A stretch of DNA of 64,000 bases, from NCBI GenBank assembly GCA_026389015.1, contig JAPLIR010000025.1, positions 1 to 64,000 of the forward strand. The letters are read 5' to 3'. Below, in pieces: positions 1 through 64,000 of this stretch (within the stretch, counting starts at the first letter, position 1; every line of letters starts with the position of its first letter). The notes under the pieces were generated by a model. That model had not been told where the DNA came from, searched no databases, and saw nothing but the letters and a program-made list of their open reading frames with translations. Source of the DNA: Candidatus Dependentiae bacterium. GTDB taxonomy: Bacteria; Babelota; Babeliae; Babelales; Vermiphilaceae. Position numbers and translations under genes: made by a program.

Positions 1-1
1 G

Positions 2-1753
2 GGTTGTTTTGCAGACTTTCTAAAGTTGAAGCACTATGATGTCGACACACTAAAAAACGCTTTGGATAGAGTAACTCAATGGTATCTCAAAGAAGGCTTT
101 TGGGATATGAAGGTACTCAAGCAGGATTTTGTACTGCGTGAGTATCCTGGGCACCAACAGCTTGTATTGACCATTGATGAAGGCCAGCGTTCATATTTAA
201 CCGCTCTTTCTATTGAATGTTGGAAGGAGCTTGAAACGCAAGGGCCATTTTCTCATTTGCAAAAGCAAGATTTGCATATTCCTTTTGATACGCAGTTGCT
301 CCACGATCAGCGCCAATGGTTGCTCGAATATTTCCGCAAGCAGGGTTATTTTCATGTAGAAGTTAAACCTGATATACAGCGTAATCATGGTAATGTTGCG
401 GTGACCTGGAAGGTAAAACTTGGGGAGTCAAAGGTCAGCTTTGGCAAAACAGTGGTAGTGGGTACTAGTAGGGTGCCGTTTGAGTATATCAAGCGTGAGC
501 TTCAGTACCATGAAGGGCAAATTTGGGACAAAGATGCGCTAAAAAAAACATCTGCAAAGCTTAAAAATCTTGAGATTTTCGAAGGCATTCATATTTACCC
601 CGATCAGGTAACCAAGCAAGAGCCCGAAAAGGCTATTATGGTAAAGCTGCAAGAAGACGACCCATTTGAGGTACGTTTGCGTGGTGGTTTTGCATTACAG
701 AACTTCACACAACAATTTTCTGTAGATTCTTTGACCTATATGGCCGGGGGTGCCTTCATCTTTAAAAATCCCTTTAACAAAGCGGATCAGTTTAAGGTAG
801 ATGTTGATTTTGCTCGTGGTCATCGTGAAGTGGTTGCAGAATATCGTTTGCCATGGTTGTTTTCTCAGCCAATTCAAACGGTGTTTATGGGCTACAGTAA
901 CAAATACTTCCAGCCCGGTTTTATTGGAAGCAAACATAATGTGTATGCTACGACGCAGCATGGATTTCTCGTTGGATTCAACAGAAAATTTCGTGCGGTT
1001 GATGTTGGGTGCAACATAGGCTTTGAATTAATGAATACTGAGAGTGTAGTGGACAAGTGTGCTTTGGTTGAGGGCGTTGCGCGTGCCATCAATTTTAACA
1101 AGCAATTGTTTGATCAAAGTGTTCCTTCATTTCAATTAGAGCCGACCATGATGATTGATTTGTTGGATCAACAGATATCACCAACCAAGGGTTTATTAAC
1201 CCTGCTTTCATTAAAGGGCTTGTTTCCTCTCAGCCGCTCGAGTTTAAATACCTATTCAATTAAAGCACTTGTTGAACAATCATTTTTTATGCCATTTAGA
1301 TCGGTCGTGGGAGCTTTGAGGTTCCGCGTGGGGCATATTTTTCATAAAGAATTTAGCAATATTATGCCGATAGAGCGATTCTATTTGGGTGGTGCTAACT
1401 CATTGCGTAGCTATGACACCGACTTTGCCTCGCCATTAGGATCTTTTATTGGTGACAATGGTCAATGCCAGTATGCACCACAGGGTGGCAAATCAATGGT
1501 TAACCTTAATGCCGAACTTCGCTTTCCTATTTTTAAGCGTTTAGGAGGGGTAGTATTTCAAGACCTTGGTGCGTTAAGCAGTGATGGTTTTGCTACATTT
1601 GACCCCCGCAAGGTTCTCTTTGGAACCGGGTTTGGACTTCGTCTGGCGACACCCGTTGGACCACTGCGTTTTGACATCGCTTGGAAGTTGACAAAACCCG
1701 ATCCATCGACACGATCCTATGCATGGTTTTTAACCTTTGGCCAGGCGTTCTAA
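2..1753 (+). CDS. Omp85/BamA-family outer membrane protein, 5' partial
   Basis: The reading frame is open to the left edge of the window, so the start is missing and the TTG at 26 is only internal. The N-terminal third looks like POTRA repeats. The C-terminal part alternates like a transmembrane beta barrel and ends in phenylalanine (FGQAF), the usual outer-membrane insertion signature. A segment near residue 460 (FYLGGANSLRSYD) matches the Omp85 loop-6 region, but the usual (V/I)RG(F/Y) reads LRSY here. Known family role: folding or insertion of outer-membrane proteins (BamA) or related translocation (TamA). I cannot separate BamA from TamA because the N-terminal POTRA count is cut off. Confidence 0.82.
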   Translation, partial: GCFADFLKLKHYDVDTLKNALDRVTQWYLKEGFWDMKVLKQDFVLREYPGHQQLVLTIDEGQRSYLTALSIECWKELETQGPFSHLQKQDLHIPFDTQLLHDQRQWLLEYFRKQGYFHVEVKPDIQRNHGNVAVTWKVKLGESKVSFGKTVVVGTSRVPFEYIKRELQYHEGQIWDKDALKKTSAKLKNLEIFEGIHIYPDQVTKQEPEKAIMVKLQEDDPFEVRLRGGFALQNFTQQFSVDSLTYMAGGAFIFKNPFNKADQFKVDVDFARGHREVVAEYRLPWLFSQPIQTVFMGYSNKYFQPGFIGSKHNVYATTQHGFLVGFNRKFRAVDVGCNIGFELMNTESVVDKCALVEGVARAINFNKQLFDQSVPSFQLEPTMMIDLLDQQISPTKGLLTLLSLKGLFPLSRSSLNTYSIKALVEQSFFMPFRSVVGALRFRVGHIFHKEFSNIMPIERFYLGGANSLRSYDTDFASPLGSFIGDNGQCQYAPQGGKSMVNLNAELRFPIFKRLGGVVFQDLGALSSDGFATFDPRKVLFGTGFGLRLATPVGPLRFDIAWKLTKPDPSTRSYAWFLTFGQAF

Positions 1754-1900
1754 TAAAGGCTTTTTCCCAAAAATAGAAATTCTTTGCTTTCTGTTAAAAA
1801 AACAATTATTTTAAGGCAGTTAGGGGCTTATTTTGACACCTATATATGACGAGCAAAAACAGTATTTTTATCATTTAATTCATTTAGGGACTTGAGAATC

Positions 1901-2590
1901 ATGAACGATCATTGCGAAGAACACGAATTCAGCCATAGCCATACAATAAAAGAAGAGCTTTTATGCCATTTCCCTTATGCAGTGTTTTCCGTTGCATTAA
2001 GTTTGGCCGTATTAAGCTTTGTTAGTTTTTTTTCATCCTTTAACAACAATATCGATGCAACCAGCCAAGGTGCACATTTATTGTTTCACTCTTTCCACTT
2101 CATGCATATCGTATTTGCAGCAACCGGTACCTTAATAACCTATTTTAGATTTTCTAAGAGTGTTTTAAAGGGGTTGATTGTCGGTGTTTTGACCGCTTCA
2201 TTCTTCTGTACCGTATCAGATTCGATTTTGCCTTACATCGGCGGTCGTATGCTGGGTGTTGATATGCATTTTCATCTTTGTTTTTGGTCAGATCTAGATA
2301 AAATTCTACCATTCTTATTTGTAGGATTGGTTAATGGTTTTATCATGAGCAGGCACCATTCCTCAAAGCAATCAATGTATTCAACATTTTCTCATTTTAT
2401 TCATATCTTAATTAGTTCATTTGCATCAATGTTTTACCTTGTGTCCCATGGTTTTGTTGATTGGGGTGCAGACATAGGTTTTATATTCTTGTTTTTAATT
2501 GTTGCGGTTGTAGTACCATGTACATTCTCAGATGTTGTAGTGCCAATGTACTTTGCAAAAAAGGCTGATAAGAAACATGAGAAGCATTAG
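1901..2590 (+). CDS. His-rich multi-pass membrane protein of unknown function
   Basis: No family recognised. The protein is about 229 residues with five or six hydrophobic segments. It has a charged His/Glu-rich N-terminus (HCEEHEFSHSH), further His clusters in the middle and a Lys/His-rich tail. I chose the ATG at 1901 because AGGGA at 1886-1890 sits ten bases before it, while the upstream in-frame TTG at 1892 is too close. The 3' end overlaps potA by 14 bases, so the two are probably co-transcribed and translationally coupled. The context suggests a transport-linked role; the His clusters could bind metal. Both points are inference. Confidence 0.6.
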   Translation: MNDHCEEHEFSHSHTIKEELLCHFPYAVFSVALSLAVLSFVSFFSSFNNNIDATSQGAHLLFHSFHFMHIVFAATGTLITYFRFSKSVLKGLIVGVLTASFFCTVSDSILPYIGGRMLGVDMHFHLCFWSDLDKILPFLFVGLVNGFIMSRHHSSKQSMYSTFSHFIHILISSFASMFYLVSHGFVDWGADIGFIFLFLIVAVVVPCTFSDVVVPMYFAKKADKKHEKH

Positions 2591-3668
2591 GATAGAAAAT
2601 CTTACTAAGGCGTTTGCCGGTGAAACTATCATCGAAAACATCAATCTTACGATCCCGAGCGGCAAATTTTTTGCTTTGCTTGGGCCGAGCGGCAGTGGGA
2701 AAACCACATTGCTTCGCTTAATCGCGGGATTTGATCAAGCGGATAGTGGAAAGATCTTTCTTGGTAATCAAGAAATTACCAATACTCCTATTAATGAGCG
2801 CAGAGTCAATACCGTATTTCAAAATTATGCTCTGTTTCCTCATATGAATGTCTTTGATAATGTTGCGTATGGCTTAAAAATTAAGCGTATTCCAACTGAT
2901 ATTATCGAACAACGTGTCATTAAAATTCTCAAAGCCGTACATTTAGAAAAATATATTTATAAATCTATTGCGCAACTTTCTGGTGGCCAGCAACAACGTG
3001 TTGCATTAGCCCGAGCAATTATCAATGAGCCTGAAGTTCTTCTTTTAGATGAACCATTAGCAGCTCTTGATTTAAAGATGCGTGAGCGCATGCTTATTGA
3101 GTTGATTGAATTGCAAGATACACTCAAGACCACCTTTGTCTATGTGACGCACGACCAATTTGAAGCTTTAACCGTAGCAGACTATATGGCTATCATGAAT
3201 CATGATGGTGAGATCGAGCAAGTTGGTACACCAAAACAAGTGTATGAATTTCCGGCGTCTACGTTTGTGGCAAAGTTTGTTGGTACGACTAATCTTTTGC
3301 AAGGTACACTTTCTATTAAGCCTGACAAACAGGTCATTGTTATTCAAGCTCTGGGTGAGTACGAAGTAGTTGTGCCAAGCGACAAGCCATGGGCATCGGA
3401 CAAAAGTGCCGTATTTATGAGTATTCGTCCCGAAAAAATTGAAATTAGCAAAAAAGAAGAAGTGGGATTTTCTAACCACGTTAAAGGCATTGTACAATCT
3501 ATTGTTTATCATGGTCGCTCGACGCAGTACAATGTACGACTATCTAATGGACAGTTGTTGCAAGTTTTTGAACAAAACGAAGAACATTTCCCGCAAGAAG
3601 TCATTGAGTATGATGATCAGGTAAATTTGTATTGGCAAAAAGAGAATGTGGTGCTGTTAGAAAAATGA
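2577..3668 (+). CDS. potA: Spermidine/putrescine ABC transporter ATPase PotA
   Basis: ABC ATPase that powers polyamine import at the inner membrane. Visible motifs are Walker A (GPSGSGKTT), signature LSGGQQQR, Walker B (VLLLDEP) and the H-loop (THD). A C-terminal TOBE-like regulatory region of about 120 residues includes SIRPEKIEI. Length (363 aa) is normal for PotA. The ATG at 2577 places the conserved strand (IRIENLTKAF) right at the N-terminus; an extension from 2553 would add only basic residues. It is first of four genes in the order A-B-C-D, and its stop overlaps the potB start as ATGA. Confidence 0.93.
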   Translation: MRSIRIENLTKAFAGETIIENINLTIPSGKFFALLGPSGSGKTTLLRLIAGFDQADSGKIFLGNQEITNTPINERRVNTVFQNYALFPHMNVFDNVAYGLKIKRIPTDIIEQRVIKILKAVHLEKYIYKSIAQLSGGQQQRVALARAIINEPEVLLLDEPLAALDLKMRERMLIELIELQDTLKTTFVYVTHDQFEALTVADYMAIMNHDGEIEQVGTPKQVYEFPASTFVAKFVGTTNLLQGTLSIKPDKQVIVIQALGEYEVVVPSDKPWASDKSAVFMSIRPEKIEISKKEEVGFSNHVKGIVQSIVYHGRSTQYNVRLSNGQLLQVFEQNEEHFPQEVIEYDDQVNLYWQKENVVLLEK

Positions 3669-4522
3669 AACAAACTGATTTTAAGGGTGCGATAACCAAA
3701 GAAGTTTCTTTTTTTATGATAACGCCTGCGCTGTTATGGCAGGTGTTATTTTTCTATATACCACTGACCATGATTGTCGGTGCCAGCTTTATGTATCAAA
3801 GTGGCATCTCGTGGCAGCATTATAGCTCTTTACTAGAACTTCCTTATTTCAAGATCATTACTCGTTCATTATTATTCGCTCTCATCAACGCATTCGTATG
3901 TCTTATCTTTGCCTATCCAGCTGCCTATTTCTTGGCTCGCAATGTTAAAAAATGGAAAAACATCTTATTGTTTTCATTAATGTTGCCGTTTTGGACTAAT
4001 ATTTTAGTACAAATTTATGCATGGTTCTTTGTGCTTGAGCGTAATGGATTATGCAACACCTTACTCATGAAGCTTGGTTTAATTAGCGAACCATTACATC
4101 TTATGAACAGTTCTCTGACAATTCTTATTGTTATGGCGTACTGCTACTTGCCGTTTATGATTTTACCGCTTTATAGTAATTTGGAAAAACTAGATTCACG
4201 GCTTATTGAATCTTCGTATGATCTTGGCGCTAATAGCTGGCAAACATTTTTTAATGTAACGTTGCCATTGTCGTGGTCGGGCATTAAAACAGGATTCTTT
4301 CTTGTCTTTGTTCCTTCATTTGGAGAATTTGTTATTCCCGCTCTTATGGGAGGTTCAAAATATATGTTTGCTGGTTCACTCATCTCCCATTATTTCTTAA
4401 CAGTACATGATACGTCACAAGGTGCTGCATTTACGTGTTTGAGTGGGGTGGTGTTATTGACTATTGCTATTGTGTTGAATTGGTATTTCAGTAAAAAGGC
4501 TTACGCAAGTCGGGGTCAATAA
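3665..4522 (+). CDS. potB: Spermidine/putrescine ABC transporter permease PotB
   Basis: Inner-membrane permease of about 285 residues with six hydrophobic segments. The cytoplasmic EAA-type loop that contacts the ATPase is visible (SSYDLGANSWQTFFNVTLPL). The ATG at 3665 overlaps the potA stop by four bases (ATGA), which fixes the start and implies translational coupling; the longer frame from 3632 lies inside potA. It pairs with PotC immediately downstream. The substrate is inferred from the full A-B-C-D order and from PotD, not from this protein alone. Confidence 0.92.
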   Translation: MKQTDFKGAITKEVSFFMITPALLWQVLFFYIPLTMIVGASFMYQSGISWQHYSSLLELPYFKIITRSLLFALINAFVCLIFAYPAAYFLARNVKKWKNILLFSLMLPFWTNILVQIYAWFFVLERNGLCNTLLMKLGLISEPLHLMNSSLTILIVMAYCYLPFMILPLYSNLEKLDSRLIESSYDLGANSWQTFFNVTLPLSWSGIKTGFFLVFVPSFGEFVIPALMGGSKYMFAGSLISHYFLTVHDTSQGAAFTCLSGVVLLTIAIVLNWYFSKKAYASRGQ

Positions 4523-4523
4523 T

Positions 4524-5303
4524 ATGTCTATTTTTTCGCGCTACTTTTTCCCATCGATGGTGCTTTGTCTTTATTTATTTTTGTATATACCGATTATTGT
4601 ATTGGTGTTGTTTTCTTTTAATGATAACGAGTTTACCTATCAGTGGTCATCTTTTTCATTACGTTGGTATCGCGAGTTGTTCGCATCAACAGAAATTTGG
4701 GATGCATTAAAAAATTCTTTAATCGTTGCGACTTCTTCGGTATTTTTAAGTATTACCATGGGCGTGCTTTTGGTTTTTTATAGTGGTAACAGCTTTTTTA
4801 AAAAATCATTTTTATTATTTTATGGCAATCTCGCTGTACCAGAAATTGTACTAGCAGTTGGCATGCTCAGTTTCTTTGCCTTCTTTTCTATTCCTCTAGG
4901 GCTTACAACTCTCATTGCTGGCCATACACTCATCGGCTTAGGCTATGTTGTACCTATTGTGCATTCACGGTTCATTGAGCTTGATGATCGCTACACAGAG
5001 GCATCATTGGATTTAGGCGCGACGCAAGGTCAAACACTCATGAAGGTGGTGTTGCCATTATTATCACCAGCATTGTTTGCCGCAGGGTTATTGGTATTTA
5101 TTATTTCGTTGGATGATTTTGTCATCTCATTTTTCTGTGCGGGTTCTTCAGCACAAACATTACCCATCTATATTTTTTCTATGATTCGTGCTGGTGCATC
5201 TCCTGTGGTGAGTGCCTTGTCAACCGTATTGCTTGGTATGAGCAGTATTTTGGTGCTTATTTTTTCTTCATTACAGATTAAAAAAATGGATATACTACGA
5301 TGA
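4524..5303 (+). CDS. potC: Spermidine/putrescine ABC transporter permease PotC
   Basis: Second inner-membrane permease (259 aa) with about six membrane segments and the EAA loop (EASLDLGATQGQTLMKVVLP). The conserved LDDFVISFF stretch typical of PotC lies near residue 205. It starts one base after the potB stop and its own stop overlaps the potD start (ATGA), so the cistrons are tightly coupled. Confidence 0.92.
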   Translation: MSIFSRYFFPSMVLCLYLFLYIPIIVLVLFSFNDNEFTYQWSSFSLRWYRELFASTEIWDALKNSLIVATSSVFLSITMGVLLVFYSGNSFFKKSFLLFYGNLAVPEIVLAVGMLSFFAFFSIPLGLTTLIAGHTLIGLGYVVPIVHSRFIELDDRYTEASLDLGATQGQTLMKVVLPLLSPALFAAGLLVFIISLDDFVISFFCAGSSAQTLPIYIFSMIRAGASPVVSALSTVLLGMSSILVLIFSSLQIKKMDILR

Positions 5304-6376
5304 ATATCAGAGATCGCTTTTTACCTTTTTTTGCACGTCTTTTTATTGTGCTTTTTTGGCTCAGCGTTTGTTTATTCTTTTTAGTAGTTCCTGGATTTGT
5401 CTATCGAACCTATATTTATAGCAACCAAAAAAGTATTACCGTTCTTACGTGGCCCGCTTTGGTTGATACGCAGTACATTCAGCAGTTTGAAAAAGATACG
5501 GGCATTAGGGTGCACATGCGGTATTTTGAAACGAATGAAGAGTTGCTCACCAAAATGCAACTGACCAATGGAAAGGGATACGATCTCATTATGCCTTCTG
5601 AATATATGGCTGAGGTGATGATTAAAGAAGGATTGCTCAAAAAAATAGATAAAACTAAGTTGGCATTCTTTAATCAATTACGTCCGCACCTTATTAATAA
5701 CTATTACGATGCAGAGAATAATTATGTCATTCCATTCTTTTGGAGTATCTATGGTATTGCTATTGATAAAGATTATTTTGCAGGTAAAGAATTCAAATCG
5801 AGCTGGGGATTAGTTTTTGCTCCTAACGATAGTGGTTATTATGTCAGTATGGTTGACGATGGACGCGTATTGGCCTTGTTGGCAGCGCAATATCTTTATG
5901 GTTCGTTGTCTCATATCGATTCAATACAATTTGAGCAGATCAAACAATTGTTAATACGACAAAAGAAATGGGTAGAATTATACACTGACGATCGCGCCAA
6001 TTTTCTTCTTGCTTCTAAAGCGTGTCCGGTTGCCGTGACATCGCATGCGGTTGTTGCTCGTATTATGCCTATGTTTAAAAATATCGAGTTTATTATCCCC
6101 GAAGAAGGAAGTTTTTTGAACATCGATGTATTTGCAATGCCAAAGACAACTAACAAAGACGATTTGGTCTATGCGTTTCTTTCTTACATGTATTCAGAAA
6201 GTTCGTTGAAGCACCACATGGAAAAGTTCGGTTATTTTTCTCCACTTAAAGATATTGCGGCCGATCAAGCTGCTATACCCTTGCCTACCGATGATCAGCT
6301 TGCAAAAGCTCATCTTTTTAAAAATATTCTCACGAAAGAACAGTTAAGCGATCTTTGGATTGCCCTTAAAGCGTAA
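5300..6376 (+). CDS. potD: Polyamine-binding periplasmic protein PotD, membrane-anchored
   Basis: Extracytoplasmic solute-binding protein (358 aa) that delivers polyamine to PotBC. It shows the PotD/PotF start of the mature domain (ITVLTWPALVDTQYIQQFE), then GYDLIMPSEYM and IPFFWSIYGIAID. The N-terminus is one long hydrophobic segment (about residues 8-35) without a lipobox Cys or clear signal-peptidase site, so it looks like an uncleaved inner-membrane anchor rather than a free or lipid-anchored protein. It overlaps potC by four bases. Confidence 0.9.
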   Translation: MNIRDRFLPFFARLFIVLFWLSVCLFFLVVPGFVYRTYIYSNQKSITVLTWPALVDTQYIQQFEKDTGIRVHMRYFETNEELLTKMQLTNGKGYDLIMPSEYMAEVMIKEGLLKKIDKTKLAFFNQLRPHLINNYYDAENNYVIPFFWSIYGIAIDKDYFAGKEFKSSWGLVFAPNDSGYYVSMVDDGRVLALLAAQYLYGSLSHIDSIQFEQIKQLLIRQKKWVELYTDDRANFLLASKACPVAVTSHAVVARIMPMFKNIEFIIPEEGSFLNIDVFAMPKTTNKDDLVYAFLSYMYSESSLKHHMEKFGYFSPLKDIAADQAAIPLPTDDQLAKAHLFKNILTKEQLSDLWIALKA

Positions 6377-6406
6377 ACAAGTTCAGCATTATTAAAGGTT
6401 ATTTTT

Positions 6407-8338
6407 ATGCATGACACCCATTACAACAAATTTTATGTTACGACACCCATTTATTATGTAACGGCACGACCACACCTTGGTTCATTATATTCCACCTTGC
6501 TTGCCGACGTTGTCGCTCGTTGGAATATATTACAAGGAAAACAAGTATTCTTTTTGACCGGTACCGACGAACATGGTCAAAAGGTCGCTGAAGCAGCGCA
6601 TAAGGCTAATAAATTGCCACAAGAGTTTGTCGATTCTTTCATTCATGCTTATAAAGAGGTTTGGTACAATTACGAAATAGCTTACACGCACTTTATTCGC
6701 ACCACGGATGAGTATCATGTCAAAGCAGTACAAAAATGGATTGCTCGTTTAATTGTTACGGGCGATATCTACAAAGGCTATTATAAAGGTTGGTATTGCA
6801 CGCCCGACGAAACCTTTGTAACGGAAAAAGATAGTGAGGTCGATAGTTCAGTTGCTCCTGCGTGCCCTTCATGTGGCAGATTAACCGTCATGGTTCAGGA
6901 AGAGACGTATTTTTTCAAGCTTTCAGCATATCAAGATAAGTTACTCAAATTTTACGAAGAACATCCTGACTTTATTGTGCCAAAAGAACGCGCACACGAA
7001 GTGGTGAATTTTGTAAAAGCTGGATTAAAAGATTTTAGTATTTCACGAACTACCGTCACTTGGGGTATTCCATTTCCTGACGATGCACACCATGTCACCT
7101 ATGTGTGGGCTGACGCATTGAACAATTACATTACCGGGATTGGCTACGGTCAGCCTGGGCGTGAGCATGAGTTTAATTCTTGGTGGCCAGCTGATCTGCA
7201 TATTCTAGGTAAAGATATTGTACGGTTCCATGCAATTTATTGGCCAGCATTCTTAATGGCCTCTGGTTTAGCATTACCAAAGCAATTGTTGGTCCATGGT
7301 TGGATTAAAGTCGGTGATCAAAAAATGTCCAAATCGTTGGGCAATGTTGTGGACCCAGAAGTTTTGTTTAAAAAATATGGCCCAGAACCAGTGCGTTATT
7401 ATTTAGTCAAACAGATGGCTATTACGCATGATGGTGAATTTAGCATTGGCGATTTGGAACAAAAGATTGAATCTGATTTAGCGAATGATTTAGGCAATTT
7501 ACTCAATCGTATGGTCAGCTTAGCGCATAAAAACGATGTCATTGAGCTGCCAGCTATTCATGAATGGTCTGAAAGGTCATTGGAATTGCGCGATGAAAGT
7601 TGGAATATGACCCAGGAGTTTGAAGGGTATATGGAAGATTATCTTTTTCATATGGCACTCGCTCGTTTGTGGAAAACTATTAATAAAACCAATGCGTATT
7701 TTCACGAACAAGAACCTTGGAAGCTTGCCAAAACTGACAGAGCACGGTTTATCGAAATTTTGTCAGCAACCTGTCATAGTTTAAAAACTATTGCGGTGTT
7801 GTTGTGGCCAGTCATGCCAAAGAAGATGGAACAGTTGCTCCATAGCTTGGGTTTATCAACCTTGTTAACTAATAACACATTAAAAAATTTAGAACTCAAC
7901 AGCTGGGGACAACATTTTATGCTACACAAAATACCAAATCTTTTTGAAAAACCAGAACCAAAAGAAGAAGTTGTTGTTGTCGCTCCTGCGCAACCAGAAC
8001 AACCACAAGTGCCAGAAATCGGCATTGAAGATTTTATCAAAGCTTTATTAATTATCGGTACTGTCGAACAAGCAGAAGAAGTGCCAGGGTCAGATAAGCT
8101 ACTTAAACTACAAGTCAACTTCGGGCCACTGGGCATGCGCCAAATTCTTTCTGGCGTAAAAAAATCATATCAACCTACTGACCTTATTGGCAAGCAAGGT
8201 GTGTTTGTGACTAACTTGAAGCCACGTAAAATGATGGGCTTTGAATCGCATGGTATGATGCTTTTTGCGGTACATGATAACAAGCAAACATTTGTCACCA
8301 TTGCTGGCGTTGTGCCAAATGGAACAAAAGTTCAGTAG
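6407..8338 (+). CDS. metG: Methionyl-tRNA synthetase with C-terminal tRNA-binding domain
   Basis: Class I aminoacyl-tRNA synthetase charging tRNA-Met. The HIGH-type motif is HLGS at residues 23-26 and the second signature is KMSKS at about 306-310. A Cys-containing knuckle (WYC then ACPSCG) lies near residues 128-158. After the anticodon-binding region a linker rich in Val/Pro/Glu leads to a Trbp111/EMAPII-like tRNA-binding domain (about residues 540-643), which in this family mediates dimerisation and tRNA binding. AAAGG about 8 bases before the ATG supports the start. A decayed copy of the last roughly 50 codons lies at 9900-10052. Confidence 0.96.
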   Translation: MHDTHYNKFYVTTPIYYVTARPHLGSLYSTLLADVVARWNILQGKQVFFLTGTDEHGQKVAEAAHKANKLPQEFVDSFIHAYKEVWYNYEIAYTHFIRTTDEYHVKAVQKWIARLIVTGDIYKGYYKGWYCTPDETFVTEKDSEVDSSVAPACPSCGRLTVMVQEETYFFKLSAYQDKLLKFYEEHPDFIVPKERAHEVVNFVKAGLKDFSISRTTVTWGIPFPDDAHHVTYVWADALNNYITGIGYGQPGREHEFNSWWPADLHILGKDIVRFHAIYWPAFLMASGLALPKQLLVHGWIKVGDQKMSKSLGNVVDPEVLFKKYGPEPVRYYLVKQMAITHDGEFSIGDLEQKIESDLANDLGNLLNRMVSLAHKNDVIELPAIHEWSERSLELRDESWNMTQEFEGYMEDYLFHMALARLWKTINKTNAYFHEQEPWKLAKTDRARFIEILSATCHSLKTIAVLLWPVMPKKMEQLLHSLGLSTLLTNNTLKNLELNSWGQHFMLHKIPNLFEKPEPKEEVVVVAPAQPEQPQVPEIGIEDFIKALLIIGTVEQAEEVPGSDKLLKLQVNFGPLGMRQILSGVKKSYQPTDLIGKQGVFVTNLKPRKMMGFESHGMMLFAVHDNKQTFVTIAGVVPNGTKVQ

Positions 8339-8391
8339 TTATAAAACTACCAGCACAGGATAAATTATCTAACGATATACTTTCTATTGTG

Positions 8392-8446
8392 TAATGTAAT
8401 CAAGATTAAATAGTATTTTTTATAGTATTTAATCTTGATTACATTA
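8392..8446. repeat. 21-bp perfect inverted repeat between metG and the FAD gene
   Basis: Arms at 8392-8412 and 8426-8446 are exact reverse complements, separated by a 13-base loop (8413-8425). The right arm ends just before the ribosome binding site (about 8448-8453) of the FAD oxidoreductase. There is no T-run after the right arm on the plus strand, so it is not a typical intrinsic terminator. It could be an RNA hairpin, an operator, or one end of a mobile segment. Confidence 0.85.
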
Positions 8447-8464
8447 AGTAGGGATAATATTTTT

Positions 8465-9880
8465 ATGCAGAAAAAAGTTGTTATTGTCGGTGCTGGTATT
8501 GCGGGTCTGACTGCTGCTACAGATTTGATTAATAAAGGGTATCTTGTTGAGATATATGAAACTAAGCCATATCCAGGGGGTAAGGCTTATGGGTTTCATG
8601 ACGAGCGAGGATACCCTGTTGAGCATTCAGGAAGGGTTTACGGTAAATATTTTTCACTCTATGAATATATGAAACTAATACCTTATAAAAATGCATCTGT
8701 ATTTGATAATCTAGTTCCTATTGAAACATATCTTATGTTGGAAACTTCAACAGGGAAAGTATTTAATCATATTCCAGATGTTACTGCCCGTGGGTTTAAA
8801 GGATATATAGGCCTTATAAAATTAATGCGCAGTTTTGGTGTAAGGTATTGGGATTTGTTTTTTTTATTTATTGAGTCGGTTAAGTATAGATTTTCATCTC
8901 GTTATCGTGATTATTTGAATACCATTAGTTTTAAACAAGCTATGTTAGATGGTTGGGGGCAACGATTTGGAGATTTTATGAGGCAATTTTTGACCATATT
9001 GATATCTGCAAAACCAACCGCTACCGCAAGCAGTATGTATCAAGAATTATTTTTAGTCATGGCTGCAGGTTTGCCCCTACCTAAGGATTGCACAGCAACC
9101 ATTAATCTTTTGAATGGGCCAACATCAGAACGATTCATCGATCCATGGATCGAGGACTTAAAAAATAAGGGCGTTGTGTTTCATTTTAATAGTCCTGTAA
9201 CTATACAGGGCAATACTATCTATCAAGCACAAGATAAAGAAGTAATAGCCGATGCCTATCTGTTTTGTGTTTCATTACCCGTTGCCAAAGAGCTATTTCC
9301 GCAGGAAGTTTTACCTTCAGTTCAATCAGAGCAGTGGACAAATGGTATGCAATTTTATTTAAAAGAGAGACCTTCGTTTTTGCCCCGTGATTACAGTGCT
9401 GGCTTTATTTGGAATCAACCATGGCGATTTGGTTTTTTTATGTATGATAATAATACCTTTTGGAAAAATGTTGTATTGCCTGAGGGCGTTAAGTGTGTTG
9501 CTTCGATTAGTTTTAATGATGCTCTTGGTAATGGAAAGATCTTTGGTAAGCCAATAACTGAATGTGCGCCAGAAGAACTTATTGCTGAAACGCTTGCTCA
9601 ATGTGGTATTGATAAAAATTTAGTGATTGGTTATGTCATTGATCCTGCATTGCATTATGAACAGGGTAAGTGGACTGAATCAATGAGTCTTTTTGTTGTT
9701 ACGCCAGAAGATTACCCTAAGTTAAATGATGGCAAAACGCAGTGTAAGAATAGGTTTTTAGTAGGTGAATTTACCAAAACTTTCAAAGAAATTCCTACTA
9801 TGGAAAAATCGTGCCAAGCTGGTCAAGTTGGAGCGCAGAGAGTTATTGAATATCTAACGAGTGCTTATGTAAAGGGCTAA
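8465..9880 (+). CDS. FAD-dependent amine-oxidase/phytoene-desaturase-like oxidoreductase
   Basis: Flavoprotein of 471 residues. The N-terminus carries the Rossmann dinucleotide-binding signature (VVIVGAGIAGLTAA, then ETKPYPGGKAYGF), and the C-terminus has a second FAD-contact region (FLVGEFTKTF). The fold matches the NAD(P)-binding Rossmann/amine oxidase superfamily that includes phytoene and zeta-carotene desaturases and HpnE-type enzymes; the substrate cannot be told. The ATG at 8465 has AGGGA about 11 bases upstream. No carotenoid or squalene genes are nearby. It sits between metG and a decayed copy of the metG 3' end, and appears to use ATA and AGG codons more than its neighbours, consistent with insertion. 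Confidence 0.75.
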   Translation: MQKKVVIVGAGIAGLTAATDLINKGYLVEIYETKPYPGGKAYGFHDERGYPVEHSGRVYGKYFSLYEYMKLIPYKNASVFDNLVPIETYLMLETSTGKVFNHIPDVTARGFKGYIGLIKLMRSFGVRYWDLFFLFIESVKYRFSSRYRDYLNTISFKQAMLDGWGQRFGDFMRQFLTILISAKPTATASSMYQELFLVMAAGLPLPKDCTATINLLNGPTSERFIDPWIEDLKNKGVVFHFNSPVTIQGNTIYQAQDKEVIADAYLFCVSLPVAKELFPQEVLPSVQSEQWTNGMQFYLKERPSFLPRDYSAGFIWNQPWRFGFFMYDNNTFWKNVVLPEGVKCVASISFNDALGNGKIFGKPITECAPEELIAETLAQCGIDKNLVIGYVIDPALHYEQGKWTESMSLFVVTPEDYPKLNDGKTQCKNRFLVGEFTKTFKEIPTMEKSCQAGQVGAQRVIEYLTSAYVKG

Positions 9881-9899
9881 TATAGATGGCATTTAATTT

Positions 9900-10052
9900 G
9901 TTGGCAAACAAGGTGTGCTTTTTATGGATTTGAATCCATGTAAAATGATGGGTTTTGAATATTATTACATGATGCTTTTTTGCTGTGCACAACAATTAGT
10001 AAACGTTTGTTACCATTGCTGGAACTGTTCCAAATGGAACAAAAGTTCAATA
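9900..10052 (+). pseudogene. Decayed copy of the metG 3' end (about 50 codons)
   Basis: The stretch aligns codon by codon with the last ~50 codons of metG (8187-8338). Recognisable pieces are GGCAA-CAAGGTGTG, TAAAATGATGGG-TTTGAAT and CCAAATGGAACAAAAGTTCA, ending in the same Val-Gln-stop. It is not functional: a T-run has six T where metG has five, giving a frameshift, and two adjacent codons (Lys, Gln in metG) are TAG and TAA. There is no start codon or upstream synthetase sequence. It is either a partial duplication of metG or the tail of a second metG lost when the FAD gene arrived. Confidence 0.85.
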
Positions 10053-10065
10053 AAAAAAAATTTGT

Positions 10066-10141
10066 GATACGATTCATGGATATCAAAATATTTTAGATCT
10101 TTTTAAAGGACTATATTATGAAGCTATCCATGAATCGTATC
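10066..10141. repeat. 17-bp inverted repeat enclosing the glmS ribosome binding site
   Basis: Arms at 10066-10082 and 10125-10141 are perfect reverse complements. The 42-base loop holds the AAAGGA ribosome binding site (about 10105-10110) and the ATG at 10118; the right arm is codons 3-8 of the gene. In mRNA this would put the initiation region inside a closed loop and could modulate translation. A mobile-element relic is the other possibility. Confidence 0.75.
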
Positions 10142-12028
10142 CGTTTTTTTATCATTCTTCTCTTATTAAGTGACCGCTTATCTTACCCCTGCAGCATTGT
10201 GGGCTATCTGGGCGACAACTTCTGTAGTGCTTATATAGAACAAGGGCTCGATCGTCTTGAGTATCGCGGCTACGATTCAGCAGGCTTTGCATGTCTTAAT
10301 GATAATCAAGATCTTGTCGTGCTCAAAGCAGAAGGTAAGTTAGAAAAGCTGAAAGAAAAATTAAAAAAAGATCCCATTGATGGTCACGTTGGCATTGGCC
10401 ACACGCGTTGGGCAACGCATGGCGCAGCAACGGAAACTAATGCGCATCCTCAAACAGGGTGCGGTGCTCGTGTAGCGGTGGTACATAACGGCATTATTGA
10501 AAATCACTATCAACTCAGAGAGCAATTGAAAGCACAGGGTCACGTTTTTAAATCTGAGACTGACACGGAAGTGTTGCCGCATCTTTTAGAAGATTGTCTT
10601 GATAACAATCAAACGTTAAAAGATGCAGCTCTCGAATTAATCGGTAATTTGAAAGGTTCTTTTGCATTTCTTGCATTGATGACAGAACAGCCTGACACTA
10701 TTCTTGCGGTGCGTAAAAGTTCACCAATGTGTGTAGGGCTTGGCACAAACGAAATGTTTATTGCTTCTGATTTTCTTGGCTTTGCGGGAAAAACAAATCA
10801 GGTAGTTTTCTTGCCGGATGAAAGTTTTGCGTTGATTACCAAAGACAGCATTGAGTTGTATAATTTTGATGGGCAGGCGTTGCCGGTGGTAATCAAGACA
10901 CTTGATATCACACCAACAATCTACGACAAATTTCAACACGAACATTATATGCTCAAAGAAATTTATGAGCAACGCAATGCAATTCATGCAGCGGTGAATC
11001 ATTACAAATCGCTTGGTGATGGTGTGTGGGAACAACTGGGCATTTCGGCTGAGTATGCACGGGATTTAAAATCAGTGCATATGTTTGGCTGTGGCACCTC
11101 GTGGCATGCGGCACGCATTGCACAATTCTTTTTTGAGATTATTTGCGGTGTTCCAGCAGCTGCGCATTTAGCGTCTGAATTTCGTTACATGCCGTTCTTT
11201 ACGTCTCCCAATTGCGTATATGTTGCCATTTCACAATCGGGCGAAACAGCTGACACGTTAGAAGCATTGCGTATGATTAACTTGGTGAATATTCCCGTGG
11301 TTACGTTGACCAATGTGCCGTCAAGCACCATGGCACGCGAAGCATTAGGTCATCTGCCACTCAAGGCTGGCCCGGAAATTGCCGTAGCTTCAACCAAAGC
11401 ATTCACTACGCAAATTACCGCACTCTATTGGCTTGCTCATTATTTAGCGCTCACCAAGGGTATTATCACGCAAGAAGAGATGACACAAGCGGAGCAAAAT
11501 TTGTTTGAGGCAGCTGATGCATTGCAGGCTGTCATTGACACGTACAGACTTTCTATTATTCAAACGCACGCAAAAAAATATGCACAAGCAAAACGATTTA
11601 TGTATTTAGGCCGCCATATTGGTTATCCATTTGCCATGGAAGGTGCGTTGAAGCTTAAAGAAATTTCGTACATTTTTGCGCAAGGATATCCTGCCGGTGA
11701 ATTGAAGCATGGCTCAATAGCTCTTGTAGACCTTGAAACACCGACCTTAATTTTTTCACATTTAGATCCTGTGATTTATCAAAAGCTGGTGTCGAATGCA
11801 CAAGAAGTCAAAGCACGCAAGGGACATTTGATAGCATTTGTTTTTGAAGGGCAAGAGGAACTCATTAAAATTGCCGACCAATCATTTATTATTCCTCGAG
11901 TGGCTCCACTACTCGAGCCGCTTGTTATGGCTGGCTTAATGCAATTTTTTGCGTATCAGGTGGCAAAAGAGTTGGGACATGATATTGATAAGCCTCGTAA
12001 CTTGGCTAAAGCAGTAACGGTTGAGTAG
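10118..12028 (+). CDS. glmS: Glucosamine-6-phosphate synthase with hydrophobic N-terminal extension
   Basis: Glutamine:fructose-6-phosphate amidotransferase, first step of amino-sugar synthesis for cell-wall precursors. The glutaminase half keeps RLEYRGYDSAG, GHTRWATHG, HNGIIEN and SETDTEV; the two SIS isomerase domains keep CGTSWHA and SQSGETADTLEALR; the C-terminus is the usual DKPRNLAKAVTVE. Unlike normal GlmS, whose catalytic Cys directly follows the initiator Met, the Cys is residue 25, behind a basic-hydrophobic segment (RIRFFIILLLLS), and is followed by Ser instead of Gly. No start codon precedes that Cys, so the nucleophile becomes N-terminal only if the extension is cut off. A canonical paralogue begins at 63363. 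Confidence 0.9.
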   Translation: MKLSMNRIRFFIILLLLSDRLSYPCSIVGYLGDNFCSAYIEQGLDRLEYRGYDSAGFACLNDNQDLVVLKAEGKLEKLKEKLKKDPIDGHVGIGHTRWATHGAATETNAHPQTGCGARVAVVHNGIIENHYQLREQLKAQGHVFKSETDTEVLPHLLEDCLDNNQTLKDAALELIGNLKGSFAFLALMTEQPDTILAVRKSSPMCVGLGTNEMFIASDFLGFAGKTNQVVFLPDESFALITKDSIELYNFDGQALPVVIKTLDITPTIYDKFQHEHYMLKEIYEQRNAIHAAVNHYKSLGDGVWEQLGISAEYARDLKSVHMFGCGTSWHAARIAQFFFEIICGVPAAAHLASEFRYMPFFTSPNCVYVAISQSGETADTLEALRMINLVNIPVVTLTNVPSSTMAREALGHLPLKAGPEIAVASTKAFTTQITALYWLAHYLALTKGIITQEEMTQAEQNLFEAADALQAVIDTYRLSIIQTHAKKYAQAKRFMYLGRHIGYPFAMEGALKLKEISYIFAQGYPAGELKHGSIALVDLETPTLIFSHLDPVIYQKLVSNAQEVKARKGHLIAFVFEGQEELIKIADQSFIIPRVAPLLEPLVMAGLMQFFAYQVAKELGHDIDKPRNLAKAVTVE

Positions 12029-12046
12029 AAGTTATTTAGTTTGAAT

Positions 12047-12085
12047 AAAAAAGAGCCTCACTAATTTTAGTAAGGCTCTTTTTTT
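12047..12085. terminator. Bidirectional intrinsic terminator after glmS
   Basis: An A-run, GAGCCT stem, partly paired ACT/AGT centre, AGGCTC stem and T-run lie between the convergent glmS (plus) and the 12116-12544 gene (minus). The A-run and T-run on either side allow termination in both directions. Confidence 0.85.
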
Positions 12086-12115
12086 ATAATTAACTCATGA
12101 AGATGAGAGGGAGAA

Positions 12116-12544
12116 TTATTCTCCTGTCACGATTTTGGTGACATAGCTTGCGCTGCATGAACCGGCAATGATGCCGAGTAATTGAGAACAAAGCATTTTC
12201 CAGTTTGAGGTGTCGATTGTTTTGTGAAGCGCAGCGGTACCAAGTAATGCTGCTATTACTTTTGCTTCTCCCGTAAGTTGATCTCTACAAATACCGGTTC
12301 TGGCATGAAGACGTACATGGGTTATGTCTGGTAAAATTCTGCTTCGTAAAAATTCGACTAACACGCCTGCAGCTGCGCCTATGCCAAAACTTTTTGCAAA
12401 TTCCTGAGCATATGTTGCATAATCAAAGCTTATTTGTTCTTCTACCGTTTGATCGGTATTTTGTTCTAAAGCTTCATCGGCAAGACTGAGGTGACTACCG
12501 AATACCAGCAAAGATAACGCTAGAAATATGCATGGCTTTGTCAT
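12116..12544 (-). CDS. Small exported protein of unknown function
   Basis: A 142-residue protein with a clear signal peptide (basic MTKP, hydrophobic FLALSLLVFGSHLSLA, probable cleavage after LADEA or LA). The mature part has a Gly/Ala-rich hydrophobic stretch (FGIGAAAGVLVEFL) and a second one (VIAALLGTAALH), with three Cys that could form disulfides. AAGGAG seven bases upstream of the start on the minus strand supports it. No family recognised. It resembles in style, not clearly in sequence, the other small exported proteins of the window. Confidence 0.6.
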   Translation of the reverse strand: MTKPCIFLALSLLVFGSHLSLADEALEQNTDQTVEEQISFDYATYAQEFAKSFGIGAAAGVLVEFLRSRILPDITHVRLHARTGICRDQLTGEAKVIAALLGTAALHKTIDTSNWKMLCSQLLGIIAGSCSASYVTKIVTGE

Positions 12545-12579
12545 AAGGGACTCCTTATTGTGGGGAATAGAAAAATGCT

Positions 12580-12636
12580 TTCATCGACATCATACTATTG
12601 AACTTATAAAAAATTCAATAATGTGATGTCGATGAA
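12580..12636 (-). terminator. Long hairpin downstream of topA
   Basis: Outer arms 12580-12592 and 12624-12636 are perfect 13-bp complements; after a four-base internal mismatch, inner arms 12597-12602 and 12614-12619 pair again. It lies just past the topA stop and before the next minus-strand gene, and on the minus strand a short T-rich run follows. A topA transcription terminator is the simplest reading. Confidence 0.65.
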
Positions 12637-12640
12637 TTTC

Positions 12641-14905
12641 TTATGCTTTTTCTACTTTTTTATAGCCACATTTTTTGTCGTGGCAGAGTAAGGTAATGGT
12701 GCCATCTTTAGCTACTTTTTTAACTAAGAAGGGTAACTTGCAGTCAGGACACGGTGTTTCTACGATATCGCCAAACACAGCAAACTTACATTTTGGATAG
12801 TTTGAACATCCCCAGAAGCTGCCGCCGCGCCATTTACGTTGCACCACTTCACCACCGTCCGCTGGACATGGAAATCCGGCCTTGATTTTGTGAATGTATT
12901 TGCACGTTGGGTAATTTGAGCAGGCAATGAATGGTCCATAGCGACCAACAACTTGGCGTAGTGGACTGCCGCAGGTTGGACATTTTTCATCAAGTACTTT
13001 TGGTTCTTCTGCTTCAACGCATTCAAGTTTATTTTCTTCTGTTCGGTGGAAGTTGCAGGTGAAGGTACATTCAGGATAGTTAGGGCAACCTAAGAATTCA
13101 CCTGTTTTGCCAAAGCGAACAATTAATTGTTCTTTCTTACAATTAGGGCAAATAACTTCAGTTTTTTCTACGGTACGCTTGCTATCTTTGCCTTTAAATT
13201 TAGTTAAATCTTTTTGGAACCCTGTATAAAATTCCCTTAAAAGCTTGTCTCGTTCAAGATCACCACTTGCTACTTTATCTAAATCTTCTTCCAAGTGCGC
13301 CGTAAACTTAATGTCCATAATGTCGGGTAAATTTTCCACGAGCATTCTGGTGACGATCATGCCAAGTTCTGTTGGTACAAAGCGTTTTTTGTCATCCAGT
13401 GTTGTGTAAGAACGTGCTTGGATGGTACTTAAAATTGTTGCATAAGTACTTGGACGGCCTATGCCTTCTTTTTCCATTTCTTTAACCAACGAACCTTCAG
13501 TATATTTTGGTGGTGGTTGGGTAAAGTGTTGTTTTGGATCAATCTTTTCTAAATCAATAGCTTCTTTTGCTTTCAACGTTGCCGGAATAGTAACCTTACC
13601 TTCTTTTTCTTCTTGGTCATCAGAGGCTGAATATACCTTTAAGTAACCATCAAAAATCAAGGTTGAGCCAGTAACACGGAAGGTGAATGTGCCACCCTCG
13701 ATAGTCACTTGACGTTGTGCATATTGAGCCGGTGTCATTTGGCAGGCAACAAAGCGCTTCCAAATTAATTCGTATAATTTTAAGGCATCTTTAGGTAAAT
13801 AAGCTTTAACCTTATCGGGTGTCAGGTTAACGTCAATAGGGCGAATCGCTTCGTGCGCGTCTTGTGCTTTGCCTTTTTTACTTTTTTCAAAGTTATTTGC
13901 TTTGGTTGGCACGTACTCTTTTGAATAGTGCTTTTTGAGGTATTCGCGGGTTTGTGTGAGTGCCGTGTCAGAAATTCTGAGCGAGTCGGTACGCATATAA
14001 GTAATTAAAGCTACGGGCGAACTAGCATCACCAAGCGGCATACCTTCGTATAATTTTTGTGCCACTTGCATGATTTTTTTAACCGAAAAGCCTAGTTGGT
14101 TAAAACCTGCTTGTTGCAAGGTACTGGTCATAAATGGCGGTAGCGGATTTTTGATTCTAGTTTTATCGATGATAGATTCAATAACAAAATCACTTTTTTT
14201 GAGCTTTTCTACAATAGCTTGTGCTTCTTTTTCGCTTTTGATTTCAGCTTTTTTCTTATTGATGTGCGTTAACGCGGCAATAAGGTGTGCTTTGCCATGA
14301 GCAAAATCACCATCAATGGTCCAGTATTCTTCAGGTTTAAAGCCTCGAATTTCTTCTTCGCGGTCGGCAATTAAACGCAATGCAACCGATTGTACACGGC
14401 CAGCTGATAAGCCTTTGGCAATTTTTTTCCACAAGACAGGAGAAACTTCATAGCCCACCCAACGATCAAGAACACGGCGAGCTTGTTGAGCATTCACCTT
14501 GGGCATATCAATTTCGCCTGGATTTTCTATGGCTGCCTTAATTGCTGGTTCAGTAATTTCGTTAAAAGAAATACGATGAATTTTGCTTTTATCTTTTACG
14601 ACTTTTTTGATGTCTTCTGCTATATGCCATGCAATAATTTCACCCTCACGGTCAGGATCGGGTGCAAGATAAATATCTGCGGCAGTAGAAGCTTCTTTGC
14701 AGATATCTGCAATAGTTTTATCTTTATCGGGCATCACCACGTATTCTATATTGATTGTGTCTTTATCAATGGTCACGCCAATCTTTTTTGCAGGCAGATC
14801 TTTGATATGTCCAACAGTGGACATGATTTTAAAGTCCTTGCCAAGGAACTTGGAAATCGTTTTGATCTTTGCGGGAGACTCTACTATGAGTAGCTTTTTT
14901 GCCAT
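12641..14905 (-). CDS. topA: DNA topoisomerase I
   Basis: Type IA topoisomerase (754 aa) that relaxes negative supercoils. The N-terminal TOPRIM domain shows LLIVESPAKIKTI and the acidic PDPDREGEIIAWH. The catalytic Tyr is about residue 302 in ITYMRTDSLRIS. The core ends with GIGRPSTYA. The C-terminus carries four Cys4-type zinc ribbons (CPNC...C, CPTC...C, CPADG...C, CPDC...C), within the usual family range. The N-terminal MAKKLLIVESP is a standard TopA start. Confidence 0.96.
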   Translation of the reverse strand: MAKKLLIVESPAKIKTISKFLGKDFKIMSTVGHIKDLPAKKIGVTIDKDTINIEYVVMPDKDKTIADICKEASTAADIYLAPDPDREGEIIAWHIAEDIKKVVKDKSKIHRISFNEITEPAIKAAIENPGEIDMPKVNAQQARRVLDRWVGYEVSPVLWKKIAKGLSAGRVQSVALRLIADREEEIRGFKPEEYWTIDGDFAHGKAHLIAALTHINKKKAEIKSEKEAQAIVEKLKKSDFVIESIIDKTRIKNPLPPFMTSTLQQAGFNQLGFSVKKIMQVAQKLYEGMPLGDASSPVALITYMRTDSLRISDTALTQTREYLKKHYSKEYVPTKANNFEKSKKGKAQDAHEAIRPIDVNLTPDKVKAYLPKDALKLYELIWKRFVACQMTPAQYAQRQVTIEGGTFTFRVTGSTLIFDGYLKVYSASDDQEEKEGKVTIPATLKAKEAIDLEKIDPKQHFTQPPPKYTEGSLVKEMEKEGIGRPSTYATILSTIQARSYTTLDDKKRFVPTELGMIVTRMLVENLPDIMDIKFTAHLEEDLDKVASGDLERDKLLREFYTGFQKDLTKFKGKDSKRTVEKTEVICPNCKKEQLIVRFGKTGEFLGCPNYPECTFTCNFHRTEENKLECVEAEEPKVLDEKCPTCGSPLRQVVGRYGPFIACSNYPTCKYIHKIKAGFPCPADGGEVVQRKWRGGSFWGCSNYPKCKFAVFGDIVETPCPDCKLPFLVKKVAKDGTITLLCHDKKCGYKKVEKA

Positions 14906-15164
14906 GCCTAACCTTTATCCTTCGTTCAATGCGAATAAAATCTATAACCTCGCGCTCTATTTCATTAATGTTATAAAGCAAAATCATTTAAAAGCAATTG
15001 CTTATTTTAAACGAGATGTTAATAACTTTGCTCTATTACTATCTTTAGAATAAGGCAATTATTTTCTAAATGTCAAATAAAATATTGAATCGCTTGAGAA
15101 TTGTATCGTTCTATGCTACTTTTTGCTGGTGATTAAAAAGTATTTTTTATGATAAGGGAGTTCA

Positions 15165-15953
15165 ATGCAATTATTAGATGTGTGGAAGAATACATTAACC
15201 TTATATAAACCGCAAAATTTAAAGCTTTTTTTCTTGGTTACCCTCAAATCGGTGGTAGAGACCTATAAAATTATGGTGGGTACCTTTTGGCCTCTTGTTG
15301 TGGGGTGTTCTGCGATAATGATTATTTCTGGTATTTTGCTAAAGCCATGGATTCCTATTGTTCTAGTATCAGGAGAGATACCAGATTCGGTATCATTACT
15401 TACTGTTTTATTACTCATGTTGGCAGTAATAGCTCCTTTTTTAAGTTTTTATTATCTATATTTTTTAATGTATTTGATCGCTCGACCTTCTGTAGATCTA
15501 AAAGACTATGCGTATCTTAAACAATATTGCCGTTATTTTTTCTGGTTTTTAATAGTTTTTGTGCTTCCCTTTGAGTTTCCCATTAAGGCAATAGTCTTAT
15601 TTTTGGGATTTTTTACTGATTATTTTACATTTTTTTATCTTGATTCACATGGTGGATTTTATACGTTATTCCCCTCAATAAAGCGAGCAGGGAAGATGCT
15701 GTTATATACACTGCCAGTAGTGATACCATTAATAGTATTATCCTATGCATATGCATTTGGAATAAAATTTTTATTTTGGTTTGGCTCTGTAGAAGAATCC
15801 ATTAAGGCATTCTTGGCATGCCCCTTGGCGATGTCTTTGTTTGTTTTTATAGATATCTTTATAGTACAACCAATTTCCATCTGCGTTATGAGCAATCTGT
15901 ACACCAAATACCTGCATGAGAATTTTGAACTCTATTTTGAGCAAAAGGGTTAA
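15165..15953 (+). CDS. Multi-pass membrane protein of unknown function
   Basis: No family recognised. The protein is 262 residues with about six hydrophobic segments, an amphipathic N-terminus (VWKNTLTLYKPQNLK) and very few charged residues between segments. AAGGGAG eight bases before the ATG is a strong ribosome binding site. It ends two bases before the first plsC and is probably the first gene of the long acyltransferase-Bat-peptidase operon, hinting at an envelope role. The 14906-15164 gap before it is AT-rich, and I see no gene or clear promoter in it. Confidence 0.65.
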   Translation: MQLLDVWKNTLTLYKPQNLKLFFLVTLKSVVETYKIMVGTFWPLVVGCSAIMIISGILLKPWIPIVLVSGEIPDSVSLLTVLLLMLAVIAPFLSFYYLYFLMYLIARPSVDLKDYAYLKQYCRYFFWFLIVFVLPFEFPIKAIVLFLGFFTDYFTFFYLDSHGGFYTLFPSIKRAGKMLLYTLPVVIPLIVLSYAYAFGIKFLFWFGSVEESIKAFLACPLAMSLFVFIDIFIVQPISICVMSNLYTKYLHENFELYFEQKG

Positions 15954-15955
15954 TA

Positions 15956-16675
15956 ATGAATATTCTTGCATTCATTCGCACGCTTATCTCTAAATTTTTA
16001 TTGGTAGTAATATTTATCCTCTTTGCGCCCGGCATTATGATTGCCGCAGCAATTCCCAAAAAATGGCTTTTTAATAGCCGGATATTTTTTATGTTTGGCG
16101 ATCTTTTATTGTGGTTCATTCTCAAGGCTTCTTTTTTGCCTGTTAAGGTTTTTGGATTAGAAAATGTTACCAAGGAACCATCGGTTTTTGTGGCAAATCA
16201 TCAATCGCGGCTTGATATGTCGTTAGTTAATGAAGTGGTAAAAAGTCGGCCGCATATATGGATGGCTACTGCTGACATTAAACGTATGCCTGTCTATCGA
16301 TGGTTGACCAATTTTTTGGTTTTAGTAGATGTAGAAACACCTATGAAAGCTATGCGGTCATTATTAGAAGCAATTAAATTGTTAAATGGTAGTAAGCTTG
16401 ATTTAGTTATATTTCCTGAAGGTGCTATATATAATGATGGTGTGTTACACGATTTTTTTTCTGGGTTTGCTGTCGTAGCAAAAAAAACAGGACGTCCCGT
16501 CGTGCCGATATGTATTCAGGGTGTTGAAAAAGCTTATCCGCTTAAAACATTCCTCGTCACGAGGGTTCCTATCACCGTTACTGTTGGCAAGCCGTTTGTG
16601 TATCAAGAGCATGATACTGAAGAAGTATTTAAAGAGCGGGTACGTGCCTGGTTTATTGAAACTCTAAAAGCATAA
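15956..16675 (+). CDS. PlsC-type lysophospholipid acyltransferase, copy 1
   Basis: 1-acyl-glycerol-3-phosphate O-acyltransferase family (LPLAT), acting at the inner membrane in phospholipid synthesis. Motif I is HQSRLD (H-x4-D, His about residue 82) and the substrate motif is FPEGAIYNDG. An N-terminal hydrophobic anchor precedes it. AAAGGG seven bases before the ATG supports the start. It is first of three tandem homologues of nearly equal length (about 240 aa) with the same IRTLIS/LRTLLS opening and the same ending style (KPFVYQEHDTEEVFKERV). Confidence 0.88.
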   Translation: MNILAFIRTLISKFLLVVIFILFAPGIMIAAAIPKKWLFNSRIFFMFGDLLLWFILKASFLPVKVFGLENVTKEPSVFVANHQSRLDMSLVNEVVKSRPHIWMATADIKRMPVYRWLTNFLVLVDVETPMKAMRSLLEAIKLLNGSKLDLVIFPEGAIYNDGVLHDFFSGFAVVAKKTGRPVVPICIQGVEKAYPLKTFLVTRVPITVTVGKPFVYQEHDTEEVFKERVRAWFIETLKA

Positions 16676-16685
16676 AAGGTGAATT

Positions 16686-17411
16686 GTGAAAATGCTTATA
16701 GTCTTACGAACATTATTGTCCTATTTTTTGTTGGCAGCGTTAGTCATTGTTTTTATGCCATTCTTTTTTATCATTACTTTTATTCCTGTGGGATCTCTTT
16801 TTAAAAGCAGATTGTTTTTTTGTATTTGGTATGTATTTTATCGTTTAATGCTGTATTGTTATTTTCTGTCGGTAACAATTAAGGGGCGAGAAAACATACC
16901 AAATGAAGCGGCTATTTTTGCGGTCAATCATCAGTCAATGATGGATATACCCTTAGTTGATGTGATACTAGCTGGACGACCTCATGTATACCTTGCAAAT
17001 TTAACCTATAGAAAATCATTATTACTTACATGGCTTACTAGAATTTCATGGCCGATTGATGATTCAACACCGTTAAAAGCGATGAAAAGCTTGTTGCGGG
17101 CAATAAAGGAAATTAATAATAATCCAAGTATACATGCAATTATTTTTCCGGAAGCTGGTCGTTATGTTGATGGTAAGGTTCATGATTTTTTTTCTGGGTT
17201 TGTATTATTAGCAAAAAAAACTGGTCGTCCTGTCGTGCCGCTTTGTATATTTGGTATTAATAAAGCGTATCCTCCCTATTCTTTTTTAATTCATAGGGTA
17301 CCTATTACCATAGTGATTGGTAAGCCGTTTATCTATCAAGAGCACGATACTGATCAAGTATTTAAAGATCGTGTATATACGTGGTTTCTAGAACAACAAA
17401 AGGGTGCTTAA
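16686..17411 (+). CDS. PlsC-type acyltransferase, copy 2, variant FPEA motif
   Basis: Same LPLAT family and layout as copy 1, with motif HQSMMD intact at about residue 82. The second conserved motif, normally FPEG(T)R, reads FPEAGRYVDG: the Gly after Glu is replaced by Ala and the next two residues are shifted. This may alter acceptor specificity or weaken activity. I favour the GTG at 16686 because AAAGG lies six bases upstream; an ATG at 16692 is the alternative. The stop shares one base with the next start (TAATG). Confidence 0.85.
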   Translation: MKMLIVLRTLLSYFLLAALVIVFMPFFFIITFIPVGSLFKSRLFFCIWYVFYRLMLYCYFLSVTIKGRENIPNEAAIFAVNHQSMMDIPLVDVILAGRPHVYLANLTYRKSLLLTWLTRISWPIDDSTPLKAMKSLLRAIKEINNNPSIHAIIFPEAGRYVDGKVHDFFSGFVLLAKKTGRPVVPLCIFGINKAYPPYSFLIHRVPITIVIGKPFIYQEHDTDQVFKDRVYTWFLEQQKGA

Positions 17412-18121
17412 TGATTATCGTTACGATATTACGAACACTGCTATCGTATTGTTTGTTTGTGGTATTATTTATTATTTTTACACCGTTTTGGATTATTAAT
17501 GTTGTGGTGTCAAAAGATTGGCTTTTTAAAAGTATTTTGTTTTGGCAAACATGGTCGCTGTGGAATCGTTTAGCGATTGAAATTTTATTCTTACCAATTA
17601 CTTTTATTGGTCAAGAAAATGTTTCTGATGAGTCTGCTATTTTTGTTATGAACCATCAATCAGGGCGCGATGCTTGGTTGATTGATCGAATTTTTATGAG
17701 CAAGCCTCGAGTTGTTTTGATGAAAGAAAAATATGTTCTTTCAATATTTAAGACAGTAAGTATCCCCGTTGATATGTCCACACCGCTTAAGTCTACAAAA
17801 TCATTATTGCGCGCCATAAAAATGCTTAATGATAATCCAACATTAAATGTTATGATATTTCCCGAAGGTACCCGTTATAGCGATGGCAATATTCATGATT
17901 TTTTTTCTGGCTTTGTTATACTAGCAAAAAAGACGAGCCGTCCTGTGGTGCCCATACGTATCTTTGGTATGGAAAAAGCCTATCCGCGAGGTTCGTGGTT
18001 GATTCATAGGGTGCCAATCACGGTAGTTGTCGGTAAGCCACTTGTGTATCAAGAGGGCGATACAGATGAAGGGTTTAAGGAGCGGGTTCACATGTGGTTT
18101 GTTCAACAAAAAAAGGATTAG
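17411..18121 (+). CDS. PlsC-type acyltransferase, copy 3
   Basis: Third tandem LPLAT. Both motifs are canonical: HQSGRD (H-x4-D, about residue 82) and FPEGTRYSDG, the most textbook version of the three. Starting at the ATG at 17411, which overlaps the previous stop by one base, gives an N-terminus (MIIVTILRTLLSYC) matching the other copies; the longer frame from 17381 lies inside copy 2. The BatA-like gene follows three bases later. Confidence 0.88.
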   Translation: MIIVTILRTLLSYCLFVVLFIIFTPFWIINVVVSKDWLFKSILFWQTWSLWNRLAIEILFLPITFIGQENVSDESAIFVMNHQSGRDAWLIDRIFMSKPRVVLMKEKYVLSIFKTVSIPVDMSTPLKSTKSLLRAIKMLNDNPTLNVMIFPEGTRYSDGNIHDFFSGFVILAKKTSRPVVPIRIFGMEKAYPRGSWLIHRVPITVVVGKPLVYQEGDTDEGFKERVHMWFVQQKKD

Positions 18122-18124
18122 AGC

Positions 18125-19114
18125 GTGGATTATTTTTTACGTCTGGTACATCCTGTAGTTCTTTATATTTTAATTCCCGTGTTATTGCTTGCGTTGTTGA
18201 TTCGTGCCAGATGGCATAAAGGAATCATGTATCGTTATCCATTGGCTTCATTGCTCAAATCTCATGGTAAAGCAAGTAAGCATCCTTATAAAAAAATATT
18301 TTTCTTATGTCGTTTTTTAGTACTTGTTCTGTTGGCATTTCTTATTGCAAAACCTCAATTAGTTGATTCTCGTGCAACGGTCAATATAGAAGGCATCGAT
18401 ATTGTTTTGGCTGTAGATGTTTCTGGTTCTATGCAAATCAAGGATGATAAAAATGATCAACGTTCTCGTATTGATATTGCAAAAAAAGAGGCTGTTCGTT
18501 TTATCAATAAGCGCGACAATGATGCCATTGGCTTAGTGATCTTTGGACAAGATGCTCTATCTCGGTGTCCTATAACGCTCGATAAAGAAATATTAAAAAC
18601 GATTGTGGATGAACTGGAAATTGGGATTATTCCTCACGAAGGCACTGTGCTTTCTACGGCGCTGATCACGTCAGCCAATCGTTTAAAAAATTCAAAATCA
18701 AAAAATAAAATTATTATCTTATTAACCGATGGTGAGCCCAGCGAGGGTGATATGTCTCCTGATGTTGCCATAGATGCGGCAAGAAAGTTGGGCATTAAAG
18801 TCTACACGGTCGGTATTGGTAATGATAAAATTCAACAAGTTATGCATCCATTTTATGGGCCAATGACTATGCCACGAGTTAATACAGAATTGCTTACCAG
18901 AATAGCACGAGAAACGGGCGGCAAATTTTTTATGGCAAAAAATGCTCATGATATGCGGGTGATTTATGATACGATTGATGCATTGGAAAAAACAAAAATA
19001 GAAGCCCCGGTATTTAGTCATTATTGGGATATTTTTATTCCGGTTGTTTGGATTATTTTTGGGTTACTTATGTTTGAATTACTCGCATCATCTTTCTTTT
19101 GGTTTGGGGTATAA
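18125..19114 (+). CDS. BatA-like von Willebrand factor A membrane protein
   Basis: Inner-membrane protein with a VWA domain in the periplasm. Two N-terminal hydrophobic segments flank a short basic stretch; the metal-ion-dependent adhesion site (DVSGS) is at about residue 98 and the second VWA signature is LLTDGEPSEGD. A C-terminal hydrophobic segment closes the protein. The start is GTG at 18125, with AAAGGA about eight bases upstream. In known Bat (Bacteroides aerotolerance) operons BatA and BatB act together with BatC-E; the biochemical role is poorly defined. Confidence 0.85.
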   Translation: MDYFLRLVHPVVLYILIPVLLLALLIRARWHKGIMYRYPLASLLKSHGKASKHPYKKIFFLCRFLVLVLLAFLIAKPQLVDSRATVNIEGIDIVLAVDVSGSMQIKDDKNDQRSRIDIAKKEAVRFINKRDNDAIGLVIFGQDALSRCPITLDKEILKTIVDELEIGIIPHEGTVLSTALITSANRLKNSKSKNKIIILLTDGEPSEGDMSPDVAIDAARKLGIKVYTVGIGNDKIQQVMHPFYGPMTMPRVNTELLTRIARETGGKFFMAKNAHDMRVIYDTIDALEKTKIEAPVFSHYWDIFIPVVWIIFGLLMFELLASSFFWFGV

Positions 19115-19116
19115 GT

Positions 19117-20121
19117 ATGGTATTGAGCGGTATTACATGGGGCGCATTAGAGAATATTTTTATTGTTGGCGCACTCATATTGCTGACAATGTTGTTACTT
19201 GGTTATCGTGTCTATCGATCAAAAAAATCTGTTGCACAATTGAGCTCATCACGAATTGCAAGGCAGTTTCTTGTAGGTTTTTCTCTTGTAAAATTATATG
19301 TAAAATCTTTTTTGTTTGTGCTGGGAATGGTGTTTTTACTCATAACGTTATTGCATCCACAGTGGAATAAAAAAGAAGAAATAGTGGCGCAACATGGGCG
19401 AGATTTATTTATTGCACTTGATGTTTCGCGCAGTATGTTGGCGCAAGATTGTTTGCCTAATCGCTTGGAATGTGCCAAGGCAAAGATAAAATCGCTAGTC
19501 AAAAAACTTTCGTGTGAACGCGTAGGGTTGGTTATTTTTTCTGGCACTGCATTTATTCAATGTCCATTGACCACCGATTATGGAGCATTTTTTATGTTTC
19601 TCGATCAAGTAGATGTTGAAACTATTGCTTCGGGCACCACGGCATTGGATCAAGTAATTCAAAAAGTGCTGGGCGCATATACTACCATGCAGGATCGTAA
19701 AACAAAATTGCTTATGTTGCTCACTGACGGCGAAGACTTTTCAAGCAATTTACAACGTGTCCGACAACGTGCGCAAGAACAAGGATTGAAAATTTTTGCT
19801 ATGGGCGTAGGTACTGAGCAAGGCGCTCCAATACCTTTGGTGGACAATCATGGCAAACAAATCGGCCATATTAAAGATAAAAAAGGATCAGTTGTTATTT
19901 CTCATTTAAACGAAGGCATTTTATATAATGTTGCGCAAGACTCTGGTGGCACGTATGTGCGTATGACGAGCGATGATGCTGATATTAAATCAATTATTGC
20001 GCACGTCAATTCGTTTGAAAAGGATCTGCTGGAAGACAAACGTATGAGTGCCTTGCAAGAGCAGTATCATTGTTTTCTCGTAGTAAGTTTCGTTTGTTTT
20101 TTATTGGAATGGTTATGGTAG
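19117..20121 (+). CDS. BatB-like von Willebrand factor A membrane protein
   Basis: Second VWA membrane protein. The MIDAS motif reads DVSRS at about residue 102, the BatB-typical form, followed by LLTDGEDFSSN. Hydrophobic segments lie at both ends. The ATG at 19117, two bases after the BatA stop, is preceded by TGGGG. The 3' end overlaps the next gene by about 13 bases. Confidence 0.85.
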   Translation: MVLSGITWGALENIFIVGALILLTMLLLGYRVYRSKKSVAQLSSSRIARQFLVGFSLVKLYVKSFLFVLGMVFLLITLLHPQWNKKEEIVAQHGRDLFIALDVSRSMLAQDCLPNRLECAKAKIKSLVKKLSCERVGLVIFSGTAFIQCPLTTDYGAFFMFLDQVDVETIASGTTALDQVIQKVLGAYTTMQDRKTKLLMLLTDGEDFSSNLQRVRQRAQEQGLKIFAMGVGTEQGAPIPLVDNHGKQIGHIKDKKGSVVISHLNEGILYNVAQDSGGTYVRMTSDDADIKSIIAHVNSFEKDLLEDKRMSALQEQYHCFLVVSFVCFLLEWLW

Positions 20122-21131
20122 CATACACAAAAATAGTGATTGGATTTATTTTATTTCTGTCTCATGCAACAGGATATTGTTTCTTCGCGCATGATAGAGC
20201 AGCCCTTTTGATGCAACAGGAAAAATGGGATGCGGCTAAAGAAAAATTTAAAGTGATGATGGTAGACAATTCTGATTGCCCCAAAACACTCTATGACGCG
20301 GGCGTTGCATCCTATAAAACAAAAGATTTTAAAGAGGCGTATGCGTATTTTAAAAAAGCAGCTTCCGTAAAAGATTCTCCAGATGCTTTAAAAGAGAAAG
20401 CACACTTTAATAGTGGTAACGCTGCTGTTGAATTAAAACAGTTAAAAGAGGCTGTTGATAATTACGAACAAGTCTTAAAACTAAATCCTCATAATAAACA
20501 GGCTGCGCATAATCTTGCAAAAGTTAAAGAGATGATCAAACAACAAGAACAGCAAAAAAAGCAGCAGCAAGATAAAGAGCAGCAAAAAGATAACAAGGAT
20601 AAAAAAGACGATAAAAAAGAGCAGGACCAGAAGGACAAACAAAAATCAGATCAGCAAGAAAAAAATGATCAGAAAAATGATCAACAAGAGCAACAACAAG
20701 GCGATAAGAAAGATCAATCAAAAGATAATGAGCAGTCGAGCGATAAGCAAGACCAGAAAGATGAATCGCAGGAGCAGTCACAAGAAGAAAAAGATGCTCA
20801 AGATAAGCAAAAGCAAGAACAATTAAACAAACAACAGCAAGAAAAAAATAATAAAGAGAAATCTGAATCTGAGCAGCAGAAGAATGAACAAGAAGCTGCA
20901 AAGAAAGATGAACAGCAAAAAGCTGCCGAACAAAAACAGCAAGAAGAGCAACAAGCATCTGAAGCACAAGCTCAGCAACAGGACGAATCGGCCGTTGAAA
21001 AAAAATTAGATGCCAAGCTTGTTCGAGTGCTACAAGCGCAGGAAAAAAAAGATGCTGTAATGAATAAGATGATGGTAAAGGCAGCAGTTAATGAATCAAT
21101 GGCGGGAAAAGATGGACAAAATTGTTGGTAA
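20109..21131 (+). CDS. BatC-like TPR protein with long Gln/Lys/Asp/Glu tail
   Basis: An N-terminal signal or anchor segment (IVIGFILFLSHATGY) is followed by about three TPR-like helices pairs (YDAGVASYKTKDFKEAYAYF and VDNYEQVLKLNPHNKQAAHN). Roughly residues 155-310 are almost entirely Q, K, D, E, N and S, a low-complexity charged linker, before a short conserved-looking C-terminus. This layout matches BatC of Bat operons, although the charged region is unusually long. The start is ATG at 20109 or 20115; both overlap the end of batB. The 3' end overlaps the next start by 20 bases. Confidence 0.72.
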   Translation: MVMVAYTKIVIGFILFLSHATGYCFFAHDRAALLMQQEKWDAAKEKFKVMMVDNSDCPKTLYDAGVASYKTKDFKEAYAYFKKAASVKDSPDALKEKAHFNSGNAAVELKQLKEAVDNYEQVLKLNPHNKQAAHNLAKVKEMIKQQEQQKKQQQDKEQQKDNKDKKDDKKEQDQKDKQKSDQQEKNDQKNDQQEQQQGDKKDQSKDNEQSSDKQDQKDESQEQSQEEKDAQDKQKQEQLNKQQQEKNNKEKSESEQQKNEQEAAKKDEQQKAAEQKQQEEQQASEAQAQQQDESAVEKKLDAKLVRVLQAQEKKDAVMNKMMVKAAVNESMAGKDGQNCW

Positions 21132-22863
21132 AATAAGCGTAGTGTTACTGAGTATGTTTGTCGCATTGCAGCTACAGGCAGGCATGGTTCTTACCGTAGC
21201 AGATAATAATGGCGATGCTGTGCAAGCCATAGGCATTGGACAACCCTTTGTGCTGCAAGCCGCTATTGATGGTGGTGGGTCTGTCAATGAGTGGCCTCGT
21301 ATCGAGGGGCTCGATGGTGCCTACGTGCGCGATAATGGCATGATGCGTATGACAATAAATGGAAAAACTACACTAAAATATTCTTACAAAGTGCGTATTG
21401 ACACGGCTGGTACGTATACCATTGGGCCGGCATCGGTTATGCAAGATGGTTCTATGATTACTTCCAATAAAGTTACCGTACGCGTGACCGATAAACAAAC
21501 TAAACCTGATGCAAGCAATACACAATCAAATGTGGCTTTTTTACGGCTAGCAATGAGCCAAGATCGTGCGGTTGTTGGAGAAAAATTAGTTTGCTCTTTG
21601 CGATTGTATTATACCAATGAGGTGATTAATATATCACCAATAGAACATGCTCCTATCCATGGATTTCGTTTTGACACCAATGTTTGTCAGGGTAAAGGGG
21701 CTGAGACCATTAAGGGCATTGAGTATAACTATTTTGAGCTTAGCTGGGATGCCTATCCGCTTGAACCGGGTAAAAAAATAATTCCTGCGTATGCGGTAGA
21801 TTTTTTTGTTCAGTCGCACAAGCAAAATCCGTACAATGCTGCCATGGCACTCTTTTTGGGCAGGTCTCAGGGGGAGCATAAACGCATTTATTCAAATGCT
21901 GTTTCAATACAGATCGATCCACTGCCAACTACGCAAAAAACTGTTCACGCTATCGGCGCATTTACTCATTTTAACGCTACATTAGAGCCTGGTGTAGCAC
22001 GAGAGGGCGAGGGAATGGTTCTCACCCTGGAATTGCAGGGTGATGGCTCTATTGATAAAGATAATGCTTTAGCTCTTTTGCAAGGGATGCCTGCATCGTT
22101 TAAATTTTATGATTCCAAAAATTATGTGGTTGATAAAAAATCTGCTGACGATACGACCAAGCACTATTTCGAATTTATTGTGCAAGGTCTTGAACGTGGC
22201 GATTGGCAGGTTCCGGCACAATCGTTTACGTACTTTGATGTCAAGGGTCGTTCGTATAAAACATTAGAAACATTGCCACTTTCGGTGATGATTCTTCCGT
22301 CAGTTGCTGCAAAGCAATCGGTTGTGATTCCGCCAGTTACTGCTGTTGATGTAGTAGAAAAAAATGATGTTGCAGTAGTCGAAGATGAGATTAAACCAGT
22401 TTATCGATCAATGCCTTGGGTAAGGACTAAAAGTTTGGCAATGCCATGGTGGGCATTCATATTTTTTATGGCGCTTCCTTTTGTGTTTATGCTTGTTGTG
22501 TATTTTAAAAAAAGCTTTGGCCTCGTACGTTTTTCATTTTATAATCTTACGGGTAAAAAACGAGCTTTTGACGTGGCACGCAAACAAATAGACAGAGCTC
22601 TCCAAACAAGAGAAAATGCGCAAATATATCACGCTTTTATACAGCTTTTTGCTACCAAATATGGTGTTGATACGCATCAGGTGACGCAAGAATTTATGAG
22701 TGAAAAATTAAAGTCTTGTGGTATTGATGATACTGGTCTAGAAGAATGGCACGAATTTTTTACACAACTGTCGGCATTGGTATTTTTTGCAAAAAATTAT
22801 GGGTCAAAAGATATTGCGTCAAAAGCCTATGCGTGGCTTAATAGATTAGAGAAAGCATTATGA
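21112..22863 (+). CDS. BatD-like exported protein
   Basis: A protein of about 583 residues with a signal peptide (MDKIVGKISVVLLSMFVA, cleavage near LQA), a long beta-rich extracytoplasmic part with repeated Ig-like segments, one transmembrane helix near residue 450 (WWAFIFFMALPFVFMLVVYF) and a cytoplasmic C-terminal helical domain. This is the layout of BatD (oxygen-tolerance family). The ATG at 21112 gives the clean signal peptide and has a GGGA site before it. It overlaps the BatC-like gene by 20 bases and the next gene by four (ATGA). Confidence 0.78.
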   Translation: MDKIVGKISVVLLSMFVALQLQAGMVLTVADNNGDAVQAIGIGQPFVLQAAIDGGGSVNEWPRIEGLDGAYVRDNGMMRMTINGKTTLKYSYKVRIDTAGTYTIGPASVMQDGSMITSNKVTVRVTDKQTKPDASNTQSNVAFLRLAMSQDRAVVGEKLVCSLRLYYTNEVINISPIEHAPIHGFRFDTNVCQGKGAETIKGIEYNYFELSWDAYPLEPGKKIIPAYAVDFFVQSHKQNPYNAAMALFLGRSQGEHKRIYSNAVSIQIDPLPTTQKTVHAIGAFTHFNATLEPGVAREGEGMVLTLELQGDGSIDKDNALALLQGMPASFKFYDSKNYVVDKKSADDTTKHYFEFIVQGLERGDWQVPAQSFTYFDVKGRSYKTLETLPLSVMILPSVAAKQSVVIPPVTAVDVVEKNDVAVVEDEIKPVYRSMPWVRTKSLAMPWWAFIFFMALPFVFMLVVYFKKSFGLVRFSFYNLTGKKRAFDVARKQIDRALQTRENAQIYHAFIQLFATKYGVDTHQVTQEFMSEKLKSCGIDDTGLEEWHEFFTQLSALVFFAKNYGSKDIASKAYAWLNRLEKAL

Positions 22864-23705
22864 AAAATCTGAGCTTCTTGTCAAAATTCTTTTGGATTGA
22901 GAGTAACAGTATTGCACCCTTCGACAAAGCTCAGGGACGACGGCGAGAGGAACTACACACTGCCGTCCTGTCTGAGCCTTGTCGAAGACGTCTTCGACAA
23001 TATATTCTTGTAACTATTTTATTTAGTTTACATATGGTGCGCGCTGATACAACGCAGGAATTATTGTTGCGTGCGTATACCTGTTATCAGCAGAAAGATT
23101 TTTCTCAGGCATATACTCTCTATGAATCTATAGAGCCCAAGGATCTTTTGGTGTGGTATAACATGGGCAACTGTTGTTACAAGCTTGGCAATGTTGTTCA
23201 GGCCGTTGCGTATTGGCATAAGGCGCGGCGCCATGCATTGCCCGAAGAGCGGGCGACTATATCTTATAATATTGATGTTGCAGAGATCCAACTTGCGGTG
23301 TCAGGCGAGCATGGTGTGCTTGCAAAACTTGAGCGAAAGCTCGATGCGGCGCCACTCTTTTGGTTGCAGATTATGTTTTTATTTTGCTGGTTTTCTTGCT
23401 TCTTTTTTATAAAAAAATATAATCGAGGTACAAAATATAGGGCGTTATTCGGTAGTATACTTATTATCGTAACGTTGAGTAGTGGTTTAGCAGTAGTGAT
23501 AAAATATAAAAGTTTACAACAAAGGGGTGTTGTTATGAAACCCAATGTATCAGTATTTGCTGGACCCGATCAACAGTACCATGTAGTTGGTGTACTGAAT
23601 GCCGCTTGCCCGGTAACTCTTGTAGAAGAACGAGAGTCATGGTGCAAAATTAAGCATCAACGATGCAGCGGTTGGGTGCCGAAAGAGATGATCACGGTAG
23701 TATGA
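22860..23705 (+). CDS. BatE-like TPR/SH3 protein carrying an in-frame palindromic insert
   Basis: A 281-residue protein. After the N-terminus come TPR-like helices (AYTCYQQKDFSQAYTLYE, YNMGNCCYKLGNVVQA), two hydrophobic segments, and a C-terminal bacterial SH3-like domain (VSVFAGPDQQYHVVG to CSGWVPKEM). BatE proteins have this TPR plus membrane plus SH3 order. Residues about 18-48 are odd: basic, hydrophilic and encoded by a GC-rich palindromic element (22917-22998) lying between MKNLSFLSKFFW and the hydrophobic YILVTILFSLHMVRA. The insert seems to split the original signal peptide without breaking the frame. Confidence 0.72.
   Translation: MKNLSFLSKFFWIESNSIAPFDKAQGRRREELHTAVLSEPCRRRLRQYILVTILFSLHMVRADTTQELLLRAYTCYQQKDFSQAYTLYESIEPKDLLVWYNMGNCCYKLGNVVQAVAYWHKARRHALPEERATISYNIDVAEIQLAVSGEHGVLAKLERKLDAAPLFWLQIMFLFCWFSCFFFIKKYNRGTKYRALFGSILIIVTLSSGLAVVIKYKSLQQRGVVMKPNVSVFAGPDQQYHVVGVLNAACPVTLVEERESWCKIKHQRCSGWVPKEMITVV
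22917..22998. repeat. REP-like palindromic element inside a coding sequence
   Basis: The arms CTTCGACAAAGCTCAGGGA (from 22919) and a near-complement ending CTTGTCGAAG (to 22987) pair with a few mismatches around a central GACGGC/GCCGTC match. They are followed by an 18-bp perfect palindrome at 22981-22998. The element is clearly more GC-rich than the surrounding gene. The whole unit is translated in frame, similar in principle to the palindromic elements known inside Rickettsia genes. A partly similar GCCGTCCT...CC(T)TGTC stretch occurs at about 51946-51970. Confidence 0.75.
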
Positions 23706-24751
23706 GCATGGTAGAAAAATTATCTCAATCATTTGACCATATCTATTCTTTCTTTAAGCGACATGCTGTTATTTCTATCAAAATATCTTTAGCTGTCCTT
23801 GTGGTGGTGTTGTGTTCATTAACGTCAGTATTGCTGTATGAGTATCGTTTTTTTAAGATCCAGACAGAGAAAATGTTGGAGCTTAAGGAAGATTATCGCA
23901 ACTATGTGCTGGCGGTAAAAAAAATTCTGCATGACTACAACCGAACAAAGGTCCGCTTAGAAGAACTTGAAACCCTGGTGGTTGAAAAAAAAAAAGAGTT
24001 TGAAACATTAGGCATTGGTCTGCAGGCAACTTTTCCTGAGGGCGTGCGCGTGTATTCAACCGATGATGAACAAGAAGAGCAAGAACCTTTTCCGCTGGTC
24101 AATCGGGAGCTTGAATATCTTAAGCAATCCACGCTTGATTATCTTAAAGAGCAGAAATTAAGTTATCTAACCCAACGTATGGGGTCTGATGCCTGGCGTG
24201 AGTACACTGATCATATTATCGAACGTGATAAAGCTGCTGCAGATAAAAAAAGACCTCAACGTTCAAAGCGTGTCTATCGAAAGCAAGCAAGGCGTCAATC
24301 GCGTCAAAAGGTTCATTCTCAGCCGCGAGAGCGTGTGCATGACATTGCTATGCACTGGCCCATCGAACGTTCGCATTTCTGGTTGAGTTCACCATTTGGT
24401 CCACGCAAAAAACCCAACGGAGCTTGGGGGTTCCATCATGGCATTGATATGGCAGCGGTCAAAGGGACTCACGTTAAAGCAGCAGCCGGTGGCGTTGTTG
24501 TTGAGGCGCGGCATTCGTCAGGCTATGGTAAAACAATTGTGATTGCTCATACGGGTAAATATCGTACGCGGTATGCGCATTTAAATTCTATGCGTGTGTC
24601 TGTGGGGCAAAAAGTTGAATCAGGTCAGTATATTGGCAATGTGGGCGCAACTGGTTTTGTACGCAGCAAGCGTGGTGGCGATGCATCTCATCTGCATTTT
24701 GAAGTATACGCATTTGGTAAACAAGTTAATCCCAGTTATTTTCTTGCATGA
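23702..24751 (+). CDS. M23-family metallopeptidase (LytM-like)
   Basis: Probable peptidoglycan endopeptidase or its regulator. An N-terminal basic stretch and one membrane helix (about residues 25-50) are followed by a coiled-coil-like region and a basic linker (RPQRSKRVYRKQ). The C-terminal LytM domain has the zinc ligands in HHGIDMAAVKG (H-x3-D) and HLHFEVY (H-x-H), so catalysis is plausible. The ATG at 23702 overlaps the previous stop (ATGA). It is coupled to the Bat genes and followed by two signal peptidases, supporting an envelope-maturation operon. Confidence 0.88.
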   Translation: MSMVEKLSQSFDHIYSFFKRHAVISIKISLAVLVVVLCSLTSVLLYEYRFFKIQTEKMLELKEDYRNYVLAVKKILHDYNRTKVRLEELETLVVEKKKEFETLGIGLQATFPEGVRVYSTDDEQEEQEPFPLVNRELEYLKQSTLDYLKEQKLSYLTQRMGSDAWREYTDHIIERDKAAADKKRPQRSKRVYRKQARRQSRQKVHSQPRERVHDIAMHWPIERSHFWLSSPFGPRKKPNGAWGFHHGIDMAAVKGTHVKAAAGGVVVEARHSSGYGKTIVIAHTGKYRTRYAHLNSMRVSVGQKVESGQYIGNVGATGFVRSKRGGDASHLHFEVYAFGKQVNPSYFLA

Positions 24752-24772
24752 GTAACATGAGAAGAGCATTCT

Positions 24773-25678
24773 ATGAAGCATACTAGTGATACCGATACAA
24801 AAAAACGTTCAGCATTTGTTGGCTTTCTTGATGTTGCCGCAATTGTTTGTATTGCCTTCTTAATTCGTACTTTTGGTTATGGGTTATATCGTGTGCCTAC
24901 TGGTTCTATGGAATCAACGATGTTGGCCGGTGAGTTTTTTGTGGCTAATAAAGCTGTCATGCTTTTTTTATCACCGCAGGGCGGTGATATTATTAGTTTC
25001 AATGATCCTACTTTCTCTTATTCAACAAATAAGATTCAAGCTTTGTTTCAGCGCTATATGTGGGGACCATCAAATTGGACAAAGCGTGTTATTGGCGTGC
25101 CGGGTGATCGCATGCAGGGAGTGATAGAACAAGGTAAGCCTGTTGTGTATCGCAATGGTGTGCGGTTGGATGAGTCGTATGTTAATCGTTACCCACTCAT
25201 TGGTGTGTGGCATGAAAAACCAAAAAATAGCCTGGCGATGTCTGATGAACAAGTTTGCCAAGAGTGGTCGTTTAAAGTGTATGATCCTGCAAAACCCTAC
25301 GGCAATCAGCCGTGGTATGCCATTGACGCCGATTGTGTAATCTGTGATGCCTATGGTAGAACAATAGTACGGGAGCCTGGCGAGTTGCTTCAAGAAAGAT
25401 CGCCAGCTGATCGTAATGGAAATTATTGGAATGGTTCAGATGAATTTTATGTTGAGCTTGGGTCTAACGAGTATTGGGTGATGGGAGACAATCGGCTTAA
25501 CAGTTACGACTCACGTACTTTTGGTCCTTTGCATAGTCGTTTTATTCATGGAAAAATTGTGTATCGATTAGCATCGGTTGATAGAGTGGCTTCATCAGTT
25601 TTATATGATATACTGATGCATCCTCGTGATTTTTGGCAATCAATTCGTTGGGAGCGATGTGCGCAAAGGGTGACATAG
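24773..25678 (+). CDS. lepB: Signal peptidase I, copy 1
   Basis: Membrane-bound leader peptidase that removes signal peptides from exported proteins. The catalytic Ser is about residue 45 in VPTGSMESTM and the catalytic Lys is in WTKRVIGVPGD; a further conserved box is MGDNRLNSYDSRTFG. One N-terminal transmembrane helix is visible, and a longer insertion lies between the Lys and the MGDNR box. It starts 21 bases after the M23 gene. Confidence 0.93.
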   Translation: MKHTSDTDTKKRSAFVGFLDVAAIVCIAFLIRTFGYGLYRVPTGSMESTMLAGEFFVANKAVMLFLSPQGGDIISFNDPTFSYSTNKIQALFQRYMWGPSNWTKRVIGVPGDRMQGVIEQGKPVVYRNGVRLDESYVNRYPLIGVWHEKPKNSLAMSDEQVCQEWSFKVYDPAKPYGNQPWYAIDADCVICDAYGRTIVREPGELLQERSPADRNGNYWNGSDEFYVELGSNEYWVMGDNRLNSYDSRTFGPLHSRFIHGKIVYRLASVDRVASSVLYDILMHPRDFWQSIRWERCAQRVT

Positions 25679-25729
25679 TGGTAGTGAAAGTAGATAAACG
25701 TTCAGTTGTTACGATAAAGGATCATATAT

Positions 25730-26707
25730 ATGAGAATGCAAACGGATAAAAAAACAGGCGCACTAGCATTGATAAAAGAGTTAGTTATTCTTCTACTCAT
25801 TGTCTTTGTTGTTCGCACTATCGGTTTTGGTTTATATCAAGTGCCAACCGGTTCAATGGAAACTACCATTTTAGTTGGTGAGCGATTCTTTGCAGAAAAA
25901 TTTACTCCATGGTTTTCAAAGCCAGCGCGCGGCGATATCATAGCTTTTAATCAACCAGAAACAATGTACGTCTACTCTTCTAATCCTGCAATATTGTTTG
26001 TTCAACAGTATATCTGGGGGCCAGTGAATTTGACCAAGCGTGTTATTGGTTTGCCTGGTGATAAAGTCAAAGGTGTTATTGAAGATGGCAAGCCAGTCAT
26101 TTATATTAATGATGTAAAGTTGGATGAGCCGTACGTAAACAAATATCCGCTTATTTCGGTGTATAAAGAATCCCTGCAAGAAGTGGATAAACTGAGTGAA
26201 GCCTATTTGACCGAGTTGCTTTTAACTGGTCGGATACGTTCATCTGATGTTAATGAACTTAAGGGAAGAGTAAAAGAACAATTTGCAACACAAAAATCAT
26301 TTGATCCTGCAGTGAGTTGGGACAAGCAACCGTTTTATCGCATTCAAGAAGATCGTATTGCGCTTAACGGTGAAGGTGAACCAGTAATACGTTATCCGTA
26401 TACAGTGTTAATGCCAGATCAAAGACCGATCCAACGTGGTAATGGCAATTATTGGGGTAACAGTGCCGATGAGTTTTATATAGAATTAGGTCCTAATCAG
26501 TATTGGTGCATGGGAGATAACAGGCTTGGTAGTGGTGATTCACGATACTTTGGGCCCGTTGATGGTAAGCATATCCATGGCAGGATTTTATACCGGATTT
26601 GGTCTATGGACAGCGATGAATCATGGTGGATTTTAGATCTACTCAAGCATCCTATAGATTTCTGGACACGTATTAGGTGGAATCGCTTTTTTGAGCGTGT
26701 TAGATAG
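25730..26707 (+). CDS. lepB: Signal peptidase I, copy 2
   Basis: Tandem paralogue of the preceding gene. Catalytic Ser is about residue 42 in VPTGSMETTI, catalytic Lys in LTKRVIGLPGD, and MGDNRLGSGDSRYFG is intact, so both copies look active. It has a longer insertion (ELLLTGRIRSSDVNELK region) than copy 1. AAAGGA eight bases before the ATG supports the start. Two copies may divide substrates among the many exported proteins in this genome. Confidence 0.93.
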   Translation: MRMQTDKKTGALALIKELVILLLIVFVVRTIGFGLYQVPTGSMETTILVGERFFAEKFTPWFSKPARGDIIAFNQPETMYVYSSNPAILFVQQYIWGPVNLTKRVIGLPGDKVKGVIEDGKPVIYINDVKLDEPYVNKYPLISVYKESLQEVDKLSEAYLTELLLTGRIRSSDVNELKGRVKEQFATQKSFDPAVSWDKQPFYRIQEDRIALNGEGEPVIRYPYTVLMPDQRPIQRGNGNYWGNSADEFYIELGPNQYWCMGDNRLGSGDSRYFGPVDGKHIHGRILYRIWSMDSDESWWILDLLKHPIDFWTRIRWNRFFERVR

Positions 26708-26803
26708 GAAAAGCGCTTAAAAGCTTGCAGGATCACGAAATTCTGGTACATTTAAAGTGTCGTTTTTACGACGTCCTATTTTTGATAATGAGTAGGTAGT
26801 AAT

Positions 26804-26874
26804 GGCGGCATAGCCAAGTGGTAAGGCATGGGTCTGCAAAACCTTGATCCCCGGTTCGACTCCGGGTGCCGCCT
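26804..26874 (+). tRNA. tRNA-Cys (GCA)
   Basis: A seven-base acceptor stem (GGCGGCA/TGCCGCC), a D arm with AGC...GGT, an anticodon loop CTGCAAA with anticodon GCA and a T arm with GGTTCGACTCC fold as a standard cloverleaf. The CCA end is encoded at 26875-26877. Confidence 0.95.
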
Positions 26875-26907
26875 CCAGTGATTGAAAGCTTTGTATTTGA
26901 TAGGTGT

Positions 26908-26991
26908 GCCGGGATGGCGAAATTGGTAGACGCAAAGGACTTAAAATCCTTCGAGCGTTAGCTCGTGCCGGTTCGAGTCCGGCTCTCGGCA
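26908..26991 (+). tRNA. tRNA-Leu (TAA)
   Basis: A class II tRNA with acceptor GCCGGGA/TCTCGGC (one G-U pair), anticodon loop with TAA, a long variable arm (CGAGCGTTAGCTCG) and T loop GGTTCGAGTCC. CCA is encoded at 26992-26994. It lies 30 bases after tRNA-Cys, so the two probably share a transcript. Confidence 0.95.
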
Positions 26992-26996
26992 CCAGG

Positions 26997-27052
26997 CTTC
27001 ACTAGGTTCTTCTCGCTCTGCTCGTAGAGCTAGCTACGCCTGGCTGACGCCA
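26997..27052. repeat. Palindromic repeat copy next to tRNA-Leu
   Basis: The segment GCTCGTAGAGCTAGCTACG followed by CCTGGCTGACGCCAG matches, with few changes, the stretch at about 62616-62653 after tRNA-Thr. It contains its own short inverted repeats. Both copies stand directly downstream of tRNA genes. Confidence 0.6.
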
Positions 27053-27089
27053 GTAAATAAAGAAAAAATTGTTATCTTTTTTTAAAGAT

Positions 27090-27139
27090 ATAAAACAAAG
27101 AGGGGCTGCAAACCAAATTGCAGCCCCTCTTTGTTTTAT
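27090..27139. terminator. Strong bidirectional terminator
   Basis: A perfect 22-bp stem (27090-27111 with 27118-27139) with a six-base loop, flanked by A- and T-rich runs, separates the plus-strand tRNA genes from the minus-strand gene ending at 27165. Confidence 0.92.
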
Positions 27140-27164
27140 AAAAAGCTATCTTTTTTTTGTAAGG

Positions 27165-27632
27165 TTAATTTTCTGGATTATTTTGGTCGCTTTGAGAGTC
27201 AAAAGGGGTGTTGTTGGCCCTTCTGACAATTGGATGTTCTCCTGCCCCGACTTCAGCTGCCAAAACAAATCTTAATGCTCTTGCAGCTGTATATTCTGGT
27301 TGTGCGCGTTGTGCTTGGCGAGCTAGGCGTGCTTGTGTGCGTCGATGTGTGGATACTTCATCATTGCGTGCATATATTCTATTAAGCTCTTCTTGACTCA
27401 ATTGAGCAGATTGGCTTTGGGGTTGTTGTATTTGTTGTGCCAGGGGTGCATTGTTTACCTGTGGTCGTGGTGGAGTTTGCGGGTGCTGTATTTGGCTAGC
27501 CTGTGTTTGTTGTGCAGTGTTGCCAGGATTACCTGTGCCTGCGCCAGCACCATCTTGCATAGCAAAAACGTGTGCTGTAATGCCAGTGCTTAATGCTAGG
27601 CATAGAAAAAATCTGTTGACTGACAAGTTCAT
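27165..27632 (-). CDS. Exported Gln/Pro-rich protein of unknown function
   Basis: A 155-residue protein with signal peptide MNLSVNRFFLCLALSTGITA (cleavage near VFA). The mature part starts Gly/Asn-rich, then is Gln/Pro-rich (about residues 40-80), then an Arg/Ala-rich helical stretch with RRTQARLARQAQRAQ. The leader closely resembles that of the next minus-strand gene while the mature sequences differ. No family recognised; a secreted, possibly host-directed role is only inference. Confidence 0.55.
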   Translation of the reverse strand: MNLSVNRFFLCLALSTGITAHVFAMQDGAGAGTGNPGNTAQQTQASQIQHPQTPPRPQVNNAPLAQQIQQPQSQSAQLSQEELNRIYARNDEVSTHRRTQARLARQAQRAQPEYTAARALRFVLAAEVGAGEHPIVRRANNTPFDSQSDQNNPEN

Positions 27633-27677
27633 AATGATATCCCTTTATAATTAAGATTTTCAATATATAGAAAGATC

Positions 27678-28034
27678 CTATTTTCTAATAGGAGTGGTAT
27701 ATCCTCCAACAGGGGAGTAGTTATTTCTCGGTATGTTGAGCATTTCTCTGATAGGAGTAGAAGGGCGTGTTCCCGCTGGAGATACATCTGGGGAGATATC
27801 ACCAGTGAAAGGCTGCTTTCTTTGTTCTGCTGCAAGCAAGTTAAGATTGCGTCGTGCTTGTTGATGTGCCTTCATGAATTGCCAGTCTATTTCTGAAATC
27901 TTTGGCAATTGATGTGGTTGGCGTGGTCTTAATCGCCCGTCCCATGGATTATTTGAGTTCATAGCAGAAACATGTGAATTGAATCCAAAGCTCAATATCA
28001 GGCATATAAAAAATTTGTTGAATAGTGAATTCAT
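27678..28034 (-). CDS. Small exported protein, leader-paralogue of its neighbour
   Basis: A 118-residue protein with signal peptide MNSLFNKFFICLILSFGFNS (cleavage near VSA). The mature region is basic and Pro-rich, with a helical segment WQFMKAHQQARRNLNLLAAEQ and a Thr/Pro-rich C-terminus (TPIREMLNIP, TTPIRK). The leader aligns with that of the 27165-27632 gene over its whole length. A short T-rich gap separates the two. Function unknown. Confidence 0.5.
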   Translation of the reverse strand: MNSLFNKFFICLILSFGFNSHVSAMNSNNPWDGRLRPRQPHQLPKISEIDWQFMKAHQQARRNLNLLAAEQRKQPFTGDISPDVSPAGTRPSTPIREMLNIPRNNYSPVGGYTTPIRK

Positions 28035-28350
28035 AATAAATACCTTTTGTGTCTTATTTTGTTAAATAATTATGATGCTATGAAAGCATATATTTTGACG
28101 TGATAATTCCAATCTTATTGCTTATTTGAATAATTGTCAACCGGAAGTGCTGATGTTGAATGCCATGTGTGTAAGTGTGCTATGGTTCATGCTTTTGTAT
28201 TATGCTTGCATGTGTTGTATTTGATTGGACTTTATTTTTGATTAATTTTGATGTAGTATGTGCCGTGTGGTGTTGCTTTTTGATGTATTAAGCAGCGTGA
28301 GTTTTATTGGTGTAGTGTACATGATGTACGGTTTAGTATTTTTTGTTAAG
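28035..28350. other. G/T-skewed intergenic stretch
   Basis: No gene of useful length is visible. From about 28140 to 28345 the plus strand is strikingly rich in G and T and poor in C (many TGTG, GTGT and TTG words). A 13-base inverted repeat GTACATGATGTAC lies near 28317. I see no tRNA-like fold. It may be an untranslated leader, a small RNA or gene debris. Confidence 0.4.
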
Positions 28351-28355
28351 ATTTC

Positions 28356-28383
28356 TTGACAAAACCTATGACCCAGATATTGT
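28356..28383 (+). promoter_or_regulatory. Promoter of the HU gene
   Basis: TTGACA at 28356-28361 and TATTGT at 28378-28383 are separated by 16 bases, upstream of the HU start at 28439. Confidence 0.55.
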
Positions 28384-28438
28384 ACAAGTTAAGTACTAGT
28401 TTCGTTTGCTTATAAGCAAAGCGATTAAAGGATATTTT

Positions 28439-28711
28439 ATGAATAAAGCAAAATTAGTTGAAGGCATGGCCAAAATAACCAAATTGCCTAAGTCAACGTG
28501 CAAAGAGTGCTTAGAAGCATTCATTACTTCAGTTGGCGCGGCATTAAAAGGTAACAAAACAGTTGTATTAACTGGTTTTGGTACTTTCAGTGTTATGAAG
28601 AGAAAGAGCAGAGTAGGTATTAATCCTGCCACTGGCAAGAAAATGCAAATACCTGCTAAGAAAGTTCCAAAGTTTAAGCCAGGTAAAGCATTAAAATCTA
28701 TGGTTAAATAA
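28439..28711 (+). CDS. hup: HU/IHF-family DNA-binding protein
   Basis: Histone-like nucleoid protein of 90 residues. It shows the family core (LTGFGTFSVMKRKSRVGINP and ATGKKMQIPAKKVPKFKPG) with the DNA-wrapping arm proline in NPATGK. The ATG at 28439 has AAAGGA about six bases upstream; the longer frame from 28406 adds a non-conserved extension. It has its own promoter and two terminators, so it is monocistronic. Confidence 0.95.
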   Translation: MNKAKLVEGMAKITKLPKSTCKECLEAFITSVGAALKGNKTVVLTGFGTFSVMKRKSRVGINPATGKKMQIPAKKVPKFKPGKALKSMVK

Positions 28712-28736
28712 CCTAGTTTTAATATACGGTTTATTC

Positions 28737-28772
28737 AAACGGGGAGCATCAATTGGTGCTCCCCGTTTCTTT
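28737..28772 (+). terminator. Terminator of the HU gene
   Basis: AAACGGGGAGCATC pairs with GGTGCTCCCCGTTT around an AATT loop (28737-28768), followed by T-rich sequence. Confidence 0.9.
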
Positions 28773-28790
28773 GTTTAAGCTTCGATGTTC

Positions 28791-28823
28791 AAAAAGAGCT
28801 GTCATGTATGATGGCTCTTTTTT
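28791..28823 (+). terminator. Second terminator-like hairpin
   Basis: AAAAAGAGC pairs with GCTCTTTTT, with a short inner CAT/ATG pairing, ending in a T-run. It may be a back-up terminator for the HU gene or act on an antisense transcript. Confidence 0.65.
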
Positions 28824-28951
28824 GTTGCGAATAATTATTGTGGGTTACTATACTGGCATTAATGTGTGATTTTTTTATAAATTAACTCCTCACACGGCTT
28901 AAAAATAAGTTGTTTAGGGGGCCCCTGGAAAAAAGGCTTTAGCCTATTCAT

Positions 28952-28979
28952 CCCAGTCTTGAAAAGACGTGGGTTTTTT
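28952..28979 (+). promoter_or_regulatory. Attenuator-like hairpin in the leader of the FUN14-like gene
   Basis: CCCA-GTCTT pairs with AAGAC-TGGG around a GAA loop with one bulge, followed immediately by six T, only 29 bases before the next ATG. Just upstream are GGGGGGCCCCT and a small AAGGCTTTAGCCT hairpin, so alternative folds are possible. No known riboswitch class is recognised. Confidence 0.5.
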
Positions 28980-29007
28980 CTAGGGATAAATAAGGGAGAG
29001 AAGAACA

Positions 29008-29412
29008 ATGGTGAATGCGCCCGTGCAACCAGAAATGAGTTTTTTTCAAACGATTCAGCATTATCTCAATCCTCGTTTGATCTGGCAAAAAATTACCGAA
29101 TCCAAGGATGTTATTTTTGATGTCATAGTTTTTTCGGGTGTAGGTTTCTTAGTGGGGTTTGTACTAAAAAGATATGGAGAATATGTTGCGGTGCTTGTTG
29201 GATTTATTTTAGCACTCGTACTGTTGCAGCATTTTGAGTTATTGAATATTGGTATCAATTGGGCAAAAATTAATCATTGCTTTGGGTTAAAGCCAATAGT
29301 AGTCCCTGAAGGTGGTTCGCTAGCAGCCGTATATTGGGAATGGGTTACGCAGAATGTGGCCGCAGTGATCGGCTTTTTTGTAGGATTTTTTGTTGGGTTA
29401 AGGGTTGGGTAA
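29008..29412 (+). CDS. FUN14-family-like small membrane protein
   Basis: A 134-residue protein with three hydrophobic segments. The pattern GVGFLVGFVLKRYGEYVAVLVG, then LLQHFELLNIGINWAKIN, and a Gly-rich last segment (GFFVGFFVGLRVG) resembles FUN14 proteins, where glycine-zipper helices are separated by a conserved Gly-x-I-x-x-(D/N)W step. Function in bacteria is unknown. A good ribosome binding site (AAGGGAG) precedes the ATG. The assignment is from pattern only; an unrelated glycine-rich membrane protein remains possible. Confidence 0.55.
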   Translation: MVNAPVQPEMSFFQTIQHYLNPRLIWQKITESKDVIFDVIVFSGVGFLVGFVLKRYGEYVAVLVGFILALVLLQHFELLNIGINWAKINHCFGLKPIVVPEGGSLAAVYWEWVTQNVAAVIGFFVGFFVGLRVG

Positions 29413-29434
29413 TAGAAAATAAGAAAGGGAGCTT

Positions 29435-30022
29435 GTGGCCAATAAAGAAACGTTTGTTGAAGAGCTTTGCGCTATTTTACTTAAAAATAAGATGGTAACA
29501 GATATTGAAGCAGTTGCCATGAAAGATGTGTTTAAAGATTCAGAACAAGAAAACTTTGATGATTTTTTATTGAAAGAAGGCTTTCTAGAATCATCTGATC
29601 TTCTGCGCGCTTTGAGTGTGTACTATAGAGTGCCATCATTTGATGTTCAAGGGCATTTTTTTGAAACTTTTTTATTACATCAATTTCCTAAAGATTTTTT
29701 GTTGCGTCATAGTGTGATTCCTCTAGAGGTTGATCAAAACATGATTATTGTTGTGGCGAGCAGACCGGAAGATCCTGGGCTTGAAAGCGCTATGCGTGAG
29801 TTTGTTTCTTATGAAATAGAATTTTTTGTTGGCATCAATGGCGACATTATTGATGCGATCGAAGAGTTTTACGACAGATCGTTAACCACCGATGCGCAAA
29901 TCGAAGATAACGATATGCGTGAGGATGAGCGATTAGAGGATGAAGCCATGGCAAAAGATGAAATTGTGGAAGAGTTGACCTATAGCGACATAGTGTATCG
30001 TGATGAAGATGATAAAAAATAA
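29435..30022 (+). CDS. GspE/PilB N-terminal (MshEN-like) domain protein
   Basis: A stand-alone 195-residue protein resembling the N-terminal domain of type II secretion/type IV pilus ATPases: LLKEGFLESSDLLRALSVYYRVPSFDV, then HSVIPLEVDQNMIIVVASRPEDPG. In usual GspE/PilB it is fused to the ATPase core, which here is the next gene, 21 bases away. The C-terminus is strongly acidic. The start is GTG at 29435, with AAAGGGAG just upstream. In related proteins MshEN domains can bind c-di-GMP; whether this one does cannot be seen. Confidence 0.72.
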   Translation: MANKETFVEELCAILLKNKMVTDIEAVAMKDVFKDSEQENFDDFLLKEGFLESSDLLRALSVYYRVPSFDVQGHFFETFLLHQFPKDFLLRHSVIPLEVDQNMIIVVASRPEDPGLESAMREFVSYEIEFFVGINGDIIDAIEEFYDRSLTTDAQIEDNDMREDERLEDEAMAKDEIVEELTYSDIVYRDEDDKK

Positions 30023-30043
30023 TAAGCATGTGTGTGCTGCGCT

Positions 30044-31219
30044 ATGAATAAAGAAATAAAGCAGAGTGATGCGCCAGCTATTCGGTTGGTGGATGCTATT
30101 TTGCAAAAGGCAATTGCTAGTCATGCATCGGACATTCATTTGGAATCTACGGCAAAAGGTTTGCGCATTAGATTTCGTATTGATGGCATGCTCTATGATC
30201 AAGAGACCATTGAGGCTGTATTGATGTCTCATCTTCTTTCGCGGATTAAAGTGCTCGCCAATATTAATATTGCAGAGAAACGGGTTCCTCAGGATGGTAA
30301 ATTCAGAACGGTTGCCGATGGGCACGACATCGATTTGAGAATATCTACGTTTCCTTCTATCTATGGCGAAAAGATTGTTATTCGTATTTTAGATCGATCA
30401 CTTAATAAAATCACCCTCGATGCTTTGGGCATGTACGATAGTATGCTCCAGCAATTCAAGGAACTTTTGATGCGGCCGCATGGTTTTTTCTTAGTGACGG
30501 GACCGACTGGTTCAGGAAAAACCACCACCTTGTACGCCGCTCTTTCTGCTTTGAATGCACCCGAAAAAAATATTATCACGCTTGAAGACCCTGTTGAATA
30601 CAGTGTCGATGGTATTACCCAAGGTCACATTAATCCTGAGGCTGGGTTTACGTTTAGCAAGGGGATTCGTTCTATTTTACGTCAAGATCCAGACATTTTA
30701 ATGGTCGGGGAAATTCGAGACAAAGAAACTGCTCGTACTGCCATTGAAGCTGCGTTGACTGGTCACATGGTGCTAAGTACGTTGCATACCAACGATGCAC
30801 CAAGCGCCATAATGCGCCTTATGGATATGGGTATTGAGCCTTTTCTTATTAATGCTGCCGTCACGGGAGTTTTGGCGCAGCGCTTGGCTCGTAAAATTTG
30901 TGTTGCATGCCGCACTGCCGTAAGGCCTGATGAGCAAGAGCAACAGATTTTGCAGCGCGTAGGTCTCAAGGTTGATCAGCTGTATAAAGGAAAGGGCTGC
31001 GATACATGCTTGAATCTTGGGTATAAAGGCAGAACAGGAATTTTCGAATTTTTGACCATGACTAATGCGCTGCGTGCTTTGATTGTACATCGGCCACAGT
31101 TTGACGCTATTTATGCACAAGCATTGCAGGACGGTATGCCGACGATGCTGCATGACGGCGCTCAAAAGGTTAAAGATGGCATTATTACGCTAGAAGAACT
31201 TATCCGAGTGGTCGTTTAA
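30044..31219 (+). CDS. GspE/PilB-type secretion ATPase core
   Basis: Hexameric ATPase of a type II secretion or type IV pilus machine. Motifs: ASDIHLE at the N-terminus, Walker A GPTGSGKTT, Asp box and Walker B region (ILMVGEIRD), His box (LSTLHTNDAPSA), and a four-Cys zinc site (ICVACR and CDTC) followed by GYKGRTGIFE. All catalytic parts are present, but the protein (about 391 aa) lacks the N-terminal domain, which is encoded just upstream. The ATG at 30044 has only a weak ribosome site; GTG at 30032 is an alternative. No pilin or secretin gene lies in the window. Confidence 0.9.
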   Translation: MNKEIKQSDAPAIRLVDAILQKAIASHASDIHLESTAKGLRIRFRIDGMLYDQETIEAVLMSHLLSRIKVLANINIAEKRVPQDGKFRTVADGHDIDLRISTFPSIYGEKIVIRILDRSLNKITLDALGMYDSMLQQFKELLMRPHGFFLVTGPTGSGKTTTLYAALSALNAPEKNIITLEDPVEYSVDGITQGHINPEAGFTFSKGIRSILRQDPDILMVGEIRDKETARTAIEAALTGHMVLSTLHTNDAPSAIMRLMDMGIEPFLINAAVTGVLAQRLARKICVACRTAVRPDEQEQQILQRVGLKVDQLYKGKGCDTCLNLGYKGRTGIFEFLTMTNALRALIVHRPQFDAIYAQALQDGMPTMLHDGAQKVKDGIITLEELIRVVV

Positions 31220-31248
31220 ATCGTTTTATTTTTAAAAAAGGAAGATGT

Positions 31249-32070
31249 ATGCAAGTAATAGCTCATGGTAGATTTGCTGATTACAAGGTGTGGTATTTGT
31301 TGTTGGCGCATTTAGTTTCAGCATTGTTGCTTGATTTTAATGCAACAATCTATTCTCTTTTTATTATTACTCCTTTGAATTTGCCCGACTTGGGTACGAT
31401 AGCTGGTTTTTTGTGGTTTGTCTGTTCGCTCCTCATTTTGCGGTTAATTATTAAACATTTTAATAATGGTGTTTTACCGACTGTAGCTGAAGTTTTAAGC
31501 TATTTATTCACGTTTGGATACGGTGTGTACATGGTGGGTAATAATGTGCAAGCAAAGATGTGGATTTTAAAATATAATGACGAGCTTGGGCTTGGACATG
31601 CTCAGCCAGGTGTTGATCCAAAATTAATACCAGTCTTTAAACTCATATATTTTTATGATGAATATTTTGGTCATTTCTTGATTTATATTCCTTACTTTCT
31701 GCTCTTTGTGGTTGGCTATGCTGTCTCTTTAAGGCCAGCAACACACCTTGTATCGACCCCTTCTAAGGGAGATGAGGCTACGTATCCTTGGTGGATGTAT
31801 ATTGTTGTTGGCCTTACAAGCATGTATTTTGCTTGGGATGCAGTTGAGGGTCAATCGATAATACTATTTACGGTGATCTCTGCGATTCTTCTTGTCGTGA
31901 AATTGTATTATCGTGGCAAGGGTTTTGTGCCGGGGCTTTATGGTAAAACAGTTGAAGCAATGTTTGCCTTGAGTTTTATATGGATTCTCTTGTGGTGGGG
32001 CTTGGTTGGTCATTTTAAAGAAATGCCACAAGTGCTCGAAACATTAGGGCGAGTATTAAAGATCACATAA
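31249..32070 (+). CDS. Multi-pass membrane protein of unknown function
   Basis: A 273-residue protein with about seven hydrophobic segments. It has aromatic-rich stretches (YFYDEYFGHFLIYIPYF, PWWMYIVVG) with acidic residues close to the membrane, as in some transporters or enzymes. AAAGGAAG precedes the ATG. It follows the GspE gene by 29 bases. No family recognised. Confidence 0.6.
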   Translation: MQVIAHGRFADYKVWYLLLAHLVSALLLDFNATIYSLFIITPLNLPDLGTIAGFLWFVCSLLILRLIIKHFNNGVLPTVAEVLSYLFTFGYGVYMVGNNVQAKMWILKYNDELGLGHAQPGVDPKLIPVFKLIYFYDEYFGHFLIYIPYFLLFVVGYAVSLRPATHLVSTPSKGDEATYPWWMYIVVGLTSMYFAWDAVEGQSIILFTVISAILLVVKLYYRGKGFVPGLYGKTVEAMFALSFIWILLWWGLVGHFKEMPQVLETLGRVLKIT

Positions 32071-32094
32071 GCGCACTATGGTTTAAAAAGTAGG

Positions 32095-32138
32095 TATAGC
32101 GTAAAGCCCAGCTAGGAATAGTTGGGCTTTACGCTATA
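32095..32138. terminator. Long hairpin between the GspE region and the suf operon
   Basis: TATAGCGTAAAGCCCAGCT (32095-32113) pairs with 32120-32138 across a six-base loop, with one G-U pair. It is followed by CTTGTTTT, a modest T-run. Probably the terminator of the preceding membrane-protein gene. Confidence 0.7.
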
Positions 32139-32192
32139 CTTGTTTTATAGGAATTCTACTGTGCTAATCGATCTTGAATGGGTTTAGGGTTA

Positions 32193-32924
32193 ATGTTATC
32201 TATTACTAATCTGCATGTTGCACTTGAATCAGCCCTTGCTATCGTCAAAGGGCTTAATCTTACTGTTCAGCCAGGGACCCTTCATGCAATCATGGGGCCA
32301 AATGGTTCGGGCAAAAGTACGCTAGCACTTACCCTTATGGGGCATCCGCGTTACACCATTACACAAGGATCAATGGTTTATAAGGGCCAGGATTTGGCGC
32401 AGCTGTCTCCTGACAAGCGCGCAAAATTGGGCATATTTCTAGCCTTTCAGCATCCATACGAAATTCCGGGTGTCACTGTTCTTACTTTTCTCAAGGAAGC
32501 CCATCAAGCAGTGACGGGCGTTCAAAGTTCGGTCAAAGATTTTAAGGCATTGCTTGAAAGCAAGATGGAACTTCTTTCTATGGATCCATCCTATGTCTAT
32601 CGCAGCTTAAACGACGGCTTTTCTGGCGGTGAAAAAAAACGCCTTGAAATGTTGCAATTATTGGTGCTCAAACCAAGCCTGGTGATTCTTGATGAAATCG
32701 ATTCTGGGTTGGATATCGATGCGCTCAAGGTTGTTGCTGCAGGATTGAATCAGCTCAAAGTAGATAATCCAGAGTGTGCCATTATTATGATTACCCACTA
32801 TCAACGCATGCTTGATTATATAAAACCTGACCATGTCCACGTTATGCGCGATGGCCAGATTGTGGCTTCGGGGGATGCGCAGCTCGCACATGATTTAGAG
32901 CATAAGGGTTACGATGCCTACTAA
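32193..32924 (+). CDS. sufC: Fe-S cluster assembly ATPase SufC
   Basis: ABC-type ATPase of the SufBCD scaffold. Walker A is GPNGSGKST, the signature is FSGGEKKR, the Walker B region is [12 protein letters not shown], and [11 protein letters not shown] is a SufC hallmark. I favour the ATG at 32193 because TAGGG lies just upstream and the longer version from 32178 adds only MGLGL. It is first of the sufC-B-D-S operon and overlaps sufB by 11 bases. Confidence 0.95.
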
Positions 32925-34281
32925 TGATCAGAACGAGCGTAGTTATACGTTTAAGTCGGCAAAAGGATTAAATAAAAAAATTGTTGCGAGCATCTCAGAA
33001 CAAAAAAATGAACCAGGCTGGATGACCGATTTTCGACTCAATGCGCTAGAGATTTTCGAGCGCATGCCCATGCCTACCTGGGGAGCTGACCTCAGCGCCT
33101 TGGACCCTCATGATATTTATTATTACGTCAAACCAATTCCTGAGCAAAAAAATTCCTGGGCCGATGTACCCGATTACATCAAAACCACGTTTGATAAAAT
33201 TGGCATTCCCCAAGCAGAACAAAAATTCTTAGCCGGTGTCGGTGCGCAATATGAATCAGAAGTGGTCTATAAAAGTTTAAAAAAGAAGTGGCAAGAGCTG
33301 GGTGTTATTTTTTCTGATACGGGCACGGCATTGCGTGATTACCCCGAGATATTCAAAAAATATTTTTCTACCATTATTCCACCACACGATAACAAATTTG
33401 CTGCGCTGAACTCTGCAGTATGGAGCGGTGGTAGCTTTGTCTATGTGCCTCAAGGCGTGCAGATTGACATGCCGCTGCAGGCGTATTTCCGTATCAATGT
33501 TGCCAACATGGGCCAATTTGAACGTACCTTGATCATTGCCGAACCAGGTAGTGATGTGCATTATGTTGAAGGGTGCAGCGCACCGCTCTATCGCCAGAAT
33601 TCATTGCACAGCGCTGTCGTTGAACTCGTTGCCTTAGAAGGTTCTCGCATTCGCTATACGACGATTCAAAACTGGTCAAACAATGTGTACAACTTGGTGA
33701 CTAAACGTGCCGTGGCGTATAAAAATGCAAAAGTTGAATGGATCGATGGTAACTTTGGCAGTAAAGTTACCATGAAATATCCTGCAGTAATTTTAAAAGA
33801 AGAAGGCGCACAAGCACAAATTATTTCCATTGCTGTCGCCGGCAAAGGTCAACATCAAGACGCGGGTGGCAAAGTTATTCACCTCGCGCCACATACGACC
33901 TCCAACATTGTGTCAAAATCAATCAGCAAAGATGGCGGACGCGCGAGCTATCGTGGCCTATTAAAAGTTGCCAAAGGTGCCGTTGGCGTTAAATCTAATG
34001 TGCAATGCGATGCGCTCATATTGGACGATCAATCACGTTCTGACACCTATCCAACCGTGCACGTGTACGAGCAAGAAGTTGATGTTGGGCATGAAGCATC
34101 GGTGAGCAATCTTAATGACGAACAATTATTTTATCTGACAAGTCGCGGACTCAGTTCTGCTGCAGCGCGCGCCATGATCGTTAATGGCTTTATCGATGCA
34201 TTTGTTAAAGAATTGCCTATGGAATATGCAGTCGAAATTAATCGATTGATTGCCATGGAAATGGAAGGTTCAATCGGATGA
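32914..34281 (+). CDS. sufB: Fe-S cluster assembly scaffold SufB
   Basis: Core scaffold of the SUF pathway (455 aa). Conserved blocks include [47 protein letters not shown] and [20 protein letters not shown]. Length and order are normal for SufB. AAGGG seven bases before the ATG supports the start inside the sufC end. The stop overlaps sufD as ATGA. Confidence 0.96.
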
Positions 34282-34934
34282 CGCGTACTATTACCGTACC
34301 AGCCGGCACGAGTCTGAATTATCTTTATGATCAACGGCAAGAGAATGTAATAGATGGCATCTGTGTCATTAACTTTCATCTTGAGCGGGACAGTACTTTG
34401 CATTGTTTTATGGCTATAACCGATGATGCGGTGTCGGCGATCACCTTGAATGTTTTTCTGGACGGTGAGCGGGCACAAGCAACCGTGCGCGGTGTTTATG
34501 CACTGCGTGATGCGCACAAGGTTACGATTACCACGCTGCAACATCATCGAGCTGCGCATACGACCAGTGACTTAATCTTTAAGGGTGCGTTGAGCGGCCA
34601 TGCACAAGCTTTCTATCATGGTACGATTTATGTCGATCAACAGGCAAAAAAAACGAGATCATTACAAAAAAATCATACGCTGCTTTTAAGCAAGACTGCC
34701 AAAAGTGTTTCGGTGCCGAGCTTAGAAGTGTTGACGCACGATGTGCATTGTACGCATGGCACGGCAGCCGGCTATCTTGATGCACAAACATTGTTCTATG
34801 CGCAATCGCGTGGCTTGGACATGGAGCAAGCGCGACGTATGGTGCTCGAAGGATTTTTTGCTCAAATGCTAGAAGGATTATCAACTTCTGTGGTAGTAGA
34901 TATATATAAGCGTATAGCAACTATTGGACTATAA
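34278..34934 (+). CDS. sufD: Short SufD-like scaffold protein
   Basis: The position between sufB and sufS and the C-terminal block ([20 protein letters not shown], then a helical FFAQMLEGL end) identify it as SufD-like. It is only 218 residues, about half of typical SufD, and the N-terminal half is missing or greatly reduced. The usual TSHG-type block reads [13 protein letters not shown], keeping a His. It overlaps sufB by four bases and is intact, so this looks like a natural short form. Confidence 0.82.
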
Positions 34935-34953
34935 TGTTGAAAGAGAGTTGTTT

Positions 34954-36174
34954 ATGAAAAAAAATATTCGCAATGATTTTCCTATTCTAAAACAGAAAAT
35001 GAATGGTCATCCATTAATTTATTTTGATAATGCTTCAACGTCACAAAAGCCACAGGCAGTGCTTGATGCATTGATGAATTTTTACACCACCACCAATGCT
35101 AATATTCATCGCGGAATATATACCATTGGCGAACAAGCAACGCAGGCGTATGAAGATGCACGAGTCAAAGTGGCACGATTTATTAACGCACAAGATCCGA
35201 GCGAGATTGTCTTTACGAGCGGAACCACTGAAAGTATTAATCTTGTTGCTTCAACATGGGGCGTATGCGATTTAGAAGAAGGTGACGAGATTCTTATCAC
35301 CGAATTAGAACACCATTCCAATATGGTGCCGTGGCAATTGCTTGCGTATAAACAAAGTGCAAAATTAAAATTTATTCCGGTGTTACCCGATGGTAGGTTG
35401 GATACGAAAACATTATCCAAATTAATCACTTCGCGCACTAAAATTGTTTCATTGTCTCATGTTTCTAATGCGTTGGGCGTTCATAACGGCATTCAAGATA
35501 TTATTACGGCAGCGCATGCAGTTGATGCTATGGTTATGATTGATGCAGCACAATCGGTGCCGCATCAGCCTATTGATGTTCAAGCAATGAATTGCGACTT
35601 CTTGGCTTTTTCAGGGCACAAAATGTTGGCGCCAACGGGCATTGGGGTGCTCTATATAAAAAAAGATCTCCATGATTTTATGTCCCCTTATCAAGTTGGT
35701 GGCGGCATGGTGCAAGAGGTTGATTTTAAGGAAGCGACCTGGCGTTCAATGCCACAAAAATTGGAGGCAGGAACTCCTCCTATTGCCCAAGCTATAGGCT
35801 TAGGCGCAGCAATCGATTATTTGCAAAGTTCTGTCGATTGGGCAGCATTGCGTGCGCATGAAGCGGCGTTGTGTACTCAACTTATTGATGGCCTTTCGAC
35901 TATTCCTTCCATCAAACTTCTAGGGCCACTCGATGAACTTAAAAAAGTTGGTCATATGGTGAGCTTTACCGTCGATGGCATGCACCCGCATGATGTTGCT
36001 GCCTATTTAAATAATTATGGCATATGCGTACGGGCTGGCCATCATTGTGCGCAGCCACTTGCTAAAAAATTGGGTATTGAGGCTTCGGTTCGCGTCAGTT
36101 TTTATTGTTATAATACGGTAGCTGAGGTAAAATATTTCATAGAGGTTATGAAAAAAATTCACACGGTTTTATAA
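34954..36174 (+). CDS. sufS: Cysteine desulfurase SufS
   Basis: PLP enzyme that takes sulfur from cysteine for Fe-S assembly. Visible: FDNASTSQKP at the start, ITELEHHSNMVPW, the PLP-Lys region SGHKMLAPTGIGVLY, and the active Cys at about residue 365 in RAGHHCAQPL. Length 406 is typical of SufS. The ATG at 34954 has GAGAG about eight bases upstream; the longer frame overlaps sufD and is not conserved. The acceptor protein SufU is encoded separately at 44641. Confidence 0.95.
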   Translation: MKKNIRNDFPILKQKMNGHPLIYFDNASTSQKPQAVLDALMNFYTTTNANIHRGIYTIGEQATQAYEDARVKVARFINAQDPSEIVFTSGTTESINLVASTWGVCDLEEGDEILITELEHHSNMVPWQLLAYKQSAKLKFIPVLPDGRLDTKTLSKLITSRTKIVSLSHVSNALGVHNGIQDIITAAHAVDAMVMIDAAQSVPHQPIDVQAMNCDFLAFSGHKMLAPTGIGVLYIKKDLHDFMSPYQVGGGMVQEVDFKEATWRSMPQKLEAGTPPIAQAIGLGAAIDYLQSSVDWAALRAHEAALCTQLIDGLSTIPSIKLLGPLDELKKVGHMVSFTVDGMHPHDVAAYLNNYGICVRAGHHCAQPLAKKLGIEASVRVSFYCYNTVAEVKYFIEVMKKIHTVL

Positions 36175-36196
36175 TATTTTTGCACCAGGGATTTAC

Positions 36197-36796
36197 ATGA
36201 TTGATAATCAAAGTATTATAAAAAAATTTATTATGAGCGCAGTTTTTTTGACGGCGGTCATGAGCCCAATGATGTATGCTCAAACGCAGGATGTGTCAGA
36301 AATTTCTGTTGAGGTTGTTACGACAGCATTAAGAATTGATATCAAAAAATTAGTGAAAAACATGTTATGGACCATAGGCCTGGTAGCGTTGACTCAAGTC
36401 GCAACTGATGTGAATGAAATAGGTCAGACCTTGGACGAATCGTCGCAGATGTTCGACGCGGATACGGTCCCTGTTTATGAACGTGGCTTTCCCGATATTG
36501 GAGCTTTACTAGGAAGTAAAAAACGGCAATTTATTGGCAAGGTAGCACGAAGTTTACCTCGTGTCCTTGTAGTCGGCACTGCGACCGCCCTTATTCAGGA
36601 AGCGGCTGAGCAAAAGATTGCTGGAGTCGTGGGCGATAGCTTGGTAGAGCCTGAATATAATGAAACAGGTTCTAACAAGCGTTACTATGCCTATTGGGCG
36701 ATTAAATGGGTATTGCAAAGTCTTATAGTCCCAACATTGATTTCAGAAGGTCTTGTGGGGCCGATGTATAATGGCATGTTTGGTTTTTCTTATTGA
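36197..36796 (+). CDS. Exported protein, paralogue set A member 1
   Basis: A 199-residue protein with signal peptide (IIKKFIMSAVFLTAVMSPMM, cleavage near YAQ). The mature part contains VARSLPRVLVVGTATALIQ and ends SNKRYYAYWAIKWVLQSLIVPTLISE. The ending matches closely the C-terminus of the third gene of this set (GNKRYYACGTGKWVLNNFIVPTL). AGGGA about five bases before the ATG supports the start. It follows sufS by 22 bases but is probably unrelated to Fe-S work. No family recognised. Confidence 0.6.
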   Translation: MIDNQSIIKKFIMSAVFLTAVMSPMMYAQTQDVSEISVEVVTTALRIDIKKLVKNMLWTIGLVALTQVATDVNEIGQTLDESSQMFDADTVPVYERGFPDIGALLGSKKRQFIGKVARSLPRVLVVGTATALIQEAAEQKIAGVVGDSLVEPEYNETGSNKRYYAYWAIKWVLQSLIVPTLISEGLVGPMYNGMFGFSY

Positions 36797-36839
36797 TTTC
36801 TCAGATCATTTTTTTAACATTTTTTAAAATAACAGGTTT

Positions 36840-37757
36840 ATGGTGAAAAATAACTACGTATTTCTTTTTGTGTTCTTTGTAGGCAGTATGCATGGACAAC
36901 AATCTTTGCCTGCAAAACTTTCTGATATAACTAGTAATGCTCAACCGCAGGATATTTTAGCCGTTGCTCAAGAGAATGGTGATGCCAAAAAGGATGTCGA
37001 CGAACCTATTATTAATGGGTATCAATTATTACGAGTTACTGCTTCAAGCTCTTTGGATAGGACTAAAGAGGCAATGAATGAATTTGGAGGCGCTATTGAT
37101 AATCTTATAGAGCATAGGAATAATGTTACTTATTATAATGAGTTAAATACATTATTATTGCCTACATTAGATAATGAAGCTTTTAAATTAACAACACTGC
37201 ATGTCTTGATCCATGATGTAATAGATGACAAGTGTCAGGAGAAAAAACTTGTTGACTTAGCTTATCTGCCATGGAGGCAGTTACCGGTAAAAATAGTCAA
37301 AGATTTACCGTTCAACGTTGCTGCATGTGCGGTTAATAATATTTTAAAAAGAAACATGCCAGATAGGCCCTTTACCGTTGCTATGACTACAGTTGCAGTC
37401 AATGCAACCACGGCTGTCATCACGTATCACGTTGCTCCATGTCCCTGGGAATGGCAAAAAGCGCAGGAATTACCAAGCAAGATAGCAGGCGATTTGCCAC
37501 GTGCTCTTATTACCAGTGTGGCTACGGCTGGTGTTATATACGTCTTTGATGTGGACAAGCATGTTGATACTGTCGTTGATTATGGCTTGCAAAAATGTGG
37601 TATACAAAAACCAAGAGACGATGGTTGGCATGAGTGGCTTTTAACAAATGGAAAAGCACTTTTAAAGCAGCAAGTGGCAGCTCTTATTTTAGGACTCTAT
37701 GCAGAGCCGCTTTATGACAGGGCTTCAGGGGTATTGAGGTCTTCATCATCATCTTAA
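36840..37757 (+). CDS. Exported protein, paralogue set A member 2
   Basis: A 305-residue protein with a short signal peptide (MVKNNYVFLFVFFVGSMHG). The shared core is KDLPFNVAACAVNNILKR, then an Ala/Val/Thr-rich hydrophobic stretch, then KIAGDLPRALITSVATAGVIYV. The tail is Ser-rich. Member 3 shows the same order (KSLPYDITANLVSNVIKR ... APRAVTTALATNG). Function unknown; amphipathic and hydrophobic helices suggest membrane association. Confidence 0.6.
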   Translation: MVKNNYVFLFVFFVGSMHGQQSLPAKLSDITSNAQPQDILAVAQENGDAKKDVDEPIINGYQLLRVTASSSLDRTKEAMNEFGGAIDNLIEHRNNVTYYNELNTLLLPTLDNEAFKLTTLHVLIHDVIDDKCQEKKLVDLAYLPWRQLPVKIVKDLPFNVAACAVNNILKRNMPDRPFTVAMTTVAVNATTAVITYHVAPCPWEWQKAQELPSKIAGDLPRALITSVATAGVIYVFDVDKHVDTVVDYGLQKCGIQKPRDDGWHEWLLTNGKALLKQQVAALILGLYAEPLYDRASGVLRSSSSS

Positions 37758-37943
37758 TCCCTGCTCATTAGCTCCTTTTTAACCTTAAATCACCTTGCTT
37801 TCTATCCGTTCACCCCATAACAGAGCTATAAACCTTACTCAAAACCTCTATTTCTTGACATATTTCAATTAGTATATAGGCTTATTATTAATATCAGTAA
37901 AAATACTATATTAATTTTTTATATACCAAAATGGAGTTTTGTT

Positions 37944-39152
37944 ATGAAAAATAAACATATACTTGTGCTGATCGTAGCATTGGTGAGTTCAAATTTACAG
38001 GGAATGTGGTCGAGCAGGTTTACCACCATGCTGGCTGGGGCTCGAACTGCTCTTGCAGCACGAATGCCCGCTTTTAAGCCACAAATGCCTACATTTTCAG
38101 GTTCAGGGTTCTTTTCGCGCTTTGCCATGGGTTCGAATGGGCTCGGCGCTGGTATGGGAAATATAGCCTCAAAATTCAGTTTTAAGCCAACTGTGAGTCG
38201 TTTAGCTTTAGGTTCAGCCTTCTTTGCTACGGCTGCGGCCACTGCCACACCTCAAAAAGCATATGCGCAGGGCAACAATACCCTGGAGCTTTCTACAGAG
38301 AATATCGATAAATATCCACATTATAAGCATCTGTTTATTGAGTGTGCAAAAAAGAATCTAGCAATGCCTTATGTTTTAGAGGCATTTAATAAAGCAGGGC
38401 AGATTGAGTCTATTGTGCATCTTATTAATAAATATCCTGATGCCGCCTCTGAGCTAGCTCTCGAAGCAACAAAACAGGGTGAAAATATTCCTGCTCAAAT
38501 TCAGCAAGCATTAGTAAAACAAGTGCCAGGATTTACGATGAACTTGAGACCATCCATTATTGATGGCGGACAATTAGTTGGTGTGGGTTTAAATACTGCG
38601 CTTGTGCAATCGCTCAATGTTGCTTGTAAATTTGCTCCTGCTATGTTTGATGCAATGGATAAGGATGATACTCATCATCTTGATATATTAGATGCGCAAC
38701 TCAGAAAAGAAGCTGTTAGTGCAACCATTAAGTCTTTACCCTATGACATTACAGCTAACCTTGTTAGTAATGTGATAAAAAGGCAGATTCTTGATTGTTC
38801 TCCGTATGTAAAAGTCCCTCTACGTGTTGCTGTGGATGCAACGGTATCTGTTGCAAATGAATACATAAAGTCTGGTCAATCAATGAATGAGTTGCCAGGA
38901 TTTGTAATAAAGGAAGCTCCACGTGCTGTTACTACAGCGCTAGCAACGAATGGGGCACAGTCATTGGTTAATAGGTATATTCAGTGTCCTGCATATAAAC
39001 AAGATGGTGGCAATAAGAGATATTATGCATGTGGCACCGGTAAGTGGGTGCTAAACAATTTTATAGTGCCAACGTTGGTAAGGCAAGCCTTGTATGGTAG
39101 TGATGAAAGTGCGCCAGCTGGTTCTGATAAGCCATCTACACCAGAGCAATAA
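37944..39152 (+). CDS. Exported protein, paralogue set A member 3
   Basis: The longest member (402 aa), with signal peptide MKNKHILVLIVALVSSNLQG. An N-terminal Gly/Phe/Met-rich region (residues 25-110) ends in a second hydrophobic stretch (ALGSAFFATAAATATPQKAYA) that itself resembles a signal sequence. Then comes a helical repeat-like part (YPHYKHLFIECAKKN, INKYPDAASELALEAT) and the shared C-terminal core. The protein looks like a fusion of a unique N-terminal region to the set A core. Function unknown. Confidence 0.6.
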   Translation: MKNKHILVLIVALVSSNLQGMWSSRFTTMLAGARTALAARMPAFKPQMPTFSGSGFFSRFAMGSNGLGAGMGNIASKFSFKPTVSRLALGSAFFATAAATATPQKAYAQGNNTLELSTENIDKYPHYKHLFIECAKKNLAMPYVLEAFNKAGQIESIVHLINKYPDAASELALEATKQGENIPAQIQQALVKQVPGFTMNLRPSIIDGGQLVGVGLNTALVQSLNVACKFAPAMFDAMDKDDTHHLDILDAQLRKEAVSATIKSLPYDITANLVSNVIKRQILDCSPYVKVPLRVAVDATVSVANEYIKSGQSMNELPGFVIKEAPRAVTTALATNGAQSLVNRYIQCPAYKQDGGNKRYYACGTGKWVLNNFIVPTLVRQALYGSDESAPAGSDKPSTPEQ

Positions 39153-39184
39153 CCAGCATTGCAAATAAGTAAATATAATAACCA

Positions 39185-39221
39185 AGCGCTCATAGCTTTT
39201 ATGCTAGTGGGCGCTTTTTTG
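39185..39221. terminator. Terminator between convergent genes
   Basis: AGCGCTCATAGC pairs with GCTAGTGGGCGCT around a TTTTAT loop, followed by a T-run. It overlaps the stop of the minus-strand gene at 39204, so both convergent genes use the same element. Confidence 0.8.
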
Positions 39222-39878
39222 CGTAGAGTGCTTTTTATTTTCTTGCATAACGATTTTATATACAAGGGCGCTGATGAGAGCAGCAAAGAAGCACCAAACT
39301 GACCCTGAGCTCAGCCAAAACGAAATAGAAGCAACGACAAAACCTATTGCTAATGCTAATCCAACAAGCCACATCGTTTGTATACTTGAGACAAAAAACG
39401 GCACGATGACGGCAAAGGTGTACATGCTATAAAGGCACAGTAGCACCAATGGCGTATGATGCCAATTTTGATCGTAGGCAATATGGTGCTCGGCAATGCG
39501 TGCCACCGGGCCAAACATAATGATGATGTAGGCTGAAATGCTGGCAACACATGAGCCACTAGCGATGGTGCTCAACAAGATTTTTTTTCTGAGAGTATCT
39601 GTTTCGAGTGCATAGAGAATGCTTGGAATGCATACTGGCCAAAATATTCCAGCAAAAAAAACAAATCCGTAGGTTGCGATAGTATGCAGCATTGTGCTGG
39701 TATTGTTATTCATGAGATTTAGCCAAACAATTCCCTCAAGTGCTTGTTGTAGCGCAAAAAACAGTGGTGTGCAGGCAAAAAGACGCAGAGTATTTGTGTG
39801 TGCTTTGTATATTGCTAGAAAACCAATAATCGCTAATCCAGCCGCCGCGGTAAAACTTGCTTGAGCAGAAAAACACAT
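39204..39878 (-). CDS. DUF6629-like multi-pass membrane protein
   Basis: A 224-residue protein with about seven hydrophobic helices. The opening MCFSAQASFTAAAGL and the early ALQQALEGIVWL are typical, as I recall, of the uncharacterised DUF6629 membrane family. GGGAGA on the minus strand precedes the ATG. Function unknown. It is followed on the same strand direction by another membrane protein gene upstream at 39929. Confidence 0.6.
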   Translation of the reverse strand: MCFSAQASFTAAAGLAIIGFLAIYKAHTNTLRLFACTPLFFALQQALEGIVWLNLMNNNTSTMLHTIATYGFVFFAGIFWPVCIPSILYALETDTLRKKILLSTIASGSCVASISAYIIIMFGPVARIAEHHIAYDQNWHHTPLVLLCLYSMYTFAVIVPFFVSSIQTMWLVGLALAIGFVVASISFWLSSGSVWCFFAALISALVYKIVMQENKKHSTQKSAH

Positions 39879-39928
39879 ACATATTCTCCCAGTAAATATT
39901 TTTATTTTAATCTAGCTCTATGCGAGCT

Positions 39929-40723
39929 TCATTGTACAAGGTTTGGTTTATTGTCAGGTATTCCGGTGAGTGTTCGCGTTGTATGCCAGTTATAAAGTGT
40001 TAGTCCAATCATCCATAGTAAGCTACACAGCCCTAGGACTATAGCTGCAGTGTGATTAAACCAGTTTTTGGTAAGGAGTGATTGAGGTATATCTGGTCCT
40101 GTGAAATCCAATAGCAATCGTATCGTTAAAGTAAAAAGTCGTGTTTGGAACCAGTGGCCCCTGCGGAATACGTCAACGATTAAAGGAGCTCCTAGTATGG
40201 CCATATGGAGAGCGGTAAAGTCGGGGAAATTATTGTACACAAAGGTGAGATTCCACAAGGTGTAGCCAATGATCCAACCAAAAGGAATAGTATATATAAG
40301 ATCTTTGTAAGGCGATTTGTTATCAACATCGATATGATGGTGCGATGGTATTGTTATGATTAATAGTATGCCAGCAAGCGGATTGAAAATATGATGTATG
40401 GTGAAATCAGTAAAGGCTGCTTCAAAAATATTAATGATTAATAAGCCATATACAAAAAAACTGATCCATTTTGTTTTTTCGAATGAAGTATAGCGATATG
40501 CTAGTACGCAACAGCAGGTGAAGAACAGAGTATATAATTTTGCCCATTCAAACGGGGTTTGTGATTCATTAGAAAAAAATATCCAATAGGGCGATAAGAT
40601 TATGGGTAATGCTACCAATACAGACCATGCAAGAATTTTAGAGCGGTGCAAAAGCTCATTGCAGATTAATAGAAAAATAAGAAATGCTACATAAAAACCT
40701 GTGGTTATTAGAATAGCTGGCAT
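39929..40723 (-). CDS. Multi-pass membrane protein, possibly DUF5692-like
   Basis: A 264-residue protein with eight or so hydrophobic segments and few charges. I start it at the ATG ending at 40723 because GGAGGAAAT lies directly upstream on the minus strand; an open frame to 40801 adds a polar, unlikely extension. Conserved-looking polar pieces include NPLAGILLIITIPSHHHIDVD and GWIIGYTLWNLTFVYN. I tentatively compare it to DUF5692 from memory only. Function unknown. Confidence 0.5.
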   Translation of the reverse strand: MPAILITTGFYVAFLIFLLICNELLHRSKILAWSVLVALPIILSPYWIFFSNESQTPFEWAKLYTLFFTCCCVLAYRYTSFEKTKWISFFVYGLLIINIFEAAFTDFTIHHIFNPLAGILLIITIPSHHHIDVDNKSPYKDLIYTIPFGWIIGYTLWNLTFVYNNFPDFTALHMAILGAPLIVDVFRRGHWFQTRLFTLTIRLLLDFTGPDIPQSLLTKNWFNHTAAIVLGLCSLLWMIGLTLYNWHTTRTLTGIPDNKPNLVQ

Positions 40724-40936
40724 ATTTCCTCCATCGTCAAAATTACCATTTTTATTGAAGTATATCGATTTGAGTGCTTGATTGTATAGAGTTTGATGCA
40801 CTCATGGCCTAGCAAAACCTACAATCATTGTGGGGGGCGCTGTTTTTTGTTACCATAGTTCTATGATTGCATTAAGAAAGGATGCAAGGGGATATGAAAA
40901 AATAATAAACTTCGCACATGAGGGGGGCTGCTTACT

Positions 40937-41632
40937 ATGAAATCAGATAAGTCATCAGGAGCAATTATCAAAAATTTGCTTGTCGTCGCAGGTTTTTTAT
41001 CGATCGCTGCATTATTATATTATCTCAATATAGGGCGCTATTTTTCTTTGGAAGTTATTCAAGCAAAGAGTGTTGAATTTAAGTTGATGGCCGAAGCATC
41101 ATATATCAAATTTGTAGTGATTTTTTTGGTTGTTTTTGCGCTGTGCATTGCGGCCTTTTTGCCTGTAATTGTGCCTTTTACCTTACTCGCGGGTTATTTG
41201 TTTGGCGTTTGGTTAGGGTTTGCCTATTCGTTAATGGCCGCAGTTGTTGGTTGCATGATATCGTATCTTTTTATTCGTTATGCTTTGCATTCATTGATTC
41301 GTGATCGTTACAAACAAGGTATAGATGATTTTAATAAAAAAATTGAGATTTATGGTCGTAGTTACATATTGATTTTACATTTTATGTCGATAGTGCCCTA
41401 TGGAGCAATTAATACACTGGCAGCATTGACAGAAGTTCCCTTTTGGATTTTTGTGGTGTTGACAACAATTGGTAGCATGCCGCTCATTTTTATCTGTGCG
41501 TTGGCAGGAGAGCAGTTGGCAACCATGCAATCATTGGGTGACATTTTTTCTTGGCAGGTCGTGATATTATTGGGATTATTAGCAGTGCTAGCCCTAGTGC
41601 CGGTATTGATCAGGCGATTTAAAAAAGTATAG
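40937..41632 (+). CDS. TVP38/TMEM64 (VTT-domain) membrane protein, copy 1
   Basis: A 231-residue membrane protein. It has the VTT/DedA-like central block: PVIVPFTLLAGYLFGVWLGF, then a Gly-rich turn (AAVVGCMISYLFIRY), RYKQGIDDFNKKIEIYG and the helix HFMSIVPYGAINTLAALTEV. Family members are linked to lipid scrambling or membrane homeostasis. It is the first of two tandem homologues, the next starting about 10 bases after its stop. Confidence 0.78.
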   Translation: MKSDKSSGAIIKNLLVVAGFLSIAALLYYLNIGRYFSLEVIQAKSVEFKLMAEASYIKFVVIFLVVFALCIAAFLPVIVPFTLLAGYLFGVWLGFAYSLMAAVVGCMISYLFIRYALHSLIRDRYKQGIDDFNKKIEIYGRSYILILHFMSIVPYGAINTLAALTEVPFWIFVVLTTIGSMPLIFICALAGEQLATMQSLGDIFSWQVVILLGLLAVLALVPVLIRRFKKV

Positions 41633-41642
41633 ATTGGAATGT

Positions 41643-42335
41643 ATGAAAAAAATTATTAAACGTATAATTATTGTTCTTTTTATTATTGCAGCTTTTTTTG
41701 CCTTGCGCTCGAGCGGTATTTATGATTATGTGAGCTTGTCCTATATTAAAAGTCAGCAAATACATTTACAAGACATTATTAGCCACAATTATTGCAGATC
41801 AGCATTTTTGTACATTTTTTTGTATATTATTATTGTAGCGTTTTCATTGCCACTTGCAGCTATTATGAGCATTGCAGGAGGATTCTTTTTTGGTACGCTG
41901 CTGGGAGCTTTGTATACTAATATTGGTTCGACTGTCGGTTCAGTCATTGCATTTTTGACATTTCGTTATGTCATTGGTGAGGCTATACAAAATCGTTATA
42001 AAAAAGAACTAGCTTCATTTAATAAGCATATGCATCAAGATGGTACGTTATATTTGTTGGTAATACATTTTATTATTGGCATACCTCTTTTTATGGTTAA
42101 CTTTTTAGCTGCTATGACCAATGTTTCATTGTCGACTTTCATTTGGACGACATCGCTTGGTGTTATGTTGCCATCATTTGTTTTTACCTTTGCTGGCCAA
42201 CAATTGACGGTCATCGAAACAGTAGGCGATATCTTTTCCCCTCCCATGATTGCCGCTTGTGTGTTTCTGGCATTATTGGCATTTCTACCAATCGTTATTA
42301 AAAAAATGGGTTTCTTGCATAGTAATAAAATCTAA
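41643..42335 (+). CDS. TVP38/TMEM64 (VTT-domain) membrane protein, copy 2
   Basis: Tandem paralogue of the preceding gene with the same order of blocks: LPLAAIMSIAGGFFFGTLLG, NIGSTVGSVIAFLTFRY, NRYKKELASFNKHMHQDG, then GDIFSPPMI. The ATG at 41643 gives a basic start (MKKIIKRIIIV), with a weak GGA site upstream. Sequence has drifted well away from copy 1 while keeping length, so the duplication is old. Confidence 0.78.
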   Translation: MKKIIKRIIIVLFIIAAFFALRSSGIYDYVSLSYIKSQQIHLQDIISHNYCRSAFLYIFLYIIIVAFSLPLAAIMSIAGGFFFGTLLGALYTNIGSTVGSVIAFLTFRYVIGEAIQNRYKKELASFNKHMHQDGTLYLLVIHFIIGIPLFMVNFLAAMTNVSLSTFIWTTSLGVMLPSFVFTFAGQQLTVIETVGDIFSPPMIAACVFLALLAFLPIVIKKMGFLHSNKI

Positions 42336-42412
42336 ATAATTTACCTACCAAGATTCTTTTTTTTCGCCTATTCTTATACTAATGACTTAATACTATTAAA
42401 TACGAAACCATC

Positions 42413-42432
42413 GTGTGCGCGAAAGCGCACAC
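42413..42432. promoter_or_regulatory. GAAA-tetraloop hairpin before the broken mntH
   Basis: GTGTGCGC and GCGCACAC form an 8-bp perfect stem closed by GAAA, 25 bases before the mntH start. It is GC-rich in an AT-rich gap and has no T-run, so it could be an operator or leader structure of the former gene. Confidence 0.55.
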
Positions 42433-42457
42433 AAATTAGAATGAAATAAAAATATCC

Positions 42458-43605
42458 ATGTCTGACACTACAAACAATCTCAAAGCGGGCGATAAAGGGT
42501 GGCAAAAACCTTGCGTTATACCGAGCTTGCAAGAGAATTTTAAAACTATTCCTATTGTGGCATCATGGCCCTGGTGGCGTAAGATGCTTGCTTTTGGTGG
42601 GCCAGGTTATCTAGTCGCCGTTGGCGAGAGGGACCCAGGCAAGTGGGTGCCTGCGACTTAGCTGAAGTTATTGGGTCAGCCATTGCACTCAAATTACTAT
42701 TTAATGTGCCGCTTATTTGGGGTGTATGCATAACGGCATTAGATGTACTCGTATTGCTTTATTTCCAAAAATTCCATTTTCGGTATATCGAAGCAATTGT
42801 TATTGCACTTATGACCGTTATTGCCGGTTGTTTTTTGTTTGAGATCATTGCCTCGCAGCCACCTTTTGGCGCTATCATGGCGGGCTTTGTTCCTGATATT
42901 GATATTGTGCTTAATCCAGAAATGTTGTATATCGCCATTGGCATTATTGGTGCCACGGTTATGCCTCATAATTTGTATCTTCACTCATCAATCGTGCAAA
43001 CAAGGCAGTATGCCGATACCGTTGTTGGTAAACGAGAAGCAATAAAGTTTACTACCATTGATACTACGGTTGCTTTGACCTTAGCTTTCTTTATTAACGC
43101 AGCAATTCTTATTATGGCTGCCTCTGTTTTCTATGCAAATGGCTATAGGGATGTTGCGGAGATCGAAGATGCGTACAGATTATTGAGTCCTTTATTGCAA
43201 GTGCCATTAGCGAGCACCTTGTTTGCTTTAGCGCTGTTGGCTTCAGGACAAAATTCTACTTTGACGGGCACGCTTGCCGGACAGATTGTCATGGAAGGGT
43301 TTCTTGATATGCGTATAACGCCTTGGATAAGGCGTTTAATCACGCGTGGGTTGGCGATTGTGCCTGCCATTATATGCATTTTGCTATACGGGCAAACGGG
43401 AATAGCACATCTTTTATTGGTCAGTCAGGTTGTGCTTAGTTTTCAGCTTGGCTTTGCGGTAATTCCCTTGATTATATTTACCAGCGATCCCAAAAAGATG
43501 GGAGTACTGGTAAATCCTCGTTGGGTTACCGTGCTGGCCTGGAGCTGTGCATTCTTGATTGTTAGTTTGAATCTTATTTACGTGATAGATTTTATAAGAT
43601 CTTAA
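42458..43605 (+). pseudogene. mntH: NRAMP-type metal transporter (MntH-like), internal deletion and frameshift
   Basis: The 5' piece (42458-42661) encodes the NRAMP start [18 protein letters not shown], where the metal-binding motif DPGN has become DPGK. It then hits a stop. The 3' piece (from about 42643, other frame) resumes at [19 protein letters not shown], a segment that in intact NRAMP proteins lies roughly 70 residues further on, and continues through the [10 protein letters not shown] motif to the normal end. About two transmembrane helices are therefore missing and the frame is broken. Without them Mn/Fe transport is unlikely. An assembly error is the main alternative. Confidence 0.8.
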
Positions 43606-43608
43606 TCA

Positions 43609-44487
43609 CTACGCCACCGCACCAACGTGATTTGTCATGTGGTCTATCCAGTCATAAAAGTCATCACGCACGGCTTTAATGTGGGGGTTCTTGCCTTTCT
43701 TGGTACAGAGTGAGCTGCAGATGCCTTGTTGTTCTGCTGCCTGCACGTTGACTAAGCAGTCATCAATAAAGAATGATTTGCTGCGATCGATGCCATTGGT
43801 AGTCAATACGTGTTCATAGATGGTTGGATCTGGTTTAATAAGACCAATATCGCCTGATACGGTAATGCTATCAAATTTTTCGAAAACTTCTGGGTGCTGT
43901 TTTCTCATAACGTTGAAGGTGTGGGTGTCAAAGTTTGAAAGAATATGGACCTTGTATCCTTGTTCTTTAAGTTCATCAACAAAATCAAGCGTTTCGGGTA
44001 CCCATTCTTGTGTTTGTGCCATAAGTTCCGGCGTGAACATCATACGACTAATTGAGGAGACAATGTTTAATTCTAGCCCGCCCCAACGTTGTGCAACTTC
44101 CGTTTCCACATCTTCTAAAATAGCAGCTGGCGTTTTGGTGCCTTTCATCCAAGTACACATGATTTGGGGTAGTTGTGTGCCTTCTTCGTCACAAGCATTG
44201 GTCTCTTGAGGGTCACGCGCTTCAAGCGTGTTAAGAAATTCATATAATTTTTTTCGTATAGTTTTTTTTATGCTAAAAGGGTGCATCAGTGCATAGGCGA
44301 TAAATTTACCTATACCAAGGATTTTGGTTTCTCCGCTATTTTTAACCAATACGCCATTCATATCAAAAATAACGTGAATATCGTTATTCGGGTTGGGATT
44401 AGTCTTCAGGGGTTGCGGGGCACCTAATATGAGTACGCTTACAGCAATGAGTAATAAGAGTGGTTTGAAGAATTTTTTTGGATTCAT
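43609..44487 (-). CDS. Exported HAD-superfamily hydrolase
   Basis: A 292-residue protein with an N-terminal signal or anchor segment (KKFFKPLLLLIAVSVLILG). HAD motif I reads FDMNGVL (nucleophile Asp about residue 42; the second Asp of the usual DxD is Asn), motif II is HILSNFD, motif III lies in GLIKPDP and motif IV is FFIDDCLVN. The Asn in motif I is also seen in some glucose-1-phosphate-phosphatase-like HADs, so activity is possible. GGAGG about six bases upstream on the minus strand supports the start. The substrate is unknown; export of a HAD enzyme is unusual. Confidence 0.75.
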   Translation of the reverse strand: MNPKKFFKPLLLLIAVSVLILGAPQPLKTNPNPNNDIHVIFDMNGVLVKNSGETKILGIGKFIAYALMHPFSIKKTIRKKLYEFLNTLEARDPQETNACDEEGTQLPQIMCTWMKGTKTPAAILEDVETEVAQRWGGLELNIVSSISRMMFTPELMAQTQEWVPETLDFVDELKEQGYKVHILSNFDTHTFNVMRKQHPEVFEKFDSITVSGDIGLIKPDPTIYEHVLTTNGIDRSKSFFIDDCLVNVQAAEQQGICSSLCTKKGKNPHIKAVRDDFYDWIDHMTNHVGAVA

Positions 44488-44604
44488 AATGAGCCTCCAT
44501 GTTTTTTTAATGATTCATTCTATTAATCAGATTATATATCTTTTTAGTGATGTCAAATGCCCAACAGACAAAATATTGTTTCATTCTGAAATAATCTATC
44601 TTTT

Positions 44605-44633
44605 TTTACAGAGTAAACAGAGTAGTGTATACT
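44605..44633 (+). promoter_or_regulatory. Promoter giving a probable leaderless sufU message
   Basis: TTTACA at 44605-44610 and TATACT at 44628-44633 are separated by exactly 17 bases. The sufU ATG is at 44641, seven bases after the -10 box, where transcription would start. No ribosome binding site lies between. Confidence 0.65.
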
Positions 44634-44640
44634 GGTTCTT

Positions 44641-45018
44641 ATGCAGCTATATCAAGAAGAATTAATGGATCATTATCGTAATCCCCGTAATAAAGGGGGT
44701 CTAGAACAAGCGTCATTTGCCTCCACAGAGCATAATCCTTCGTGCGGCGATACCGTTAAGTTTGAAGGCTTTGTTAGTGCTGGCGCCCTAAAATCGATCG
44801 TTTTTGATGGTCGCGGGTGTGTTATTAGTCAGGGTGTTGCCTCAATGCTGACCGAAATCTGTAAAAATAAGGGGATCCTAGAGGTTTTAGCCTTGGATAA
44901 AGAATACATTATTACTCATCTTGGCATTCCATTGGGGCCTACGCGTCTCAAATGTGCATTGCTACCTCTGCAAGCTCTCCAGCAAGGAATTATTGAATAC
45001 CAACAGGGTAACGGATAA
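44641..45018 (+). CDS. sufU: SufU/IscU-type Fe-S scaffold or sulfur-acceptor protein
   Basis: A 125-residue protein of the SufU/IscU family: it opens YQEELMDHYRNPRNKG and carries the three conserved Cys (NPSCGD, GRGCVISQG, RLKCALLPL) with the Asp next to the first. Known role: receives sulfur from SufS (SufU) or scaffolds a cluster (IscU). With SufCBDS present in the same window, SufU is likelier. It is separated from the suf operon by about 8.5 kb and has its own promoter. Confidence 0.9.
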   Translation: MQLYQEELMDHYRNPRNKGGLEQASFASTEHNPSCGDTVKFEGFVSAGALKSIVFDGRGCVISQGVASMLTEICKNKGILEVLALDKEYIITHLGIPLGPTRLKCALLPLQALQQGIIEYQQGNG

Positions 45019-45031
45019 AAAGGATTTGCAC

Positions 45032-46165
45032 ATGCTTGATCGTTCACGGGTCCTTGCCCGGCTCCAAGATATCTCCGCCAAATTGTTTATCGATCTTGGT
45101 CCTATGCACGATGTAGCGCGGCACGTGTGGGAACGTGTAACCAATGATGCAACCTTTATGCATAAAGTGCGTTCTCTTGGTGAAACCCCATTTTTGATTC
45201 CTACCTGGAGCGATAATCTTGGTGATTGTATTGTTATAGACCAACAAGTAGGGCCCTATCGAGTACTCTCGGTGGATGGCTCACAAATTTATCCCGATCG
45301 ACATCAAGGAACCGCGTGCTTTTTAATTAATATTGGCACCGTAGTACTCAGTTATGGTTTAGAGGGCAAAGCTGTCACCTTGGATTCAACCCCTTTAGTG
45401 TATATTGGGGAGGATGAGGAATTATTTGAAGTCACCCCTGAAGTTATCAACTGCCGGCGTCAGGAATTGGAACTCACGACAGGCCTTGCCTACAGTAAAC
45501 AATTTCAACCAGATGCGGCAGCTCAGGATGCGCCTTTTGTTTTTTTGATTGATGGATCATTGATTTTTTGGCATTTGGAATCTAAAAATACCAACTTAAA
45601 AGATACTTTTTTGAGTCGCTATTTATTGACGTTGCATCAATTATATCAAACTAAAACATTAACTGCGGCGTACATTAGTTTGCCAAAAAATAAAGAGTTG
45701 GTGAATTTGCTTAAACTTGAATTGTGCAATTTTAATGTTGCGCAATCTGAGTTGTTTAAAGATATTGATTGCCTGGTCGACACCAGCGTTGCTTCTTTTT
45801 TTCTTGAACCGTATTCTCGGACTATCGTATTTAAAAATAATTCACCCATTTGCGCGCAGTACCCCAACCATTTGCAGCCATATTTTTTTTATCTGCATGT
45901 TGGTACCGAAATTGGTCGCGTGGAAGTCCCTGCATGGATAGCGCAAGATGCCATTAAAGTTGACACTGTTGCACGTATTCTCATCGATCAATCGATTAAA
46001 GGCCGTGGATACCCCGTTGCGATTGCCGAAGCGCATGAGCAAGCGGTGGTTAAAGGGCCCGATCGTGAATTTTTTTATCAGTTAATTTGCAAGATTGGCG
46101 TGGAGCAAAATCAGCGCTTGACGATGTCGCAAAAAAGCATGAAAAAGCGCGGCATAGGCGTATAA
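45032..46165 (+). CDS. NurA-domain nuclease-like protein
   Basis: A 377-residue protein with NurA hallmarks: VLSVDGSQIYPDRHQ near residue 80 (acidic metal site), a middle LIDGSLIFWHLES block and a C-terminal IAEAHEQAVVKGPDREFFYQLI block. NurA is an Mn-dependent 5' nuclease that works with the HerA helicase in DNA end resection, best known in archaea and present in some bacteria; no HerA gene is in this window. The ATG at 45032 has AAAAGGA about eight bases upstream; the longer open frame is a shadow over sufU. Confidence 0.65.
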   Translation: MLDRSRVLARLQDISAKLFIDLGPMHDVARHVWERVTNDATFMHKVRSLGETPFLIPTWSDNLGDCIVIDQQVGPYRVLSVDGSQIYPDRHQGTACFLINIGTVVLSYGLEGKAVTLDSTPLVYIGEDEELFEVTPEVINCRRQELELTTGLAYSKQFQPDAAAQDAPFVFLIDGSLIFWHLESKNTNLKDTFLSRYLLTLHQLYQTKTLTAAYISLPKNKELVNLLKLELCNFNVAQSELFKDIDCLVDTSVASFFLEPYSRTIVFKNNSPICAQYPNHLQPYFFYLHVGTEIGRVEVPAWIAQDAIKVDTVARILIDQSIKGRGYPVAIAEAHEQAVVKGPDREFFYQLICKIGVEQNQRLTMSQKSMKKRGIGV

Positions 46166-46261
46166 TCATAAAAAAATAATTGTACAAAATTTTTCGGCTC
46201 TGCTACTATTTGCCTGTCGTTTAAAATAATTCATCATATACATCCTCTAAGGAGTTTTTTC

Positions 46262-46756
46262 ATGGTACATAAAAATATTGTTGCAGCGTTAACCGTTGTT
46301 GCATTGGTTTCATCATCTGCACAAGCTGGTATTCTTCAAAGCAAATTAGACACAACACCTAAAAAAGTTGTTGCGGGTACTTTAGCTGCAGGTACTGTAG
46401 TTGGTGGTGTAGTTGTAGGTAAGAAAGTGTATGAATCAAGAAGAGCAAAAGCAGCAGCTGACAAAGCATTAGCTGATGCGACTGCAGCAACCAAATTAGC
46501 AGCTGACCAAGCTAGATTGGATAATCTTGCCAAAGAACTTGGCTTTGGTAAATCAAATGAAGCACAAACCAAGGTCCTTGCAGAATTTGTAAGATTGGCA
46601 CATAGCACCAACGTTTTTGCAGATGTATATGCAGCTCAAGCAGCAGAAGCAGCAAAAGTAAAGGCAGCTGCAGCTACTTCATCATCATCATCTTCTTCTT
46701 CAAGCAGCAGCTCATCATCAGCAACAACAGAAGAAAAAAAATCATCAAGCAAATAA
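46262..46756 (+). CDS. Exported Ala-rich coiled-coil protein with poly-Ser tail
   Basis: A 164-residue protein. Signal peptide MVHKNIVAALTVVALVSSSAQA, a Gly/Val-rich hydrophobic stretch (GTLAAGTVVGGVVVGKKVYE), an Ala/Lys/Asp helical region (KAAADKALADATAATKLAAD) and a C-terminus of about 14 Ser followed by EEKKSSSK. AAGGAG before the ATG supports the start. No family recognised. The poly-Ser tract is encoded by mixed TCA/TCT/AGC codons, so it is selected or old, not a simple triplet slippage. Confidence 0.6.
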   Translation: MVHKNIVAALTVVALVSSSAQAGILQSKLDTTPKKVVAGTLAAGTVVGGVVVGKKVYESRRAKAAADKALADATAATKLAADQARLDNLAKELGFGKSNEAQTKVLAEFVRLAHSTNVFADVYAAQAAEAAKVKAAAATSSSSSSSSSSSSSSATTEEKKSSSK

Positions 46757-46780
46757 TCTGATTTTGATTTTCTAGAAATT

Positions 46781-46818
46781 AACAAAAAGCCCCGCCAAAT
46801 TTGGCGGGGCTTTTTGTT
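46781..46818. terminator. Perfect 38-base palindromic bidirectional terminator
   Basis: AACAAAAAGCCCCGCCAAA followed directly by its exact reverse complement. The GC-rich core with A- and T-runs on both sides serves the convergent poly-Ser gene and dnaJ. Confidence 0.95.
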
Positions 46819-46841
46819 ATCCAATTTTTTTACCCAATAAT

Positions 46842-47981
46842 TCAGCACAAGAATTTTTTAAAGAATCCTACAATGCTCGATTCATGAGCAGTGGTATCCG
46901 TGCCAATAATTTCAGAATATTCCATGAGCTTTTTCTTAGCATCAGCAGAAAGGTTCTTTGGTATATGGCATTGTGCAATAATAATTAAGTTGCCACGTGA
47001 GTTGCCACGAATATTAAAAAATCCTTTACCTGCAAGCATAATCTTTTCGCCGACCGGGCATCCCTTTGGAATCTTAATGGTCTCTTTTGAGCCATCAATG
47101 CTTTCAATTTCCACTTGACTGCCGAGTACTAATTGTGGGTAGGTCAGCATGACGGTGCAGACCAAATCGTTTTCAACGCGTTGGAATTTCTTATCTGCTT
47201 TGACGTGTACTTTAATAAACAAATCACCTGCTGGTCCGCCATAAACACCGGCATCGCCTTTGGTGGTAATGCGTAGTTCAGCGCCATCAAAAACACCGCG
47301 TGGAATATTAATGCTGAATTTATCGTACTGTTGTTTGCGTGATTGTCCTTTGCATGCAGCGCATGGGGAGGTAATAGTGTATCCTTCGCCGCCGCAGGTG
47401 CCGCAGGTTTGGGAATACATAAAGAAGCCCTGACGGAATTGTACTTGGCCGTTGCCATCGCAGGCTTGGCATTTTTGGTAGGAACTTCCTTTTTCTGCGC
47501 CTTTTGCTTGGCAGGTTTCGCAAGAAAAGAAGCGATAGTAGCTTATTTCTTCTTTAGCGCCTAAAAAAGCATCTTTTAAAGAGATTGAAATTTCTTTATA
47601 CAGGTCGTGACCACGTTTTGGTTCTGGGCCTGTTTTTTTACGCCCCTTGCGTTGACGGCCACCGCTGAATGCATCGCCAAAGATATCACCAAAATGTTCA
47701 AAGATGTCGTCCATGTTCATACCTGAACTACTGTGTCCGCCCATGTCGCCCATATTTTGGTACTGTGCATGGCCCATTTGGTCATAACGTTGGCGCTTTT
47801 CCGTATCGGAAATAACCTCATACGCTTGGGTTGCTTCTTTGAACTTTTCTTCAGCTTCTTTGTTATCGGGGTTGCGGTCTGGGTGATATTTGAGTGCAAG
47901 CTTGCGGTAGGCGGCTTTAACTTCCTCTGCAGTAGCAGATTTAGCAACGCCTAATATATCATAAAAGTCTTTTTTTGCCAT
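46842..47981 (-). CDS. dnaJ: Chaperone protein DnaJ
   Basis: Hsp40 co-chaperone of DnaK (379 aa). J domain with HPD (about residues 33-35), a short Gly/Phe-type linker ([20 protein letters not shown]), four CxxCxGxG-type zinc repeats ([31 protein letters not shown]), and the C-terminal substrate-binding domains. Standard type I DnaJ. The zinc repeats are slightly degenerate at the first and last. No grpE or dnaK is next to it. Confidence 0.96.
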
Positions 47982-48163
47982 GGTTCACGTCTTAATATGC
48001 TTGTGGGGTTAATAAAGAAATGTTCTTGAACAGTTATCGGTTAGTATACCATAAAATTATTGCCTGCCCAAGGGGATAATTTTATAAGAGCGGTGTCAAA
48101 ATGGTTGCAATTGCACCAAAAAAGCCTTTTTAAATCATATTTTATCGAATAAAAATAAAATGA

Positions 48164-48193
48164 TTGCTTATTTAGTCAAAAGTTCTGTATAAT
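48164..48193 (+). promoter_or_regulatory. Promoter of the exported helical-protein cluster
   Basis: TTGCTT at 48164-48169 and a perfect TATAAT at 48188-48193 with 18 bases between, about 50 bases before the first gene of the cluster. Confidence 0.6.
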
Positions 48194-48243
48194 TTCAATT
48201 AGAAATATAATACTATAGTAAAATAATAACAAGGAGTGTAGTT

Positions 48244-48819
48244 ATGAAGCGTACCAGAATAATGTTAACCGTTTTGGCAACTGGGTTTTTAATGAGTGGA
48301 TTGTCAATGCATGCCCAGCAGGCCGTGCAGCCAGCAAAATTTCCAGATTTCATGATGCTTTTGGCAAGGGTTATGGAAGTTAAAGACGCGGTGCTTGATC
48401 AGGCAGCGATACAGAAAATTAAGGATGGATTGGCGCAAATTGTTGCTATTAATGTTCGGTTGGAAACGCAAAAGAATATGAATGAAAAAGAACAACATTC
48501 ATTAATTAGAACACGAATTTCCTTAGTGAGTAAATTGGTGGCTGATTCATCGGCATTAAGTAAAGTGCTTTTTGCATTGTTGGAGACACTTAATAGCGAG
48601 CTTTTGGGAAGTTTTAAGCCTGAGATGGCACAAAAACTTGAGCCGGTGCTGACTAAAGTAACAAAGTTTATTGAGGCTTTGCATGAGTCAGCTGTTTCTC
48701 TGGATACGCAAGATAAAGTTAAGGCTAGGCTAGCTGGACTTTCTAAGAGTAATTACGTGATTGAGTTAATTGAGGCATTAATGGCGGTGTTGCTTGATGT
48801 ATCGGCATTACAGAACTAA
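48244..48819 (+). CDS. Exported helical protein, cluster B member 1
   Basis: A 191-residue, nearly all-helical protein with signal peptide MKRTRIMLTVLATGFLMSGL (cleavage near MHA). The mature region has one copy of a unit like the ~100-residue repeat of members 3 and 4: a dimly similar middle (LVSKLVADSSALSKVLFALLETLNSELL), then a PEMAQKLEPVL step and a final helix. AAGGAG precedes the ATG. Function unknown. All six cluster genes share a leader pattern of MK, hydrophobic core, G-x-M-x-G and an A cleavage site. Confidence 0.6.
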   Translation: MKRTRIMLTVLATGFLMSGLSMHAQQAVQPAKFPDFMMLLARVMEVKDAVLDQAAIQKIKDGLAQIVAINVRLETQKNMNEKEQHSLIRTRISLVSKLVADSSALSKVLFALLETLNSELLGSFKPEMAQKLEPVLTKVTKFIEALHESAVSLDTQDKVKARLAGLSKSNYVIELIEALMAVLLDVSALQN

Positions 48820-48853
48820 AAGTATAAATAATAATCAAAAATAGGAGTATAAG

Positions 48854-49309
48854 ATGAAGAAAAATATAATGATGGTTGTTCTGGTAAGTGGATTAGTAAT
48901 GGGTGGCCAGTCGGCGCATGCATCACAACCAGTAACGCCAAGTATGTTACAAACACTATTGCAAGTTCTTCCTGCTGTATTTGCTGCAAAGCCTGGAGTG
49001 GGTGATGTCATTGGTGGCGTTAATACATTGTTGCCAAAAATACAGGCAGATCTTGCTCTTGCAAGTTCTCCTAATGCTCAATTTGGGACCAAAGTAGTGG
49101 CCTACGCTAAAGTAGCTGGCGATGTTGCAATGTTCTTTGATGGGTTGTTAGCCTTTTTATTATCGCTCAATGATGAAATGCAAAAAAATCAGGTTGTTGA
49201 CGTTGTGACGCATGACCAACGCAAAGCTCTGTTGGCACAAGTTCAAGGACTTATTAAAGTTGCAGAGGGATTTGTTGCATCCATGGCGCAATCTATGGGG
49301 CAACGATAA
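48854..49309 (+). CDS. Exported helical protein, cluster B member 2
   Basis: A 151-residue protein with signal peptide MKKNIMMVVLVSGLVMGGQS (cleavage near AHA). The mature part is helical and of one-unit size, with FFDGLLAFLLSLNDEMQKNQ matching in position the K-x-x-N-E-Q part of the repeat seen in members 3 and 4. AGGAG precedes the ATG. It starts 34 bases after member 1, so they are probably in one transcript. Confidence 0.58.
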   Translation: MKKNIMMVVLVSGLVMGGQSAHASQPVTPSMLQTLLQVLPAVFAAKPGVGDVIGGVNTLLPKIQADLALASSPNAQFGTKVVAYAKVAGDVAMFFDGLLAFLLSLNDEMQKNQVVDVVTHDQRKALLAQVQGLIKVAEGFVASMAQSMGQR

Positions 49310-49346
49310 GAAAATAAGTATTCCGCTTGGTTGAAGGGAGCATGCT

Positions 49347-50732
49347 ATGAAGCGTAGTAATATTATACTATCCGCGATTGTGGCAAGCTTCTCTGTATCA
49401 GGCGGTTTATCTTTATATGCTGAGCTTAATCTCGTGCCACTGCAAGAATTTATTAAAGAAATTACTAAGATAACTCCTGGTGTGATTCGCTTGGCAAAAG
49501 AGACAGGGCCATTTTTTGATTCTTTGGCACTAACTCAGAAAAATATATTAAAAAATGCCGCTGCGCTTCAAGAAGGTCAAGTGGCCGGAAAGCCGATTGC
49601 CGAACAACTTCCTCTCATGATTGCCCTGGTTAAGGATGCGACGTCCCTGGTTGAGCAGTCATCTAGTTTTATAAAAATTTTGAACGATCAAATAGTTAAA
49701 AATGTTCAGCCAGACATAAGCGTGCAACTTGCTGGCTATCTTGATTTAGTAGCTGCTTTTAATACACGGATAAAAAATGCTGCACTCAATTTTGAAAAAG
49801 TACTTGCTGCATCAGGGTCTTTTATAACGGCCTTTACCCAATTACAACAAAAAGTAGTGACCGATTTTGGCACATTGGTGCAAGCACGAACAGCAAATAC
49901 TTCGATTATGGCAAGTCTTCCATCGATAATTGCAACAACCAAGGATGCTGTGGCGCTAGTTGACCAAGCAATAGGGTTTGCCGTACTTCTTAACGATCGA
50001 ATGCTTAAAGGGCCGCGACCTGAATTGAATGCTCAAATAGCTACCTATCTTGGGTACGGGACCATGGTAATAAATGGCATTAAAAGTGCTGTATTAGCGT
50101 TGGAAAAAGTGGCAACTGATTCAGGGTCATTTATTTCCTTAATTCCCCCTTTACATCAAAAAATTATGGCAGATATTGCTGAAATTAATCAGTCGATCAC
50201 GGCTAATCTGTCTTTTATGGTCAGGCTCAAAGCCGTGGTGATAGTGGTTAAAGATCTTACAGGCGTTGTTGATGTTCTTATGGGGCTTGCCAAAATTTTT
50301 CATGAACAGATCATAAAGTCTCTTGAGCCTCAGCTCAGTGATTCTTTGGTGGCGTATTATGCTTATTGGGATACGTTCCATAAAGTCGCCAAACTTGTTG
50401 TGGTCGCTCTTGAAAAGGCAGTAGCTGAGGCAACCGATCCTCTTAATCAATTACAGCAAAAATTTATGTCAGACATGGCTGCCCTGCAGGGGGCCAAAAC
50501 CAGCGACACTGCATCATTAATGCTTCGGTTGCCATTGATGAAAGATATTGCTGAAATCGTCGACTTGATGATTAGGATTTCAAAATCCTTTAATGAGCAG
50601 ACGTTTAGAGATGCTGTTCCTTCTGTGTACGCGCAGTTTGGATTGTACATTGGCTTCATTGAGGCCTTCAATGCTGATATTAAAAATACCGTGGACAGTC
50701 TTGCGCAGATTTATTCTGCTTTTAAACAGTGA
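49347..50732 (+). CDS. Exported protein with four ~100-residue helical repeats, cluster B member 3
   Basis: A 461-residue protein with signal peptide (RSNIILSAIVASFSVSGGLS, cleavage near YA). The rest is four tandem repeats starting at about 49530, 49842, 50151 and 50451, that is 104, 103 and 100 codons apart. Each begins near L-x-Q-K, contains a run like RLPxxxxxxKDxxxxVD, a step NEQ or NDQ, then P-x-L plus a Y-x-x-(Y/F) step and a closing LEKV helix. No Cys is evident in the mature part and no known domain is recognised. Leucine-spaced helices suggest an extended helical bundle or coiled rod. Units 3-4 match those of member 4. Confidence 0.62.
   Translation: MKRSNIILSAIVASFSVSGGLSLYAELNLVPLQEFIKEITKITPGVIRLAKETGPFFDSLALTQKNILKNAAALQEGQVAGKPIAEQLPLMIALVKDATSLVEQSSSFIKILNDQIVKNVQPDISVQLAGYLDLVAAFNTRIKNAALNFEKVLAASGSFITAFTQLQQKVVTDFGTLVQARTANTSIMASLPSIIATTKDAVALVDQAIGFAVLLNDRMLKGPRPELNAQIATYLGYGTMVINGIKSAVLALEKVATDSGSFISLIPPLHQKIMADIAEINQSITANLSFMVRLKAVVIVVKDLTGVVDVLMGLAKIFHEQIIKSLEPQLSDSLVAYYAYWDTFHKVAKLVVVALEKAVAEATDPLNQLQQKFMSDMAALQGAKTSDTASLMLRLPLMKDIAEIVDLMIRISKSFNEQTFRDAVPSVYAQFGLYIGFIEAFNADIKNTVDSLAQIYSAFKQ
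49530..50729 (+). repeat. Four tandem ~300-bp coding repeats
   Basis: The units begin at about 49530, 49842, 50151 and 50451, giving spacings of 312, 309 and 300 bases. They are diverged at DNA level but aligned by L-x-Q-K starts and LEKV ends. The last two units are the most similar to units of the downstream gene. Confidence 0.7.
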
Positions 50733-50743
50733 GGAAGCAGGCT

Positions 50744-51916
50744 ATGAAACGTAATAATTATATACTATTAACGATTACAGTAAGCATCTTTGTGCTTGCT
50801 GGTCTGTCGTTGTATGCAGATATTGGTCTTGTGCCAATCTCTGCGCAGACTGCGTTATCGCCTGTACAAGTGTCTGCTAAAACGTCTGTTTCTGCGGCGC
50901 CAGCGTCTGTCGAATCTATTTCTACGACACCAGTGTCTGTGTCTTCTGTCTCGTCAGAAGAATCGGTAAAAAACCTTGCGGTAAACCTTGAGAAGGTATT
51001 AGCGGCATTCGGATCTTTTGTTTCTGATTTCACAACAGTGCAGCAAAAAATTGCTGCTGATGCTACTAATATTGCTCAATCTCGTACAGCTCACACGTCA
51101 TTGATAGCCAATTTTCCATCAGTTGTTGCGACGGCCAAAGAAGGCTTGTCGTTCATTGAAAAGTTGGTAACTTATTTTAATGATCAAATGACCAAAGGCA
51201 CACCGCCAGCATCAAAAGAGCAGTTGGCGATTTATAGTGGTTATTTGACCGTCATGGGCGCAGGACTTAAAGATATTGCCTTAGTTTTAGAAAAAGTGGT
51301 CAATGATGCTGCGCCATTATGGTCGTCGTTCCCTCCTATACATCAAAAAATCATAGCTGATGTTACCGAAATCAATCAGGCAATCACCGCTAATTTATCC
51401 TTTATGGTTAGACTCAAAGCAGTAATAGTGTTGGTTAAAGATCTTACGAGTGTTGTAGATATTGCTATGGCGTTTGCCAGAATTGTGCATGAGCAGATTC
51501 TTAAACCCTTGGATCCTTCATTAGCCGAGTCACTTGCCATCTATTATGGTTACTGGGACACCTTCCACAAAACCGTTAAGTTGGTGGTGGTCGGTCTTGA
51601 AAAAGTAGTGTCAGAAGCAATGGACCCTATTGCCCAATTGCAGCAAAAATTTGTAACCGATATTGCTGCTTTACAGGGAGCAAAGACAGGCGGCACGGCA
51701 TCCTCGCTCATTCGTTTGCCTTTACTTAAAGATGTCGCAGAGGCTATTGATCTTGCTGTTAGGCTTGCAAAATCCTTAAACGAGCAATCGTTTAGAGAGG
51801 CTATGCCTTCCGTATACCAACAAATTACGGGATATATTCACTATGTTGAGGCTTTTAATGCCGATATTAAAACCATGATAACAAGTCTTGAACAGATTTT
51901 TTCTGCCCTAAAATAG
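50744..51916 (+). CDS. Exported protein with three ~100-residue helical repeats, cluster B member 4
   Basis: A 390-residue paralogue of member 3. After the signal peptide (RNNYILLTITVSIFVLAGLS) comes a Ser/Thr/Val/Pro-rich linker (about residues 30-75; VSVSSVSSEE) not present in member 3, then repeats starting at about 51038, 51338 and 51638, exactly 300 bases apart. The last two repeats agree with repeats 3-4 of member 3 at roughly two thirds of positions by eye, e.g. ITANLSFMVRLKAV, YWDTFHK and VEAFNADIK. AGGAAG precedes the ATG at 50744. A clear tandem gene duplication with a swapped N-terminus. Confidence 0.62.
   Translation: MKRNNYILLTITVSIFVLAGLSLYADIGLVPISAQTALSPVQVSAKTSVSAAPASVESISTTPVSVSSVSSEESVKNLAVNLEKVLAAFGSFVSDFTTVQQKIAADATNIAQSRTAHTSLIANFPSVVATAKEGLSFIEKLVTYFNDQMTKGTPPASKEQLAIYSGYLTVMGAGLKDIALVLEKVVNDAAPLWSSFPPIHQKIIADVTEINQAITANLSFMVRLKAVIVLVKDLTSVVDIAMAFARIVHEQILKPLDPSLAESLAIYYGYWDTFHKTVKLVVVGLEKVVSEAMDPIAQLQQKFVTDIAALQGAKTGGTASSLIRLPLLKDVAEAIDLAVRLAKSLNEQSFREAMPSVYQQITGYIHYVEAFNADIKTMITSLEQIFSALK
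51038..51916 (+). repeat. Three tandem 300-bp coding repeats
   Basis: Units start at about 51038, 51338 and 51638 with exact 300-base spacing, each opening (V/I/L)-(Q/H)-QK and closing near LEKV or LEQI. Confidence 0.7.
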
Positions 51917-51929
51917 GGCGATTTAGGTT

Positions 51930-52075
51930 TTCCCAGGTTACCCCCGCCGTCCTCCCTGCCTGTCCGTCGTAGCTAGCCAAGCCGGGAGGCCTGGATTAGC
52001 GAAGTCGGAAGGGTAGCTCGAGTTTTACGAGAGCGAACTTGAAGGCTATTAGCCAGACTGTCCCAGGTTCAAATA
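51930..52075. repeat. GC-rich palindromic intergenic patch
   Basis: A short island much richer in G and C than its surroundings. TCCGTCGTAGCTAG and TTAGCGAAGTCGGA are approximate reverse complements around GCCGGGAGGCC, and CCCAGGTT occurs near both ends (about 51934 and 52065). GCCGTCCT at about 51948 recalls the element at 22917-22998. No gene is visible. A REP-like element is the simplest reading. Confidence 0.6.
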
Positions 52076-52104
52076 GTGAATTTTATATAAAAACATCAAA
52101 ACCA

Positions 52105-52134
52105 TTGATTTATAGCCATTACGTGTGGCATAAT
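52105..52134 (+). promoter_or_regulatory. Possible promoter of cluster B members 5-6
   Basis: TTGATT at 52105-52110 and CATAAT at 52129-52134 with 18 bases between, about 50 bases upstream of the member 5 start. Confidence 0.4.
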
Positions 52135-52186
52135 TACAAGTAGAAATGTATTTTAATCATAACTAATAACAAAAAGGAGAGTTCTA

Positions 52187-52699
52187 ATGAAGAACAAAAT
52201 GATGATGTCCGTTGTGTTAGCGGGCGGTTTATTGATGGGTGGTCAGATTAAGGCCTTCGATTTCGAAGATTTTATGAATGCCGCGAATGATGTTTTGACA
52301 TATGCCAATGAATTTGAGTCAACGGTGTATCAGCCGCTTAAAAATGACCTTGATGCGTTTAAGCAGAAATTTACCGATGAGAAAAATAGAGCTTTGGCAT
52401 CGATACAAATAATTAAAAACAAAAGTACATCAAAACAAGTTAGAACGGCCAATGTCTTTAAGATACTGTTAATTAGTTTTAATTTGTTCAATGAATTATC
52501 TGGTCAATTGATCCGATTTGTTGATGTTGCGAAAAGCATGACTCAAAAGTTGGAGCCTATCAGTAGCGAAATTAGAAAAGGTACAGAGGGTATGGCGATG
52601 GTTCAGGATAAAATCAGAGATGTTCAAAAGTATGCCGACAGAATTGGTTCTTTAATTACTACGCTGTCTCGCTTATTAGGAACTCCCGTACCTAACTAA
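52187..52699 (+). CDS. Exported helical protein, cluster B member 5
   Basis: A 170-residue protein with signal peptide MKNKMMMSVVLAGGLLMGGQ (cleavage near IKA). The mature part is highly charged and helical, with a Lys-rich early part (DLDAFKQKFTDEKNRALAS) and a middle hydrophobic FKILLISFNLFNELSG. It is one repeat-unit in size, but similarity to members 3-4 is weak. AAGGAGAG precedes the ATG. Separated from member 4 by the GC-rich palindromic patch and its own possible promoter. Function unknown. Confidence 0.58.
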   Translation: MKNKMMMSVVLAGGLLMGGQIKAFDFEDFMNAANDVLTYANEFESTVYQPLKNDLDAFKQKFTDEKNRALASIQIIKNKSTSKQVRTANVFKILLISFNLFNELSGQLIRFVDVAKSMTQKLEPISSEIRKGTEGMAMVQDKIRDVQKYADRIGSLITTLSRLLGTPVPN

Positions 52700-52757
52700 A
52701 ACAATCGATAACTTATGGTAAGTATTAAGCTATATAAAATAAAATAAGGAAAAAATT

Positions 52758-53306
52758 ATGAAGAATAAAAATAACATAATGGCATTAGCCTTGAGTGGTA
52801 TGGTCATGATGAGTGGGCAATTAATGTATGCTCAACAGGAAGAGGTGTCCAATTTAACGCGTGGAACTCGTATGTTGAACAAAGCCATTCCATTGGTGAT
52901 CCAAGTTCTTAATGTGGTTAAATCTTTTGATAAAAACATAAGCATTATAAAAAATAACATTGATGATAAGGATTTAACGCCAAAGAAGATTTTTAAGTTG
53001 GTTGTTACTATGACTCTTCTTGTGAACGATTTGAATAGTACGTTGAAATCGTTATTTGAATTTACTGGAGAAGCACCGATTGTAAAACTCAGAAATCTTA
53101 GTGCTGTAGCTGTGTTTAGGTTGGCACAGATTGAGGCTATTTTTAAGACTATAACGAGTAATCTAAAAGATGTACTTGAGTTAGTTGAGGCGATAGATCC
53201 AGAACCAGTTCCTGCCAAAGCACAAGAGTTGCAAAAGAAAATAGAAAAAATTGAAAAAGATCCTGAAGCTATTATGGATGAAGAAGAGCCTGTTTTTGAG
53301 GACTAA
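52758..53306 (+). CDS. Exported helical protein, cluster B member 6
   Basis: A 182-residue protein with signal peptide (NNIMALALSGMVMMSGQLMY, cleavage near AQ). The layout follows member 5 (LTPKKIFKLVVTMTLLVNDLNSTLKSL against VRTANVFKILLISFNLFNELSGQL), so the two are paralogues. It ends with a charged tail very rich in Glu, Lys and Pro (KKIEKIEKDPEAIMDEEEP). AAGGA precedes the ATG. Function unknown. Confidence 0.58.
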   Translation: MKNKNNIMALALSGMVMMSGQLMYAQQEEVSNLTRGTRMLNKAIPLVIQVLNVVKSFDKNISIIKNNIDDKDLTPKKIFKLVVTMTLLVNDLNSTLKSLFEFTGEAPIVKLRNLSAVAVFRLAQIEAIFKTITSNLKDVLELVEAIDPEPVPAKAQELQKKIEKIEKDPEAIMDEEEPVFED

Positions 53307-53331
53307 ATAATAGTATTTGAATGATGAAAAT

Positions 53332-53372
53332 AAAGAGAGATCGAATGGCCATGTGTTGTTCGATCTCTCTTT
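53332..53372. terminator. Bidirectional terminator
   Basis: AAAGAGAGATCGAA (53332-53345) pairs perfectly with 53359-53372 around a 13-base loop. It separates cluster B (plus) from the epimerase (minus), beginning right at the latter's stop. Confidence 0.88.
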
Positions 53373-53375
53373 TGC

Positions 53376-54269
53376 TTAATAAGCGTCTATTGAATAATAC
53401 TTTGTACACTGTGCTGAGGAGTGTTTAATGTCCCCCTGGCGGGCTGGCATAAAGGTAACCGGGAATTGATAGCCTGGTGCGTCTTTTTTTAATTGTTCGA
53501 CTAGTTCCAATAAGGTAACGCTGTGTCCTGTAGCAATGTTAAAAATTTGCCCAGGGACTGAATCGGCAAGCATGCCTAATCTCAAATTTGCATCAACAAC
53601 ACGTGCAACGGGTGTAAAGTCGCGTGTTTGTAGGCCATTGCCAAAAATGGTGATGGGTAAGTTATTATGTATTTGATGTGCAAATTTTGCCACTACGCCA
53701 GCATAGGCGCCATTCGGGTTTTGTCGCTCGCCATACACATTAAAATATCTGAGCATGACCGTGTTAATACCAAAGTTTTTTGCATACTGTTGGCAGTACA
53801 GTTCGCCTATCAATTTTGAATAGCCGTAGGGTGACTCTGGGTTGCAGCTCATTTCTTCTGAACAAGGTTCATTTTTGTTGCCATATACAGCAGAGGATGA
53901 TGAGAACACAAAGCGTTTGGCGCCATTAATGCGCGCAGCTTCGAGCATATTCAAGGTGCCATCAACATTGGTGGCATGGCATACATCAGGTTGCTCAAGC
54001 GATTGTGGCACGGAAATAAAAGCAGCAAGGTGAAATATGATTTCTGCATCTTTGGTTGCAGCAAGGCACACTTCTTTATCAACAATGCTTTTGTTAATGA
54101 AGGTAACCTTGTCCTTTATATTTTTGATGTTCTCAAGATCGCCGGTTGAAAGATCGTCAACAATAGTGACGCGCGCGCCAAGATCTACTAATTTTTCTGC
54201 TAGGTGTGAGCCGATAAAGCCGCAGCCACCGGTGATAACAACGAGCATGTTGTGATAAAAATGTGTCAT
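53376..54269 (-). CDS. NAD-dependent sugar epimerase/dehydratase (GalE-like)
   Basis: Extended short-chain dehydrogenase of 297 residues. Visible: TGGCGFIGSHLAEKL (NAD site), HLAAFISVPQS, the catalytic SSSSAVYG and YGYSK (Tyr-x3-Lys), and RYFNVYGERQNPNGAYAG. Likely a UDP-sugar 4-epimerase for surface polysaccharide. The C-terminus stops early, right after DIKHSSAQCTKYYS, before the usual LGW-containing helix. The stop abuts the terminator. It starts three bases after the flavoprotein gene on the same strand, so they form an operon. Confidence 0.85.
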   Translation of the reverse strand: MTHFYHNMLVVITGGCGFIGSHLAEKLVDLGARVTIVDDLSTGDLENIKNIKDKVTFINKSIVDKEVCLAATKDAEIIFHLAAFISVPQSLEQPDVCHATNVDGTLNMLEAARINGAKRFVFSSSSAVYGNKNEPCSEEMSCNPESPYGYSKLIGELYCQQYAKNFGINTVMLRYFNVYGERQNPNGAYAGVVAKFAHQIHNNLPITIFGNGLQTRDFTPVARVVDANLRLGMLADSVPGQIFNIATGHSVTLLELVEQLKKDAPGYQFPVTFMPARQGDIKHSSAQCTKYYSIDAY

Positions 54270-54271
54270 AG

Positions 54272-55642
54272 TTATAGCTCTCTTACTTTTTCTTTTTTTT
54301 GTTTAGAGATAACAAATTCGGTTTCTGGTGCGTGTCGTGCTGGCACAACAATCAGTTGTTCAGCAATTTTTTTGCCGTCAAGCACTGCTTCTTGCATGCT
54401 CGAGTATTTCCATTCGCCATAGCGGCCGACAGAATGTACCGATTCTTGTGCGAGGCGGTTGTGAATTTTTGGCAAATTCTTTTCGCGCCAGGTGTCGTAA
54501 ATGACATACGCATGGCTAATCGGGATTATTTTTTGCATGAGGATTTCTGAATCAGCAATGTTGAATAATTTTTTGGTTGCATCAAGTGATGCTTTGAGGG
54601 TGCTCGTTACCCATGTTTTCGATTTATTAACATGGGAAAATTCACCATAGAGTGAACTGCAGCCTGGCGGTGTCATGAATTGCGAGCAATTAGATGGGAA
54701 TCCCATGCGATAAAACGGATAGTGCTTTTCGGGAAAGTAAATCCAATGTTTTTCGGAAAGCTGTGGGCGATTCACCCCAAGATTAAAGTTGATGACTTTA
54801 TTGCACAGCAACTTATCGGCAGCAGTTGCAAGTGATGTTGAAGATTTTTCCTGCAAGCTGCTCAGTAACTTATCAAGCGGCATGGTGCTAATCAGTTGCT
54901 CAAAAGGTTCCACATGGCCATTGGTAAACGATACAGTTTTTGTTTTTAAATCAATGGCACTGACGCAAAAGTTGGTATGAATTGGCTGGGTAAGTTGGTC
55001 AGCAATTTTTTGTACCCAGAACAGTATGCCGCCTTTTTTGGGATATAAAAAGCTAGCGTTATACCCAATCAGAGTATCATCGATATCCTGCATTGAGCCT
55101 TTAACAATCTGTTGCAACGACGTTTGTGGCACAAAGCGGCCCGTCCAACTGGCGGTAATTTTTTCTAGCGGATGTCCAAAGATTTTGCGTTGGAAGGGAA
55201 AAAAGAACTGTTTGCCAAAGCCAGCGCCAAAATTTTGGAGAACCCATTCAGGGAATGTTTGTGGTTTTTTGCGTGAGCGATTACGCAGCACAAATCCTTC
55301 AATGCATTCGGCAATTACTTGGTCAGATAACCCAAAAAGGTTTACCTGAAATGGATAGCGGGTGTAGGTGTCATGAGAATAGATAAATGATTTGCGAATC
55401 ACGGTGTTCAGATTTTCCATGCCGACTAATTGTTCTATCATTGAGCGGAAGTAAGGGTCGCTTGCGTGCAAATAATGGCCAGTGAAGTCAAAGGTAAAGC
55501 CATCTTGGGCAATGGTGCCGCACAACCCACCGATGGTGTTATCTCGTTCAAAAATGGCATAATCGTTAAAGCCTTTTTGTTCTAGGTGGTAGGCAGCTGA
55601 AATGCCGGTTAACCCTGCTCCAATAATCACTATCTTTGCCAT
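54272..55642 (-). CDS. FAD-dependent oxidoreductase (UDP-galactopyranose mutase/amine oxidase-like)
   Basis: A 456-residue flavoprotein with IVIIGAGLTGISAAYHLEQ at the N-terminus, GGLCGTIAQDGFTFDFTGHY (pattern common in UDP-galactopyranose-mutase-like and protoporphyrinogen-oxidase-like proteins), and a C-terminal SVGRYGEWKYSSMQEAVLDG FAD-contact region. AAAGGA about nine bases upstream on the minus strand supports the start. Tight pairing with a sugar epimerase suggests a role in nucleotide-sugar or cell-surface glycan synthesis; the exact substrate is not known. Confidence 0.78.
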   Translation of the reverse strand: MAKIVIIGAGLTGISAAYHLEQKGFNDYAIFERDNTIGGLCGTIAQDGFTFDFTGHYLHASDPYFRSMIEQLVGMENLNTVIRKSFIYSHDTYTRYPFQVNLFGLSDQVIAECIEGFVLRNRSRKKPQTFPEWVLQNFGAGFGKQFFFPFQRKIFGHPLEKITASWTGRFVPQTSLQQIVKGSMQDIDDTLIGYNASFLYPKKGGILFWVQKIADQLTQPIHTNFCVSAIDLKTKTVSFTNGHVEPFEQLISTMPLDKLLSSLQEKSSTSLATAADKLLCNKVINFNLGVNRPQLSEKHWIYFPEKHYPFYRMGFPSNCSQFMTPPGCSSLYGEFSHVNKSKTWVTSTLKASLDATKKLFNIADSEILMQKIIPISHAYVIYDTWREKNLPKIHNRLAQESVHSVGRYGEWKYSSMQEAVLDGKKIAEQLIVVPARHAPETEFVISKQKKEKVREL

Positions 55643-55740
55643 GCGGCTATTCCTTTTTATGCTTGCATATACTTACATCGTCTGTTTTGCCAAAATTTGC
55701 ATTAGATATACAATGGCACGCATAAAAAGTCTAGAAGGAA

Positions 55741-56307
55741 TCAATCGAGTTTAGTGATCTGTGCGCCAAGAACGTCAAATGACAACGTCAATGGGTGCGC
55801 AACTGCGCATATCTTAAATTCTTCAGGCAACGAACTTGTCAGCAGACTGAAACTACCTTTTTTTAATATGGATTCCAAGGTGTTTGGCACGGTGAGCACT
55901 AAGTAGAAAGTATTATTAAAGCCGATAGTTTCTTTTTTATCGAAATTGAGCATCAGTGTTTGTTGTGCCTTATTCCATATGCCATCGCAGACTAAATTGT
56001 CCTGAATGGGTATGAATTTTTTATCGGGCTCAACTCTGTAGAGTGAGCCGATTAATTTATCAATACATGCACCTTGCCATTGTAAATAAAGGCGGTTGAG
56101 ATGTACCGTTTCTTTGGCTCTTTTTTTAAAAACAATGCTGCCGGCAAGAATCCATTTGCCACCAAAGATCTTTGCCTTTTCTGGATTGCTTTCAAGGTCC
56201 TGCCATTCAGGCTTTAAGATTACCGCAAAGTCCTCGGATGCTTTTGTGCTGGGAATATTTGATAGTACTAGAAGAGCAATGATGCTATAAAGTAGGCGTT
56301 GTTTCAT
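55741..56307 (-). CDS. Exported beta-rich protein of unknown function
   Basis: A 188-residue protein with signal peptide (MKQRLLYSIIALLVLSNIPS, cleavage near TKA). The mature part looks beta-rich (GGKWILAGSIVFKK, VHLNRLYLQWQG, NNTFYLVLTVPN). I start it at the ATG ending at 56307, preceded by GGAG; the longer frame adds ten residues. No family recognised. It stands between the sugar genes and the TonB-like gene, all on the minus strand. Confidence 0.55.
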   Translation of the reverse strand: MKQRLLYSIIALLVLSNIPSTKASEDFAVILKPEWQDLESNPEKAKIFGGKWILAGSIVFKKRAKETVHLNRLYLQWQGACIDKLIGSLYRVEPDKKFIPIQDNLVCDGIWNKAQQTLMLNFDKKETIGFNNTFYLVLTVPNTLESILKKGSFSLLTSSLPEEFKICAVAHPLTLSFDVLGAQITKLD

Positions 56308-56392
56308 GGTAGGCTCCATTGCCATGTAGGGTCTCATTTTTTTTCATTCTTACGATAGCACAAACTAGAAGAGCAAGAAAAGGTTTTTATGT

Positions 56393-57430
56393 TTATTGAA
56401 GACTGAACCCAAATGATTGCTTTGCTTGTCCGATATGTACCTTGACAGTAAAGAGAATTTTAAAGGGATTGTCCTGAATATGTGAAGGAACCGGTGGAAA
56501 TGAAACTGACGCATCACGGAAAATAAATAGTGCATATTCATCGATATATTTTTTTCCCGATGATTGAGCTATCTCTAGCCCTATCAATGAGCCGTCACGT
56601 TTGAGCGTCATATGCATCTGAAGTTCAGCTTTCATGGCGGGTTGATTATTGAGTTTATGATTGTGAACTTTATCAGCATTATTAAGCCACCAGCTTAATT
56701 TTTGGAGATAGCGAGAGTATCTGAGTTGTTCTGCCGTTGGGTTGCCGCCTTCTTTGCCTGACATGGTAATCGAGTCATTGCCATCGTTGGTGAGATGGCG
56801 TATGAAACCCTTGGTGATATCGGCTAGGCTTATTGGTGCGGGAGTAGCATCGCGATTACTTGTACCGACCATTGTTCCAGTAATGGCCGATTCTTTTTTT
56901 GTAGGGCGTTGGGCAATTTTCGGGGATTCTTGTTTTTTTTCAGGTTCAACTATTTTTTGTTCTGCTGTTTTTTCTTCATTATCTTGCACAACGGTGGTTG
57001 ATTTTTCTTGTTCTTTTTTTTTAATTTCTTGGTCCGGTTTCGAGTTTTGTTGCTCAGGAGTTTTTTCTTCCTCTTTTTGTGGAGATTCAGGTGTTGGTTG
57101 GGTTAAAGGTTCTTGATTTTCTGCTGCTGGCTCAGGAGTGAATTCTGGTTCGTCGGCAAATAGAGGAGTGCCACCAAAATCACTAGCGCGAGCCTTCATA
57201 GCAGCCCATTCTTCTTTTTGAGGCGCTTCTTGTTGTTTGGTTTCTTCTTGTGGTTCGTCTTGCATATAGACTATTTGTTCTCGTTCTTCATGTGATAGTT
57301 GAGTTTTTCTTTCATATTCTGCGTTCTGAGATTTCCAGACAAAAAGGAAAAGCATAATGCATGCATGAATAAGCAGCGCAAGCAGGAGTACGATCATCAT
57401 TTTTCTGCGATAAGGGTTGCGCTGTTCCAT
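56393..57430 (-). CDS. TonB/TolA-like periplasm-spanning protein
   Basis: A 345-residue protein with a single N-terminal helix (about residues 11-33, MMIVLLLALLIHACIMLFLF), a long Glu/Pro/Gln/Lys-rich region (residues 45-190) and a folded C-terminal domain with TonB-like spacing (AELQMHMTLKRDGSLIGLEIAQSSGKKYID, then VSFPPVP and KILFTVKV). The role would be transferring proton-motive energy to the outer membrane. No exbB/exbD or tolQ/tolR pair is in this window. AAGGA just before the ATG supports the start. Confidence 0.78.
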   Translation of the reverse strand: MEQRNPYRRKMMIVLLLALLIHACIMLFLFVWKSQNAEYERKTQLSHEEREQIVYMQDEPQEETKQQEAPQKEEWAAMKARASDFGGTPLFADEPEFTPEPAAENQEPLTQPTPESPQKEEEKTPEQQNSKPDQEIKKKEQEKSTTVVQDNEEKTAEQKIVEPEKKQESPKIAQRPTKKESAITGTMVGTSNRDATPAPISLADITKGFIRHLTNDGNDSITMSGKEGGNPTAEQLRYSRYLQKLSWWLNNADKVHNHKLNNQPAMKAELQMHMTLKRDGSLIGLEIAQSSGKKYIDEYALFIFRDASVSFPPVPSHIQDNPFKILFTVKVHIGQAKQSFGFSLQ

Positions 57431-57494
57431 TCGTTCCTTCTTTTTTAGTATCAGAGTACCAGCGCAGCCTACTCTATTACTATAAAAAGATGAA

Positions 57495-58475
57495 TTAGAT
57501 TTTTACAATCCAGGCAGTTTGTTTCTTTTTGATGAGCGACCAGGCATGATGTGCCCGATGGGTTTTGCTGTCATTGCCGTCGAGAAATCTGAGGAGTTCA
57601 TCAAAGAAGTTTTGTGTTGGACCAAAAGGAACTTTTTCATGGCAGAGCCAGTGAAGGAGTGCGCGATAGCGCATGATGGGGTGGAGAGTAAGAAGTTTGG
57701 TGACGTTGATATGCCATGAGCCATTGTTTTGCTCGGCAAGATCTTGGAACGTTGTTGTGGTGAGCTCGTCTAAAAACGATTCGGTATCTTGAAGGCGTTG
57801 CAATGTTGCCATAAAATTTTTATCAAAACGATTGTCGCAGTTTTGTAGTGTTGGGAGTACCGACATTCGAATGCGGTTGCGTAAAAAAGCATCTGAGGTG
57901 TTAGTAGGATCGGTCAGATAGAGAATGTTGTGTGCATCCAAATAGGCAAGAATATCTGGCTTGCTGGTTTGCAATAATGGGCGAATATACACATCATCTT
58001 TGGCTTGCATGGCGGTCAGCCCGGTTAAGGTCGCGCCACGAAGTAAGCGAATAAAAAAGGTTTCTTGTTGGTCCTGAAGATGGTGTGCCAGGGCGATGTG
58101 GTTGCTTCCAGTTTCTTGCAGCAACTTTTGAAAAAAAGTTCGACGTGCCTTGCGGCCAATCTCTTCGTGGGATCCATTAAATTTTAACGATAGATTTAGT
58201 TCTGAAAGTTTGCGACTTATAAGGTTAATGCCAAGACTTCTTGCAAGCTCGTGGCAAAATTCTGCATCTTTGTGCGACTCGGCGCGCCATTCGTGGTCAA
58301 GATGTGCGGCAACAAGAGATGTAATAGCACCGGATTTTTGTAAGTCCGCCAAATAATGGAGGAGAAAAACCGAATCGGGCCCGCCAGAAAGTCCTACCAC
58401 TATTTTTGAGTTCGGTGTAAGCAGGCAATTGGTTGTAATATAGGAATTAATTCGTTGGAGTAATGGTTCATTCAT
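57495..58475 (-). CDS. tilS: tRNA(Ile)-lysidine synthase
   Basis: Modifies the wobble C of tRNA-Ile(CAU) to lysidine, allowing AUA reading. The PP-loop ATPase motif is VVGLSGGPDSVFLLHYL (Ser30 to Ser35), followed by HLDHEWRAES, HHLQDQQETFFIRLLRG and FLRNRIRMSVLP. Length 326 is short but normal for TilS without the full C-terminal domain. The ATG at 58475 lies exactly at the base of a strong hairpin (58475-58514) and has no clear ribosome site, so initiation may be controlled by structure. Confidence 0.92.
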   Translation of the reverse strand: MNEPLLQRINSYITTNCLLTPNSKIVVGLSGGPDSVFLLHYLADLQKSGAITSLVAAHLDHEWRAESHKDAEFCHELARSLGINLISRKLSELNLSLKFNGSHEEIGRKARRTFFQKLLQETGSNHIALAHHLQDQQETFFIRLLRGATLTGLTAMQAKDDVYIRPLLQTSKPDILAYLDAHNILYLTDPTNTSDAFLRNRIRMSVLPTLQNCDNRFDKNFMATLQRLQDTESFLDELTTTTFQDLAEQNNGSWHINVTKLLTLHPIMRYRALLHWLCHEKVPFGPTQNFFDELLRFLDGNDSKTHRAHHAWSLIKKKQTAWIVKI

Positions 58476-58514
58476 AGCTTTAATTATAGCCTAAAAAGGC
58501 CATAATTAAAGCTA
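58475..58514 (-). promoter_or_regulatory. Hairpin at the tilS start codon
   Basis: A 13-bp perfect outer stem (58475-58487 with 58502-58514) plus GCC/GGC inside, loop of about six bases. The base of the stem includes the first base of the tilS start. It can block initiation, or act as a weak terminator after gyrB, but no T-run follows on the minus strand. Confidence 0.6.
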
Positions 58515-58526
58515 TTTTTCATATTC

Positions 58527-60989
<2,463 letters not shown>

Positions 60990-61212
60990 TTAAAAAATTT
61001 ATTTTTTCTATCGTATGTAGTAGTATAAGAGACAATCGTAGAATTTTCCACTTTTAACCATAAAATATTGGTATAAATGTTGGTCGTGCGATTGTATCGA
61101 ATTATTAAATTGTTTCATGGTAAGTGATTTTGCATGAGCAAAATTGTATCGAGCCACCACTTTTAAAATAATGAGCGCCCCAGTGCGTTTTTAAGGTTTA
61201 TTGTAGATAGTT

Positions 61213-61689
61213 ATGAAACCAAAAGAAACTATATTTGGGCATGATCGAGATGTTGTTTTTATGTCTCAAGCATTGCGCCAAGCAGAAAAGGCTTTTGCCA
61301 AAAATGAGGTGCCGGTAGGTGCCGTAATCGTTAACCCTCAAGGGGTGATTATTGCACGAGGTATGAATTTGGTTGAGTCTCAGCATACGCAGCGAGCCCA
61401 TGCTGAAAGCTTAGCGATAGAAAAAGCAGGTAAGAAATTGCACGATTGGCGCCTAGAAGGTTGCTGGTTATATGTTACTCTTGAACCATGTGCGATGTGT
61501 ATGAACCTCATTTTGCTGAGTCGTTTGGATGGTGTTGTATTTGGCGCTTCCTCGCCGCTTTTTGGCTATCATCTTGACAACAACCTTAACGTTCAGCTAT
61601 ACAAGAAAAGTGTTTTGAGTATAGTAGAAGGCATTTGTCAGGAAGAGGCAGGGATTTTGTTGAAGCGATTTTTTAAAACCAAACGATAG
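61213..61689 (+). CDS. tadA: tRNA-specific adenosine deaminase TadA
   Basis: Zinc deaminase converting A34 to inosine in tRNA-Arg(ACG). Zinc and catalytic residues are in RAHAESLAI (H63, E65) and EPCAMC (two Cys, about residues 93-97); VPVGAVIV is also typical. Length 158 is normal. The ATG at 61213 has only a weak ribosome site. The 60939-61212 gap between gyrB and tadA, on divergent strands, is AT-rich; it must hold both promoters, but I find no convincing boxes. Confidence 0.93.
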   Translation: MKPKETIFGHDRDVVFMSQALRQAEKAFAKNEVPVGAVIVNPQGVIIARGMNLVESQHTQRAHAESLAIEKAGKKLHDWRLEGCWLYVTLEPCAMCMNLILLSRLDGVVFGASSPLFGYHLDNNLNVQLYKKSVLSIVEGICQEEAGILLKRFFKTKR

Positions 61690-61706
61690 AAAGAGGGGAT
61701 AGTACC

Positions 61707-62054
61707 TTGAAAGATAATCTAGAAACAATAAGAAAATCATTGATGGCGCGTAAAATGGAGCTTGAACAAGAGTTGACACGCTTGTCTCAAGAGAGGTTCT
61801 CTGATGGCCAGGTGCAAGATCCGGGCGATCAGGCTCTTTCTTCTACCATGGAATCTTTGCAAGTTTCATTGCAGGACACTGAACGCGAGGAATACAATAG
61901 GATTTTACTGGCTATTGAAAAGGTCGATGATGGTACCTATGGTATTTGTAGCGACTGTGGTCAGCCTATATCCGAAAAGCGGCTTAAATCGTATCAAAAT
62001 GCCGCTCGGTGCATCGTTTGCCAAGAGGCTTTTGAAGAAAATCCATTTAAATAG
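61707..62054 (+). CDS. DksA/TraR-family zinc-finger protein
   Basis: A 115-residue protein with a coiled-coil-like N-terminal half (MARKMELEQELTRLSQERF) carrying acidic residues, and a C4 zinc finger (CSDCGQPISEKRL...CIVC) at the end. DksA-family proteins bind RNA polymerase through the secondary channel and alter promoter choice; short members are less studied. The start is TTG at 61707, with AGGGGAT about eight bases upstream. It is 17 bases after tadA, so probably co-transcribed. Confidence 0.88.
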   Translation: MKDNLETIRKSLMARKMELEQELTRLSQERFSDGQVQDPGDQALSSTMESLQVSLQDTEREEYNRILLAIEKVDDGTYGICSDCGQPISEKRLKSYQNAARCIVCQEAFEENPFK

Positions 62055-62115
62055 TTTTTTTCTACCTTTGATTAGACCTTTTTGTGATTTTTGTTATAGT
62101 TAGGTCCCATAGGGT

Positions 62116-62188
62116 GCCGATGTAGCTCAGCTGGTAGAGCGCTTGATTCGTAATCAATAGGTCGTCGGTTCAACTCCGATCATCGGCT
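62116..62188 (+). tRNA. tRNA-Thr (CGT)
   Basis: Acceptor GCCGATG/CATCGGC, D arm AGCTCAGCTGGTAGAGC, anticodon loop TTCGTAA with anticodon CGT, T loop GGTTCAACTCC. CCA is encoded at 62189-62191. Confidence 0.93.
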
Positions 62189-62191
62189 CCA

Positions 62192-62725
62192 ACCTTCGCT
62201 CTTTCAGAGCTACGGTTGGCGCGGCCACCACTAAAGGTAGTTTTATAAGATTAATATGTATTGCAAAAGCGAAGGTTGCCCGCCGAAGTCTTAACGTAGG
62301 CTGGGCTTATTCAAAGCTTGCAAAAACATTTTGCTTGCAAGCTGCTACATTTTAGTAGTGATAGATCATGCCTACGCTTATCCGGGCCTGGTGCTCTTGA
62401 AGAGCACTGTTTTCGGCTCGGCAAGCTCCGGTTGGCGCGGCCAGTTAAGGAAATGATAGTGATAGAACTAGCGTAGGTTGCCCGCCGAAGTTTTAACGTA
62501 GGCTGTGCTTATTCGAAGCATAAGAAATCAAAAAACTATCAAACTGCTAAATATGGTCTATAGTTAATGAATTTTTAAATAATTGGCTTCAAATACCTTC
62601 GCTTATCCGGGCCTTCAGGCTCGTAGAGCGAGCTTCGTCTGGCTCCGCCAGTTTTTTTAAGGAAGGAATTCGTTAAAAAATGCGATTGCGTCGGGCTCAG
62701 CTGAAGATGAGGGCGAAAGGCTAGA
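62192..62725. repeat. Repeat-rich, gene-free patch after tRNA-Thr
   Basis: No gene is visible. A ~49-base unit at 62269-62317 recurs at 62471-62519 with only three or so changes (core GGTTGCCCGCCGAAG and TTAACGTAGGCTG). CGGTTGGCGCGGCCA occurs at about 62213 and 62428. Two inverted-repeat-rich segments start CTTATCCGGGCCT (about 62378 and 62603), the second matching the element beside tRNA-Leu (about 27005-27050). An AGCTTGCAA/TTGCAAGCT hairpin lies at about 62315-62343. The patch is GC-richer than the flanking genes. Confidence 0.75.
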
Positions 62726-62741
62726 CCAGAGTCAAACTATT

Positions 62742-62770
62742 TTGACTTTTTATGGTTTATCCGCTATCCT
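62742..62770 (+). promoter_or_regulatory. Promoter of rpsI
   Basis: TTGACT at 62742-62747 and TATCCT at 62765-62770 separated by 17 bases, about 58 bases before the rpsI start. A GTCAAA-CTAT-TTTGAC inverted repeat (62731-62746) overlaps the -35 box and could be a control site or the end of the upstream transcript. Confidence 0.6.
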
Positions 62771-62828
62771 AAATTGCAGAAGTTCAAAAAGTTTTTGGTG
62801 AACATAGTAGGGTTTTTAAAGAGAATCT

Positions 62829-63266
62829 ATGGTAAAAATAAATTTAGATAAAGTAGCTGGTGTGACTGGCAAGGCGAATAAAAACATTTCTCACGGCGTA
62901 GGTCGTCGTAAATCTTCAGTAGCACGCGTTTGGCTTTCAAAAGGCAACGGTACACTAACGGTTAACGATAAAGCATACCTCACCTATTTTGACACTGAAA
63001 TGGCTCAACTTGATGCAGCTGTTCCATTCAGAGTTTGCCCAGCAGCAGGACAATATAATGTTGTTGCCTACGTGCAAGGTGGCGGTCTTCACTCTCAAGC
63101 TAACGCGGTAAAGCTAGCAACAGCTCGCGCATTAGTAGAAATTGATGAAACACTTCGTCCTCTATTGCGTAAGCATGAACTCCTAACTGTTGACTCTCGT
63201 CTTAAAGAACGTAAGAAATACGGTCAAAAAGCGGCTCGACGTAAGTTCCAGTTCGTAAAAAGATAA
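62829..63266 (+). CDS. rpsI: 30S ribosomal protein S9
   Basis: S9/S9p protein (145 aa). GVGRRKSSVARVWLSKGNG, the AYVQGGGLHSQANAVKLATARAL block and the C-terminal KKYGQKAARRKFQFVKR with the terminal Lys-Arg that contacts tRNA are all present. The N-terminus is about 20 residues longer than the shortest bacterial S9. The usual partner rplM is not upstream; instead there is the repeat patch and a separate promoter. The downstream gene is glmS, 97 bases on. Confidence 0.95.
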   Translation: MVKINLDKVAGVTGKANKNISHGVGRRKSSVARVWLSKGNGTLTVNDKAYLTYFDTEMAQLDAAVPFRVCPAAGQYNVVAYVQGGGLHSQANAVKLATARALVEIDETLRPLLRKHELLTVDSRLKERKKYGQKAARRKFQFVKR

Positions 63267-63272
63267 TTTTGG

Positions 63273-63299
63273 AAACTGGCAGGGCAACCTGCCAGTTTT
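63273..63299 (+). terminator. Terminator of rpsI
   Basis: AAACTGGCAGG pairs with CCTGCCAGTTT around GCAA, followed by a short T-rich run. Confidence 0.9.
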
Positions 63300-63362
63300 A
63301 CTTATCAGGGTATTTTCTCTTCTCTTGCTTGGTTTTTGCTTTAATAAAAGGTGCAGTGCGCT

Positions 63363-64000
63363 ATGTGTGGAATTGTTGGCTACATAGGGAAAAATTATAG
63401 TCGAGATTTCGTTATTGAAGGCCTTTCTCGGCTTGAATATCGCGGTTATGATTCTTCTGGATACGCATGCATAAATCCTGCCGACAACCGTCTTCTTTAT
63501 GCCCGATCAGCAGGGCAACTGTCTAACCTAGTAAAAAAGTTTGAACAAAACCCTATCGATGGCAATATCGGCATTGGCCACACTCGTTGGTCGACGCACG
63601 GTGTTTCTTCTCAAGAAAACGCCCACCCACAATTTGATTGCCAAAAAACCATCTCCATTATCCATAATGGTATTATCGAAAATCATCATGCGCTCAGGTC
63701 TCAATTGTCTGCGCAAGGACATGTATTCCATTCCGAGACCGATACAGAAACTATAGCTCATCTTTTTGAGGAGTTGTTGCCAGTTCATAACACGTTTAAA
63801 GCGACGGTTATTGATCTTATTAGTAAGCTCGAAGGTGCGTATGCCTTTATTTCTATTCTTCAGGATCATCCAGATGTCATGCTTTTGGTGCGCAAGCGCT
63901 CTCCATTGTGTGTAGGTATTGGCGATAACGAAATGTTCGTTGCTTCAGACTTACTCGCTTTTGCTGGCAAAACAAAACAGGTCTTATTTCTGCCCGATCA
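63363..64000 (+). CDS. glmS: Glucosamine-6-phosphate synthase, second copy, 3' partial
   Basis: The frame is open to the right edge (about 212 codons). It starts MCGIVGYIG with the catalytic Cys directly after Met, then RLEYRGYDSSGYAC, GHTRWSTHG, HNGIIEN and SETDTE: a complete canonical glutaminase domain. Only the beginning of the isomerase linker is inside the window. AAAAGGTG about ten bases before the ATG supports the start. It is clearly homologous to the gene at 10118-12028 but lacks its hydrophobic extension. Confidence 0.92.
   Translation, partial: MCGIVGYIGKNYSRDFVIEGLSRLEYRGYDSSGYACINPADNRLLYARSAGQLSNLVKKFEQNPIDGNIGIGHTRWSTHGVSSQENAHPQFDCQKTISIIHNGIIENHHALRSQLSAQGHVFHSETDTETIAHLFEELLPVHNTFKATVIDLISKLEGAYAFISILQDHPDVMLLVRKRSPLCVGIGDNEMFVASDLLAFAGKTKQVLFLPD

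Follow-up and report, generated by a model that had tools for sequence, protein, structure and literature searches.

The spectrin repeat is a unit of about 105 residues that is composed of three helices, and a continuous helix can run from one unit into the next. Among bacterial proteins, the giant staphylococcal surface proteins Ebh and Embp are built of tandem three-helix F- and FG-repeats with low identity between the repeats, and in Embp a shared helix joins two three-helix bundles of FG-repeats, so that the chain forms a rod (PMC7587433). In Dependentiae, the cultured members of which parasitise protists and have large exported repertoires (PMC6561590, PMC4378268), 44% of the proteins of Chromulinavorax carry a signal sequence, and ORFans are over-represented among them (PMC6561590). 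The locus analysed here, from a Candidatus Dependentiae bacterium, encodes exported-type proteins that include tandem helical units.

The window, that is, the whole 64,000 nt stretch of DNA analysed, lies on contig 25 of a genome of 1.33 Mb. In the ORF listing, six plus-strand ORFs were found in a row, head to tail, spanning 48244-53306 and flanked by two minus-strand genes, dnaJ and that of an epimerase. Members 1 (48244-48819, 191 aa) and 2 (48854-49309, 151 aa) consist of a Sec-type leader and a single helical domain; member 3 (49347-50732, 461 aa) carries a Sec-type leader and four units, and member 4 (50744-51916, 390 aa from the ATG) a Sec-type leader, a Ser/Val/Pro-rich linker and three units; members 5 (52187-52699, 170 aa) and 6 (52758-53306, 182 aa), also with Sec-type leaders, are helical, the latter ending in an acidic tail. 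Each of the six starts at an ATG with a purine-rich, ribosome-site-like stretch immediately 5′ of it, and each translation begins with MK, a hydrophobic stretch and then an Ala cleavage-like site, as expected of a Sec-type leader; the leaders were scored by a crude predictor that is prone to over-calling and from whose list member 6 is missing. The mature parts of all six are devoid of Cys, no clear membrane segment was seen in them by hydropathy, and they look helical, with the strongest hydropathy periodicity at 100-105 degrees in six of six members (weakest in member 1). The ORFs, the leaders and the helical periodicity together confirmed the six adjacent exported-type helical proteins claimed by the first-pass annotation. 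The common leader pattern that it also described applied to a part of the cluster: members 1, 2 and 5 have the strict motif Met-X-Gly-Gln/Leu/Gly, member 6 has a near form of it, and it is absent from members 3 and 4. With 14 stretches of 20 kb from the own genome sampled as a control, 344 kb of this genome gave 133 leader-bearing ORFs; none of the others among these carries the motif, and member 5 ranked second of the 133 in the strength of its 100-degree periodicity.

Members 1-4 are separated from members 5-6 by a dispersed GC-rich element (51917-52080), which has 31 full or partial matches in the own genome, itself included, and no match in Rfam, and whose core 12-mer was not found in the stretches of relatives examined. 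A possible promoter of members 5-6 (52105-52134, plus strand; TTGATT-18-CATAAT preceded by TG) was assigned by consensus match only, the number of promoter-like sites in the cluster region being not above that in shuffles. On the far side of dnaJ, 46262-46756 encodes an exported protein that has a long poly-Ser run close to the C terminus.

The units of members 3 and 4, all on the plus strand, are about 103 residues long and spaced by about 97-103 residues. In member 3 they occupy 49479-49790 (unit 1), 49791-50099 (unit 2), 50100-50408 (unit 3) and 50409-50720 (unit 4), and in member 4, repeat comparison and held-out profiles located them at 50987-51286 (unit 2), 51287-51595 (unit 3) and 51596-51907 (unit 4). 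Profiles built from the other unit positions recovered the held-out units at E 4e-11 to 3e-22 (3.5e-19 for unit 1 of member 3), whereas no background protein in these tests did better than E 0.017, a value reached by member 2 itself. The repeats in members 3 and 4 are therefore proven and far above chance, and four units in the former and three in the latter, as originally counted, were confirmed. These repeats had been called exact, which did not hold, since the units inside one protein share an identity of from 22-24% up to 32% in protein and of 45-51% in DNA, and all non-matching unit pairs across members 3 and 4 share 22-33% protein identity. Identity rises between matching units of the two proteins, to 64% for unit 3, 63% for unit 4 and 42% for unit 2, and the longest identical run between the two members is ITANLSFMVRLKAV; the statement that the last two units of each agree at about two thirds of positions thus stood for unit 3 or unit 4 compared across the two proteins, and not within one protein.

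A unit resembles its counterpart in the other protein more than it resembles its neighbours in the same protein, which indicates that the order 2-3-4 predates the split of genes 3 and 4, and by these comparisons member 4 is a tandem duplicate of member 3. Unit 1 is without a counterpart in member 4, where its place is taken by the Ser/Val/Pro-rich linker; it was either lost from gene 4 or gained by gene 3. Both the change in unit number and the duplication with divergence that had been suggested were borne out, by the one unit fewer in member 4 with a linker in its place and by the comparison of units and paralogues, respectively. Over units 2-4, the two members are 57% identical, with dN 0.30, dS about 2.0 (near saturation) and dN/dS about 0.15. 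The low dN/dS at a dS near saturation indicates that selection acted on the protein and that genes 3 and 4 were both maintained as proteins, and the pair is best read as a modular family under purifying selection.

The relationship of the other four members to these units is less firm. In shuffle tests on the mature parts, the pair of members 3 and 4 alone was secure (Z 145), all other pairs giving Z 3.4 or less. When a seven-unit profile was compared with about 1,240 Dependentiae proteins, members 1 and 2 took ranks 1 (E 0.56) and 2 (E 0.61), and against a background of the same size, the two best non-self matches of member 5 were members 1 and 6 (E 0.2-0.3); a weak link of member 6 to member 5 appeared in both the shuffle and the profile tests. 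Using hhalign, member 1 was aligned with the repeat unit at E 9e-4 but at a probability of 22%, and it may possibly be a distant relative of the unit, corresponding to helices B and C. Whole-protein BLAST among the members gave 1e-5 to 1e-8, with composition correction off and partly driven by the leaders. A common origin of members 1, 2, 5 and 6 with the units is regarded as likely, although their kinship is only suggestive and falls short of significance by E-value.

The fold of one unit was modelled by AF2 on 50091-50420, around unit 3 of member 3, from an alignment of nine rows with members 1 and 2 included. The model has three long helices, at residues 2-37 (kinked near 16), 42-78 and 80-109, with a pLDDT of 84.2 and a pTM of 0.61, making it plausible that one repeat unit folds as a three-helix bundle. 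Against solved and viral structures, this model obtained no match at E below 0.001, and its best fold matches were generic helical bundles, designed proteins among them. Whole member 3, modelled from a two-row alignment, was all-helical at low confidence (pLDDT 51), with long helices crossing the unit borders; owing to this pLDDT, the model was rejected as a fold-search query. The unit of about 103 residues, modelled as three helices, resembles the spectrin repeat, with a cross-border helix seen here only in the pLDDT 51 model; no spectrin was among the listed fold matches of the unit, and the spectrin repeat profile (PF00435) gave no Pfam match up to E 1 in members 1-6. Likewise, tandem three-helix units of low mutual identity are shared with Ebh and Embp, and the unit model would be compatible with a rod, whereas members 3 and 4 have three to four units compared with dozens in Ebh/Embp, and neither a Pfam match up to E 1 nor any other sequence link to the Ebh/Embp three-helix repeats was found. 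In searches against Pfam, NCBIfam and PHROGs, no fitting family was found for the members. The earlier statement that no known family was recognised was upheld by these three collections, and a significant match to a characterised domain, chosen beforehand as a refuting outcome, was not obtained. An NCBIfam B12-dependent reductase match of member 4 (E 2.4e-4; 19.5 bits, the cut-off being 1125) was discarded as a chance helical match, and the idea of a phage tape-measure protein was set aside, its sole basis being PHROGs matches of member 5 at E about 0.06.

To our reading, no relative of members 3 and 4 survived in 100 other Dependentiae genomes. In G024 they matched an aminotransferase-like gene, the contig of which looks foreign, and in G092 a short ORF at the end of a contig (E 0.004); these matches were judged to be chance or too weak. 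The six-member profile gave matches in 11 genomes, likewise judged to be chance, the three that were read being an exported helical protein, a pilin-like protein and an alanyl-tRNA synthetase-like protein. No relative was found in the GTDB species genomes, IMG/VR, plasmids and phages, where the species-genome and viral scans used short peptide patterns by which distant relatives could be missed. Because none of the 100 belongs to the same genus, the claim is limited to the family not having been found outside its genus.

The surroundings of the cluster are conserved in the phylum. The order of gyrB, tilS, the flavoprotein gene, the epimerase gene and dnaJ is kept in relatives, and the flavoprotein gene (54272-55642, minus strand) is 60-63% identical to copies in Dependentiae/Babeliales genomes, which together with the shared gene order identifies the host as a Candidatus Dependentiae bacterium; the minus-strand neighbours encode the sugar epimerase, this flavoprotein, with weak mutase/oxidoreductase matches, and a weakly TolA/TonB-like protein. 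In other Dependentiae, the epimerase-dnaJ gap measures between 39 bases and a few kilobases; many of these slots are near empty, and about half carry one to four ORFs, mostly exported orphans. The slot proteins of G003, G008, G010 and G021 look helical, with internal repeats in G008 and G010, and for those of the same four genomes and of G017 no homology to the cluster members was found (Z below 3, profile E above 0.1). The G017 slot (L058:10040-11868) is occupied by a tandem of three helical exported proteins, with a weak relationship (Z 5.6) between the first two, and the G026 slot (L080:1199-1834) holds, as judged by eye, what seems to be a Doc-type toxin with an AbrB-type antitoxin and no exported proteins. 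The content thus differs among relatives, which makes the dnaJ-epimerase slot a variable spot, and the cluster studied is its richest content among the genomes seen.

Elsewhere in the same genome, leader-bearing ORFs are very common in the sampled stretches. On contig 16, about six exported proteins, 640-690 residues long and 34-50% identical to one another, are encoded in tandem (L110:1264-18858), and a further copy lies at L109:13649-15367. On contig 28, four small exported proteins in a row, two of them 50% identical, form a cluster akin to the studied one (L105:4587-6613), and contig 22 encodes a neighbouring pair of exported proteins that share 52% identity and have a very high content of Pro and Gly (27-29%; L111:6778-9534). 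Many signal-bearing proteins without assigned function, expanded paralogue families and genome islands with exported genes are likewise reported for Chromulinavorax destructans and Babela massiliensis (PMC6561590, PMC4378268). The published reports stress ankyrin and other known repeats (PMC6561590, PMC4378268), whereas members 3 and 4 have a helical unit of their own, and the ankyrin repeat profile gave no Pfam match up to E 1. Considering the exported paralogue groups elsewhere in the genome, the exported-orphan slots of relatives and the 44% in Chromulinavorax, the arrangement is usual for the phylum. The proposal of an undescribed system was therefore abandoned, as the genes show no tie that would make a system of them and exported orphan groups are usual in Dependentiae (PMC6561590); the cluster represents a protein family that is new but, for its host, of an ordinary kind.

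Collectively, we consider it fairly probable that the cluster represents a family of Sec-exported helical modular proteins that is restricted to its lineage and has been duplicated in tandem, and its role is probably one of binding or scaffolding outside the inner membrane. With the leader cut at the Ala site, the product would reside in the periplasm or further out. Helix C of one unit may continue into helix A of the next, and three or four bundles may then form a stiff rod, both as drawn from the low-confidence model (pLDDT 51). Such a rod could bind a partner, either an envelope or a host component, via the better conserved units 3 and 4, and the single-domain members could act as separate small binders or partners.

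On the site of action, two possibilities are each put forward tentatively. Rods and small helical proteins on the surface or released could bind components of a protist host, with lineage turnover arising from host adaptation, a possibility consistent with the parasitism of cultured Dependentiae on protists and their large exported repertoires (PMC6561590, PMC4378268), with the occurrence of the family in one genome only and with the exported orphans that occupy the dnaJ-epimerase slot in many relatives; however, a Sec leader alone does not carry a protein across the outer membrane, no eukaryote-like domain is present, and the dN/dS of members 3 and 4 indicates constraint rather than fast adaptive change. 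Equally, they may be periplasmic scaffold or chaperone-like helical proteins for the bacterium's own use, as the Sec-type leaders, the soluble helical bundles and neighbours such as the sugar epimerase, the flavoprotein and the weakly TolA/TonB-like protein could suggest, although these neighbours are conserved across the phylum and the cluster is not, so that no shared pathway is indicated. A more specific idea, that an intracellular protist parasite exports sequence-unrelated, Ebh- or spectrin-like helical rods to bind host structures, with unit number varying between paralogues, appears unlikely. Similarly improbable is that these are orphans without any particular role that duplication has preserved, with members 1, 2, 5 and 6 having no kinship to the units and only leader and helicity in common: the shuffle Z of 3.4 or less in every pair except 3/4 and the abundance of leader-bearing ORFs in the own genome would fit this, but dN lies well below dS in units 2-4 and the small members ranked high in the background test. 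Lastly, helical pore-formers of the haemolysin BL or ClyA kind are very improbable: member 3 has a weak helical resemblance to the former (Bacillus_HBL, PF05791, E 0.066) and its helices are amphipathic, but the 13.5 bits fall far under the curated gathering score of 29.1, members 3 and 4 have tandem units, to our knowledge not typical of the haemolysin BL family, and no clear membrane hairpin, the top 19-residue hydropathy window of the mature part reaches 1.93 with charged residues inside, and no haemolysin BL/ClyA fold occurs among the 50 listed fold matches.

As a lineage-restricted family of exported helical modular proteins, the favoured reading, the cluster adds an unnamed family to the large set of exported orphans presumed to serve Dependentiae in their life as parasites, and the slot in which it lies, with conserved edges and variable content, is a place to compare the origin and turnover of orphans across genera.
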